The notes: generated by a model not told the origin, from the letters alone. DNA of 52,615 nt from Thermincola carboxydiphila (GCA_016841045.1 JAENZX010000024.1:1-52615); one strand, 5' to 3'. Positions 1 to 52,615 are shown, counted from the first letter of the stretch. Numbers and translations are program-made.

Positions 1-54
1 TAGTATTGGTATTAGTTTTAGTATTGGTATTAGTTTTAGTATTGGTATTAGTTT
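1..54. repeat. Tandem repeat, 18-bp unit, three copies
   Basis: Three head-to-tail copies of TAGTATTGGTATTAGTTT fill the first 54 bases, followed by a degenerate partial copy to about base 70. The unit is itself built of near-hexamers. The array probably continues to the left of the window. One reading frame gives a Val-Leu string, but that is a by-product of the repeat. Confidence 0.9.
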
Positions 55-70
55 TGGTATTGGTTTTATT

Positions 71-394
71 TTTTGCTATTGTTTTGATTTTTGTTGTCGA
101 ATCAGATACTTTTGGAGTGTTTTGGATGCTTTTGGAATTAGCTGACTGGGCAAGGGTAGTTAATTCAAAAGAAGTTATCAATAGTGATATTACCAACAAG
201 GGTACCAAAAATAATTTCTTCAACTTACGCCCCTCTTTCCACAGGCCTACGAGGTTAGTTGTCGGTGGTCTATTCGGCCTTTGGGAAATGCAAACGACAT
301 TTCCATTTTTAGTTAATATAGTTTCTTCGACACAGTTCCTAAAAATCCTCTGTTAACCAGTGAAAAAACTAATAAAAGCGCGATAAATATCCTC
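71..394. other. Intergenic stretch without a supported gene
   Basis: I see no open frame here with a credible ribosome site, no terminator and no recognised RNA family. The sequence is AT-rich and unstructured by eye. It separates the tandem repeat from the motAB promoter. Confidence 0.5.
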
Positions 395-422
395 TAAAGT
401 TAAATTGGTGTTAATCCGATAT
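395..422 (+). promoter_or_regulatory. Probable sigma-D/sigma-28 promoter of motAB
   Basis: TAAA at 395-398, a 16-bp spacer and TCCGATAT at 415-422 match the Gram-positive flagellar sigma factor consensus (TAAA, 14-16 bp, GCCGATAT) at all but one of the core bases. It lies about 140 bp before motA. Sigma-D control of motAB is established in Bacillus subtilis; here it is inferred from the motif. Confidence 0.6.
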
Positions 423-563
423 ATATTAACGAAGCTTTAAATGTCGAATAACGTAAAAATGTAAAATATTACGACACATATTGCAGGAAAAATACGTAAG
501 TATCGCAAATTATTATGATATGGAATAAAAGTAAAAATTATCTTACGAAAAGGTGGGCATAGC

Positions 564-1334
564 GTGGATTTATCGTCTATTCTTGGTCTTGTCATAGGTT
601 TTGCACTGCTAATTGGAGGATTTTTGCTGGAGGGTGGCCATTTTGTTTCCCTTCTTGAGCCGACGGCTGCTATGATAGTCTTTGGGGGAACTGCCGGAGC
701 TGTTATGCTTAGCTTTTCGATGGAAGATGTGAAGCAGATTCCCAAACTGTTAAAAATTGCGTTTACTGAGAAAAAGTATGAGGTCAACGAGCTTATCACG
801 ACGCTATGTGGTTTTGCAGAAAAGGCCAGGCGTGAAGGTTTGCTTTGTTTAGAAAGAGAGACAGCTGGTATTGACGATGATTTTCTGCGTCAGGGGATTC
901 AGCTGGTGGTTGATGGAACCGACCCGGCTCTGGTAAGAGATATATTAGAAACTCAAATAGACTTTACTGATGAGAGACATAAGGTAGGCTCTGAAATTTT
1001 TGAAGCGGCGGGCGGGTTTTCACCAACAATGGGTATTATCGGTACAGTAATGGGTCTGGTGCACGTGTTGGGTAACCTTAGTGACCCTGATAAGCTTGGA
1101 CCCAGTATCGCAGTCGCATTTATCGCGACACTGTATGGTGTTGCTTTTGCTAACGTGGTATATTTGCCTTTGGCCTCTAAACTTAAATTAAAAAGTAAAC
1201 AGGAACGGTTTATACGTGAAATTGCTCTGGAAGGTATTCTTTCAATTCAGGCCGGTGACAACCCCAGTATAGTAAGAGAAAAACTAAGAGCATTTTTGTC
1301 AGAGAAAGTAAGGCAGGATGCCGGTAATGAATAA
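564..1334 (+). CDS. motA: Flagellar motor stator protein MotA
   Basis: MotA forms the stator ring around MotB and couples ion flow to flagellar rotation. The 256-residue protein shows the family layout: two N-terminal membrane segments (about 5-22 and 33-52), a cytoplasmic loop, and two C-terminal segments (about 160-178 and 188-208). The loop carries Arg90 and Glu98, at the positions used in Escherichia coli MotA to contact the rotor. The FSPTMGIIGTVMGL stretch near 162-174 is the MotA/ExbB signature with its conserved proline. The GTG start at 564 is chosen because AGGTGG lies seven bases ahead. motB follows 15 bp downstream, so the pair is one transcript. Proton versus sodium coupling cannot be told from this gene. 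Confidence 0.93.
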   Translation: MDLSSILGLVIGFALLIGGFLLEGGHFVSLLEPTAAMIVFGGTAGAVMLSFSMEDVKQIPKLLKIAFTEKKYEVNELITTLCGFAEKARREGLLCLERETAGIDDDFLRQGIQLVVDGTDPALVRDILETQIDFTDERHKVGSEIFEAAGGFSPTMGIIGTVMGLVHVLGNLSDPDKLGPSIAVAFIATLYGVAFANVVYLPLASKLKLKSKQERFIREIALEGILSIQAGDNPSIVREKLRAFLSEKVRQDAGNE

Positions 1335-1349
1335 AGATGAGGTGTAAAG

Positions 1350-2117
1350 ATGGCCAGACGCAATAGGGAACCGGAAAAACCTGCCAACCACGAACGATGG
1401 CTCCTTACCTATTCTGATTTGATTACCCTGTTAATGATTTTTTTCGTTCTTTTATACACCATCAGCAACATCAATGCTAAAAAGTTTGCTGATTTGTCTG
1501 CTTCAATGTCAAAGGCTCTTTTGGGCCAGAACAGTGGTAAAATATTAGGGGAAGCCGTAGGGCAATTGCCAATAAAGGAATCCCTGTCCCAACAGGTCAA
1601 AATTGAAGCGCAAAACATACTGAAGGCTCAGCAGCAAATAGAAAAACTGATCAAAGAACAGGGTTTGGCCGGCAAAGTTGAGGTTTCACAGGAAAGCAGG
1701 GGGTTGATTATAAGTCTAAAAGAAGCTCTGCTGTTTAAGTCGGGTTCTGCTGCTATTACACCAGAGGCCAAGGTCATCCTGGTCAAAGTAGGACAGATTC
1801 TCAAGATGCTTCCTAATCAAATGAGGATAGAGGGACATACGGATAACCTTCCCATTCACACTGCGGCCTTCCCTTCAAACTGGGAGCTTTCAACAGGCAG
1901 GGCAACTAATGTGGTGAAAATGTTGATTTATGAAGTAGGGATGGGGCCGGAGCGTTTTTCTGCTGCGGGGTATGGGGAATACAGACCCATTGCTGCCAAT
2001 AATAACGAATTCAACAGGGCTAGAAACCGGCGGGTTGATATTGTCGTTGTAAAAAGTGCATTTGAAGTAGCTGAACCTAAAATTACTGAAGAAAAATTAA
2101 AGGAATCAGTAGAGTAG
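1350..2117 (+). CDS. motB: Flagellar motor stator protein MotB
   Basis: MotB anchors the stator to peptidoglycan and holds the ion-carrying aspartate. The 255-residue protein has a short charged N-terminus and one membrane helix (about 18-40) containing the TYSD motif with Asp23, the expected ion-binding residue. After a helical plug/linker region comes an OmpA-like peptidoglycan-binding domain (about 125-235), with EGHTDNLP at 161-168 and NRARNRRVDIVV at 222-233. It sits directly behind motA. A weak hairpin terminator follows, and prfB then has its own promoter. No other flagellar gene lies in the window. Confidence 0.93.
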   Translation: MARRNREPEKPANHERWLLTYSDLITLLMIFFVLLYTISNINAKKFADLSASMSKALLGQNSGKILGEAVGQLPIKESLSQQVKIEAQNILKAQQQIEKLIKEQGLAGKVEVSQESRGLIISLKEALLFKSGSAAITPEAKVILVKVGQILKMLPNQMRIEGHTDNLPIHTAAFPSNWELSTGRATNVVKMLIYEVGMGPERFSAAGYGEYRPIAANNNEFNRARNRRVDIVVVKSAFEVAEPKITEEKLKESVE

Positions 2118-2150
2118 ATTAAGTTGAAAGCATAATAATAACTAAGCAGC

Positions 2151-2180
2151 GGGGGGACGTTATTAGAGCCCTCCTTTTTA
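2151..2180 (+). terminator. Possible rho-independent terminator after motB
   Basis: GGGGGG (2151-2156) pairs with CCCTCC (2169-2174) over a 12-base loop, with one G-U pair, followed by TTTTTA. The stem is short, so this is only a moderate call. Confidence 0.45.
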
Positions 2181-2254
2181 TTACAAGCTGCCATTTACTG
2201 CATCAAGATGACAAAAACTTTGTTGATAAAATAATTTTGTCGATAAAGTAATTT

Positions 2255-2283
2255 TTGACAAAAATATTAGGGAAAAGTATAAT
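2255..2283 (+). promoter_or_regulatory. Consensus sigma-A promoter of prfB
   Basis: TTGACA (2255-2260) and TATAAT (2278-2283) are both perfect and separated by exactly 17 bp. This is the best housekeeping promoter in the window and starts transcription about 30 bp before the prfB start codon. Confidence 0.85.
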
Positions 2284-2315
2284 GAATACGTTATTAACGA
2301 GATGGGGGTTATAAA

Positions 2316-3420
2316 GTGCTTGCTGATGTAAAAAGGGATTTAGACAGAGTACAGGTTAGAATTGAAGAATTGAGGGTTTCTCTTTGACCTTGATCAGAAA
2401 ACCCAGAAAATAGCCGAACTTGAACAAAAAACTGCTGCTGAAGGGTTCTGGGATGATCCTGACAAAGCTCAAAAGACCATGCAGGAAATAAACGGGTTAA
2501 GACGCAAGGTAGAAGATTTTACCCAGTTATCAGCTTCTTGTGAGGATATAATTGTACTTTGGCAAATGGGGATGGAGGAAGGCGACGAGTCTCTTGAGGA
2601 TGAAGTTTTAGATGGGTTATCTGAACTTGAGGAGCAGTTAAACCAGATTGAACTTGAACTCATGCTGAATGGTCCCTATGATAGAGCCAATGCTGTAATT
2701 TCTCTTCACGCCGGTGCTGGGGGAACAGAGGCTCAAGACTGGGTTCAAATGCTGCTTCGAATGTATTCAAGATGGGCAGACAAGAGAGGCTTCCAGATAG
2801 AGACACTGGATTTGCTGCCGGGTGACGAGGCTGGAGTGAAAAGTGTTTCCCTCCTGATTTCGGGAGAAAATGCCTTTGGCTACCTTAAAGCAGAAAAAGG
2901 CGTACATAGGCTTGTTCGAATTTCTCCTTTTGATTCTTCCGGTCGGCGGCATACATCTTTTGCGTCCCTGGATGTTCTGCCAGAGGTTGAAGATGATTCA
3001 GAGGTAATTATTAACCAGGAAGATTTGAAAATTGATACCTATAGAGCGGGTGGAGCAGGAGGGCAGCATGTCAATAAGACAGATTCAGCTGTCCGAATAA
3101 CTCATATCCCGACGGGGGTTGTAGTTCAGTGCCAGAACGAAAGATCTCAGCATGCTAACCGCTTGAAAGCTATGAAGCTCCTTCAGGCTAAACTCCTGGA
3201 CCTTCAATTGAAACAAAAAGAAGAGGAATTAAATGCCCTTAGAGGGGAACAGACTGATATAGCATGGGGAAGCCAGATCAGGTCTTACATTTTTCAGCCA
3301 TACATGTTGGTTAAAGACCATCGTACCGGTATTGAAATTGGTAATGTGGATTCGGTTATGGATGGCAGCATTGAGCTCTTTATATCAGGGTATCTAAGGT
3401 CACAGAGCAAAAGCATTTAA
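2316..3420 (+). CDS. prfB: Peptide chain release factor 2, with programmed +1 frameshift
   Basis: RF2 recognises UGA and UAA stop codons and triggers peptide release. Reading starts at GTG 2316 (GGGGG ahead) and runs 23 codons to an in-frame TGA at 2385. A +1 shift on CTT (2382-2384) continues in the frame starting GAC at 2386, giving about 367 residues, the family's usual length. In the joined protein, the SPF codon-recognition motif is at about 203-205 and the catalytic GGQ at about 248-250. The gene has its own promoter. Annotating only the open frame from 2479 would remove the first 54 residues. Confidence 0.95.
2373..2388 (+). promoter_or_regulatory. prfB autoregulatory frameshift site
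   Basis: The sequence AGGGTTTCTCTTTGAC has the known arrangement: an internal Shine-Dalgarno-like AGGG at 2373, then the slippery CTT, the TGA stop and a C. When RF2 is scarce, the ribosome slips +1 and makes full-length RF2. The internal Shine-Dalgarno is shorter than the AGGGGG of Escherichia coli. Confidence 0.92.
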
Positions 3421-3471
3421 CATATAAATGGTCAGGCTGAGGTATGATAATTATTAGAATCATCTCGGGAG

Positions 3472-4326
3472 ATGACCTTCTTGAAATGGAAAGTAATTCA
3501 GGACTATATTTTAATATTAATAGGGACATTGATTACCGCCGTTGGTCTTGATATGTTTCTTATACCCAATAAAATTGCTGCCGGCGGTGTAAGTGGGATT
3601 GCTACAATCGTTTACTATGTAGTTAATTTTCCTGTGGGTATAACAATGCTTGCCATAAATATTCCGCTCTTTTTGATGGGTATAAAACAATTGGGCGTTG
3701 GTTTTGGACTGAGGTCGTTAATGGGCACTGTTGCTCTCTCTGCAGTGGTTGATGCCATGGCCACCATGAACTTGCCAGTATTGACGAAAGATCCGCTGCT
3801 GGCCTCTATTTACGGTGGAATTGTTGTAGGAATCGGAATAGGGATTGTTTTTCGCGCTAAAGGCACTACCGGGGGAACTGATTTAGCCGCAGCTATAGTT
3901 AACAATTATTTGAAGCTTAGTGTGGGTATGATTTTGTTTTTTATTGATGCTGCAGTTATTGTTGCGGCAGGTATTGCCTTTAACAGTGCGGAACTTGCGC
4001 TTTATGCATTAATAACGGTTTTTATTACTGCCAGGGTTATTGATGTAGTTCAGGAGGGTTTCGGGTATGCCAAGGCTGCTCTAATCATTTCCCAAAAACC
4101 TGAAAAAGTTACTGAGACTATTTTATATAGACTTAACAGGGGAGCAACTGCCATCCGCGGAAGAGGATTGTATACCGGAACAGACAAGGATGTTATTCTC
4201 GCAGTAGTAACCAGAGCCGAAATAACGAGACTTAAGGAACTGGTTCATGAAATAGACCCCACAGCTTTTGTCATCTTAACAGATGTCCATGAGGTTCTGG
4301 GGGAAGGATTCAAAAGAAGATTTTAA
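3472..4326 (+). CDS. YitT family membrane protein with DUF2179 domain
   Basis: This 284-residue protein is a member of the YitT/DUF161 membrane family, whose transport substrate is not established. Five or six hydrophobic segments span about 8-175. The C-terminal 60-70 residues form the soluble DUF2179 domain, which ends in [13 protein letters not shown]. The ATG at 3472 sits directly against the CGGGAG ribosome site, so a TTG at 3481, better spaced from it, may be the true start. It lies between prfB and the transketolase genes. Nothing in the sequence reveals its role. Confidence 0.85.
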
Positions 4327-4346
4327 ATAAGGAGTTGACAGCTTAC

Positions 4347-5180
4347 ATGGATAATGATGCCTTGCAGGTACTTACAGACAAGTCCGGCGCTATAAGGCGG
4401 GATATCGTAAAAATGCTTAGTGAAGCCAAGTCAGGACATCCGGGAGGGTCTCTGTCTTCGGCAGATATTGTTACTGCTCTCTATTTTCATGAAATGAAAG
4501 TAGATCCTGCAAAGCCGGATTGGCCTGAGCGGGACCGTTTTATATTGAGTAAAGGTCATGCTGCTCCTGTACTTTATGCGGCTCTTGCTGAAAAAGGATA
4601 TTTTCCTGTTGAAGAGTTGGCAACCCTAAGGAAGATGGGCAGCCGACTGCAGGGACATCCCAGTATGAAACACCTGCCTGGAGTAGAAATGTCTACAGGG
4701 TCACTGGGCCAGGGATTATCAGCAGCTAACGGGATGGCTCTTGCTGGAAAACTTGACGGTCGTGACTATCGGGTATATGTATTGTTAGGCGATGGCGAAA
4801 TTCAGGAAGGACAAGTATGGGAAGCTGCTATGGCGGCGGGCCATTATAAACTGGACAATGTTGTAGCTATAATTGACCACAACAAGCTGCAGATAGACGG
4901 TCCCGTTGCTGAAGTTATGTCACCCGATCCTATCGGCGACAAGTGGCGTGCTTTTGGATGGCATGTTGAAGAAATAGACGGGCATAATTTTGCCGAAATA
5001 ATCCAAGCCCTAAATAAAGCCAGGGAAATCAAAGGGAAACCCACCGCTATTGTAGCAAATACAGTTAAAGGGCGGGGTGTGTCTTTTATGGAAAATCAGG
5101 TAGGATGGCATGGCAATGCACCTAATGCTGAACAGTGCACCCAAGCCCTTTGTGAGTTAGGAGGGAAGGCAGATGAGTAA
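4347..5180 (+). CDS. Transketolase, N-terminal (TPP-binding) subunit
   Basis: This is the N-terminal half of a split transketolase, which moves two-carbon ketol units between sugar phosphates in the non-oxidative pentose phosphate pathway. The thiamine diphosphate motif is clear: GDGEIQEGQ at about 148-156, then [10 protein letters not shown] at 171-180. SKGHAAP at about 68-74 supplies an active-site histidine. ATG 4347 is preferred over the TTG at 4335 because AAGGAG abuts the TTG but is about 12 bases from the ATG. The gene overlaps the C-terminal subunit by 8 bp, which suggests coupled translation of a 1:1 complex. Confidence 0.93.
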
Positions 5181-6117
5181 GATTGCAACCCGTGAAGCCT
5201 ATGGTAAGGCTTTGGCCAAACTTGGTGCTGAGAACAAGAATATTGTTGTATTGGATGCCGACCTATCTAAGTCTACCAATACTGCCCACTTCGCAAAAGA
5301 ATTCCCTGAGAGATTTTTTGATATGGGTGTAGCTGAACAAAATATGCTTGGGACGGCAGCCGGATTGGCAGCAGCGGGAAAAATCCCCTTTGCCAGTTCC
5401 TTTGCCATGTTTGCTACAGGCCGAGCATTTGAACAAATCCGCAACTCCATTGCTTACCCTAAATTAAACGTTAAAATTGCCGCCACTCATGCCGGTATCA
5501 GTGTAGGCGAAGATGGTGCTTCTCATCAGGCTATTGAAGATGTGGCTATTATGAGGTCTGTGCCTAATATGACTGTAATTGTTCCTGCTGATGGGACTGA
5601 AACCGAACAGGTTATTAAGGCAGCAGTAGAAATGAACGGGCCGATATATATAAGGCTGGGAAGATTGGCGCTGCCAATAATCTTTGATGAGAATTATAAA
5701 TTTGAGGTAGGGAAAGCTGTTACTGTCAAAGAGGGATCTGATGTGACCGTTATTGCCTGCGGTCTGATGGTAGGTCCGGCCATTGAAGCAGCAGAACAAC
5801 TGGCTGGAGAAAATATTAAAGTAAAAGTTATCAACATGGCTACCATAAAGCCTATTGACCGCGATGCAATAGTACAAGCAGCCAAGGAGACCAAGGCTAT
5901 TGTAACTGCTGAGGAACATAATATTGTCGGCGGTCTTGGCAGTGCAGTTGCAGAGGTACTGGCTCAGACCGTGCCTGTTGTACAGGAAATGGTTGGTGTT
6001 AAAGATACCTTCGGAGAATCAGGCGCTCCAACGGAACTTCTGGAAAAATACGGACTGACTGCAAAAGATATTGTCACAGCAGTGAAAAGAGCTATCGAAA
6101 GAAAAACAAGTTTATAG
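5173..6117 (+). CDS. Transketolase, C-terminal subunit
   Basis: This is the partner half of the split transketolase, 314 residues. It contains the pyrimidine-binding domain (about 1-165), with the cofactor-activating glutamate in [11 protein letters not shown] (Glu55), and the C-terminal transketolase domain (about 185-305). Split transketolases of this kind are usual in Clostridia and Archaea. GGAGGG precedes the ATG inside the upstream gene. A good terminator follows, ending the operon. A 1-deoxyxylulose-5-phosphate synthase is excluded because that enzyme is a single longer chain. Confidence 0.93.
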
Positions 6118-6124
6118 AACTGAA

Positions 6125-6151
6125 GGGTGTCCACTGGGCACTCTTCTTTTT
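6125..6151 (+). terminator. Rho-independent terminator after transketolase
   Basis: GGGTGTCC (6125-6132) pairs with GGGCACTC (6136-6143) through eight pairs, two of them G-U, over a three-base loop. TTCTTTTT follows. Confidence 0.75.
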
Positions 6152-6202
6152 AGTTTATAGTCTTCTAAGAATTAGGGCCGGGGAATCCGGCGAGGCATTG
6201 CG

Positions 6203-6230
6203 CCACCACCCACCACCCATTACCCACTAC
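6203..6230. repeat. Low-complexity CCACCA/CCCATTACCCAC tract
   Basis: A C/A-rich run of CCACC, CACCC and TACCCAC near-repeats lies in the gap before ftsE, with no coding potential. A palindrome AATTCG-T-CGAATT (6312-6324) also lies in this gap and could be a regulator site, but nothing identifies the protein. Confidence 0.6.
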
Positions 6231-6349
6231 TTCTTCCCAAACTTTTTCCTATTTAAAGAGGAATCACCAATTTTATGTCGAAAATTTCTTTGATGCCAGA
6301 TTTATCTTCGTAATTCGTCGAATTAACAATCAAGGGGTGCACAATTTTA

Positions 6350-7036
6350 ATGATTAATTTGATAAATGTCTCCATGAATTATCCAAATGGCACCAGAGGT
6401 TTGATAGACGTCACACTCAGGATAAAAAAGGGAGAATTTGTTTTTTTGGTAGGTCCTAGTGGAGCAGGAAAATCAACGTTGACAAAGTTGATTTTCCGGG
6501 AAGAAAAGCCAACAAGAGGCCAGCTTCTAATTAACGGGAAGAATATAGCAAGGCTTAGGCCGAGGGAAATTCCATTTCTTAGGCGCTCAATAGGTATAGT
6601 CTTTCAGGACTTTAAGCTGCTTCCTAATAAGACTGTGGCTGAGAACGTAGCTTTTGCCCTTGAAGTTATAGAAGCCCATAAGAGGGAAATTCAAAAGGCA
6701 GTACCCGCAGCTTTGAAAATGGTTGGGCTGGAAAAGAAAAGTAATGCTATGCCCGCGCAGTTATCGGGAGGGGAGCAGCAGAGAGTGGCTATTGCCAGGG
6801 CTATTGTTAATAACCCGCCTCTAGTGATTGCGGATGAGCCTACCGGCAACCTTGATCCAGAGACTTCGTGGGAAATTGTAAATCTATTACATGATATCAA
6901 TAAGTGTGGAACCACTATTGTGATGGCTACGCACGACAAAGACATTGTGGATTCAATGAAGAAGCGGGTAGTGGCATTAGAAAAGGGGCGGATAGTAAGG
7001 GACGAGGAAAGAGGTGCTTACGGGTATGAGGATTAG
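6350..7036 (+). CDS. ftsE: Cell division ATP-binding protein FtsE
   Basis: FtsE is the ATPase that, with FtsX, controls peptidoglycan hydrolysis at the cell wall. The 228-residue ABC protein has Walker A GPSGAGKST (35-43), the Q-loop FQDFKLLPN, signature LSGGEQQR (138-145) and Walker B LVIADEP (158-164), all intact. AAGGGGTG precedes the ATG by about 11 bases. It overlaps ftsX, and the next gene encodes a coiled-coil M23 hydrolase, the usual target of FtsEX. Confidence 0.94.
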   Translation: MINLINVSMNYPNGTRGLIDVTLRIKKGEFVFLVGPSGAGKSTLTKLIFREEKPTRGQLLINGKNIARLRPREIPFLRRSIGIVFQDFKLLPNKTVAENVAFALEVIEAHKREIQKAVPAALKMVGLEKKSNAMPAQLSGGEQQRVAIARAIVNNPPLVIADEPTGNLDPETSWEIVNLLHDINKCGTTIVMATHDKDIVDSMKKRVVALEKGRIVRDEERGAYGYED

Positions 7037-7919
7037 GACTTTTGGTTACTTCATCAGGGAAGCATTTAAGTCTCTTCACCGGAATAGCTGGATGAGCCTT
7101 GCTTCAGCAGGCACTGTTGCAGTTTCCTTAATTATCGTAGGAATGTCATTAATAACAATAATTAATACAAATTATCTTGCGGCAAGGCTGGAATCAAACA
7201 TCGAAATAATCAGCTATCTGAAGGATAGTGTATCAATAGAGCAGGGAACTAAGTTAAAAAAAGAAATTGAGGGTATACCGGGTGTAGCAAAAGTGAGATT
7301 TGTAAACCGGGATGAGGCCTTGATGGAATTCCGTAAGGAACTAGGCGACCAGCAGAACATGCTTGAAGCTCTTGGAGGAAGTAATCCTCTGCCCAACCTG
7401 TATAAGATTTCAACAATCTCACCACAGGATGTACAAAAGGTTGCTAACAAACTTGAGGCTTTGGCGGAAATGGAAAAAGTGGACTACGGAAAAGGCATGG
7501 CAGAGAAACTTTTTACCATTACCAAGTGGGTGAGAATGGTAGGACTTGTAGTGATTTCACTCCTAGGGCTGGCGGCAGTATTTTTAATTGCGACCACGAC
7601 CCGGCTTACCGTGTTTGCCCGTAGAAAAGAGATTGAAATCATGAGGATGTTGGGATCTTCCAACTGGTTTATCCGGTGGCCATTTTTACTGGAGGGGATG
7701 GTAATAGGTTTCTTTGGTGCCGTTATAGCAGTGATCGTTGTTGACGCTGCATACCTTGCATTTACCGACTACATTATCCGAGATCTCAAATTTAACATTT
7801 TTGGGCTGGCGACGGATAAACGGCTGATGATTAATATGGGGATGGTAATGCTGGGTACCGGGACTCTGCTGGGTGCTTTTGGAAGTGTAGCTTCTATGCG
7901 AAAATTTTTGAAGGTTTAG
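7026..7919 (+). CDS. ftsX: Cell division protein FtsX
   Basis: FtsX is the membrane partner of FtsE and transmits ATPase activity to an extracytoplasmic hydrolase. The protein is about 297 residues, with one membrane helix near the N-terminus (about 20-42), an extracellular domain (about 45-160), and three further helices in the C-terminal FtsX/MacB domain. ATG 7026 gives the typical MRIRTFGYF start. A GTG at 7014 in the same frame is an alternative with a closer purine-rich site. The start lies within ftsE, so translation is probably coupled. Confidence 0.93.
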   Translation: MRIRTFGYFIREAFKSLHRNSWMSLASAGTVAVSLIIVGMSLITIINTNYLAARLESNIEIISYLKDSVSIEQGTKLKKEIEGIPGVAKVRFVNRDEALMEFRKELGDQQNMLEALGGSNPLPNLYKISTISPQDVQKVANKLEALAEMEKVDYGKGMAEKLFTITKWVRMVGLVVISLLGLAAVFLIATTTRLTVFARRKEIEIMRMLGSSNWFIRWPFLLEGMVIGFFGAVIAVIVVDAAYLAFTDYIIRDLKFNIFGLATDKRLMINMGMVMLGTGTLLGAFGSVASMRKFLKV

Positions 7920-7945
7920 CGTTTTGTTAGGAGGGTGAGGTTTCA

Positions 7946-9097
7946 TTGAACGGGTATCGATATCATAGAGTACGGCTGTTGTCTATTTTTGTAATTATAT
8001 GCACCTTGGTTTTTGGGGCAATTGTCCCATCTTATGCCGCCAGTGAATTGGACAAGCTGTTAAAGGAGAAAGAACAAAAGCAAGCTGAAATTAATAGGAC
8101 CAAAAGGCTTATTAATGACCAGAAGCAGCAGGCAAAATCTGTTTTAAGTGAACTCGGTGAAATAGATGAGGATATAGAAGGTGTAGAGCAGCAGCTTGTT
8201 GCAATCAAGTCCGATTTGAGACAGGTTGACAATCAGGTGGACAATATAAAAGAGAATCTTTCTGATGCTGAAAATAAGCTGAGTGAACGTACAGCGGTAT
8301 TAAACGTGCGTGTAAAAGATATCTACATGAATGGTAAAGTTAATTATCTGGAAGTACTTCTTGAATCCAAGAGTTTCTCCGACTTTGTCACAAGACTAGA
8401 GTTCCTGAAGCGTATTGTCCACCAGGATATGGAACTTGTGCAAGCTATAGAGGCGCAACGAAGAGATATTGCTGAGAAGAAGCGGGAAATGGAAGGCAAA
8501 CTATTTCGGATTCAAAGCCTTGAGCGAAGCAGAAAGCAGCAGCAAACTAACCTGGAAGTTGCTAAAGAGAAACGCGAGGACAAACTTGATGAAATAAAGA
8601 GTAAACAGAAGGCCTTAGAAGCAGCCTTAGACGAAGAAGAACGGGAAAGTAAAGCCCTGGAAGCACTAATAAAGGAAAAGACCAAGAAGAAGACCCCTGC
8701 TAAGGGTACGGGCCAATTTACCTGGCCAGTCCCAGGATATACTAGAGTGAGTTCGCCTTTCGGTTGGCGAATACATCCAATACTTAAACAGAGAAGATTC
8801 CACGACGGAACTGATTTCCCTGCTCCTCAGGGAAAGAAAATAGTAGCAGCGGATAGCGGTACTGTAATATACGTTGGGTGGCTAAATGGTTACGGTAAAG
8901 TGGTAATCATTGACCATGGTGCAGGTCTTTCGACCACTTACGCACATATGTCTACCCAGTTGGTATCGGAAGGGGACGAAGTTAAGCGGGGTGATACTAT
9001 AGGAAAGGTAGGCAGTACAGGATGGAGTACCGGACCCCACCTTCATTTTACTGTCAGAAAAGATGGAAATGCAGTTAACCCTATGGGTTATCTATAA
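7946..9097 (+). CDS. Secreted coiled-coil M23 peptidoglycan hydrolase (EnvC-like)
   Basis: This 383-residue exported protein has a signal peptide (1-31, ending SYA), a long coiled coil (about 35-245) and a C-terminal M23 endopeptidase domain (about 258-383). The zinc and catalytic residues are all present: His286 and Asp290 in HDGTD, His334 in YAHM, and His365/His367 in GPHLHF. It is therefore likely an active endopeptidase rather than a degenerate activator like Escherichia coli EnvC. The layout matches hydrolases controlled by FtsEX, whose genes immediately precede it. The TTG start is supported by AGGAGGGTGAGG. Confidence 0.9.
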
Positions 9098-9211
9098 AAA
9101 TAAGCACCTCCTACAGTAATTTTACAGAGAGAGTTGAGTTTTAGATTATATTATTGTAGTATTATACATATATTTATGATTGTACAAAACCATTGTAGGT
9201 GGGTGATACAT

Positions 9212-10375
9212 TTGTCAGAAAAACGCAGGGTACTGATGGGAGTTGTTGGCGTTCTATTAATTTTGTCTGTGTTGGCCGGAGGTATTGCAACCGGTGCCCT
9301 CATAACAGATTATCGTAACCTGGGCACGTTAACCCGGGTTATTTCTTTGGTTAACAATTATTACATAGGAAATGCTAATACCAATGACATGATTAATGGA
9401 GCCATAAAAGGTATTGTTGATTCACTGGGGGATCCCTATTCAGTTTACATGCCTCCCAAGATGTATAAAGAACTTACAGAGCAGGTACAGGGAAGCTTCG
9501 GAGGAATCGGAATTCTGGTCGGTCAAAATAAGGAGCATATATATGTCGTCAGGCCAATAAAAGAAACTCCTGCTTCTAGAGCTGGACTTAAAGCTGATGA
9601 TGTTATTTATAAAATAGACGGCAAGGATACCAAAGAGATGGATATGGATGCCGCCGTGAATAAGATGCGCGGAAAGGTTGGGACTGAAGTTACCCTAACT
9701 GTATTCCGGCCATCGGATAAAAAGATGCATGATTTTAAGCTGACACGGGAGATAATCAAAGTACCTTCGGTGGAAGGAAAGATGATTCCTGGTACAGATA
9801 TAGCCTATATTGCTATTATGCAGTTTTCGGTTAATACTGACGAGCAGCTCGAAAAGGAACTCCGTGAAATGAAACTGGTGACTTCCGATGGGGAAGCCAC
9901 AAAAGCTAAAGGGGTTATCCTGGACTTAAGAGGTAATCCCGGGGGTGAACTGGAAGCCGCGGTTCGGGTAGCTGATTTATTTGTACCTAAGGGTACCATT
10001 GTATCTGTGGAGTATAAGGCGAAAAACGAAGAGGTTTACCCTGCTGATGACTACTATCTGAACCTTCCTATGGTAGTACTGGTGGATGGTAACAGCGCCA
10101 GTGCTTCTGAGATTGTTGCCGGGGCCATCAAAGATAGAAAAACAGGGACACTTGTGGGAACTAAGACCTTTGGAAAAGGTGTGGTGCAGTCACTTTACGA
10201 GCTGCAAAACTCTGCTGGGTTGAAACTAACCACTGGTAGATACCTGACTCCGCTCAGACATGATATTAATAAAAAGGGTATTGAACCTGACGTGAAGGTA
10301 GAGCAGCCTGAAAATGCGGATAAAGATGTTCAATTAGAGAAAGCCATCGAAATTTTAAAGACAAAGATGAAATAA
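9212..10375 (+). CDS. Carboxy-terminal processing protease, S41 family (CtpA/CtpB)
   Basis: This membrane-anchored serine protease has one N-terminal membrane helix (about 8-32), a PDZ domain (about 85-170) that gates access, and the S41 catalytic domain (about 180-365). The nucleophile is Ser297 in NSASASE and the base is Lys322 in TFGKG, 25 residues later as in CtpB and Prc. In Bacillus, CtpB cleaves a sporulation checkpoint protein; the substrate here is unknown. TTG 9212 is chosen because AGGTGGGTG ends six bases upstream. The same frame is open further upstream but lacks a ribosome site. A strong terminator follows. Confidence 0.92.
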   Translation: MSEKRRVLMGVVGVLLILSVLAGGIATGALITDYRNLGTLTRVISLVNNYYIGNANTNDMINGAIKGIVDSLGDPYSVYMPPKMYKELTEQVQGSFGGIGILVGQNKEHIYVVRPIKETPASRAGLKADDVIYKIDGKDTKEMDMDAAVNKMRGKVGTEVTLTVFRPSDKKMHDFKLTREIIKVPSVEGKMIPGTDIAYIAIMQFSVNTDEQLEKELREMKLVTSDGEATKAKGVILDLRGNPGGELEAAVRVADLFVPKGTIVSVEYKAKNEEVYPADDYYLNLPMVVLVDGNSASASEIVAGAIKDRKTGTLVGTKTFGKGVVQSLYELQNSAGLKLTTGRYLTPLRHDINKKGIEPDVKVEQPENADKDVQLEKAIEILKTKMK

Positions 10376-10380
10376 ATTGA

Positions 10381-10406
10381 AAGCCACGAATAATTCGTGG
10401 CTTTTT
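10381..10406 (+). terminator. Rho-independent terminator after ctpA-like gene
   Basis: AAGCCACGAA (10381-10390) pairs perfectly with TTCGTGGCTT (10394-10403) over a TAA loop, followed by TTT. Confidence 0.92.
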
Positions 10407-10442
10407 CATCAATTACGTTGTTAATGGAGACGGTGGAAGCCC

Positions 10443-11696
10443 ATGACCAATGCGTTGATTATAGTGAGTTCAATTCTGTATGAGTTTGCCTCGGCAATTT
10501 TTGATTACATGTTTTGGATTGTCATGGCCATTGTAGCTTTACAGTACAGAAAAATTGCCAAACACAGGGAAGAGATGTTTGGGATTGGCGGTTATACTGT
10601 TATCAGAGACACCCTTGCAGCTACCGGGTATGGTATAGCAGGGGGGCTTGCGGCCAGTTTTCTTCTGGTTATCACCGGAGTTAACCTGACCTCATTGGGT
10701 ATAGGCTATCTTTGGGTGCTAGCTCTATTATTAATGCTCATTAATCCCAGGTTTTTATGTTTTTCTTACTCCGGTGGAATAGTTGCCTTAAGCAAATTAA
10801 TTTTCGGCACTCCTGATATCGACATTCCTCAGCTCATGGGATTAATAGCTGTACTGCACCTGATAGAGAGCCTTCTAATCTATTTCAGTGGTCATGCCGG
10901 GGCTACTCCAATGTTTATCAAGAGGGATGACGGCAGCCTGGTAGGAGGGTTTACCCTGCAGAAGTTTTGGCCCTTACCGGTGGTAGCAGTGGCTGTAATT
11001 GCCTACCCTGAAGCACTGGGGTATACAATTCTCCCGGAAATGCCCGACTGGTGGCCAGCTATTAAGTTTGGACAGGAATTTTCGATTGCCTCGATAGGTG
11101 TTCTGCTTCCCCTTATTGTTGGACTTGGCTATGGTGACATAGCTCTAGCTCATACTCCTTCAGAAAAGAGCAGAATGTCAGCTACCAATCTTAGTCTTTT
11201 TAGCGTAGTCCTTTTGGGATTATCAATAATGGCTTCCCGATATGACATTTTGAAAATTGCCGCTGCCCTTTTTGCTCCTTTAGGACATGAAGCGGTTATA
11301 TATATTGGGAAAAGGACTGAAATGAAAAGGAAACCCTTGTATGTGAAGCCGGAACAAGGGGTGCGGCTTCTGGAAACTCTTCCTGATTCTCCTGCCAGGA
11401 AGGCCGGCCTGGCTTCGGGTGATGTGATTGTGAGTATTAACGGATATATTGTCAATTCCAGAAGGGAAATCGATTCAATTATCTTAACCCAGCCAGGTTT
11501 GGTAGAAATAGAGTATCTGGTTCATCGCCACAAAAGATGGAGAAGGGAACAAGTGAGGGTAAAGCCAAATCAGGTTTTAGGTATAATAACTGTCCCTGAA
11601 GGATATGAACTAATTTACACCGAGTTTAAGAATTCAAGTGTTATATTGCGGTTGATTGATAAATCGAGAAGTATATTCAGAAGAATATTCAAGTAA
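10443..11696 (+). CDS. Polytopic PDZ-domain membrane protein, MinJ-like
   Basis: The 417-residue protein has about eight hydrophobic segments over its first 300 residues and a C-terminal PDZ domain (about 315-380), with LLETLPDSPARKAGLASGDVI as the ligand-groove region in part. Size, layout and position after ftsE-ftsX-ctp match Bacillus subtilis MinJ (YvjD), which links DivIVA to MinD in division-site selection. Sequence identity to MinJ cannot be judged here, so the name is inferred from architecture and synteny. It lies alone between two terminators with a short leader. Confidence 0.75.
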   Translation: MTNALIIVSSILYEFASAIFDYMFWIVMAIVALQYRKIAKHREEMFGIGGYTVIRDTLAATGYGIAGGLAASFLLVITGVNLTSLGIGYLWVLALLLMLINPRFLCFSYSGGIVALSKLIFGTPDIDIPQLMGLIAVLHLIESLLIYFSGHAGATPMFIKRDDGSLVGGFTLQKFWPLPVVAVAVIAYPEALGYTILPEMPDWWPAIKFGQEFSIASIGVLLPLIVGLGYGDIALAHTPSEKSRMSATNLSLFSVVLLGLSIMASRYDILKIAAALFAPLGHEAVIYIGKRTEMKRKPLYVKPEQGVRLLETLPDSPARKAGLASGDVIVSINGYIVNSRREIDSIILTQPGLVEIEYLVHRHKRWRREQVRVKPNQVLGIITVPEGYELIYTEFKNSSVILRLIDKSRSIFRRIFK

Positions 11697-11862
11697 AGTA
11701 TTAAGATTTACTTGAATTATATGACAATATATTGTGCTGCTACTAATTGGTTATAAAAAATTAATGATTTAGACACAATTTATTCACATTTAGATTGTAC
11801 AATAGTGTTAGGGTATATTACATATTATTACCCCTAACTTCAACCTGATGGGAGAGATATAT

Positions 11863-12045
11863 ATGGAATGTCCTAGATGTAAGAGTGATAGGTATGTTGG
11901 AGTATTACATGCTATTCATAGAAAAGATGCTATCCTGGAAACTTGCTTTTGCAAGAACTGCTGTATAGAATTTAATACACGTAATGGTAAGCTGGTCGGT
12001 GTATACCGGGTTCTTGCCAATGGGAGAGTGCAGCAGATAAGTTAG
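11863..12045 (+). CDS. Small zinc-ribbon protein
   Basis: This 60-residue protein has two CxxC pairs (CPRC near residues 3-6 and CKNC near 30-33), which would form one zinc ribbon, followed by a short basic tail. ATG 11863 is preferred over ATG 11848 because GGGAGAG lies seven bases before it. It is a single-gene unit closed by a strong terminator. I do not recognise the family; a nucleic-acid or regulatory role is only a guess. Confidence 0.7.
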   Translation: MECPRCKSDRYVGVLHAIHRKDAILETCFCKNCCIEFNTRNGKLVGVYRVLANGRVQQIS

Positions 12046-12051
12046 AGAGTA

Positions 12052-12075
12052 GAGAGGCCTTCTGGGCCTCTTTTC
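12052..12075 (+). terminator. Rho-independent terminator after zinc-ribbon gene
   Basis: GAGGCC (12054-12059) pairs with GGCCTC (12065-12070), extended by A-T pairs, over TTCTG, followed by TTTTC. Confidence 0.85.
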
Positions 12076-12091
12076 TTATTATTTATTGCTG

Positions 12092-12249
12092 GACAAACCT
12101 TATATTTAGGGCTTTGAGGGTATGGGACATTTCCTCCGGGCGGCAACAGCTCAGCTTGTTACCGGATCGCTTGCGCTCTCCGACAAGCGGATGCCAGACT
12201 CGCCCTTCCGGAAAAGTCCCATACCCTCTTTCCTTTTCGAAGGTTTGTC
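12092..12249. repeat. Structured palindromic repeat, copy A
   Basis: A 158-bp nested inverted repeat. The outer arms GACAAACCTT (12092-12101) and AAGGTTTGTC (12240-12249) match perfectly. Inside, GAGGGTATGGGAC (12116-12128) pairs with GTCCCATACCCTC (12216-12228). Next come TTTCC/GGAAA, GGGCG/CGCCC (12138-12142 with 12201-12205) and GCTTGT/ACAAGC (12154-12159 with 12183-12188). The core from 12129 to 12215 resembles the core of a second copy near 16.3 kb, where the arms differ in sequence but still pair. The frame open across it (12114-12371) is not a gene. Confidence 0.85.
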
Positions 12250-12321
12250 ACCTTTTGGGGAAAGAGGCCAGGAAGGCTGCTTTTACGCGAGAGGAAAATA
12301 AAGATAAAAAGATAAATAAAA

Positions 12322-12465
12322 ATGGAATTAGATGTCCGCGGTGCAGAACTCTCAGAGGCGCAGGTCGATGAATGGTTAGTGGCAGACTATATTAATCAAA
12401 AATTTAGCAAACGCCTATACCAAATAAATAAAGAAAGAAAAACAAGAGGAAGCCTTGAGATATAG
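12322..12465 (+). CDS. Small acidic ORF upstream of a winged-helix gene
   Basis: A 47-codon frame opens with ATG at 12322 and reads MELDVRGAELSEAQVDEW and onward to a basic C-terminus. It overlaps the next gene's TTG start by 11 bp. The composition looks protein-like, but no strong ribosome site precedes it. It may be the remnant of a longer gene or a short coupled peptide. Family not recognised. Confidence 0.4.
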   Translation: MELDVRGAELSEAQVDEWLVADYINQKFSKRLYQINKERKTRGSLEI

Positions 12466-12775
12466 GCTTCCGATATTCCAAACCTTCAAAAACTCCAAGC
12501 TGCTTAGTAAAATTCCCGGTGGCGCACTTAAGCTCTATATTTATTTAGGGTTGTCCACGGATAACTGGGGCGTAGTGACCTGGGTTAGCCGTGAAACACT
12601 TATTAAATATTTTCAGAAAGATACCAGGACTGTAGACGGCTGGATTCAAAAGCTAAAGGACCTTAAACTTATTGAACGCATGCAGATGGAAGTAGACGGT
12701 GTATCATATACATTTCTGCGGCCATATGGCAATATACAAGAAGGTGTTACCAATGCGAAAGATATGCATAGATGA
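12455..12775 (+). CDS. Winged-helix DNA-binding protein, probably truncated
   Basis: This 106-residue protein has a helix-turn-helix region (about 22-85: ALKLYIYLGLS, then VSRETLIKYFQKDTRTVDGW) like the N-terminal winged helix of plasmid and phage replication initiators or DnaD-type proteins. TTG 12455 has GAGG about seven bases ahead. After its TGA, the same frame passes a second TGA and then stays open and protein-like to 12901. The gene therefore looks like the surviving front of a longer one. It lies in the repeat-rich accessory stretch and may derive from a mobile element. Confidence 0.6.
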   Translation: MRYRLPIFQTFKNSKLLSKIPGGALKLYIYLGLSTDNWGVVTWVSRETLIKYFQKDTRTVDGWIQKLKDLKLIERMQMEVDGVSYTFLRPYGNIQEGVTNAKDMHR

Positions 12776-12784
12776 AAGTTATGA

Positions 12785-12901
12785 CGCAAAGTCTTTGTCC
12801 TTGCTGCCTTAAAAGCATATACAGTGGAGACCCTAGAGGACGCAATCCGTGACGTGTGCGGAAGAAAAAATAATTCGCCCCCATATAGGGAGCGAACGTA
12901 A
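12785..12901 (+). pseudogene. Detached C-terminal segment of the winged-helix gene
   Basis: In frame with the preceding gene, after TGA codons at 12773 and 12782, a 38-codon open stretch contains LAALKAYTVETLEDAIRDV and reads like an amphipathic helix. It has no start codon or ribosome site of its own. A competing 26-codon frame (12772-12852), whose ATGA overlaps the upstream stop and which contains CPCC, is possible but weaker. Confidence 0.35.
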
Positions 12902-12916
12902 ATACAAAAAATAAAA

Positions 12917-13043
12917 AGTGGCATTTCTCACCCAAACTCCTTGCGTCTCGGAGTAACTCCGCGCCTTAGCCCGTTCAACCCCTTACGGAGTATTCTACGC
13001 AGCACTGCTGGAGAAAGACCGGCGGACTCTGGGATTAGCCACT
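12917..13043. repeat. Structured palindromic intergenic element
   Basis: Nested complementary segments: AGTGGC (12917-12922) with GCCACT (13038-13043), TTTCTC (12924-12929) with GAGAAA (13011-13016), GCGT (12943-12946) with ACGC (12997-13000), and ACTCCG (12956-12961) with CGGAGT (12986-12991). No reading frame crosses it convincingly. It could be a structured RNA or a palindromic repeat. I did not find a second close copy, though the element at the right edge shares the GGAGTAAC motif. Confidence 0.5.
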
Positions 13044-13172
13044 ATTTTTCATATATTTAAAATCTTGTATAAATAGTTTGCACCAGAAGTGAAGTATTTT
13101 AGTGGTTTTCCACGGTATTTGCCTCTTCTTCATTGGTATTTTGCCACAAAAATAATTAATTTAAACAAGGCG

Positions 13173-13370
13173 ATGAGTGGCAAAAGCGTGAGAGGTTTTG
13201 GTGGAGGGTGCAGCGCTAGGTGTGGGAAGAGTTTGGAGAATGGCAGCAGAACGGAGGTAAAGAAGCCTGCTTACTCCAAGTGTGTTAGGTGCGGGCTTGT
13301 ATATTGCAGTGAGTGTTGGGAGCCGGAGTTTTTTGAGCTTTGTCCGCGGTGTAGTCATAAGTGCTGTTAG
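13173..13370 (+). CDS. Small cysteine-rich putative zinc-finger protein
   Basis: The 65-residue frame carries a regular run of cysteine pairs (CSARC, CVRC, CSEC, CPRC and a terminal CC), as in treble-clef or B-box-like zinc fingers, which argues that it is expressed. The ATG at 13173 has only a weak, close AAGG site. The frame is open upstream to 13089, but that part does not look protein-like. Function unknown. Confidence 0.5.
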   Translation: MSGKSVRGFGGGCSARCGKSLENGSRTEVKKPAYSKCVRCGLVYCSECWEPEFFELCPRCSHKCC

Positions 13371-13568
13371 TTGAAGCTGTAACGGAGTGATTGAGTTGGT
13401 CTTGGACAGCTGAGGCCCGTTTGGGAAGACATCAAACAATCCGGGACAGATTTCGCCGAATTTTCTCGAATTCGGTTGTTTAATGCGCTAATTTAACCGG
13501 AATTATCATATAAAATTACTTTTGCTTTAATTTTTATTTACGTATTTGAAATTACTTCATTTTTTTCC
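13371..13568. other. Intergenic region with a CCGAATT hairpin
   Basis: No gene is seen. CCGAATT (13456-13462) pairs with AATTCGG (13469-13475), flanked by AACAA and TTGTT, giving a hairpin without a T tract. GTCTT and AAGAC around 13399-13429 form another possible arm pair. The rest is AT-rich. Confidence 0.4.
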
Positions 13569-13597
13569 TTTACAAGAATTGTGTTTTAGGGTACAAT
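13569..13597 (+). promoter_or_regulatory. Sigma-A promoter of the small membrane protein gene
   Basis: TTTACA (13569-13574) and TACAAT (13592-13597) are separated by 17 bp, one mismatch each from consensus, about 75 bp before the gene. Confidence 0.65.
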
Positions 13598-13671
13598 CCT
13601 TAACGTAGGGTAAATTTAGATAGTTTTGTTACCAACTTATAATGAGAGATTAAAGGTGGGAAGATTACCTC

Positions 13672-13920
13672 ATGTCAGGTAAAGTAGTCGCTATTATTAT
13701 AGGTTGTGCCGCTCTTTTAATAAATGTCCCGATGGGCTATTGGAGATCCATGGTCAGGAAATACTCATTCCAGTGGTTTCTGGCGATTCATCTGGCTGTC
13801 CCTGTAATCTATATGCTGAGGGTAAAGTCAGGTCTTGGTTATGGATATATTCCAGCCCTCGTGTTATTTGCGTTTATAGGCCAGGTCATTGGTGGTAAAC
13901 TGCCAGGACAGACCGGTTAA
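13672..13920 (+). CDS. Small integral membrane protein, unknown family
   Basis: The 82-residue protein has three hydrophobic segments (about 5-23, 35-50 and 58-75), with a basic loop after the first, and no catalytic motif. AAAGGTGGG lies about 11 bases before the ATG. It has its own promoter and is followed by the M-box leader of corA. I do not recognise a family. Confidence 0.65.
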   Translation: MSGKVVAIIIGCAALLINVPMGYWRSMVRKYSFQWFLAIHLAVPVIYMLRVKSGLGYGYIPALVLFAFIGQVIGGKLPGQTG

Positions 13921-13972
13921 ATTTCTGATTAATACGTAAATGCAAATTCGAGAGTTAAAATTTTATATTCTT

Positions 13973-14133
13973 CGTTAGGTGAGGCTTCTGCATAGATCAC
14001 ACGCTGCTGCCCGGAAATGTCGAGAGACGCCAATGGGTTAACAGGTATTACCGGATTAAGGTTTTATCTAATGCGGCTGGAACGTTTGTATCCTAGCTAT
14101 GCACGTGCTAAAGCTCAGACGAGGGAGATAGGC
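13973..14133 (+). ncRNA. M-box (ykoK) magnesium riboswitch
   Basis: The conserved M-box blocks appear in order: GTTAGGTGAGGCTTCTGC at the start, ACGCTGCTGCCCGGAAATGTC, GAGACGCCAATGGGT, then GCTAAAGCTC and CGAGGGAGATAGGC at the end. This RNA class binds Mg2+ and lowers expression of Mg2+ importers when Mg2+ is plentiful. Its target here is corA, 240 bp downstream, and a terminator follows the aptamer at once. The frame open across it (14017-14223) is not a gene. Confidence 0.93.
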
Positions 14134-14155
14134 ATTTTTATTATGCTATTTTTGA

Positions 14156-14185
14156 GACATCTTCCTCGCAGAAGATGTCTTTTTT
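14156..14185 (+). terminator. M-box expression-platform terminator
   Basis: GACATCTTC (14156-14164) pairs perfectly with GAAGATGTC (14171-14179) over CTCGCA, followed by six T. It sits 22 bases after the aptamer, as expected for Mg2+-induced termination. Confidence 0.9.
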
Positions 14186-14302
14186 GGAGTGTGAAATTTG
14201 ATGGACGGGGCACCTTGTTATAAATGTATTAAAAATAAACAATTTTTTTGGGGAGAACCTTACGTTAGTTGAAAGAAGGCTTTCTTTCACATCCCTTTGG
14301 TT

Positions 14303-14347
14303 AAAACTCCCTTAATTAGTGCGGTGCACTTTTAGGGGAGTTTTTTT
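14303..14347 (+). terminator. Second leader terminator directly before corA
   Basis: AAAACTCCC (14303-14311) pairs with GGGAGTTTT (14336-14344) over a 24-base loop that contains GTGCGGTGCAC, followed by a run of T. It lies in the leader between the M-box terminator and the corA ribosome site. It may be a second attenuator or a decoy with its own antiterminator. Confidence 0.7.
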
Positions 14348-14374
14348 ATATTAAAAATGAAAGGAGTGATTCCA

Positions 14375-15319
14375 TTGATCAAGATTTACAAGTCCAATGA
14401 ATACGGGCAGTTTTCTGAAGTTAACGAAATCGAAAAAGGCTGTTGGATAAATCTTGTGAACCCGAGCGAGTTAGAGATTCTAAGTATTTCACAGAGGTTG
14501 GGAATTGAACCTGACTATATTAAGGATCCTCTCGATGAGGAAGAAAAGTCAAGGGTCGAACGGGACAATGGAACGCTTCTGATTATTGTTGATATACCTG
14601 TGATAAATACGGACGATGACCTGTCGACTTTTGATACAATACCTCTTGGTATGATTGTAGTTGACGATGACTATTTCGTCACTGTATGTTTGAAAGATAA
14701 CCCTATTATCGCGGAATTTGCTTCACACCGGGTTAAGGGCTTTTTTACTTTCAAGAAGACGAGGTTCATTCTCCAAGTGCTGGACAAGATCGCGACCTAT
14801 TACCTCAGATACCTAAAGCAGATTAACAGGGAAACTGACCACATTGAAAGACAGCTTCACAAATCCATGAAAAATCAGGAGTTATTCTCACTGCTCAACC
14901 TTGAGAAGAGCTTGGTATATTTTACAACTTCACTTCGTTCTAATCAAAGTGTTATGGAAAAGATTTTACGGGCAAAGTTTCTTAAGATGTATCCTGAAGA
15001 TGAGGATATTATGGAAGATGCCATAATTGAGAACAAGCAGGCTATAGAGATGGCGCATATATACAGCAACATATTAAGTGGAATGATGAATACTTTTGCA
15101 TCAGTTATTTCCAACAATCTAAACATAGTGATGAAGTTCCTTACTTCAATTACAATTGTACTGTCTATCCCCACAATGGTGGCTTCATTCTTCGGTATGA
15201 ACGTACCACTGCCTTTTAATTTTGAGCATTATAACAATTCTTTTATTTCAATAATTTTCATCACTTTATTAGGTTCAGCTGCTGCAGTAGTATATCTGGC
15301 AAAGAAAAGGATGTTTTGA
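14375..15319 (+). CDS. corA: CorA family magnesium transporter
   Basis: CorA forms a pentameric Mg2+ channel in the cytoplasmic membrane. The 314-residue protein has the large N-terminal cytoplasmic domain and long stalk helix. Two C-terminal membrane segments follow, with the signature GMN at about 274-276 as the selectivity filter and a basic tail. TTG 14375 is chosen because AAGGAGTGA ends five bases upstream; the in-frame ATG at 14357 lies ahead of that site. The M-box and two terminators in the leader indicate control by intracellular Mg2+. A terminator closes the unit. Confidence 0.93.
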   Translation: MIKIYKSNEYGQFSEVNEIEKGCWINLVNPSELEILSISQRLGIEPDYIKDPLDEEEKSRVERDNGTLLIIVDIPVINTDDDLSTFDTIPLGMIVVDDDYFVTVCLKDNPIIAEFASHRVKGFFTFKKTRFILQVLDKIATYYLRYLKQINRETDHIERQLHKSMKNQELFSLLNLEKSLVYFTTSLRSNQSVMEKILRAKFLKMYPEDEDIMEDAIIENKQAIEMAHIYSNILSGMMNTFASVISNNLNIVMKFLTSITIVLSIPTMVASFFGMNVPLPFNFEHYNNSFISIIFITLLGSAAAVVYLAKKRMF

Positions 15320-15325
15320 GACGCT

Positions 15326-15356
15326 AACCCCGCAGAACTGTTGCGGGGTTGTTTGT
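15326..15356 (+). terminator. Rho-independent terminator after corA
   Basis: AACCCCGCA (15326-15334) pairs with TGCGGGGTT (15342-15350), followed by GTTTGTT. Confidence 0.82.
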
Positions 15357-15440
15357 TAATTAGGTTAATTGAATTGATAGTTTATATATGGTAATCTTTA
15401 AGTATGGAAGCACATGTTTGTATTAGGAGAAGCGATAAAA

Positions 15441-16238
15441 ATGAGACGTTTTCTAAATGGTGATTCATACGATACTTCTGCCGGTACTCCCCGCCGCATT
15501 TGGGACCGACTGTCTTTAAACAGCCGCTGGTACTTTGTCTACGGATATGCCAACGAGGTTGTTAAGGCACGTGCCCTGGCGGTAAAGGGAATTTACGATA
15601 CTAAAGCCTGGGTGGAGTCTTCTTATAATATTTTTAGGCTGATTGAAGGGTGTGGGGGCAGAATTCACCTGCGCGGACTGGATAACATCCGAGCGTGCAA
15701 AGGTCCCACGGCTTTCATAAGCAATCACATGAGTACTCTTGAAACTTTCGTTTTCCCGTGTATTATAGCGCCTCACATGGAGGTAACTTTTGTTGTCAAA
15801 GAAAGTCTGGTTAAGCATCCTGTGTTCGGACCGGTAATGCGTGCCCGAAACCCTATAGTTGTTGGGAGAACTAACGCCAGAGAGGATTTTCAAAAGGTGA
15901 TGAGTGAAGGAAAACGCCTGCTTGCCGACGGGACCTCCCTGATTATCTTCCCCCAAAGCACCCGGACTGTCGAGTTCATACCTGAAGAGTTTAACTCTCT
16001 GGGTATCAAGCTGGCAAGAGCGGCCGGTGTGCAGGTTCTGCCCATAGCTATCAGAACTGATTTCTGGGGAAACGGTAAAGTACTCAAAGATCTTGGCCCG
16101 GTTGACCGAAGCGCCCCGATTCATATGACCTTTGGGGAGCCCTTCTTTGTGGAGGGGAGCGGTAAAGAGGAACACAAGAGAGTGGTTGAGTTTGTATCGG
16201 AGCATGTTAGTTCGTGGGGCGTGCCTGTGCGTGTGTGA
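15441..16238 (+). CDS. PlsC-like lysophospholipid acyltransferase, HX4E variant
   Basis: The 265-residue protein belongs to the PlsC/LPLAT superfamily, which adds acyl chains to lysophospholipids or glycerol phosphate. Block I reads NHMSTLE (His96, Glu101), so the usual HX4D has glutamate in place of aspartate. Block III reads FPQSTRT (about 170-176) instead of FPEGTRS. The N-terminal 80 residues are unusually long and poor in membrane segments. ATG 15441 lies about 12 bases after AGGAGA; an ATG at 15414 has no site. It is a single-gene unit ending in a terminator that is interrupted by a structured repeat. Substrate unknown. Confidence 0.82.
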   Translation: MRRFLNGDSYDTSAGTPRRIWDRLSLNSRWYFVYGYANEVVKARALAVKGIYDTKAWVESSYNIFRLIEGCGGRIHLRGLDNIRACKGPTAFISNHMSTLETFVFPCIIAPHMEVTFVVKESLVKHPVFGPVMRARNPIVVGRTNAREDFQKVMSEGKRLLADGTSLIIFPQSTRTVEFIPEEFNSLGIKLARAAGVQVLPIAIRTDFWGNGKVLKDLGPVDRSAPIHMTFGEPFFVEGSGKEEHKRVVEFVSEHVSSWGVPVRV

Positions 16239-16434
16239 AAAAACACCCCGCTTTTTAAGGGGTTAAACTTAGGCTGGATGGGATGGATATTTCCTCCAGG
16301 GTGGCTACAACTCAGTTGGTTTCCCGAATCGCTCCTTCGTCGCTCTTCGACCAACGGATGTCAGACTCACCCTTCCGGAAAAATCCATCCCATCTTTCTA
16401 AAAGTGCCCCCCCGTCGGCGGGGCGTTTTTTCAC
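16235..16434. repeat. Structured repeat, copy B, inside a terminator stem
   Basis: Outer arms GTGAAAAAACACCCCGC (16235-16251) and GCGGGGCGTTTTTTCAC (16418-16434) match at 16 of 17 positions and look like the two halves of the terminator of the preceding gene. Between them lies copy B. GATGGGATGGAT (16277-16288) pairs with ATCCATCCCATC (16383-16394), then TTTCC/GGAAA, GGGTG/CACCC (16299-16303 with 16368-16372) and GTTGGT/ACCAAC (16315-16320 with 16350-16355). The core resembles copy A at 12.1 kb, with paired substitutions in the stems. The right half can also form a short GCCCC/GGGGC terminator hairpin by itself. Confidence 0.85.
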
Positions 16435-16601
16435 GGCGTGGGCACTGAGTGATAAAAACAAAAATCTGGGTAAGCGGAGTTGGTCTTATTGGTCCGAGAA
16501 AACCGATCATTATGGTATATCAAAAGAAGGGAAAAATTAAATGAGAATGAATTACATGTAAATATAAAGGATATTTGCTGTGTTTTACGGAGGTGCGTTC
16601 A

Positions 16602-17243
16602 ATGAAATATATAAATCACGCTGAAGGTTCCTATAAAACGGCATTCAGCCAGAGCCGACAGAGGCTTCAGGCGTTGAAGCCCGAAGAAATAGTTAGCCGG
16701 TCTTTATGTAATTATGAGGAGAACAACAGCTGTCTTGTGTATAAGAGTTTTGGACATGATATTGAAATTTCTTACCCTGACGGGTTGATTAGGCTGTTGG
16801 GAAATGACAGTCTTTTAACCCTTGATTGGGCTCTGATTTTAATTAACTATTTATCCAGCGCAAAGTCTGCTTCAATAAACAACGAATGGGTTTCATACCG
16901 GGAGCTGCCCCAGGGAAATGTTTTTTACCCACACATAAGAATTCATGTCTTACAAGAGTTGGCACAGCTTTATTCCAATTGTGATAAAAGGGTTTTGGGA
17001 GAGGCCTTGCATAGTCTGGGCTTTATTTTAGTGAATTCTAACGCTGATTTGGATGTAGAAGGCAGCTTTGCCCCAAGAGTCCCTATTAGGATTCGTTTTT
17101 GGGAAGGTGAGGATGAAATACCAGCTTCCTGTCAGATATTATTTGACCGTACAGCCTCTGACCAGATGCATATAGAGGATCTTGCCGCACTATGCATCGT
17201 AATGAAGAATTTGATTTTAGCCATGTACGAGGGAACACAATGA
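16602..17243 (+). CDS. DUF3786 domain protein
   Basis: The 213-residue soluble protein matches the DUF3786 pattern: WVSYRELPQG in the middle, and near the C-terminus RIRFWEGEDEIPASCQILFD, then an ASDQMHIEDLA stretch. The family is of unknown function and common in strict anaerobes. ATG 16602 has CGGAGGTG upstream. The stop overlaps the next gene's start (ATGA), which implies coupled translation. Confidence 0.8.
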   Translation: MKYINHAEGSYKTAFSQSRQRLQALKPEEIVSRSLCNYEENNSCLVYKSFGHDIEISYPDGLIRLLGNDSLLTLDWALILINYLSSAKSASINNEWVSYRELPQGNVFYPHIRIHVLQELAQLYSNCDKRVLGEALHSLGFILVNSNADLDVEGSFAPRVPIRIRFWEGEDEIPASCQILFDRTASDQMHIEDLAALCIVMKNLILAMYEGTQ

Positions 17244-17782
17244 GAGCAGTGCATAAATATTTATTGTTACTAATTTTTTCAACAATTTTATTTTTGTATT
17301 TTTTTACTGGAGGAAAACCTCATACTGTTGAAGATGCCATTTCAAAAACTATGCCGTACAAAGTAAGCAGTATATTAGATATAGTTAAAATGCCAGGGGG
17401 AGCAATCGTTTTTTATCTTTCACCAAGGGATAATTATCAACTGATGGGAGTAGCTTTTTTCAAGGGGGATGACGAAAAAGGGTGGGAAATTGTTGGGCCG
17501 CGAGATTTGAGGGATTACCACGCTGACCAATTCTCTTTCAATGTCCAAACTGTTGCAGCTTTTAATGCACAAGGTCCTTTTGATGAAAGGCTGAAAGTAA
17601 TTTTTGGACAAATTAACGATAATGAGATCAAAGTTATTAAGGTAGGCGGGGCAGAAGTTGAATTTGCTAATGCAAAAATTATTCAAAATACTGAAGGCAG
17701 GTTTTATTATAAGGTTGGAAAGTATAACATTGTTCAAGGATTAAATAAGAATGGCGAAATAGTTCTTCAGGTAGGGCAGTAA
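17240..17782 (+). CDS. Membrane-anchored extracytoplasmic protein, unknown
   Basis: The 180-residue protein starts with a basic tail and one hydrophobic segment (about 8-25), which is a signal anchor. The rest is a soluble beta-rich domain without cysteines or recognised catalytic motifs. It is coupled to the DUF3786 gene by an ATGA overlap, with GAGGGA as ribosome site, and is followed by a terminator. No family recognised. Confidence 0.7.
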   Translation: MRAVHKYLLLLIFSTILFLYFFTGGKPHTVEDAISKTMPYKVSSILDIVKMPGGAIVFYLSPRDNYQLMGVAFFKGDDEKGWEIVGPRDLRDYHADQFSFNVQTVAAFNAQGPFDERLKVIFGQINDNEIKVIKVGGAEVEFANAKIIQNTEGRFYYKVGKYNIVQGLNKNGEIVLQVGQ

Positions 17783-17817
17783 AATGTACTAATGTGAGTT
17801 CGGTTTCCGTAGCATAG

Positions 17818-17850
17818 AAAAGATCTCGGCAGTAGCCCTGGTCTTTTTTT
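17818..17850 (+). terminator. Probable terminator
   Basis: AAAAGATC (17818-17825) pairs with GGTCTTTT (17840-17847) over a 14-base loop, followed by TTT. The pairing is AT-rich, so strength is moderate. Confidence 0.6.
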
Positions 17851-17919
17851 ATCTCCTGTCGTTTTCTGTGATACATTCATTCACATAGCTCTTAGAAGAG
17901 AAGATGTATGGAATGCTTG

Positions 17920-17978
17920 TTACACAAAATATTACACAAAACATTACGGATGACATGCCGTAATGTTTTGTGTATAAT
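17920..17978 (+). promoter_or_regulatory. Palindromic promoter-operator of the toxin-antitoxin locus
   Basis: ACACAAAACATTACGG (17934-17949) and CCGTAATGTTTTGTGT (17958-17973) form a perfect 16-bp inverted repeat with an 8-bp centre. ATGACA (17950-17955) and TATAAT (17973-17978), 17 bp apart, place the promoter's -35 in the centre and its spacer under the right arm. A 12-bp direct repeat (TTACACAAAATA, TTACACAAAACA; 17920-17943) extends the site. Autorepression by the antitoxin complex is the expected use. Confidence 0.8.
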
Positions 17979-18019
17979 TTACTTAGATTGTTGAATATAA
18001 TAAAGGGAGGTCATGTAAA

Positions 18020-18334
18020 GTGAGTGTGAATATTATGGAAAAAGAGCCTACTTTTACAAAAGAACAATTAATTACGGCCTCCAAAGCCTCAAAAAATTTT
18101 GGGGAGTTGCGGAAGAAAGCTCAGGTCAACCCAATGTTCGTTACTGATAATGGGGATATTGATACTGTAGTATTAGGGTATAAACATTTTGCTAATATGT
18201 TCCGGCGTTTAAGTGAACTTGAAGAACTTGATGAAGCCAGGATACTTACACAGAGGCTTGAAGAACTAGAACGTAATCCTTCTATAGGCGTTTCATGGAG
18301 AACAGTTAGACGTACGGGACGTGTAGATGAGTAA
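18020..18334 (+). CDS. Antitoxin, Phd/YefM or RelB-like
   Basis: The 104-residue protein pairs with the RelE-like gene that it overlaps by 8 bp. Its N-terminal half (SKASKNFGELRKKAQ, then FVTDNGDIDTVVLGYKHF) is typical of Phd/YefM-type DNA-binding antitoxins. The charged C-terminal helix (about 60-100) is the likely toxin-neutralising arm. GGGAGGT lies about nine bases before GTG 18020. The palindromic operator immediately upstream fits autoregulation. Confidence 0.78.
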   Translation: MSVNIMEKEPTFTKEQLITASKASKNFGELRKKAQVNPMFVTDNGDIDTVVLGYKHFANMFRRLSELEELDEARILTQRLEELERNPSIGVSWRTVRRTGRVDE

Positions 18335-18729
18335 ACGACGTTTTGAGATTAGATTTCATCCTGGAGCCTTAAAGGAATACCAGGACCTTGATAATTCTGC
18401 TGCTGAGATTGTGGACAAGGCTCTTGAAGAATTGGAAAACAGGACTGATGAAGTAGGGAAAACTTTACGTAACAACAACGATACCAAACTGGCAGGGTGT
18501 AAAGAGATTAAACTTAGGGGAGCCGGAATACGAATCATTTATAGAATAACCAATGAGATAGTAGATATATTAAAAGTTGTCTATGTTCCTGGCGATAGAA
18601 CGCCGAAGTGCGGATTTTTTTTTAAAATTGGCGAATTCGAGATATAAGACGTTTAAAGGTGTTCCTAAAGATAAATTAGAAAAGCATCTCGGCAAACAAA
18701 GCAAATGGAAGACTAATAAAAAAGACTAG
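18327..18729 (+). pseudogene. RelE/ParE-family toxin with a single-base frameshift
   Basis: RelE-type toxins cleave mRNA on the ribosome. The frame from ATG 18327 runs 106 codons to 18647, but its last 20 residues are unlike the family. A +1 correction near 18586-18590 (gttCctggcg, apparently one extra C) joins ILKVVYV to LAIERRSADFFLKLANSRYK and continues to TAG at 18727. This restores the expected C-terminus, with its conserved basic residues, as a protein of about 133 residues. The toxin is therefore likely disabled, unless the base is an assembly error or the shift is programmed. Confidence 0.8.
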
Positions 18730-18808
18730 ATATTTACTAAGAAGTGGTTTCTGTACTCAACAGGAATCATTTTTTTTAGTTTTCACAGAAAGACATAAGC
18801 TCTCACAA

Positions 18809-19240
18809 TCTTTTTCTTTCTCCCAAAGGTTCGCTATTGCGGTTTTTTACTTTCAGTAGAGATTCTAGCCGATGCAGCGGCTTAATGTTGTCTCAGAATC
18901 GTTTGTCAACTTGCCGCCTTCAATTGCAAACCGGCCGGGCGGAGGACAGCTGTCGAGCATCCCTTAAGTGGCTAATTTTTACGACAAAAAACTTAACCTT
19001 GAAGTCTTTTTCTTCTTTTCACCCAAAAGTATAGCTGTTACTGGTGTTTTGCTTACAGTAGAGAGTTTAGCCGTTTGCGGAAATTTTCATTGTGTAACTA
19101 TCGTCTGTCAACTTACCGAATCAAATTTTAAATCAGCAGGGCGGAGGCCACGCTTGGAGCTGTCATCTTGGCAACCACTGTAGCCCAAACCTTCTTTTTC
19201 TTTTCACTCCCCCAACGGCCCCTGCTCATTTTTCATGAGC
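18809..19240. repeat. Degenerate tandem repeat of about 190 bp, two copies plus a partial
   Basis: Units start with TCTTTTTCTT and a following CCCAA at about 18809, 19005 and 19193. Units 1 and 2 then share CAGTAGAGA..TAGCCG, TCGTTTGTCAACTT versus TCGTCTGTCAACTT, and GGGCGGAGG. Divergence is high, so the duplication is old or the conserved blocks are under selection. A hairpin GCTCAT/ATGAGC (19224-19240) lies in the third, partial unit. No gene is supported between 18730 and 19452. Confidence 0.65.
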
Positions 19241-19336
19241 CTAAATTCAAGCGTCTTTTTCGCTATAAACTCTCGGCCCGAGCAAAAAGCCTCTACACTG
19301 CAGCCATGAAAAATAGAACATCCATTTTTTCCTTCC

Positions 19337-19366
19337 TTGTTTAGCTCTTTTCCAAAATGTTATAAT
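19337..19366 (+). promoter_or_regulatory. Probable sigma-A promoter of the uvr operon
   Basis: TTGTTT (19337-19342), an 18-bp spacer and TATAAT (19361-19366); a second overlapping TATAAT begins at 19366. It lies just upstream of the LexA site. Confidence 0.55.
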
Positions 19367-19405
19367 ATAATGATTGAAAATTTTATGATAACGCCTGTTT
19401 CTTGC

Positions 19406-19419
19406 CAAACATATGTTCT
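19406..19419 (+). promoter_or_regulatory. LexA (SOS) operator of uvrB
   Basis: CAAACATATGTTCT differs at one central-arm base from the Gram-positive SOS core GAACATATGTTC. It lies between the -10 element and the ribosome site of uvrB, a well-established SOS gene, so LexA repression is the natural reading. Confidence 0.72.
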
Positions 19420-19452
19420 TTTGATAAAATGTCATCAAGGGTGGAGATAGAT

Positions 19453-21432
19453 ATGCAGTTCAAACTAAAATCCGAATTCAAGCCAACCGGTGACCAGCCA
19501 CAGGCCATAGACAGGCTTGCCGAAGGCATTAATAAAGGTCTTAAACATCAAACTCTCCTTGGCGTTACCGGCTCAGGTAAAACTTTTACCATGGCCAATG
19601 TTATAGCCAAGGTAAATAAGCCTACTCTAATAATAGCTCACAACAAGACATTGGCAGCCCAGCTCTGCGGGGAGTTCAAGGAATTTTTCCCTGATAATGC
19701 GGTGGAATATTTCGTTAGCTACTACGACTACTACCAGCCTGAAGCTTACATCGCACAGACTGACACATATATAGAAAAGGATGCATCTATAAACGAGGAG
19801 ATTGAAAAGCTGCGCCACTCGGCTACAGCAGCACTCTTTGAACGGCGTGATGTAATCATTGTGGCCAGTGTTTCATGCATATATGGCCTCGGTGATCCTG
19901 AGGAGTACAAGAACCTGGTGCTTTCCATCAGAAAGGGTGCCGAACTGGGCAGGGACAAAGTTTTGCGTAAGCTGGTGGATATTCAGTATTCTCGTAATGA
20001 TATGAACTTTGTCAGGGGTACTTTCCGGGTGAGGGGAGATATCGTTGAGATCTTTCCAGCCTCGTATACTGAACGGGCTGTAAGGGTTGAATTTTTTGGT
20101 GATGAAGTTGACCGCATTGTGGAGATAGATACTTTAACCGGAGAGATTATAGGTGACCGTAGTCATATTTCTATTTACCCAGCTAGCCACTTTGCCACAT
20201 CCAAGGAAAAGCTGGATAGGGCTATTATTGATATACAAGAAGAGCTCAAAGAAAGGCTGGCCCAGCTTAATAAAGAGAATAAACTTCTGGAGGCTCAGCG
20301 TTTAGAGCAGAGGACTAACTTTGATATAGAGATGATGCAGGAGATGGGCTACTGTTCAGGTATTGAGAATTACTCGAGACATATAACAGGGCGACAGCCG
20401 GGGGAACCGCCATTCACCTTGATGGACTATTTCCCGGATGATTATCTTATAATCGTAGATGAATCACATGTTACACTTCCCCAGGTTAGGGGAATGTATG
20501 AGGGCGACAGGGCAAGGAAGCAGTCTTTGATAGAACATGGGTTCAGGCTTCCTTCTGCTCTTGATAACAGGCCCTTTAGGTTTCCGGAGTTTGAGGAGAG
20601 GGTTAAGCAAATAGTATATGTTTCAGCTACTCCCGGGCCTTATGAACAGGAACACAACCAGCAGGTGGTGGAACAAATCCTCCGGCCTACAGGTTTACTG
20701 GATCCTGAGATAAATGTGAGGCCTATAAAGGGTCAGATTGATGACCTGCTGGAAGAGATCAGGGAGCGTGTCACAAAGAATGAAAGGGTACTGGTTACTA
20801 CGCTCACCAAGAGGATGGCTGAAGACCTGACTGACTATCTTAAGGAAACCGGTATAAAAGTAAGATACCTTCATTCTGATATAAAAACCTTGGAACGGAT
20901 GGAGATAATCAGGGAATTGCGACTTGGTGTCTTTGACGTCTTAGTGGGTATAAACCTGCTGCGGGAAGGACTGGACCTGCCTGAAGTATCCCTTGTCACT
21001 ATCCTGGATGCCGATAAGGAAGGGTTCCTGAGATCAGAACGGTCTCTTATTCAGACTATCGGTCGGGCGGCCAGGAACGTTGAAGGTAAAGTTATAATGT
21101 ATGCTGATAAAATTACTGACTCCATGGCCAAAGCCATTGGTGAAACCACCCGACGGCGGGAGATACAGTCGGAATATAACCGGGTTAACAATATTACACC
21201 TCAAACTATTAAAAAAGCAGTCAGAGATGTTATTGAGGCCACGAGGGCGGCAGAGCCTGAGGCTGTCTATAACGCACTGCCCCGGGTAGATAAAATGTCA
21301 GGCCGCGAACTGAAAAAGTTTATTGCCGGACTGGAAAAAGACATGAGCGAAGCAGCCAAACACCTTGAATTCGAAAAAGCTGCGCAGCTTAGGGATATGA
21401 TTATTGAGCTGAGAACAAAGGCGAGAAAATAG
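19453..21432 (+). CDS. uvrB: Excinuclease ABC subunit B
   Basis: UvrB verifies DNA damage delivered by UvrA and recruits UvrC in nucleotide excision repair. The 659-residue helicase-like protein has Walker A GVTGSGKT (37-44), the tyrosine-rich beta-hairpin region ([10 protein letters not shown], about 92-101), helicase motifs including DESH, and a C-terminal UVR motif (about 625-655). ATG 19453 is chosen because AGGGTGGAG ends seven bases before it; the frame is open upstream to 19402. It opens a uvrB-uvrA-uvrC operon behind a LexA box. Confidence 0.97.
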
Positions 21433-21460
21433 TTGCTTGCAATACTTAACGGAGGTTAAC

Positions 21461-24319
21461 ATGGCAAAAGATAAAATTATAGTTAAGGGAGCACGGGTCC
21501 ACAACCTTAAAAATATAGATGTGGCTATTCCACGAGACAAACTGGTGGTTATCACCGGTTTGAGCGGCTCAGGCAAGTCTTCACTTGCCTTTGATACCAT
21601 TTATGCCGAAGGCCAGAGAAGGTATGTTGAGTCTTTGTCTGCCTATGCGCGGCAGTTCCTGGGTCAGATGGACAAACCTGATGTGGACTATATTGAGGGT
21701 CTTTCTCCGGCTATTTCTATTGACCAGAAGACCACCAGCAGGAACCCGCGTTCAACGGTGGGTACAGTAACAGAGATATATGACTACCTTAGGCTGTTAT
21801 TTGCCCGGATTGGACATCCTCACTGCCCGGAGTGCGGCAGAAAGATTTCCCAGCAGACTGTTGAGCAGATGGTGGACAGCCTTTTGGAGCTCCCGGAAGG
21901 AACACGGCTTCAGATACTGGCTCCCCTTGTTAAGGGCCGTAAAGGCGAGCATGCTAAGGTTTTTGAAGACATCCGCAAGGCCGGCTATGTAAGGGTGAGG
22001 GTCAATGGGGAAATGCGCGAGGTTTCCGAAGAAATCAAGTTGGAGAAGAATAAAAAACACACAATCGAGGCAGTGGTAGACCGTATAGTGGTTCGGCCTG
22101 ACACCGGTTCCCGGCTTGCTGACTCCCTTGAATTGGCCCTAAATCTGGCCGGTGGAACTGTAAAGGTTGATGTAATCGACGGAGAAGAAAAGGTTTTCAG
22201 CCAGAACTTTGCCTGCGCAGAGTGTGGAATCAGCATGGAAGAAATCTCACCACGGATGTTTTCCTTTAATAACCCTTATGGAGCCTGCCCTGATTGCAGC
22301 GGATTGGGGATCAAGATGGAGATAGACCCTGATCTTATAATAACTGATAGGTCCAAACCCTTATCTCAGGGGGTAATCCAGCCCTGGAGTTCACCGGGCA
22401 GCTGGTACTTCCAGGCTCTGACCAATGTGGGGAAGGCCTATGGCTTTACTATGGATACACCTATTGATCAGCTGACAGATACACAGTTAGAAGTGGTTCT
22501 TTATGGTACAGGCGAGAAAAAGATTGAATACCGCCTTGAAAAGGAAGGGCGCAGTCATGTTTTTCAGGGAGCCTTTGAAGGGATTGTGGGTAATCTGTCC
22601 CGCCGATACAAAGAGACCGACTCTGAGTACATGAGGGAAGAGATTGAGACATATATGAGTACTAAACTCTGTCCCAAGTGTCAGGGGGCAAGGCTGAAGC
22701 CTGAGAGCCTGTCAGTAAGGATAGATACATTGAATGTTCATGATGTGACAAGACTAACTGTAAAAGAGGCTTTGAAGTTTTTTGAAGGGCTGCAGCTTAC
22801 TGAGAGGGAAAACATTATCAGCCGCCAGATTATGAAGGAAATAAAGGAACGACTTGGTTTTCTTGTAAATGTTGGTCTGGATTATATCACCCTTGACCGG
22901 GCCGCTGGTACGTTATCAGGTGGCGAGTCCCAGCGTATAAGGCTGGCTACCCAGATAGGCTCCAGTCTCGTGGGTGTATTATATATACTGGATGAGCCCA
23001 GCATAGGACTTCATCAGAGGGACAACCAGCGGCTTATTAAGACCCTGGAGCACCTTCGTGATATCGGGAACACCCTCATAGTGGTTGAACATGATGAGGA
23101 TACTATGGCAGCTGCTGACCACATAATTGACATAGGTCCCGGAGCGGGGGAACACGGTGGACGTGTTGTCGCTGAGGGTACTTTGAAAGAAATATTAAAG
23201 GTGAAAGAATCTGTTACAGGCCAGTATCTGAGCGGCAGGAAGAAGATACCCGTACCGGTTGTAAGGAGAACGCCAAACGGTAAGTGGATTGAAATACTGG
23301 GAGCAGTTGAAAACAATCTCAAGAATATAAACGTAAAAATTCCGATGGGTGTTTTTGTTAGTGTTACTGGAGTATCTGGCAGTGGCAAAAGTACTCTCAT
23401 AAATGAGATACTTCATAAACGCCTTGCCCATCAGCTTCACGGGGCAAAAGCAAGGCCCGGAGCACATAAGGATATTTTAGGTATCGAACATCTTGATAAG
23501 ATTATAGATATAGATCAGTCACCAATCGGTCGTACACCGCGATCCAACCCGGCCACTTATACGGGTGTATTTGATGGTATCAGGGAGATATTTGCCATGA
23601 CTCCAGAAGCAAAGGTCCGTGGTTATAAAGCTGGACGATTCAGTTTCAATGTCAGGGGAGGCCGCTGTGAGGCATGCAGGGGAGATGGGGTAAATAAGAT
23701 TGAGATGCACTTCCTTCCTGATGTTTACGTTACCTGTGAAGTCTGCAAAGGTAAGCGTTACAACAGGGAGACCCTTGAGGTAAAATATAAAGGCAAGACT
23801 ATCTCTGATGTGCTTGATATGATTGTTGATGAAGCAGTTGACTTCTTTAAAAATATCCCTAAGATTTACCGTAAATTAAAAACATTACAGGATGTCGGGC
23901 TGGGCTATATACGGCTTGGACAGCCTGCCACCACCCTGTCAGGGGGAGAGGCCCAAAGGGTTAAGCTGGCTACTGAACTAAGCCGCCGCAGCAACGGTAA
24001 AACTCTGTATATTCTAGATGAGCCAACAACAGGACTTCATATAGCAGACATTCATAAACTGCTTGGTGTACTGGACCGTCTGGTGGAAGCCGGTGACACT
24101 GTTCTTGTAATTGAGCATAATCTTGATGTAATAAAGACAGCCGACTACATTATTGACCTCGGCCCTGAGGGAGGGGACAGGGGTGGGACGGTAGTGGCTG
24201 AAGGAACCCCGGAAGAAGTGGCTGATGTGTCTGCTTCCTATACGGGTCAGTTCTTAAAGCAGGTACTGGAGCGTGAAAAAATTGGACCTGGCGGAAAAGC
24301 TGAAGCGGTTACCGGATAG
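21461..24319 (+). CDS. uvrA: Excinuclease ABC subunit A
   Basis: UvrA is the dimeric damage sensor that loads UvrB on DNA. The 952-residue protein has two ABC modules, each with Walker A (GLSGSGKSS near 31-39 and GVSGSGKST near 640) and signature ([16 protein letters not shown]), plus several CxxC pairs for its zinc modules (CPEC, CPDC, CPKC, CEAC, CEVC). GGAGGT is five bases before ATG 21461. The 3' end overlaps uvrC by 47 bp. Confidence 0.97.
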
Positions 24320-26138
24320 CCCCGGTGTCTATTTATTTAAGAACGGGGCAGGAGATATAATATATGTTGGCAAGGCCGTATCCCTTAAAAACAGGGTGCG
24401 GTCTTATTTCCAGTCCACAAGGAACCACAGCCCCAAAGTCACAAGCCTGGTAAGCCAGATTGCTGATTTGGAATACATTCTCACAGACACCGAAGTAGAG
24501 GCCCTTATACTTGAGTGCAATCTCATTAAAAAACACAGGCCCAGGTACAATGTAAGGCTGGTGGATGACAAGACTTATCCCTATGTAAAGGTGACTTTTG
24601 ATGAGAAATTTCCCAGGCTTTTTATGACGAGGAAAGTTATCAGGGACGGGGCGCGTTACTATGGGCCATATACAGATGCGGGGGCTCTTAGGGAGACCCT
24701 CAGTATCCTTAAAAAAACTTTTCCCATCAGGTCATGTAAGCAAAAATCCGTGGACAGGCAGAACCGTCCGTGTCTCAATCATCATATAGGCAGGTGTCTT
24801 GCTCCCTGCTCAGGAGAAGTTGACCCCCAAATTTATACCGAAATGATAAACAATGTATGCATGTTTCTTGAAGGAAGGCAGGAGGACCTGGTAAAGCATC
24901 TTACCATCCGGATGGAAGAAGCGGCTCAGGACCTAAGGTTTGAAGAGGCAGCTAACCTGAGGGACCAGATAAGGTCGATAGAAAAAGTGGTGGAAAAACA
25001 AAAAATAGTATCTGCCGAACTGACAGACCAGGATGTTGTTGCATCTGCCCGGGAGGGTGAAATAGCATGTGTTTCTGTCTTCTTTATTAGAGGCGGCAAA
25101 CTGTTGGGAAGGGAGCATTTCATTCTTGATGAAACAGCGGAAATGGATGAGAGTGAACTTCTGACAGCTTTTGTTAAACAGTACTATATTCAGGTGGAAT
25201 ACATTCCAAAAGAAATACTGCTATCGTCGTCGCTAAACGAGGAAGATGTAATCACAAAGTGGTTAGAGCGTAAACGAGGCAGCAAGGTGCGCCTTAAAGT
25301 ACCCCAAAGGGGTGAAAAAGTCAAGCTGTTGGAAATGGCGGAGAAAAATGCTGCTGAGGAATTAGCACAGCACCGTGCCCAGGAGGAACAGGCCAGACTT
25401 AAGCTCCAGAGTGCACTGCTGGGTCTGAAGGAATATCTGGAATTGGCCGCGCTGCCGAGGCGAATAGAGTGCTATGATATATCCAACATACAGGGAACTG
25501 AGTCAGTAGGTTCAATGGTCGTTTTTGTGGATGGGAAGCCGCGTAATGATTTGTACCGGAGGTTTAAAATAAAAACAGTTGAAGGCCCTAATGACTTTGC
25601 CAGTATGCAGGAAATAATAAAAAGACGCTTTAGCAGAGCTCTTAAGGAAATAGAGGCTATAGAACAGGGAAAAATGGACAGAATCAATGCTAAATTTGCG
25701 GAGCTACCTAGTTTGGTCATCATTGACGGCGGTAAAGGGCAGTTGAATGCTGCCAGGGAAGTGATGTATGAACTGGGTTTTAAGCCAATTCCCACCTTCG
25801 GCCTGGCCAAAGAACATGAATACCTGTTTGGAGAGGGTAATCCTGAACCTGTAATTTTACCAAGGAATTCTGAGAGCCTTTACCTGGTGCAGCGAATACG
25901 GGATGAAGCCCACAGGTTTGCCATAACTTATCACCGTAATTTACGGGGCAAGCGTTCCCTTAAATCCATTCTGGATGATATACCAGGGATAGGGGTCAAG
26001 AGAAGAAAGGCTTTGATGGAACACTTCCGTTCTATAGCTGCTATCAGAAAAGCTGCAGTGGAGGAACTGGCTGAGGTACCGGGATTTAACCGTATTGTGG
26101 CTGAGACAGTTTACGAGTATTTTCAGCAGGAAGAGTAA
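24273..26138 (+). CDS. uvrC: Excinuclease ABC subunit C
   Basis: UvrC makes the two incisions around a lesion. The 621-residue protein has the N-terminal GIY-YIG nuclease ([18 protein letters not shown], about 18-35), a UVR motif (about 205-240) for UvrB contact, the RNase H-like nuclease domain (about 385-545, including CYDISN and [10 protein letters not shown]), and C-terminal helix-hairpin-helix repeats. The GTG start lies inside uvrA. A TTG nine bases later is an alternative. All three excision genes in one operon is less common than uvrBA alone. Confidence 0.96.
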
Positions 26139-26396
26139 GGAGTGGAGAGTGACGAGTGGAGAGTGGCCCCCCAAAGTAGCCATAACGTAGGATAGAAAGC
26201 ATAAATTTGGCGTCAGCAGTCACTCTCTGCGTTTCTTTGCGTTCTTTGCGGTTGTCTTTTCTTTCAGCGGTTTGTTAGTGCTAGTTAGTGGCGATTTGTA
26301 GGTAGTGGACGTTGAAAGGAATGGGATTTTCTTGGAGAAAATAAAGACATTATGTGGTATGATATAGAAAAAGGGGTTTAAAAAGGAGGAATCGGC
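26139..26396. other. Intergenic gap with short G/A and C/T repeats
   Basis: GAGTGGAGAGTG occurs twice in near-tandem just after uvrC (about 26140-26166), followed by CTCTGCGTTTCTTTGCGTTCTTTGCGGTT, a T/G-rich near-repeat. No gene, terminator or clear promoter is evident. A weak TATGAT lies near 26358. Confidence 0.5.
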
Positions 26397-26759
26397 ATGA
26401 GAGGTCTTGCAGTGCGTTGGATTCTAAATGCTTTGGCGCTTCTAGTTACCGCATGGCTTTTGCCTGGTATTGAGCTTAATGGGATTAGTGCAGCTCTTTT
26501 GACCGCGTTGGTCCTGGGGGTGGTAAATGCAGTGATTAGGCCTATTGTTTTGTTGTTTACCCTTCCTTTTAACATCTTAACCCTTGGTTTGTTTACCCTT
26601 GTGATAAATGCTTCAATGATGATGATTGCAGCTTCAGCCGTGAGGGGGTTTGAGGTATCGGGTTTCTGGTCCGCTTTTTTTGGGGCAATATTCCTGACAA
26701 TTATCAGTGGGCTGATAAGCGCTCTGGTCTTGGACCACTCAGGAAAGCGTAGATACTAG
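26397..26759 (+). CDS. YvlD/phage holin family 4 membrane protein
   Basis: The 120-residue protein has four hydrophobic segments with the conserved start RWILNALALL and the central VNAVIRPIVLLFTLPFN block of the PF04020 (DUF360, YvlD) family. The phage holin label is historical; members are chromosomal in many Firmicutes and YvlD is linked to envelope stress. AAGGAGGA precedes the ATG. It stands alone before the HAD gene. Confidence 0.85.
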   Translation: MRGLAVRWILNALALLVTAWLLPGIELNGISAALLTALVLGVVNAVIRPIVLLFTLPFNILTLGLFTLVINASMMMIAASAVRGFEVSGFWSAFFGAIFLTIISGLISALVLDHSGKRRY

Positions 26760-26823
26760 AAAGTGCAGATACTGAAAAGTTCATGAAGTTTTGCTAACAG
26801 AAGTACTTAGGAGGTTTGCAATA

Positions 26824-27627
26824 TTGCCGGGATATAAACTTATTGCCGCTGATTTGGATGATACACTTCTAAATGACCAGTTACAGGTTTCGTCAAGAAA
26901 CAGGAGAGCTTTTAGCTTGGCCCAGGAAAAGGGTCTCAAAGTAACCATAGCAACAGGACGAATGTACCGTTCGGCCCTTCGCGTTGCCGCTGATTTAGAC
27001 ATAAAGGGGCCAATTATAACTTATCAGGGTGCACTTGTTAAAGGTGCGGCGGACGGTAAAATTTTTTTTCATCGGCCGGTTCCTTTGGAATTTGCCAAAG
27101 ACGTTCTTGCTGAAGGCTACAAGGCTGGTGTACATATGAATATCTACCTTGATGATCAACTTTATGTTGACCATCTTACTGAAGAGGCGCAATTTTATGT
27201 TAATCAGGCTAAAGTGGACGTGTTTGAGGTGGGTAATCTAATCAATTTTTTAAATAAGGAACCCACTAAGGTATTGTATATGGGAGAATCATCTATGTTG
27301 GACGACCTTCAGAAACAGTTGAAGGAAAGATTCAAAGATGAACTTTACATAACCAAGTCAAAGCCCTATTATCTTGAATTCATGCATCCTAAGGCAACTA
27401 AAATGCACGGTCTTGCTGCAGTAGCCAAACATTTCAATATACTTCCTGAAGAAATCATAGCCTTTGGTGATAGCTACAATGATATAGAAATGCTGGAATA
27501 TGCCGGTTTGGGCGTGGCTATGGGAAACTCCCCTCAGGATATAAAAAATGTGGCAGATTTAGTTACTGAGACCAACAACAATGACGGTGTAGCTGATGTT
27601 ATTGAAAAATTTGTTTTTGGAAGTTAG
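26824..27627 (+). CDS. Cof-type HAD-IIB hydrolase
   Basis: The 267-residue protein belongs to the Cof/HAD-IIB phosphatases, which usually act on sugar phosphates or nucleotides. Motif I is AADLDDTLL (about 9-17, two catalytic Asp), motif II TIATGR, and motif IV FGDSYNDIEML near 215. The cap between them is of the alpha/beta C2B type. TTG 26824 lies nine bases after AGGAGG; the frame opens at 26791 without a site. Its place before the glucan genes suggests a sugar phosphate substrate, but that is inference. Confidence 0.9.
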   Translation: MPGYKLIAADLDDTLLNDQLQVSSRNRRAFSLAQEKGLKVTIATGRMYRSALRVAADLDIKGPIITYQGALVKGAADGKIFFHRPVPLEFAKDVLAEGYKAGVHMNIYLDDQLYVDHLTEEAQFYVNQAKVDVFEVGNLINFLNKEPTKVLYMGESSMLDDLQKQLKERFKDELYITKSKPYYLEFMHPKATKMHGLAAVAKHFNILPEEIIAFGDSYNDIEMLEYAGLGVAMGNSPQDIKNVADLVTETNNNDGVADVIEKFVFGS

Positions 27628-27675
27628 AACCGTATTTAGAAAAGTATATTAGATAAGAACTTAGGAGATCTAACA

Positions 27676-28551
27676 TTGTCATTAAAGCGGAAGAACTTTT
27701 ATAAAATATTTATAGCACTGTTTGTGATACTTATTATTGCCTCGGTGCTTTATTACCAGGCTGAGCGTAGATTTAATTCTGAAAAGATTATCTTTTCAAT
27801 GAATGATCCCAAAGGGGACGATTATGGGCCGGGTACGTTCAAATATCCCTGGGCGGCTATTTTTGACCCTAAGAAGGAACATCTGGATCTGGTGAAGTTT
27901 CGTATGTCAGAGGTGGGGAATAAGTATTGTTTTGACATGGTTTTTCCCCGGGTCACTAATCCGTGGGGGGCACCTGAAGGATTTAGTCACCCTATCACAG
28001 AGATTTATCTGGCAGATGGCACTTTATCTGGCCGATCTGAACCGCTGAGAAAAGGGAGTAATGTTTTATTTAACCATGAGCGGCCCTGGCAGTACATGGT
28101 CAAGGTAGTCAGCTTTAATGGGACTGCTGTTTACTCTGCAGGAGATCACGAGGAAGCTGAAGGAAAAAGGGAAGGTATCACCACCAGGCTTATGTCTGAT
28201 AAAAAAACCATACGGGCAAGTATACCCAAAGCTCTGCTTCCGGGTGACCCCGGAAGGTGGTACTTTTATGTTATTGTAGGTTCTCAGGACGGTTCGGGCC
28301 CTGATAATTTTAGAATCGTAAATGCTTCTCCCACTCAGTGGAACTTTGGGGGAGGGACAGATACTGATTTTGACCCAAATGTTATTGATCTTTTGGCAGC
28401 CAAGGGAGAACAGGAAAGGGTGCTGAGCTCCTATTGGGTTGACAGCCGAAGTCTTGCGGTTATCAGCCCGGTAAAAGGTGTGCCGCCGGAAAACAGTTTT
28501 TGGGAAAATTTTTTAGACTATTTAATAGATATTTTTCATGGCCAGGAGTAA
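27676..28551 (+). CDS. Exported Glucodextran_C-like (DOMON-type) protein
   Basis: The 291-residue protein has a signal anchor (about 8-27) and a large extracytoplasmic domain, with FSMNDPKGDDYGPGTFKYP near the start and GRWYFYVIVGSQDGSGPDNF later. These are typical of the C-terminal domain of glucodextranases and pullulanase-type S-layer enzymes, a beta-sandwich thought to bind carbohydrate or surface. No glycosidase domain is attached. It precedes the cytoplasmic GH15 and debranching genes. TTG start, with TAGGAG upstream. Confidence 0.8.
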   Translation: MSLKRKNFYKIFIALFVILIIASVLYYQAERRFNSEKIIFSMNDPKGDDYGPGTFKYPWAAIFDPKKEHLDLVKFRMSEVGNKYCFDMVFPRVTNPWGAPEGFSHPITEIYLADGTLSGRSEPLRKGSNVLFNHERPWQYMVKVVSFNGTAVYSAGDHEEAEGKREGITTRLMSDKKTIRASIPKALLPGDPGRWYFYVIVGSQDGSGPDNFRIVNASPTQWNFGGGTDTDFDPNVIDLLAAKGEQERVLSSYWVDSRSLAVISPVKGVPPENSFWENFLDYLIDIFHGQE

Positions 28552-28576
28552 TGTTAATAACAGAGGTGTATCTTAA

Positions 28577-30514
28577 GTGAAACCATTTTTAAATACAGCT
28601 ATAATAGGTAATGGACGGATGCTGGCCACTCTTGATTCAGCCGGACAACTGCACAGGCTATTTTGGCCGGGTATTGATTTTGCCCAGAATATTAACAGTT
28701 CCTGGGCTGCTATTTACTCACCGGTATTGGGGGATGAAGCTGTTCGTCTTGATGATACGGATAAGTGGAACCACAAACAGCAGTACGCATCCGATTCCTG
28801 TATATTAAGAACTGAAGCTGCAGCTTACAATGCAGATATTCAGATTGATACCTTTGACTTTGTAGCTGTCGACCGAGATATTTTGGTAAGGCGCTTTGAA
28901 GTCAAAAATTGTTCTGCCGACCAAATGACGGCAGTTCTTCTTTATTATAATTCTTTTCATATTGATGAAAGCTCTCTTTTTAACACTGTGATTTTTGATA
29001 ATGAAACAGATGTGATGCTTCATTACCGGCGTGACAAGTGGTTTGCTGTTGGGGGCAGCCCTGCCGTTTCCTCATACCAGTGCGGCGGTTATTATCAGGA
29101 GCTCCCCTCAGGGAGGCTAAATGGCAATGATAATGCAATGTCACCGGAAGGCTGCCAGACCTGGGATTTGGAGGTTATTGAACCTGGCGAGGTGAAAAGG
29201 GTTACGGTGTTTTTTGCCGCCGGGCGTAATAGGGCAGAAGCGCTGGAAAACCTTCTTTATGCACGTGGGTATGGCTGGGATAAATTTTTGCAAGAAACAG
29301 AAGCATTTTGGGAAACTTATTTTAGAAAGGGATATCAATTAGACTCTTCTGATAAAGAAATACCCCGGTTATTTAAAAGATCTGTAATGGTTTGTAAGCT
29401 GCTGATGAACCGTGACACCGGTGGTATTATTGCCGCTCCCGAGTTCGATGAAAAATTCAGCCGCTGCGGCGGTTACGGCTACTGCTGGGGCAGAGATGGA
29501 GTATATATTGCCCATGCCATGCTAAAGGCAGGCTACCCGGAGTATGCCCGTGACTTCTATAGATGGGCTGCCAGGAGCCAGGAAACCTCAGGCGGATGGC
29601 CTCAGAGACAGTATACTGATGGCTCTCTGGCCCCGGTCTGGGGAAGTCAGATTGATGAAACAGGTACAATATTGTGGGGGATATACCAGTATTGTAAGGA
29701 AACCTGGGACATGGAGCTTTTGGAGGAACTCTGGCCAACAATATCCAAAGCTGCGGGATTCTTGCTGGATTCACTTAGTCCTGATAATCAGCTGCCCAGT
29801 CTGACCTTTGACCTCTGGGAAGAACGTTTTGGTGAACATGCCTATTCCTCTGCGGCTGTATATGCGGGGCTAAAAGGGGCGGGCCTGCTGGCTAAAGCTT
29901 TTCATGAACCGGAACTGGCAGCAGAGTGGCTTGAGACAGCAAAGACGCTGCAGCAGAAGATAATCGAATACTTCTGGGATGAAGAGCTAAAGAGATTTAT
30001 ACGTTCAGGGTGGGTAAGAGTAGACTATGCTGTATATCTGAAGAGGAAGCAAGCCGGTGTCCCTGTTAAAGAAGTCACCAATTCCAAAGGCTATACCCAT
30101 TACCTGGTTTTTGGCGATTCAGTCCCGGATGCAAGCCTGTTAGGCCTGGCAGTTCCCTTTGGGTTAATTTCTCCCGATGATGGGAGAATGAAGAAGACTG
30201 TTGATAATCTGGTAGAAGCATTGACAAATACGAATACTGGTGGAATAGGACGGTACTTTGGTGACTGTTACGCAGGGGGGAACCCGTGGGTCCTTATAAC
30301 TCTGTGGGCAGGTTTGTACGAAGGAATTGTGGGCCAATGGGATAAGGCATTAGCCCGTCTTAAATGGACGCTGGATCATCAGACAAATTTAGGACTGCTT
30401 CCTGAGCAGGTGGACTGTGAAACGGGTGAACCTGCCTGGGTTGTTCCTTTGGCTTGGTCTCATGCGATGTTTATTTCACTTGCTGTAATGTTATCAGATG
30501 CTCAAAAGCTCTAA
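28577..30514 (+). CDS. Glycoside hydrolase family 15 protein (glucoamylase-like)
   Basis: GH15 enzymes release glucose from the ends of alpha-glucans, trehalose or isomaltosides. The 645-residue protein has an N-terminal beta-sandwich domain (about 1-235) and an (alpha/alpha)6 barrel. YCWGRDGVYIAHAML (about 300) and QIDETGTILWGIYQY (about 357, with the probable catalytic Glu) are barrel signatures. The PEQVDCETGEPAWVVPLAWSH stretch near the C-terminus, cited here in part, would hold the second acid. There is no signal peptide, so it acts on internal or imported glucan. GTG start with AGAGGTG. Confidence 0.88.
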   Translation: MKPFLNTAIIGNGRMLATLDSAGQLHRLFWPGIDFAQNINSSWAAIYSPVLGDEAVRLDDTDKWNHKQQYASDSCILRTEAAAYNADIQIDTFDFVAVDRDILVRRFEVKNCSADQMTAVLLYYNSFHIDESSLFNTVIFDNETDVMLHYRRDKWFAVGGSPAVSSYQCGGYYQELPSGRLNGNDNAMSPEGCQTWDLEVIEPGEVKRVTVFFAAGRNRAEALENLLYARGYGWDKFLQETEAFWETYFRKGYQLDSSDKEIPRLFKRSVMVCKLLMNRDTGGIIAAPEFDEKFSRCGGYGYCWGRDGVYIAHAMLKAGYPEYARDFYRWAARSQETSGGWPQRQYTDGSLAPVWGSQIDETGTILWGIYQYCKETWDMELLEELWPTISKAAGFLLDSLSPDNQLPSLTFDLWEERFGEHAYSSAAVYAGLKGAGLLAKAFHEPELAAEWLETAKTLQQKIIEYFWDEELKRFIRSGWVRVDYAVYLKRKQAGVPVKEVTNSKGYTHYLVFGDSVPDASLLGLAVPFGLISPDDGRMKKTVDNLVEALTNTNTGGIGRYFGDCYAGGNPWVLITLWAGLYEGIVGQWDKALARLKWTLDHQTNLGLLPEQVDCETGEPAWVVPLAWSHAMFISLAVMLSDAQKL

Positions 30515-30547
30515 TTTGTTTCTTGGGGCTTGATTGGAGGGCCTATT

Positions 30548-32566
30548 ATGATTTTTAGCCGTGACGAATTAGGTAATTTTGATACTTCTGCAGACAAACA
30601 ATGGGTTGTTACAAATGGCCTTGGAGGATATGCTGCATCTTCTGTAACCGGAGCTAATACCAGTAAGTACCATGGGCTTCTTTTCGCTGCATTGAGGCCT
30701 CCCGGAGAAAGAACGCTATTACTCGCCAAGCTGGAAGAAGAGGTTACGATTGATGGCCGGTCTTATCTGCTGGGGAGTAACGAGACAGGTACAGGAATAT
30801 ATCCCCGGGGGCTTAACTACCTGCAGAGCTTTGAATTAAGGCCATATCCGACATATACTTACTCCATTAAGGATGTAATAATAGAAAAAGTAATTTTTAT
30901 GCTAAGGTCTGCCAATACGACGGTTGTAAGATACTCAGTTTTCTCTGGAAGCAGCAGACCGATAAATTTTAAAGTTACTCCTTTTGTGAATTGTCGTCAT
31001 TATCATCATACTGTTAGAAAGAATGGTTGGCAGTTCAGGCAGGAGACGACTCAAAATTCTACTCTAATTGAGGCTTATCCCGGAGCCCCTACTGTTAGAA
31101 TATATTCCGATAAAGCGGATTATAGCGCCGACTTAGGCTGCTGGTTTGAAGGTCTTTTCTACAGACAGGAAGAGAAGAGGGGGTTAGATCCTTGGGAAGA
31201 CCATTTTATGCCCGGAAGTTTCCAATGCGAAGTTTCCGGGGGTGAGTACTTTGGAATTATTGCCTCAACGGAAAATGAAAAGGTGGTAACTAATCCCTTC
31301 CTGGAACAAGTCTGTGCAGAGCGCAGACTGGCAAATTTGGTAGAGATGGCCGGTTTTCATGAAGAATTTGTTAACCGTCTTATCCTGGCTGCGGACAGCT
31401 TCATAGTAAAACGCGAATCTACTGATGCCAAGACCATTATAGCCGGATACCCCTGGTTTACTGACTGGGGCAGGGACACAATGATTGCGCTTCCGGGATT
31501 ATGTCTTGTTACAAAGCGGTTTGAAGAGGCTAAAGAGATTCTGCGTACGTTCGCAAGATATTGCCGTAAAGGGTTGATCCCTAATATGTTTCCAGATGAA
31601 GGGGCCAAGCCTCTTTATAATACTGTTGATGCTTCTCTCTGGTTCTTTCATACCGTCTGTAAGTATCTGACCTATACAGATGACAACAGATTTATAAAAA
31701 ATGAAATTTATCCCGTTCTCAAAGAAATAATAAATTTTTATAGTAAAGGAACCAACTTTAACATACGAATGGATGAGGACGGATTAATCAGTGCAGGTGA
31801 ACATGGACAGCAGTTAACATGGATGGATGCCAAGGTTGGAGACTGGGTTGTTACTCCCCGCCACGGAAAGCCTGTGGAGATCAACGCATTATGGTTCAAT
31901 GCCCTTGAAATCATGAATAATCTGGCCAAAACCTATGGTGACAATGCGGCAGATTGTGCCCAGCTGGTCGAAAAAGTAAGAAACAGTTTCGTGCAGAAGT
32001 TCTGGAACACTGAGAAGAATTGTCTCTACGATGTTGTTACAGAAACCGGGAGGGATGAAGCTATCCGTCCCAATCAGATATTAGCGGTTTCACTCACATA
32101 CTCTCCATTAGATCATGGCAGGCAGGTAAAATTAGTGAATACAGTATGGCGTGAGCTATACTTCTCCTTTGGTCTTAGGAGTCTGGCTGCAGAATCACCT
32201 GATTACAAGGGTATTTATCAGGGAAATGTAGTTGAAAGAGATGCTGCATATCACCAGGGAACAGGGTGGGCTTGGCTGATTGGACCTTTTATTACTGCCT
32301 TCCGTAAGGTTAATGACTATTCCTCAGAGAGTAGGACTACTGCTGAGAAATTTATAGCGCCATTTAAGGCGCACTTGTGGGATCATGGTGTCGGGACAAT
32401 ATCCGAAATATTTGATGGTGATCCGCCACACCTGCCGAAGGGGTGTTTTGCGCAAGCCTGGAGTGTCGGAGAGGTCTTACGGGCATATGCCGAAGACATT
32501 TTGGAAGAAGGGCAGGAACATATAAAACAGGGTGTCGCTACAGCCATGGAGGAATCGTTAAGATGA
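30548..32566 (+). CDS. Amylo-alpha-1,6-glucosidase (glycogen debranching enzyme type)
   Basis: The 672-residue protein carries the N-terminal GDE domain (about 5-230; VTNGLGGYAASSVTG at about 20-34) and a C-terminal (alpha/alpha)6 glucosidase domain (about 290-665) with WFTDWGRDTMIALPG. It would remove alpha-1,6 branches or trim branched maltooligosaccharides, complementing the GH15 enzyme just upstream. ATG 30548 has GGAGGG eight bases before it. No signal peptide, so cytoplasmic. Confidence 0.9.
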   Translation: MIFSRDELGNFDTSADKQWVVTNGLGGYAASSVTGANTSKYHGLLFAALRPPGERTLLLAKLEEEVTIDGRSYLLGSNETGTGIYPRGLNYLQSFELRPYPTYTYSIKDVIIEKVIFMLRSANTTVVRYSVFSGSSRPINFKVTPFVNCRHYHHTVRKNGWQFRQETTQNSTLIEAYPGAPTVRIYSDKADYSADLGCWFEGLFYRQEEKRGLDPWEDHFMPGSFQCEVSGGEYFGIIASTENEKVVTNPFLEQVCAERRLANLVEMAGFHEEFVNRLILAADSFIVKRESTDAKTIIAGYPWFTDWGRDTMIALPGLCLVTKRFEEAKEILRTFARYCRKGLIPNMFPDEGAKPLYNTVDASLWFFHTVCKYLTYTDDNRFIKNEIYPVLKEIINFYSKGTNFNIRMDEDGLISAGEHGQQLTWMDAKVGDWVVTPRHGKPVEINALWFNALEIMNNLAKTYGDNAADCAQLVEKVRNSFVQKFWNTEKNCLYDVVTETGRDEAIRPNQILAVSLTYSPLDHGRQVKLVNTVWRELYFSFGLRSLAAESPDYKGIYQGNVVERDAAYHQGTGWAWLIGPFITAFRKVNDYSSESRTTAEKFIAPFKAHLWDHGVGTISEIFDGDPPHLPKGCFAQAWSVGEVLRAYAEDILEEGQEHIKQGVATAMEESLR

Positions 32567-32606
32567 CCCGAATGCCGGTTAAAAATATTTATCCGGAGGT
32601 GATAGG

Positions 32607-33560
32607 TTGAACCGCGAGCTTGTAATAGGGTTAGACCTTGGCGGTACAAATATAAAAGGGATACTTCTTGACAACTGTGGAAATATATATGCCAAAACAG
32701 ATGTTGCAACTCAAGCCAAGGATGGGCCTGAAGCAGTAGTGCGCCGTATGACGGGAATGGTATCTGATTTGGAAGAAGCAGCTAAAAAGGCAGGCAGTAA
32801 AGCTATTGGTATTGGTGTGGGGATTCCCGGACTTCCTGACCAGCAGAGCGGACTTGTTGTTTTTGCCCCAAATCTGGGATGGAAAAATGTTCCGATCTTA
32901 AAACTCCTTACAGCAACAGTTACCCTTCCCGTTTTCCTGGAAAATGATGCAAACGTAGCAGCTCTCGGTGAACAATGGCTGGGGGCCGGACGGGGCTCTG
33001 CTAATATGGTTATGATAACTATAGGCACTGGAATAGGCGGAGGGCTTATTCTAAACGGTACACTATTTAATGGTGCCAGTGGCAGTGCCGGGGAAATAGG
33101 GCATACTGTAATTAATCCCGAGGGACCTTTATGCAGTTGTGGGCGGAGAGGGTGTATGGAAACTTATACATCTGCTACTGCCATGATAAGAATGGCCCAA
33201 GAAGCCATAAAACAGGGAAATAAGACTTGCTTGGCGTCAAAAGATAAAATTGAAGCGTTGGATATTGTTGTAGCTGCAAGAGATGGAGATAAGATAGCTG
33301 CTGGAATAGTTAACTCTGCTGCCTACTATCTGGGAGTTGGAGCTGCCAATATAATAAATCTTTTGAGTCCTGATACAATTGTAATTGGTGGAGGGGTTTC
33401 CGGGGCGGGCGATATTCTCTTTAAGCCTCTGGAACGTTCCATCAGGCAGTGGTCTCTTGAAGCTGCCTATGAGGCTGTAAAAGTAGTACCAGCCCAATTG
33501 GGAAACACTGCCGGTTGTGTTGGAGCGGCTCGGTTAGTATTACAGCAGACATTTGGATAA
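32607..33560 (+). CDS. ROK family sugar kinase, probable glucokinase
   Basis: The 317-residue protein has the ATP-binding LDLGGTNIKG (9-18), catalytic Asp114 in ENDANVAALGE, and the ROK zinc site formed by His166 and Cys176, Cys178 and Cys183 (CSCGRRGCME). No DNA-binding domain precedes it, so it is a kinase and not a NagC-type repressor. Next to two glucose-releasing enzymes, glucose is the likely substrate, feeding glucose 6-phosphate to glycolysis. TTG start with CCGGAGGTG upstream. Confidence 0.9.
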   Translation: MNRELVIGLDLGGTNIKGILLDNCGNIYAKTDVATQAKDGPEAVVRRMTGMVSDLEEAAKKAGSKAIGIGVGIPGLPDQQSGLVVFAPNLGWKNVPILKLLTATVTLPVFLENDANVAALGEQWLGAGRGSANMVMITIGTGIGGGLILNGTLFNGASGSAGEIGHTVINPEGPLCSCGRRGCMETYTSATAMIRMAQEAIKQGNKTCLASKDKIEALDIVVAARDGDKIAAGIVNSAAYYLGVGAANIINLLSPDTIVIGGGVSGAGDILFKPLERSIRQWSLEAAYEAVKVVPAQLGNTAGCVGAARLVLQQTFG

Positions 33561-33579
33561 CCAGAATTTATTGCCCGAA

Positions 33580-33608
33580 AACCTCACATACTAAAGTGAG
33601 GTGTTTTT
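33580..33608 (+). terminator. Terminator hairpin overlapping the PHP gene's ribosome site
   Basis: ACCTCAC (33581-33587) pairs with GTGAGGT (33596-33602), followed by GTTTTTT. The right arm contains the GAGGTG used by the gene at 33610, so folding would both end transcription and hide the ribosome site. Confidence 0.75.
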
Positions 33609-33609
33609 T

Positions 33610-34353
33610 ATGGAATTTTATGCCGACTGGCATACCCATTCAAAGTATAGTGATGGCAGAGGCACAATTGCTGAAAATATTGCAGCCGCAATAGACAAGG
33701 GACTAGATGAACTGGCCATCACTGACCACGGGCCCAGTAATATTGGGGTAGGTGTAGAAGCTCCTGGGACCTATCTAAAAATAAAAGAGGAGATAAGTGC
33801 CCTTAATGAGAATTTCCCTGAGATAAAAGTAAAGGTTGGTGCTGAGGCTGATATCGTAGCTCTTGACGGATCCATTGATATACCATACGAAATAACCAAA
33901 AGCCTTGACGTTCTTATTGTGGGAATGCACCCATACATAGTTCCTAACGAAGTGGATGGAGTCTGGAGTATCGTAGGTATCAACCAACTTGCCAAACTGA
34001 GCAGTGACGCCAGAAAAAAAGCCATGGTTAACAATACAAAAGCTCTTAAGGAAGTTGTCTCCCGTTATGATGTTGACTTTATAAGTCATCCTGATTTACA
34101 GATGCCGGTTGATATTAAGGAATTGGCGGCCTTTTGCGCCGAGCACGATACTGCCCTCGAGATAAATACCGGACACCACTATGATAAAGAAGAAATGGTG
34201 AGAATAGCACTTAAGGAGGGGGCCAACTTTGTCGTTAGCTCTGACGCTCATTTTCCGTCCAGCATAGGTGAACTGGCTTCCGGAGGTGAGTTGTTGGAAA
34301 AATTTAATGTGCCGGTGGAGCGTGTCTTAAACGCCAGGCATAACTGTCATTGA
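33610..34353 (+). CDS. PHP domain phosphoesterase (YcdX-like)
   Basis: The 247-residue protein starts with the PHP motif I (ADWHTHSKYSDG, metal-binding His8 and His10) and has ITDHGP, a later HPD and SSDAHFP motifs, which supply the remaining metal ligands. Relatives hydrolyse phosphate esters such as histidinol phosphate or nucleotides; the substrate is not evident. ATG 33610 is seven bases from GAGGTG. The gene links the glucan block to rapZ-yvcK. Confidence 0.88.
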   Translation: MEFYADWHTHSKYSDGRGTIAENIAAAIDKGLDELAITDHGPSNIGVGVEAPGTYLKIKEEISALNENFPEIKVKVGAEADIVALDGSIDIPYEITKSLDVLIVGMHPYIVPNEVDGVWSIVGINQLAKLSSDARKKAMVNNTKALKEVVSRYDVDFISHPDLQMPVDIKELAAFCAEHDTALEINTGHHYDKEEMVRIALKEGANFVVSSDAHFPSSIGELASGGELLEKFNVPVERVLNARHNCH

Positions 34354-34413
34354 AGGAGAATAGGTATTGGTGGCGAATAATTGTAGTAGTTGTTGCGTGA
34401 ATGGGGTGGAGAA

Positions 34414-35274
34414 ATGAATAACATTAAATTTGTAATTGTAACGGGACTATCCGGTGCAGGTAAAACTCAGGCCATTTGGTGCCTTGAAGACCTGGGATTC
34501 TTTTGTGTAGACAATTTGCCGCCTACTCTTATCCCGAAGTTTGCCGAGCTGTGTGCACAATCAGAGGGTAAAATCAATAAAATAGCATTAGTTATTGATA
34601 TTAGGGGTGGGGGATTTTTTGATTCAGTGTATGAGTCCCTTGAGCAGCTAAAGGCTTTGGGCATTAAGTGCGAAATATTATTCTTGGAAGCATCTGACGA
34701 AACTCTCGTAAGGCGTTTCAAGGAATCCCGAAGGCCGCATCCATTAAACCCGCAGGGTCAGATCTTGGAAGGAATAAAAGAAGAGCGGAGCCGTTTAGAA
34801 GAGTTAAAAGGAGAAGCTAATAAAATTATTGATACCTCTAACTTGTCTACCAAGCAGTTGAAGGAACAAATCAAAGCAATGTACGGGACTGAAGAAAACG
34901 AACATAATCTTAAGATTACAGTTATGTCCTTTGGTTATAAACACGGTATACCGATGGATGCTGACCTTGTATTTGATGTCAGATTCCTTCCCAACCCCCA
35001 TTACATTGATTCATTACGTCCATTGACAGGTAACGATAAAGATATCCAGGATTACGTAATGAATTCCACTATTAGTAAAACTTTTATGGAACGATTCTCC
35101 GACCTCATAAAATTTCTTATCCCCCATTACGTTAATGAGGGCAAGAGCAGTCTCGTTATTGCCATCGGTTGTACTGGTGGTAGACATCGGTCTGTTACAC
35201 TTGCCAATAAGCTTGCCGAAATTCTTGAACAATTGGGATATAGAATTAACAAACGGCACCGAGACTTAGAGTAA
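34414..35274 (+). CDS. rapZ: RNase adapter / nucleotide-binding protein RapZ (YvcJ)
   Basis: The 286-residue protein has P-loop GLSGAGKT (11-18), a DIRGGGFF motif and the C-terminal domain with [10 protein letters not shown] near 250-260. In Escherichia coli RapZ guides glmZ decay; in Bacillus YvcJ affects competence. Gram-positive targets are less clear. ATG 34414 has GGGGTGGAG upstream. It begins the conserved rapZ-yvcK-whiA set. Confidence 0.95.
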
Positions 35275-35297
35275 ACACTCAGGAGTGTTGCGAAAAA

Positions 35298-36635
35298 ATG
35301 AAAAAACTATTATGGCTTTACCCCGGAATGAGAATCAAAAGGTGGATGTTTTTGTCTTTTCTAGGGGCCATGTTTTTTGGAGCAGGATTGATTTTAATTA
35401 CCAATGCTGAGGCTTCTTCTTTCCTCAGGTCTGTGTATCTGGTCAAATTTAGTTTTGCGAGAGAGGGGACACCCCTCGGTACCGGTGTGCTGCTTCTGGT
35501 GACTGGGGTTCTTCTTGGTTTCATCGGTTTCTGGAACACTATGAATTCTGTAATAAAAGTACTTGCACCCGAACAAGAAAAAGATGTCGCTGAATTTATA
35601 TATCAAAAGCATCATTTGAAGAGGGGGCCAAAGATTGTAGTTGTTGGTGGTGGAACAGGGCTTTCTGTGTTATTAAAGGGACTCAAAAGTTATACAAGTA
35701 ACATAACAGCTATTGTCACTGTAGCAGATGATGGCGGAAGTTCAGGGAAAATACGGGGAGAATTCGGGATTCTTCCCCCGGGCGATATACGAAATTGTTT
35801 GGTTGCATTGGCAGATAAAGAGAGTCTTATGGAGGAACTGTTTCAGCACCGGTTTTCCAATGGGCACGGATTGGCAGGACATAATACCGGTAATCTCCTT
35901 CTAACAGCAATGACCCAGATAGCAGGTGATTTTCAGACTGCAATACGGGAACTGAGCAAAGTATTGGCTATCCGCGGTCAGGTCCTTCCTGCAACTTTAA
36001 AGGATTGTGCTTTGTGTGCAGAACTTGAAGATGGAACTGTCATTGAGGGTGAATCCAAGATACCCCGAACAAATAAGCCTATCAAAAGAGTGTTTTTGAG
36101 GCCGGGGAATTGTGAACCTGTCCCGGAGGCAATTTCTGCAATAAATGATGCCGATATTATAATTTTAGGCCCCGGCAGCCTTTATACAAGTATTATTCCC
36201 AACCTCTTGGTTTGCGGAATGGCTGATGCCATTAGACGATCAAGTGCAGTTACCGTCTATGTATGTAATATCATGACTCAGCCGGGTGAAACAGACGGAT
36301 ATACGGCTTCGCAGCATATAAAAGCTATCCACCAGCATGCGGGGTCGGGACTCGTTGATTATGCAATTGTAAATAATGAGAACATACCAAATAAGTTACT
36401 GCGGAAATACAAAGACGATGGTGCGGTTCCTGTCAGGCCGGATATTAAAAATATAGAGAATATGGGGGTTAACCCTGTTAAGCGGAATCTAGTTTACGAG
36501 ACTGATGTGGTGCGGCATAATCCAGGAAAACTTGCCAAATCAATAATTGAACTAATTGGGCAGCTTAAGAGCAGTCAGGAAAAGTTCCTGCTTCCGAATC
36601 TCTTCCTGGCAAGACAGAAGTTCAGGGAGATGTAA
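35298..36635 (+). CDS. yvcK: Gluconeogenesis factor YvcK/MgfK (CofD-like)
   Basis: The 445-residue protein has two N-terminal membrane helices (about 16-36 and 58-80) and then the CofD-like nucleotide-sugar binding domain, with VVVGGGTGLSVLLKGL and VADDGGSSGKIR. YvcK is needed for cell-wall synthesis on gluconeogenic carbon and binds UDP-GlcNAc in Bacillus. The two membrane helices are absent from the Bacillus protein but common in Clostridia. CAGGAGTG precedes the ATG; rapZ ends 23 bp before. Confidence 0.94.
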   Translation: MKKLLWLYPGMRIKRWMFLSFLGAMFFGAGLILITNAEASSFLRSVYLVKFSFAREGTPLGTGVLLLVTGVLLGFIGFWNTMNSVIKVLAPEQEKDVAEFIYQKHHLKRGPKIVVVGGGTGLSVLLKGLKSYTSNITAIVTVADDGGSSGKIRGEFGILPPGDIRNCLVALADKESLMEELFQHRFSNGHGLAGHNTGNLLLTAMTQIAGDFQTAIRELSKVLAIRGQVLPATLKDCALCAELEDGTVIEGESKIPRTNKPIKRVFLRPGNCEPVPEAISAINDADIIILGPGSLYTSIIPNLLVCGMADAIRRSSAVTVYVCNIMTQPGETDGYTASQHIKAIHQHAGSGLVDYAIVNNENIPNKLLRKYKDDGAVPVRPDIKNIENMGVNPVKRNLVYETDVVRHNPGKLAKSIIELIGQLKSSQEKFLLPNLFLARQKFREM

Positions 36636-36662
36636 CGAAAAGTTTTCAGGCTGGTGTTTTAT

Positions 36663-37067
36663 ATGGATTATTTGGCTGTTGCAGTGGCCGGGTTTTGCGG
36701 TGCGGTGCTGCGCAAGTTTTTAAGTGGCATATTAATATATGGTGAGATACCTGTTTTTCCGGTTAACACCTTCGTAATAAATCTTACCGGATGCTTTGTT
36801 CTCAGCTTCTTTATGACTTTAACCGCTAACCGGTTCAGAATTTCACAAAGGCTTAGGCTTGGGGTCGGGACCGGTTTTCTTGGCGCTTATACTACTTTTT
36901 CTACGTTCTCCTATGAGACAGTGAGCTTATTGGAGAATAACCATATATTCATGAGTTTTGTGTATGTTACTTTAACATCTGTGGGATGTGTGGTTTCAGC
37001 ATTGGCGGGAATAGCGGCTGGAAGGCATATTGAGGACCGTAACCATAACAAAGAGAGTAACTCCTGA
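36663..37067 (+). CDS. crcB: Fluoride channel subunit FluC/CrcB, first copy
   Basis: The 134-residue protein has four membrane segments and the Fluc signatures: FVINLTGCFVLSFF (Asn pore residue) and GFLGAYTTFSTFSYE (phenylalanine box). Fluc channels are dual-topology dimers that export fluoride. A second copy follows, and paired copies usually form heterodimers with opposed orientation. ATG 36663 is used; a GTG lies nine bases upstream. No fluoride riboswitch precedes it. Confidence 0.92.
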   Translation: MDYLAVAVAGFCGAVLRKFLSGILIYGEIPVFPVNTFVINLTGCFVLSFFMTLTANRFRISQRLRLGVGTGFLGAYTTFSTFSYETVSLLENNHIFMSFVYVTLTSVGCVVSALAGIAAGRHIEDRNHNKESNS

Positions 37068-37110
37068 AATAGGACTTTACTCCTTTGTCACGTCTCTGGA
37101 GGGAAACACC

Positions 37111-37497
37111 TTGGATTACCTTTTTATTGGAATAGGCGGAGCTTTCGGAGCGCTGGCCAGATATATTATTGCAAAGTTGACAAGCCGTTGGTGGCGCGGA
37201 AGTTTCCCAGTGGCTACTTTTGGCATTAATATAACCGGTTCTTTTCTGTTGGGGTTTCTTATTCCCGTTTTTCAGGTTTTAGGTCCCGAACTGTCTTTCC
37301 TCAGGAACATTTTAGCCACGGGGTTCCTGGGGGCTTATACTACTTATTCGACGTTCGCATACGAAATAGTAAACTTATTTCAGGATAATAAAAGGGATAC
37401 GGCATTAAAATATTGTTTGGCAAGCATTGCTGCCGGTATTCTATTGTCAGGTGCCGGTTTTGTGCTTGCCCGCTTTTGTTTGCAGGAGATTCATTAA
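37111..37497 (+). CDS. crcB: Fluoride channel subunit FluC/CrcB, second copy
   Basis: The 128-residue protein has four membrane segments, TFGINITGSFLLGFL and GFLGAYTTYSTFAYE. TTG 37111 is chosen because CTGGAGGGA ends seven bases before it; the frame is open upstream to 37030, inside the first copy, without a site. The first residues after the start (GAFGALARYI) match the usual Fluc N-terminus. The pair splits the usual yvcK-whiA adjacency. Confidence 0.92.
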   Translation: MDYLFIGIGGAFGALARYIIAKLTSRWWRGSFPVATFGINITGSFLLGFLIPVFQVLGPELSFLRNILATGFLGAYTTYSTFAYEIVNLFQDNKRDTALKYCLASIAAGILLSGAGFVLARFCLQEIH

Positions 37498-37535
37498 TTA
37501 TTTTTGGTTTAAACTGCTGCCTACCGTATAAATAG

Positions 37536-37569
37536 CACCTCCTGAGGAAAAATATTCACCGAGGAGGTG
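37536..37569 (+). promoter_or_regulatory. Hairpin covering the ribosome site of the lipoprotein gene
   Basis: CACCTCCT (37536-37543) is perfectly complementary to AGGAGGTG (37562-37569), the Shine-Dalgarno of the next gene, over an 18-base loop. In RNA this would hide the ribosome site. It could limit basal translation or respond to a factor. Confidence 0.6.
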
Positions 37570-37574
37570 AAAAC

Positions 37575-38075
37575 ATGAAGAATATTAGAAGCAAGTTAGG
37601 CGCCTTTGTTATTTTGATTCTTGCCTTGGCTATCCTGGGAGGATGCACTCCGCAGAAGAAATTGATCCCACCTCCAGGTCCTGACCCGGTTCCGCCGGAT
37701 AGAGTTCCCAGAATGTTTGTCAAACCTACTCCTGGAGAGGTCCCAAGACAATCGGCGGATGTAGCGGGTGATGTATCAAAGGAGGCTCAAGCAGTTACCG
37801 GAGTCAGGAAAGCCTATACGGTTGTTTTGGGTAATGCGGCCCTTATAGGAGTTGAAACTGAAGGGTTAATCAACGATATGATAGGCCTTAGGGTACGGGT
37901 TGCTCAAATGACCGAGCGGGACCCACGTATTGCCCGGTCTCATGTGACCAGCGACGCTGAAGATGTTGCCAGGATAAGAGATGTTGCTGCTGCTGTCCAA
38001 AATGGTAAGCCGGTAACGGATTATTTACAGGATGTAACTCAGATAATCCAGAAAATCTCCCCCAATACTCGTTAA
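37575..38075 (+). CDS. YhcN/YlaJ-type sporulation lipoprotein
   Basis: The 166-residue protein has a lipoprotein signal peptide with lipobox LGGC (Cys24), a proline-rich spacer (about 31-58) and a compact C-terminal domain of the YhcN/YlaJ family (VRKAYTVVLGNAALIGVE onward). Family members coat or localise to the developing spore in Bacillus. The assignment supports a spore-forming lineage. GAGGAGGTG is five bases before the ATG but can be paired away. Confidence 0.8.
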   Translation: MKNIRSKLGAFVILILALAILGGCTPQKKLIPPPGPDPVPPDRVPRMFVKPTPGEVPRQSADVAGDVSKEAQAVTGVRKAYTVVLGNAALIGVETEGLINDMIGLRVRVAQMTERDPRIARSHVTSDAEDVARIRDVAAAVQNGKPVTDYLQDVTQIIQKISPNTR

Positions 38076-38136
38076 TTGGAACGGGTCTGGTTATATTCCT
38101 CAGCCCCGTCAGTTTATAGCTGGACATGTTAATTTA

Positions 38137-38145
38137 TGTTATAAT
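38137..38145 (+). promoter_or_regulatory. Possible extended -10 promoter of whiA
   Basis: TGTTATAAT combines the TGn extension with a perfect TATAAT, 31 bp before the whiA start; no -35 match is seen. Confidence 0.4.
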
Positions 38146-38175
38146 AAATTTAATATTGTCCTTGGGGGAAGCAAA

Positions 38176-39138
38176 ATGTCTTTTTCGGTTAATACCAAGA
38201 ACGAACTCGCGAGAATAATAGCCAGAAAACCATGCTGCCAGCTTGCCGAATTAGCTGCTTTGGTAAAGATGGACGGCCTTATTCAGATTAGTGGCCAGCA
38301 TAAAATTTCCCTGCACCTTGTAACAGAGACGGCTGCGGTTGCACGCAAGGCCTTTAGATACCTTAAAAACCTTTTTGGTGTACACACGGACATAGTTATT
38401 AAAAAGAAATCACGACTTAAAAAAAATAATGTGTACCTTGTAAGGATGGGACCCCAACCAGGAGTCACCCGAGTATTAAGCGATATCGGACTAATCGGGG
38501 ACCAGGGCCAATTGATTGACCGTGTTAATCCGGTCCTTATTAAAAAAGACTGCTGCAGGAGGGCGTTTTTGAGAGGGGCTTTTCTTGGAGGGGGTTCGGT
38601 TAGTGACCCTGAAGGCGACTACCACCTTGAAATACTGGTTAATGATGAAGTATTTAGCTACACCCTGTGTGAACTGATGAAACGATATGACATTAATGGG
38701 CGGATTAATCATCGCAAGAATTGGGATGTTGTCTACCTGAAAGGAAGCGAAGAGATTATTAAGCTTCTTAACTTGATGGGAGCACATAACGCGCTGCTTA
38801 ATTTTGAAAATACCCGTATTTATAAAGATATGAGGAATCAGGTGAATCGGCTGGTAAACTGTGAGACAGCCAATCTTAACAAAACTGTTAATGCTTCGTT
38901 AAAGCAAGTTGAGGATATAACACTTATCCGTGATTCAATAGGTCTTTCCAATCTTCCGGAAAATCTTAAAATAATTGCTGAACTCAGATTACAGTATCCG
39001 GATACTAGTCTTAAGGAATTAGGGGAAATGTTAAATCCACGAATAGGAAAATCGGGTGTGAATCACCGACTTAGAAGATTGCAGCGAATTGCAGAGGACA
39101 TAAGGGAAAAGCAGAATCCTGTTAATAAGGGGATATAA
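38176..39138 (+). CDS. whiA: DNA-binding protein WhiA
   Basis: The 320-residue protein combines an N-terminal LAGLIDADG-like fold (about 1-215, including AFLRGAFLGGGSVSDP) with a C-terminal helix-turn-helix (about 230-310, ending GKSGVNHRLRRL). WhiA controls sporulation division in Streptomyces and influences division and chromosome segregation in Bacillus. GGGGGAAG lies seven bases before the ATG. The stop codon is inside the stem of the following terminator. Confidence 0.95.
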   Translation: MSFSVNTKNELARIIARKPCCQLAELAALVKMDGLIQISGQHKISLHLVTETAAVARKAFRYLKNLFGVHTDIVIKKKSRLKKNNVYLVRMGPQPGVTRVLSDIGLIGDQGQLIDRVNPVLIKKDCCRRAFLRGAFLGGGSVSDPEGDYHLEILVNDEVFSYTLCELMKRYDINGRINHRKNWDVVYLKGSEEIIKLLNLMGAHNALLNFENTRIYKDMRNQVNRLVNCETANLNKTVNASLKQVEDITLIRDSIGLSNLPENLKIIAELRLQYPDTSLKELGEMLNPRIGKSGVNHRLRRLQRIAEDIREKQNPVNKGI

Positions 39139-39159
39139 GCGAGCCGCTTATGTCCTTTT
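39131..39159 (+). terminator. Rho-independent terminator at the end of whiA
   Basis: GGATATAAGC (39131-39140) pairs with GCTTATGTCC (39146-39155), including one G-U pair, over GAGCC, followed by TTTT. The whiA stop codon is in the left arm. Confidence 0.82.
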
Positions 39160-39299
39160 AATCTTTTAAATAAACGGGAACAATTTTTAGTCATGAGTAT
39201 ATGTACATGTTTGATTTGAATAGACTGATAGTAACTATAAGAAGACAGGAAAACTTTAGTTGGAAGAGAATGTCACATGAAACTTTGGGAGAGACCAAT

Positions 39300-40697
39300 A
39301 TGCGTATAGAATTTGGACTGAAGCAAGAACAATCTCAAAAACTGGTGATAACTCCTGAGCTTAGGACAGCAATAAAAATTCTTCAGTTTTCGGCTCTGGA
39401 GCTGGCCGAATATGTGGATGAACAACTGGTAGAAAACCCTGTTCTTGAGGTTGAGGAAGAATCAGAAATTAATCATGATACTGTTTCCATTGAAAAGGAA
39501 GTGCAGGATCCTGATGAGGCTAATTTTGATTGGGAACAGTATTTTCAGCACCAGGGCGAGATAAGAAATGAAGGCACCTTATACCAGGAATCTGAAAGCT
39601 GGCGGACTGAAAATTTAACTCCCCAGGTTTCTACGCTGGATGACCACCTTATGTTCCAACTGTCACTTCTCCATTTGGATAAGAAGGAAGAAGTGGTGGG
39701 GAAATTTCTTATTGGAAACATTGACGACAATGGGTATCTGACTTGTTCAATGGAAGATGCTGCCCGGCAGTGTCGGGTTGACCACGAGACTGTTGAGAAA
39801 GTCCTTAAAATGATTCAGGGCTTCGATCCGCCCGGTATAGGAGCCCGTTCCTTAAAAGAATGCCTGTTGATACAGTGCGAATACCGGGGCTTTAAAAATG
39901 ATCTGCTCAGTAAAATAATTAACAGTTATTTACAGGAAGTTGCAGATGGCAGGATCATGAAGGTTGCCAAGAAGTTAGGAGTTTCCCTTAAGGAAATGCA
40001 GGAGGCAGTAGATACTCTTAGACTGCTCGAGCCAAAGCCGGGCAGGCGTTTTGCTGGGAGCCATGGATCTCATTATATTATTCCTGACATACTTGTGGAG
40101 AAAGTGGGCTCTGAATTTGTAGTTTTGGTTAATGACATAACTACTCCGAGATTATCCATAAATTCTTTTTACAGGGATATGTTGAAGTCCAGTAATCCGG
40201 ACAATGAGGGGCGCAAATACATCGAATCTAAAATGAATTCCGCAGTTTGGCTGCTAAAAAGTATTGAACAGAGGCGTTTAACTCTTTATAGAGTAGCAAG
40301 GTGTCTTGTAGACTTTCAAACTGATTTCCTGAACCGCGGAATAAAGTTTCTTAAACCGCTTACCCTAAAACAGGTCGCAGAAGAACTGGGAGTGCATGAG
40401 TCAACGGTGAGCCGGGCAACTGCAAATAAATATATGCAGACACCCAGAGGAGTTTTTGAGTTGAAATTTTTCTTTTCCACCGGGGTATCAGGCAATCAGG
40501 GGGATGCCACATCTGCAGCAGCCGTTAAGAAAATGATTAGAGAACTGATTGAAAGTGAAGATCCTAAAAAACCATTGAGTGATCAGAAGATTGTTGACCT
40601 GCTTCAGGAGAAGGGTATTGAGATATCAAGGCGAACAATAGCTAAATATCGTGAGGAAATGGGGATATCGGCTACCAGCAAACGGAGACGGTACTAA
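39300..40697 (+). CDS. rpoN: RNA polymerase sigma-54 factor
   Basis: Sigma-54 directs transcription from -24/-12 promoters with ATP-dependent activators. The 465-residue protein has the Gln/Leu-rich activator-contact region I (about 1-50), an acidic region II, the core-binding domain, and a C-terminal DNA-binding domain ending in the RpoN box ISRRTIAKYREEMGI. ATG 39300 is used, with GGGAGAG seven bases before it; the longer upstream frame lacks a site. No enhancer-binding activator is in the window, but a probable target promoter precedes hppA. Confidence 0.95.
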   Translation: MRIEFGLKQEQSQKLVITPELRTAIKILQFSALELAEYVDEQLVENPVLEVEEESEINHDTVSIEKEVQDPDEANFDWEQYFQHQGEIRNEGTLYQESESWRTENLTPQVSTLDDHLMFQLSLLHLDKKEEVVGKFLIGNIDDNGYLTCSMEDAARQCRVDHETVEKVLKMIQGFDPPGIGARSLKECLLIQCEYRGFKNDLLSKIINSYLQEVADGRIMKVAKKLGVSLKEMQEAVDTLRLLEPKPGRRFAGSHGSHYIIPDILVEKVGSEFVVLVNDITTPRLSINSFYRDMLKSSNPDNEGRKYIESKMNSAVWLLKSIEQRRLTLYRVARCLVDFQTDFLNRGIKFLKPLTLKQVAEELGVHESTVSRATANKYMQTPRGVFELKFFFSTGVSGNQGDATSAAAVKKMIRELIESEDPKKPLSDQKIVDLLQEKGIEISRRTIAKYREEMGISATSKRRRY

Positions 40698-40715
40698 TTA
40701 CTGCTTATTATCAAT

Positions 40716-40780
40716 GTACTACTTATAAATAAAAAGTACTACTTATAAATAAAAAATTTGGATAAATATTTGGATAAATA
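40716..40780. repeat. Two adjacent tandem duplications between rpoN and cggR
   Basis: GTACTACTTATAAATAAAAA occurs twice head to tail (40716-40735, 40736-40755), followed at once by TTTGGATAAATA twice (40757-40768, 40769-40780). All copies are exact, so the duplications are recent or maintained. No gene lies here. Confidence 0.9.
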
Positions 40781-40856
40781 ATGAAGGATTTTGAAATTGT
40801 CTGAAGAATAAAAATACTTGGTGTGGTAAATTTTTCGTTTTTCTTTTCGCAAGAGG

Positions 40857-40893
40857 CGGGACGTTTTTGGTTACCGCGGGACAATAAATGACC
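40857..40893 (+). promoter_or_regulatory. CggR operator upstream of cggR
   Basis: CGGGAC occurs at 40857-40862 and again at 40877-40882, exactly 20 bp apart. The second is followed after six bases by TGACC. This matches the known CggR site (CGGGAC, six bases, TGTC, repeated with a 20-bp period). The first TGTC is degraded. Autorepression of the glycolytic operon, relieved by fructose 1,6-bisphosphate, is inferred from the Bacillus system. Confidence 0.8.
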
Positions 40894-40915
40894 ATATTTT
40901 TCCCGGAGGAATTAA

Positions 40916-41953
40916 ATGAGGCATATTATTAATCTCCTGCAAAAGATTTCCCCTGAATTAATAGAACTCATAGAAAGAAGATATACTATACTCCGACATG
41001 TATCTCACTCGCAGCCTATAGGCAGGAGGCTGCTGGCCAATTCACTAAAGATAGGAGAACGGGTGATACGCAGTGAATTGGATTTTCTAAAAAACCAGGG
41101 CCTTTTAGGGGGCGACTCATCGGGTGTTAGCCTAACTGGCGAAGGGGAAGTTCTTGTCAGGGAACTTTACGAATTTGTTAAATATTTTCGGGGACTGCAT
41201 GAAATTGAATGCAGTTTAAAGGAAAGCTTGGGTTTAGGGCGGGTTATTGTAGTCCCTGGCGATACAGACCAGGATGAACTGGTTAAAAAAGAAATGGGAA
41301 GGGCAGCAGCCCGGTATCTACAAGAGATAATGAAAGAAGGGCATATTATTGCTGTTACTGGTGGCACCACTGTTAGAGAGGTGGCTGAAGCGATTCCGGT
41401 ATTTTCCTCGGAACGGGATATTTTGGTAGTCCCAGCCAGGGGAGGGCTTGGTGAGGCGCTGGAGATTCAGGCTAACACTATAGCTGCGAAAATTGCCAAG
41501 AATTTAGGAGCCCAGTACAGGCTTTTACATGTACCTGATAACATAGGCGAGGAAGCTATGGAGTCGTTAAGCCGGGACCCGCGTATAAGCGAAATTACAA
41601 CGACTATAAAATCTGCGAATATTCTGCTCCATGGAATTGGTAACGCCAAAGAAATATCCGGTGGCAGGGCTGACACTCTAGAGGAAACACGCCGGCTTGT
41701 GGCTGCTGGAGCTGTCGGTGAGGCATTTGGGCATTACTTCTCGCGTGACGGTAGTATTGTTAAGACTATTCACAGTCTTGGTATCCGTTTAACAGACCTG
41801 AAGACCATAGAACAGGTTATCGGAGTGGCTGGCGGAAAGAAAAAGGCAGATGCTATACTAGCTGTAGTCTCTAATAGAATGGAGACTGTGCTAATTACAG
41901 ATGAAGCGGCTGGGCGAGCAATTCTCGAATTGCTCGGGCCACTGTCAACTTGA
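40916..41953 (+). CDS. cggR: Central glycolytic genes regulator CggR (SorC family)
   Basis: The 345-residue repressor has an N-terminal winged helix (about 15-80; SHSQPIGRRLLANSLKIGER) and a SorC-type sugar-phosphate binding domain (about 95-340, with VTGGTTVREVAEA and PARGGLGEALEIQ). In Bacillus subtilis it represses the gap operon until fructose 1,6-bisphosphate accumulates. CGGAGGA precedes the ATG. It leads the gap-pgk-tpiA-gpmI-eno operon and has a matching operator in its own leader. Confidence 0.95.
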   Translation: MRHIINLLQKISPELIELIERRYTILRHVSHSQPIGRRLLANSLKIGERVIRSELDFLKNQGLLGGDSSGVSLTGEGEVLVRELYEFVKYFRGLHEIECSLKESLGLGRVIVVPGDTDQDELVKKEMGRAAARYLQEIMKEGHIIAVTGGTTVREVAEAIPVFSSERDILVVPARGGLGEALEIQANTIAAKIAKNLGAQYRLLHVPDNIGEEAMESLSRDPRISEITTTIKSANILLHGIGNAKEISGGRADTLEETRRLVAAGAVGEAFGHYFSRDGSIVKTIHSLGIRLTDLKTIEQVIGVAGGKKKADAILAVVSNRMETVLITDEAAGRAILELLGPLST

Positions 41954-42004
41954 ATACTTTGGTGTGAATTTGATATCCATTGAGGAGGTGCTATCGGTTT
42001 TTAA

Positions 42005-43060
<1,056 letters not shown>

Positions 43061-43085
43061 TATTACCGACCAGGGAGGTCTGACA

Positions 43086-44282
43086 GTGGATATTAGAACT
43101 ATCAAGGATTTGGACGTTAAAGGCAAACGTGTTTTTGTCCGGGTAGATTTTAACGTACCTCTCAATGAAAGCAAGGTAATTACCGATGATACAAGAATCA
43201 GGGCTGCAGTACCCACAATAAATTACCTGATGGAGCAGGGGGCAAAGGTTATTCTTGCCTCCCATCTAGGTCGACCTAAAGGTCAGGTGAATGAGAAATA
43301 TTCTCTGGCTCCGGTAGCTGAAAAACTTGGTCAGATTCTCGGAAAGAACGTGTTTTTTGCTAAAGATTGTATTGGTGATGAAGCCCAAAAGGTGGTTTCC
43401 GGATTGAGTGGCGGAGATGTTGCTTTGCTGGAAAACCTGAGGTTTCATCCTGAAGAAGAAAAAAACGAAGCGGGTTTTGTAAAAGAACTTGCAGCACTTG
43501 CTGATGTTTATGTAAATGACGCCTTTGGAACTGCACACAGAGCTCACGCGTCAACAGCCGGGGTAGCCGGTCAGCTGCCAGGCGCAGCCGGTTTTCTGAT
43601 GGAAAAAGAAGTAGAGTATCTTGGTAAAGCGCTGACAAACCCCGTTAAGCCCTTTATGGCCATAATAGGAGGGGCCAAGGTTTCTGATAAAATTGGTGTA
43701 ATAGAAAACCTCCTGGATAAAGTTGACACTTTGGTCATCGGGGGTGGAATGGCTAATACATTCCTGAAGGCAGAAGGCTTTAAAATGGGTAAATCACTTG
43801 TAGAGGAAGATAAAGTAAAGCTTGCTAAAGAAACCCTGGACAAGGCATCTGCCAAAGGTGTGAAAGTTTTGCTGCCAAACGATCTGGTGGTAGCGGAGAG
43901 TGTTTCACCTGATTCACCTCATAGAATCGTGGCTAGGGACCAAATTCCTGAGAGTTGGGCGGCAGTTGATATTGGGCCTGAAAGTGCAAGACTATTTGCT
44001 GATGAGGTCAGAAAGGCTAATACTATTGTATGGAATGGACCAATGGGTGTATTTGAGATGGAGCCTTTCGCTAAAGGCACAGAGGCTGTTGCAAAAGGAG
44101 TTGCGGAATCCGACGGAACTTCAATAGTTGGCGGCGGTGATTCTGTAGCTGCTGTCAAGAAAATGGGGGTGGCAGAAAAGGTAAGCCACATCTCCACCGG
44201 AGGAGGAGCTTCCCTTGAATTTCTTGAGGGTAAAGAACTGCCGGGAATCAAGGCCCTTGAAAACCAAAAGGTCACAATATAA
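43086..44282 (+). CDS. pgk: Phosphoglycerate kinase
   Basis: This kinase makes ATP from 1,3-bisphosphoglycerate. The 398-residue protein starts [24 protein letters not shown], given here only as the family's N-terminal block, and has the C-terminal nucleotide-loop [12 protein letters not shown] 43086 is chosen because GGGAGGTC is six bases before it; the frame is open upstream into gap. Third gene of the glycolytic operon. Confidence 0.96.
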
Positions 44283-44314
44283 ATGAGCTTAAGAGCAGGG
44301 GAGTGAGAAGATAC

Positions 44315-45067
44315 ATGCGTAAGCCGATAATAGCCGGCAACTGGAAAATGTATAAGACGGTCGAGAGGGCTATAAGCCTGGTTAGTGAATTGGCGGGCCT
44401 GGTAAGTGATGTAAGGGATGTTGAAATAGTTGTATGCCCGCCCTTTACTGCCCTGGACGCTGTAATTGATGTCACGGCAGGTACCAATATAGCGGTAGGT
44501 GCCCAGAACATGCACTGGGAAACTGAGGGAGCCTTTACAGGTGAGGTGTCTCCTATGATGTTGAAGCAGATGGGCTGTAGCTATGTTATCCTTGGGCATT
44601 CTGAGCGCCGCCAGTATTTTGGTGAAACCGACGAAAATATAAACCGGAAAATAAAATCTGCCTTCAGATACCAGCTTATTCCCATTGTGTGTGTTGGGGA
44701 GTTATTGGAGCAAAGGGAGAACGGAGTAACCGAACAGGTTGTCAGAACCCAGATAGAAGCAGGACTCAAGGGACTTGAGACTTCAGAAATCCCCAAACTT
44801 GTAGTTGCATATGAACCTGTTTGGGCTATAGGCACGGGTAAAACAGCTTCCAATGAGGACGCCCAACAAGTGATTAGTTTTATCAGAAAAGTTGTCTCCG
44901 AGATGTATGGACAAGAACTGGCAGATCAGATAAGAATCTTGTATGGTGGCAGTGTAAAACCTGATAATATCACAGGGTTGATGCAGGAGAAAGATATTGA
45001 TGGTGCATTGGTAGGAGGCGCCAGCCTTGAAGCTGAGACCTTTGCTAAAATAATCAGGTTTAAATAG
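44315..45067 (+). CDS. tpiA: Triosephosphate isomerase
   Basis: It interconverts dihydroxyacetone phosphate and glyceraldehyde 3-phosphate. The 250-residue protein has Lys11 in NWKMYKT, His94 in GHSERR, and Glu166 in [10 protein letters not shown], the full catalytic set. ATG 44315 begins the conserved [11 protein letters not shown]; a GTG at 44303 is in frame but abuts the GGGGAG site. Confidence 0.97.
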
Positions 45068-45090
45068 GTAAAAGTCATGGAGGTATAATA

Positions 45091-47947
<2,857 letters not shown>

Positions 47948-48021
47948 CGTAATATCTGTATTCTTACAAAAAAGAGTAATATATAGAAATATATAGTGAA
48001 TAAGAGTGATATATAGGGACT

Positions 48022-48043
48022 GCCCCCTAAGATATAAGGGGGC
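48022..48043 (+). other. GC-rich hairpin between eno and hppA
   Basis: GCCCCCT (48022-48028) pairs with AGGGGGC (48037-48043) over AAGATATA, flanked by GGGACT and GGGACT. There is no T tract directly after it, so it may be a weak terminator or an RNA-stabilising 3' end. Just upstream, AAGAGTAATATATAG and AAGAGTGATATATAG form an imperfect direct repeat. Confidence 0.6.
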
Positions 48044-48085
48044 GGGACTTGTATCTGTTTAAAGTTTTTAGAATCTTCTATACAA

Positions 48086-48103
48086 TTGGCACATCAATTG
48101 CAC
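48086..48103 (+). promoter_or_regulatory. Sigma-54 (-24/-12) promoter of hppA
   Basis: TTGGCACATCAATTGCAC matches the RpoN consensus TGGCAC-N5-TTGC. The invariant GG (48088-48089) and GC (48100-48101) are separated by exactly ten bases. rpoN is in the same window. No enhancer site was identified upstream. Confidence 0.72.
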
Positions 48104-48110
48104 ATCAGCA

Positions 48111-48139
48111 TTGAAATTTTGTCCATGATATGGTATAAT
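48111..48139 (+). promoter_or_regulatory. Sigma-A promoter of hppA
   Basis: TTGAAA (48111-48116) and TATAAT (48134-48139), 17 bp apart, lie right after the sigma-54 site, so hppA probably has two promoters in tandem. Confidence 0.75.
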
Positions 48140-48156
48140 TGGCCATCATAGGTTAT

Positions 48157-48210
48157 CCTGATTAGGGGGTGATAAATGTACATACCCGGGTTCTTAGGTA
48201 TCTAATCAGG
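48157..48210 (+). promoter_or_regulatory. Structured hppA leader with a nine-codon uORF
   Basis: CCTGATTAG (48157-48165) pairs perfectly with CTAATCAGG (48202-48210). Between them lie a strong ribosome site (AGGGGGTGA) and ATG 48176, which opens the frame MYIPGFLGI and ends at TAA 48203-48205 inside the right arm. Translating the uORF would melt the stem. ATACC/GGTAT (48182-48186 with 48196-48200) could form an inner hairpin. The hppA start is 80 bp downstream. Confidence 0.55.
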
Positions 48211-48289
48211 AACCATTATGATTGGGGAACAAAAGAGAAACAGTCCCCGAAGAGTCAGAAAAAACAAGAATAGGAGAGTGAGAGTGTCA

Positions 48290-50389
48290 ATGAATTTGAG
48301 TGACCCGACAGTTGGTTTGGCATGGTTAGCGTTTGGCGCCGGTATTATTTCTTTGATTGTTGCCTTCCTGTTCCTGGGTAACGTGCTGAAGCAGGACAGT
48401 GGAACTCCCAGAATGAAGGAACTTTCAGACGCTATTTTTGAAGGTGCTATGGCTTTCCTGAATCGCCAGTACAAGTCATTAGCCCCGATTGTAGCAATTA
48501 TTTTTCTTATTATGCTTGTGGTAGGTTGGGTTAATCCCCATCTTCTGATGGAAGTTAAAGACGCTAGTATTGACTTTGATAGTGTTAAGACAAAATTAGC
48601 CATTCCGGTTTCCTTCCTGGTTGGTGCTATTGCATCCGCTATTGCAGGATACGCAGGTATGGTTAGTACTACCAAGTCAAATGCCCGTACTACCCATGCT
48701 GCTAGAACAGGTCTTCAGCCTGCACTTACTATCGCGTTCCGCGGCGGTGCAGTTATGGGTCTGTCCGTTGCTGGTCTTGGTCTCGCCGGTGTTTCCGGTC
48801 TTTACCTGTTATTTGGTCATCCCGCAATAATTAACAGTTTCGCATTTGGTGCCAGCGCCGTTGCTCTTTTTGCACGGATTGGCGGTGGTATTTATACCAA
48901 GGCAGCTGACGTAGGTGCCGACCTTGTTGGAAAGGTAGAGGCAGGTATCCCCGAGGATGATCCGAGGAACCCCGCTGTTATTGCCGACAACGTAGGTGAT
49001 AACGTAGGTGACACTGCCGGTATGGGTGCTGACCTCTTTGAATCCTATGCAGCTACCGCTATTGCTGCCATGGTTATAGGTAACAAAGTTCTTGGTCTGG
49101 CAGGGGTGCTTTTCCCACTGCTGATAGGAGCTATTGGTATTATTGCATCAATCGTTAGTACCGCTTTTGTACGTATGAGCAGTGAGGATGGTAATCCGCA
49201 AGCTGCTCTGAACATGGGTCTTTATGGAACTAACATAATTACTGCTGTTGCCGGTTATTTCCTTGCCGCATCGCTGTTTGGCGATAATGCATTGGGTATC
49301 TTCATTGGTATTATTGCCGGTCTCCTAACAAACGTTGCAGTTGGTTACATTACTGAGCTGTATACTTCTTATCATAAGCGTCCGGCCCAGGAGATTGCTG
49401 AGGCTTCCGAAACCGGACCTGCTACAAACATCATTAAGGGTCTTGCTGTTGGTCTCAAGTCAACAGTTTACCCGGTTCTGGTTATCGTAATTGCAATCTG
49501 GGTTTCTTACTTCTTTGCTGAGAATTCTGAGGCTGGACTTGGAATTTATGGTATTGCTATGGCTGCTATGGGAATGCTCTCAACTGCAGGTATGGTTGTT
49601 GCTATCGACTCCTTTGGTCCTGTTGCTGACAACGCCGGTGGTATTGCTGAGATGGCTGAGCTTGGTCCCGAAGTTCGTAAGAACACTGACAAGCTGGATG
49701 CTGTTGGTAACACTACTGCTGCTGTAGCGAAAGGTTTCGCTATCGGTTCAGCTGCTCTGACTGCTTTGGCTCTGTTTACTGCTTATGCAGAGTCTGCAGG
49801 TCTTACAGAGACCGGAATTAATGTTCTTGAGCCTATCGTTATAATCGGTCTTTTCATCGGTGCTACCGTACCTTTCCTTGTAGCTTCTTATGCTATGGAA
49901 GCTGTTGGTAGGGCAGCGTTTGAGATGATTGCTGAAGTACGTCGTCAGTTCCGTGAAATCCCCGGCCTGATGGAAGGTAAAGCAAAACCGGATTATGCTA
50001 GATGTGTTGATATTAGTACAGCTGCAGCTATTAAGGAAATGGTTGCACCTGGTCTTGTAGCTATTGGTACCCCTGTTGTAGTTGGATTCCTCCTTGGTCC
50101 TCTGGCCTTGGGAGCAGTTCTGGCTGGTGGTACAGCTTCCGGTGTTCTTCTGGCTCTCTTTATGGCTAACGCCGGTGGTGCCTGGGATAACGCTAAGAAG
50201 TACATTGAAACTGGTAAGCTTGGTGGCAAAGGTTCAGAGCCCCATAAAGCTGCAGTTGTTGGTGACACCGTAGGTGACCCCTTCAAGGATACTGCAGGTC
50301 CTGCGATGAACCCGCTGATCAAGGTTATGGGTACTATCTCCCTTATCCTTGCTCCAATAATTGCCAAAATAAATCTTTTCAATATGTAA
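48290..50389 (+). CDS. hppA: Membrane ion-pumping pyrophosphatase
   Basis: This enzyme couples pyrophosphate hydrolysis to H+ or Na+ transport across the membrane. The protein is about 699 residues with about 16 membrane segments. It has the pyrophosphate-binding [19 protein letters not shown] (cited as family motif), DNVGDNVGD, and the C-terminal [16 protein letters not shown]. In [14 protein letters not shown] the potassium-determining position is Ala, not Lys, which marks the K+-dependent class; ion choice is not settled. ATG 48290 is 12 bases after AGGAG; GTG 48284 is also possible. A strong terminator follows. Confidence 0.95.
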
Positions 50390-50397
50390 TTAGTTGA

Positions 50398-50427
50398 AGG
50401 GTGTTGGAGAAATCCAACACCCTTTTT
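50398..50427 (+). terminator. Strong rho-independent terminator after hppA
   Basis: AGGGTGTTGGA (50398-50408) pairs perfectly with TCCAACACCCT (50413-50423) over a GAAA tetraloop, followed by a T run. Confidence 0.96.
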
Positions 50428-50552
50428 GTACGACGATGAAATAGCGAGGATGCTAGCAAAAACAAAAGAATAACCGATGATATTCTTCTGAGAACCCCAA
50501 ATGACAGGGGTTTTATTTATTTTTGGCTGCACTTAGGTTTTGATTTTTTGGA

Positions 50553-50594
50553 TATAATAGAATAAACTAAATGTGTACTACAAGAGTAGTACAC
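50553..50594 (+). promoter_or_regulatory. Promoter and GntR-type operator
   Basis: TATAAT (50553-50558) is followed 14 bp later by the perfect inverted repeat GTGTACTAC (50573-50581) and GTAGTACAC (50586-50594), spaced by AAGA. It would lie just after the transcription start and fits autorepression by the GntR/YtrA regulator encoded next. No good -35 is seen. Confidence 0.7.
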
Positions 50595-50680
50595 TAATAC
50601 AACGATACACTAATACAGCAGGGTTAGATTATTAAGTAAAATCACTGTGAAACATCAATGGGCAGAGGGAGGCGAATATA

Positions 50681-51070
50681 TTGTGGTTTCATGTTGACCC
50701 TTCAGATGGATTACCGATATATATGCAGATAATCAATCAGATAAAAAGAGCTACAGCTAACGGATTGCTCAAAGCAGGTGACCAACTGCCCTCTGTAAGG
50801 GAAATGGCTGTTCAACTAACTGTAAACCCTAATACCATTTCCAAAGCATATCAGGAACTGGAGCGGGACGGAATAATTAAAACTTCACGTGGGATCGGAA
50901 CCTTTGTTGCGGAGAAAGAAATTAAAATTGTCTATGAAGAGCGTACAAAAGAAATGATGGCTGCAATTGACAGACTTCTGGTGGAAGCACACCATCTTGG
51001 ATTTTCCCGTGATGAAGTTTTCAAACTGCTTGAGGATAGGATAAAAGACTGGAAGGTGAGCGATAAATGA
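50681..51070 (+). CDS. GntR family regulator, YtrA subfamily
   Basis: The 129-residue protein has an N-terminal GntR winged helix (about 10-78; SVREMAVQLTVNPNTISKAYQELERDG in part) and the short two-helix C-terminal arm of the YtrA subfamily. These repressors normally control an ABC transporter operon of which they are the first gene. TTG start with GGAGGCG ahead. Its stop overlaps the ABC gene (ATGA). A palindromic operator lies upstream. Confidence 0.9.
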   Translation: MWFHVDPSDGLPIYMQIINQIKRATANGLLKAGDQLPSVREMAVQLTVNPNTISKAYQELERDGIIKTSRGIGTFVAEKEIKIVYEERTKEMMAAIDRLLVEAHHLGFSRDEVFKLLEDRIKDWKVSDK

Positions 51071-51480
51071 CCATGGATGGAGCAATTGTAACGAAAGGTC
51101 TGACAAAAATATATGGTAATAACCTGGTTGTCAATGGGCTTGATCTAATGGTACCCCAGGGTAGTGTATATGGTTTTTTGGGTTTAAACGGAGCCGGTAA
51201 AACAACAACAATCAAGATGCTTTTAAATCTCGTATATCCAACTTCTGGTGAAGGAAAGGTTTTGGGTCACGATCTTGTTAAAGAAACTGTTAAAGTGAAA
51301 GAAAAAGTAGGATATGTTGCTGATACGCCGTTTAGGGCATTTTCACTGTACTATCAGATGATAGGATTAAGTATATATAATGGCGAGGCATTCCCATTTG
51401 TACCCTTTTTGGTATTGGTAACAGTTACCGCCGTAATTTATAAATTGGCAGAGAAAAAATTTGTGCATTATGATTTTTAA
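51067..51480 (+). pseudogene. ABC transporter remnant: ATPase N-terminus fused to a permease C-terminus
   Basis: The 137-codon frame starts as a normal ABC-2 type ATPase, with Walker A GLNGAGKTTT (about 39-48) and then KVGYVADTP (about 86-94). It then lacks the Q-loop onward, the LSGGQ signature and Walker B. The last 45 residues (PFVPFLVLVTVTAVIYKLAEKKF and a basic/acidic end) look like the final membrane helix of a permease. An in-frame deletion joining two adjacent genes explains this. It cannot act as an ATPase. Confidence 0.75.
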
Positions 51481-51519
51481 CTGAAGTTATTTTAAGAGTT
51501 GTATGGAGGAGGGAGATTA

Positions 51520-52407
51520 ATGAAGACATTTAAACCAGTTCAGGGCAGAGGGTTTATTTGGGGGTTGTTTTTTCTGATATTTGTCGGTTTAATTGTAACG
51601 ATTCCTGTTACAATTAACCTCGTAAGCGGTAAGATAATTCCGGGTTTTTTAGTTGTAATGGGAACTGTATCAGTATTGGTGACAGCTATGATTGGGTACT
51701 TTGTCTGGTCCGCAAAAAGTATGGAATACGTGATTGATGATAAAGAAATTACAATCAAGTGGGCTTTTAATAAGAAAACCATTCCTCTTGACATTATCCA
51801 GGGAGTTACGAAAAGTATTGGAACAAGCAGTATGAAGGTAATGGGTGCTAGTTGGCCGGGATTTCATATGGGGTCTTTTACAGATCCAACAGGCAAGGGG
51901 GCTGTTAACCTTTTTGCCACCAGGCTATGGGGTGAAATGCTGCTAATTCGGACAAAGTGGGAAGTAGTTGGTGTTACACCAGCCGAGTCTGACCAATTCT
52001 TAAATGAGCTCAACAGACTTATCCCGGATTTGAATGAGGGAGGTTTTTCTCAAGGAGAAATTGCTGAACCTTACTCACCATGGAAGGACAAAATAGTAAT
52101 AATTTTGGTATCACTCTCTGGACTAATTATTGCAGGAACGGGACTGTTCTTGTATAGTATCATCCCTACACTGCCGCCACAGATACCCATGCATTATAAT
52201 TTGGCAGGAGAAATTGACCGTTACGGTTCTCCAAACGAACTATATAGGCCCTTCGGCATAGGGGTCCTTGTAATTATTATGATGCTTGGCATCAATACCT
52301 TTCTGGCCCGTAACAACAAGGCAACCTTCCGTATGATGGCTTTTGTAAGCTTATTTATATCACTGATTTTCTCCCTTATCGCCATCGGCATGGCACTATC
52401 TGCATGA
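51520..52407 (+). CDS. Membrane protein with bacterial PH-like domain and DUF1648
   Basis: The 295-residue protein has two membrane helices at the start (about 12-32 and 40-60), then a PH-like domain (about 65-165, beginning YVIDDKEITIKWAFNKKTIPL, partial). A C-terminal membrane block follows (about 185-295), whose PTLPPQIPMHYNLAGEIDRYG motif is the DUF1648 signature. Such proteins often accompany YtrA-type ABC operons. ATG 51520 has GGAGGAGGGAG upstream. Function not established. Confidence 0.82.
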   Translation: MKTFKPVQGRGFIWGLFFLIFVGLIVTIPVTINLVSGKIIPGFLVVMGTVSVLVTAMIGYFVWSAKSMEYVIDDKEITIKWAFNKKTIPLDIIQGVTKSIGTSSMKVMGASWPGFHMGSFTDPTGKGAVNLFATRLWGEMLLIRTKWEVVGVTPAESDQFLNELNRLIPDLNEGGFSQGEIAEPYSPWKDKIVIILVSLSGLIIAGTGLFLYSIIPTLPPQIPMHYNLAGEIDRYGSPNELYRPFGIGVLVIIMMLGINTFLARNNKATFRMMAFVSLFISLIFSLIAIGMALSA

Positions 52408-52456
52408 AAAGTTCTAGATTTCTTTTATTTGGTTTATACCGCTGTCAGTGTAAAAG

Positions 52457-52608
52457 TTATTTGGGTGCCTGTTGTTCTCGGACTTTCTTGCTTTTAAGTA
52501 CGGGTTACTCCTAAATTTAGTGTAGGAGTAAACAGTCACTTCCTCGCCAGAGTTTGGAGTAACCCCGGCCTCAGGTTGAAACATTGAAGCAAAAAGTTAC
52601 CCAAATAA
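52457..52608. repeat. Structured element with competing hairpins at the window edge
   Basis: Outer arms TTATTTGGGT (52457-52466) and ACCCAAATAA (52599-52608), middle arms TTGCTT/AAGCAA (52488-52493 with 52587-52592), and an inner GGGTTACTCC (52502-52511) that can pair with GGAGTAACCC (52556-52565). The same inner strand is also complementary to the nearer TAGGAGTAA (52523-52531), so two folds exclude each other. No gene is seen here; what follows is outside the window. Confidence 0.6.
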
Positions 52609-52615
52609 TCTTGAC

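Follow-up and report, generated by a model that had tools for sequence, protein, structure and literature searches.

A covarying hairpin element dispersed at gene 3' ends in Thermincola and its order, probably the mobile structure of IS1182-like insertion sequences

The window analysed here, a stretch of 52,615 nucleotides from Thermincola carboxydiphila (GCA_016841045.1 JAENZX010000024.1:1-52615), carries two copies, A and B, of a structured element that we call R1 after its covariance model (Table 1). An M-box (ykoK) magnesium riboswitch (window 13964-14133, 136.1 bits) lies upstream of an ORF of 320 aa (14357-15319) that, judged by eye, resembles a CorA-type transporter. Both copies are where the preliminary description of this DNA had placed them and both fold strongly, with -76.7 kcal/mol for copy A (z -8.1) and -92.1 kcal/mol for copy B (z -8.8), none of 200 shuffles being as stable in either case. 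That description treated 12092-16434 as a single two-copy element. In fact, this span merely joins two independent insertions, and two copies is an undercount, as the genome holds about 28.

Table 1. Features of the two R1 copies in the window
Feature	Position	Strand	Remark
Hairpin to the left of copy A, the intrinsic terminator of the small gene upstream	12051..12073	+	
Copy A	12092..12249	+	end repeats at 12092-12101 (GACAAACCTT) and 12240-12249 (AAGGTTTGTC) with the structured core between them
Copy A core	12114..12229	+	covariance model R1 match, 126.8 bits
Copy A outer stem	12116-12128 pairs with 12216-12228	+	
Copy A apical stem	12154-12159 pairs with 12183-12188	+	GCTTGT with ACAAGC
Diverged near-copy of the left terminator hairpin, right of copy A	12261..12284	+	
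Copy B with locus-specific outer arms	16235..16434	+	
Copy B left outer arm TGAAAAAACACCCCGC	16236..16251	+	pairs with 16418-16433; inverted match, 0/2000 shuffles
Copy B core	16275..16395	+	covariance model R1 match, 122.8 bits
Copy B outer stem	16276-16288 pairs with 16383-16394	+	
Right outer arm of copy B, a terminator-like hairpin with a T tract	16410..16433	+	

The pairing of the long outer stem, which had been said to differ wholly between the copies, stands; its outermost, locus-specific arms turned out to be largely flanking hairpin sequence and element ends. The two hairpins that flank copy A match each other in inverted orientation (p 0.001), the direct match not being significant (p 0.12), and a target site duplication in the form of a direct repeat is not significant for either copy. 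The flanks of copies A and B are consistent with the duplication of a hairpin, which is no proof of it, as only the inverted similarity is significant.

A BLASTN search with copy A of the host genome (4.16 Mb) returned copies on many contigs. A covariance model with a core of approximately 117 nt, made after alignment of 19 cores, gave the count of about 28 for this genome, together with 49 and 56 copies in two related genomes of the genus Thermincola (G004 and G007, respectively) and 20 in a further genome (G008). Among 61 genomes of relatives, R1 was found in the eight further members of the window's family and in one genome of the same order, and it was absent from the 51 genomes of other families. 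These ten genomes, the host included, were also the only positives in 398 genomes of the phylum. All 10 belong to the order of the window, and R1 spans several genera of this single order. Public contigs with a conserved 24-base pattern of the element were mostly labelled Thermincola and Firmicutes; one Cytophagales contig (L157) with this pattern was set aside as it did not match the model. The plasmids, phages and viral contigs that were searched did not contain the element, and in Rfam no family matched at copies A or B at the gathering threshold, nor did anything match at the element at a relaxed threshold. Inspection by eye showed no obvious ends of the attC type. In the host genome three copies follow one another as direct tandem repeats (C75:190102-190633), each unit being about 205-210 bp long.

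The preliminary description reported near-invariant loops and paired stem changes between the two copies (GGGCG/CGCCC versus GGGTG/CACCC, and GCTTGT/ACAAGC versus GTTGGT/ACCAAC). These are present, and the genome search with a covariance model, a check that it had proposed, extends them to many copies with covarying pairs. The alignment of 19 cores has a consensus of 35 pairs, 18 of which show changes on both sides. In a larger alignment of 107 matches (101 distinct sequences), fitted to the model so that its absolute numbers lean towards structure, 94.7% of the cells are paired and 29 of the 35 pairs change on both sides, many with three or four pair types. The covariation score of 0.519 was equalled by none of 500 shuffles, and fell to 0.05-0.12 when the partners were slid by 1-3 columns; the covariation thus far exceeds chance. 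Outside the variable apex the unpaired positions are close to constant, and between genera there is hardly any change in the asymmetric internal loops and bulges. Two structural variants were observed as well. An extended-apical-hairpin subtype (GGACAACGGGGCTCTAAGCGC or TACCCCAAGGGTACCGCC...AAGCGCT) occurs at three loci of the host genome (L021, L023, L019) and recurs across genera as R1 matches of 165-172 nt in G001, G004, G005 and G007, and copies whose 5' strand carries an extra nested hairpin (GGGGCCCCCAATCCGTTACCG...; G004 C25:500406, and 26440 and 174917 of g7C1, L309-L328) appear 5'-truncated to a half-model.

A comparison of orthologous loci in G007 and G004 revealed shared old copies in addition to gains or losses, as well as apical deletions (L123/L231, L139/L216) and exchanges of the apical hairpin (L096/L114, L097/L118). 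Summed over the eight orthologous pairs in which the apex was not exchanged, 7 of 654 core sites are different (~1%), as against 94 of 910 in the arms next to it and 374 of 3575 in the outer flanks (~10%); the copies were found by similarity, and a divergence of 10% would still have been detected. Over all 13 G004-G007 pairs, helices P2 and P3 differ at 5 of about 310 sites. Such data bear on the question whether the covariation could be purely mutational, with template switching and conversion between palindrome arms keeping these complementary and no selection on the fold. The arms are indeed locus-specific and yet self-complementary, the inverted self-match being the best one in 54 of 98 copies, and whole apical hairpins have been exchanged. 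Nevertheless, arm conversion would erase the asymmetric loops and bulges that are kept across genera, and the divergence of the core is only about one tenth of that of the flanks, and we therefore consider this explanation quite improbable.

Simple ORF calls allowed the placement of 79 copies (nine more overlap a predicted, possibly spurious ORF), and 76 of these lie at gene 3' ends: 31 between convergent genes and 45 in tandem contexts, the remaining 3 being located between divergent genes. The median distance from the end of an upstream sense gene to the copy is 57 nt. In tandem contexts 28 copies are sense and 17 antisense, and no neighbouring gene recurs as a partner, the neighbours being unrelated from copy to copy. 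The element thus has neither the fixed orientation nor the fixed position of a riboswitch or other cis-regulatory RNA. The lagging-strand preference that could be expected of a single-stranded DNA transposase was considered and dropped, the trend being weak and opposite (25 leading versus 12 lagging).

The insertion sites are informative on the way in which R1 arrives. At locus L138 of G007 the element stands where G004, G008 and G001 all have a plain bidirectional terminator, and the site therefore represents a gain in G007 at a terminator. The insertion was not a clean one into the loop, as one terminator arm has been lost. At C3:61498 of G004 a hairpin is found on both sides of the element, and the corresponding site of G007 has one hairpin and no element; the copy at 634 of C38 displays the same pattern, with a single hairpin at the empty site of a relative. 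More generally, eight copies of a young subfamily (with ends TTGACAAA...TTTGTCA), including two with such an empty site, are bracketed by duplicated, locus-specific hairpins of 16-37 bp that score 14-32 against themselves versus at most 11 between loci. Hairpins are present at all three insertion sites that were read, which corresponds to the palindromic targets of IS1182 elements. Older copies can be hit as well: at L133/L264 a new element has replaced the 5' half of a resident, the 3' half of which remains downstream, and at least some of the 3'-half remnants can be explained by a later insertion of this kind. A fold-back inverted duplication of the flanks was rejected as a general mechanism, since the edges of L111 fit a direct duplication of the hairpin; in decayed older copies the inverted similarity exceeds the direct similarity. 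Another dispersed repeat (GTGTTGTACAAGATTTTCCTTGC...GCCGTTATGAGTCTTGCTGC) is nested beside R1 copies in the flanks of L121, L114 and L107 (G007, G004).

The observed behaviour has a published precedent. According to the parts of the original papers available to us, IS1272 and TnSha1 of the IS1182 family transpose into hairpins in a structure-dependent manner, without a sequence consensus and in both orientations; several of the targets are terminators confirmed by RNA-seq, and the target hairpin is partly deleted, no target duplication being reported there (PMC5678879, PMC4923244). R1 resembles these elements, as far as those parts describe them, in its insertion at hairpins that include terminators, in both orientations, and in the partial deletion of the target hairpin at L138 and L133. 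It differs in the eight copies that have a whole hairpin on both sides, an outcome that the same parts of the IS1272 paper give only as pathway b of a model, and in its covarying structure, the like of which was not met in these portions of the descriptions. Moreover, the solo R1 copies lack a transposase.

The resemblance extends to physical linkage, since IS1182-family transposase sequence adjoins R1. In five loci from two genera (G005 C154, C162, C158 and C50, and G007 C2) R1 lies just upstream of such sequence. In four of these the NCBIfam family IS1182 (NF033551) is found directly downstream on the same strand, as read in the sequence for G005 C154 and C162 and taken from coordinates alone for C158 and G007 C2; in G005 C50 R1 is followed by a transposase leader up to the contig end. 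At L060 the left end is followed in turn by R1, a broken transposase and the right end. Each of the transposase pieces beside R1 is either broken or truncated at the end of a contig, and among the sequences read there was no intact insertion sequence bearing R1.

The element ends are in line with this linkage. Terminal inverted repeats are formed by GGGAGTGTCCCATAAGT, by TTGACAAA and TTTGTCA, or by GACAAACCTT and AAGGTTTGTC. With one mismatch allowed, GGGAGTGTCCCATAAGT constitutes the inverted ends of two R1 elements of 233 and 235 bp in G009, and a search for it gave 30 places in four genomes versus 1 for the reversed pattern. The end repeat GGGAGYGTCCCATAAGT, which flanks R1 copies in G009, also stands behind IS1182 transposase remnants in the host genome, the repeat found there having C for T relative to GGGAGTGTCCCATAAGT, and the GGGAGYGTCCC subfamily has both matching ends and IS1182 remnants. 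Inverted GGGAGYGTCCCATAAGT pairs about 40 bp apart, resembling solo end palindromes with no element between them, occur in G005 (C75:27082/27106, C100:2004/2026, C154:28043/28067) and in the host genome (C2:68743/68764). Our search found neither an autonomous parent nor a matching transposase for the subfamily of the window, which has other ends (GACAAACC) and would presumably be served by an enzyme of the same kind. In G002 no R1 match lies near the full-length IS1182 transposases, i.e. the ORFs C97:24766-26265 (525 aa) and C50:122345-123664 (471 aa), and R1 is therefore not universal in IS1182 relatives, even in the order of the window.

Alternatively, R1 could be a SINE-like retroelement or resemble a REP, with its mobility supplied in trans by a reverse transcriptase or by a Y1 (RAYT) transposase. 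Where partial copies occur close to full ones, the missing half is far more often the 5' than the 3' one (14:1), no true 3'-truncated copy was found in 1.98 Mb, and bulged palindromes do recall REPs. The missing 5' half at L133/L264 was, however, replaced by a later insertion, and some other copies that look truncated have internal deletions or are double-apex variants, on which grounds we dropped 5'-truncation as a sign of reverse transcription. As partners, both enzymes were rejected: they occur in some of the genomes, none of the RT or Y1 genes detected has a copy in its vicinity, and G008, with its 20 copies, has no match to RVT_1 or Y1. In addition, the Y1 loci contain no R1 match, and the copy-bearing G002 likewise lacks a Y1 match. 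R1 shares with REP/BIME sequences the character of an extragenic palindrome, but REPs are 20-40 bp according to the part of the source available (PMC3733652), whereas R1 measures about 117-235 bp and is abundant in a genome without a Y1 match. Thus, mobilisation by either enzyme seems very improbable to us.

Short, dispersed, present in many copies and without a transposase gene of its own, R1 has the properties of a MITE. Like the bacterial MITEs and small repeats BOX, RUP, SPRITE, ERIC, bcr1 and the stem-loop families it is non-coding, folded and intergenic, often lies between convergent genes and shows nested insertions (PMC3049150, PMC2267715, PMC10969869). Unlike these families, which are found in one species or genus and have short target duplications, it spans several genera of one order, combines numerous compensatory pairs with fixed asymmetric loops in its core, and duplicates its target over the length of a hairpin. 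The option of a non-autonomous mobile element, raised in the preliminary description, has gained from the many dispersed copies, the presence/absence differences between related genomes, the hairpin duplication at insertion sites and the linkage to IS1182-family transposases; the copy number, the targeting of terminators and the IS1182 link go beyond that description. Since the copies in the window encode no transposase, R1 is filed as MITE-like, working like the hairpin-targeting IS1182 elements, and not as an IS1182 element itself.

Taken together, R1 is probably the structured hairpin of an insertion sequence similar to those of the IS1182 family, and it occurs for the most part in solo, MITE-like copies that are probably moved in trans. 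The best reading is that of a structure in the leader or at the left end of an IS1182-type element, its probable parent. The solo copies, of roughly 160-235 bp and transposase-less, would owe their mobility to an IS1182-like DDE transposase that targets hairpins, namely those of the intrinsic terminators that follow genes or of older copies located there. The target hairpin would either end up on both sides of the element or lose a part, as a consequence of which the element would come to lie within a larger palindrome at a gene 3' end. The folded strand, whether single-stranded DNA, a cruciform or the RNA leader of the transposase gene, most likely serves the recognition or control of the element, its stems drifting through compensatory changes with the internal loops held fixed. 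The active form may be either RNA or single-stranded DNA.

The strong constraint on resident copies is the main point that mobility leaves unexplained. Mobility gives a resident copy no protection, and therefore either a service to the host or another process keeps these copies. R1 could accordingly be seen as a domesticated host 3'-end structure (a terminator, a protection of the mRNA end or a protein-binding site), with mobility in the past and selection accounting for loops and covariation. Such a role would suit the location at gene 3' ends, the many copies common to G004 and G007 and the low divergence of the core relative to arms and flanks. As a replacement for the mobile-element reading we consider it unlikely, as the copies occur in both orientations next to unrelated genes, come and go between genomes, and carry a structure that is linked to transposase sequence; nevertheless, domestication may hold in addition to that reading.

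We tentatively suggest, as a possibility somewhat short of even, that R1 represents a new class of large leader or single-stranded DNA recognition structures of hairpin-targeting IS1182-type transposons that duplicates whole terminator hairpins on insertion and later becomes a constrained 3'-end structure of the host. The sites described here provide natural cases of the duplication of a whole terminator hairpin, the outcome drawn as possible in the published IS1272 model, next to sites of partial hairpin loss that match the published behaviour of IS1272 and TnSha1. They tie hairpin targeting to a large covarying nucleic-acid structure, the role of which is directly testable, and suggest that transposon-derived structures may take over the 3' ends of genes and then stay strongly constrained.
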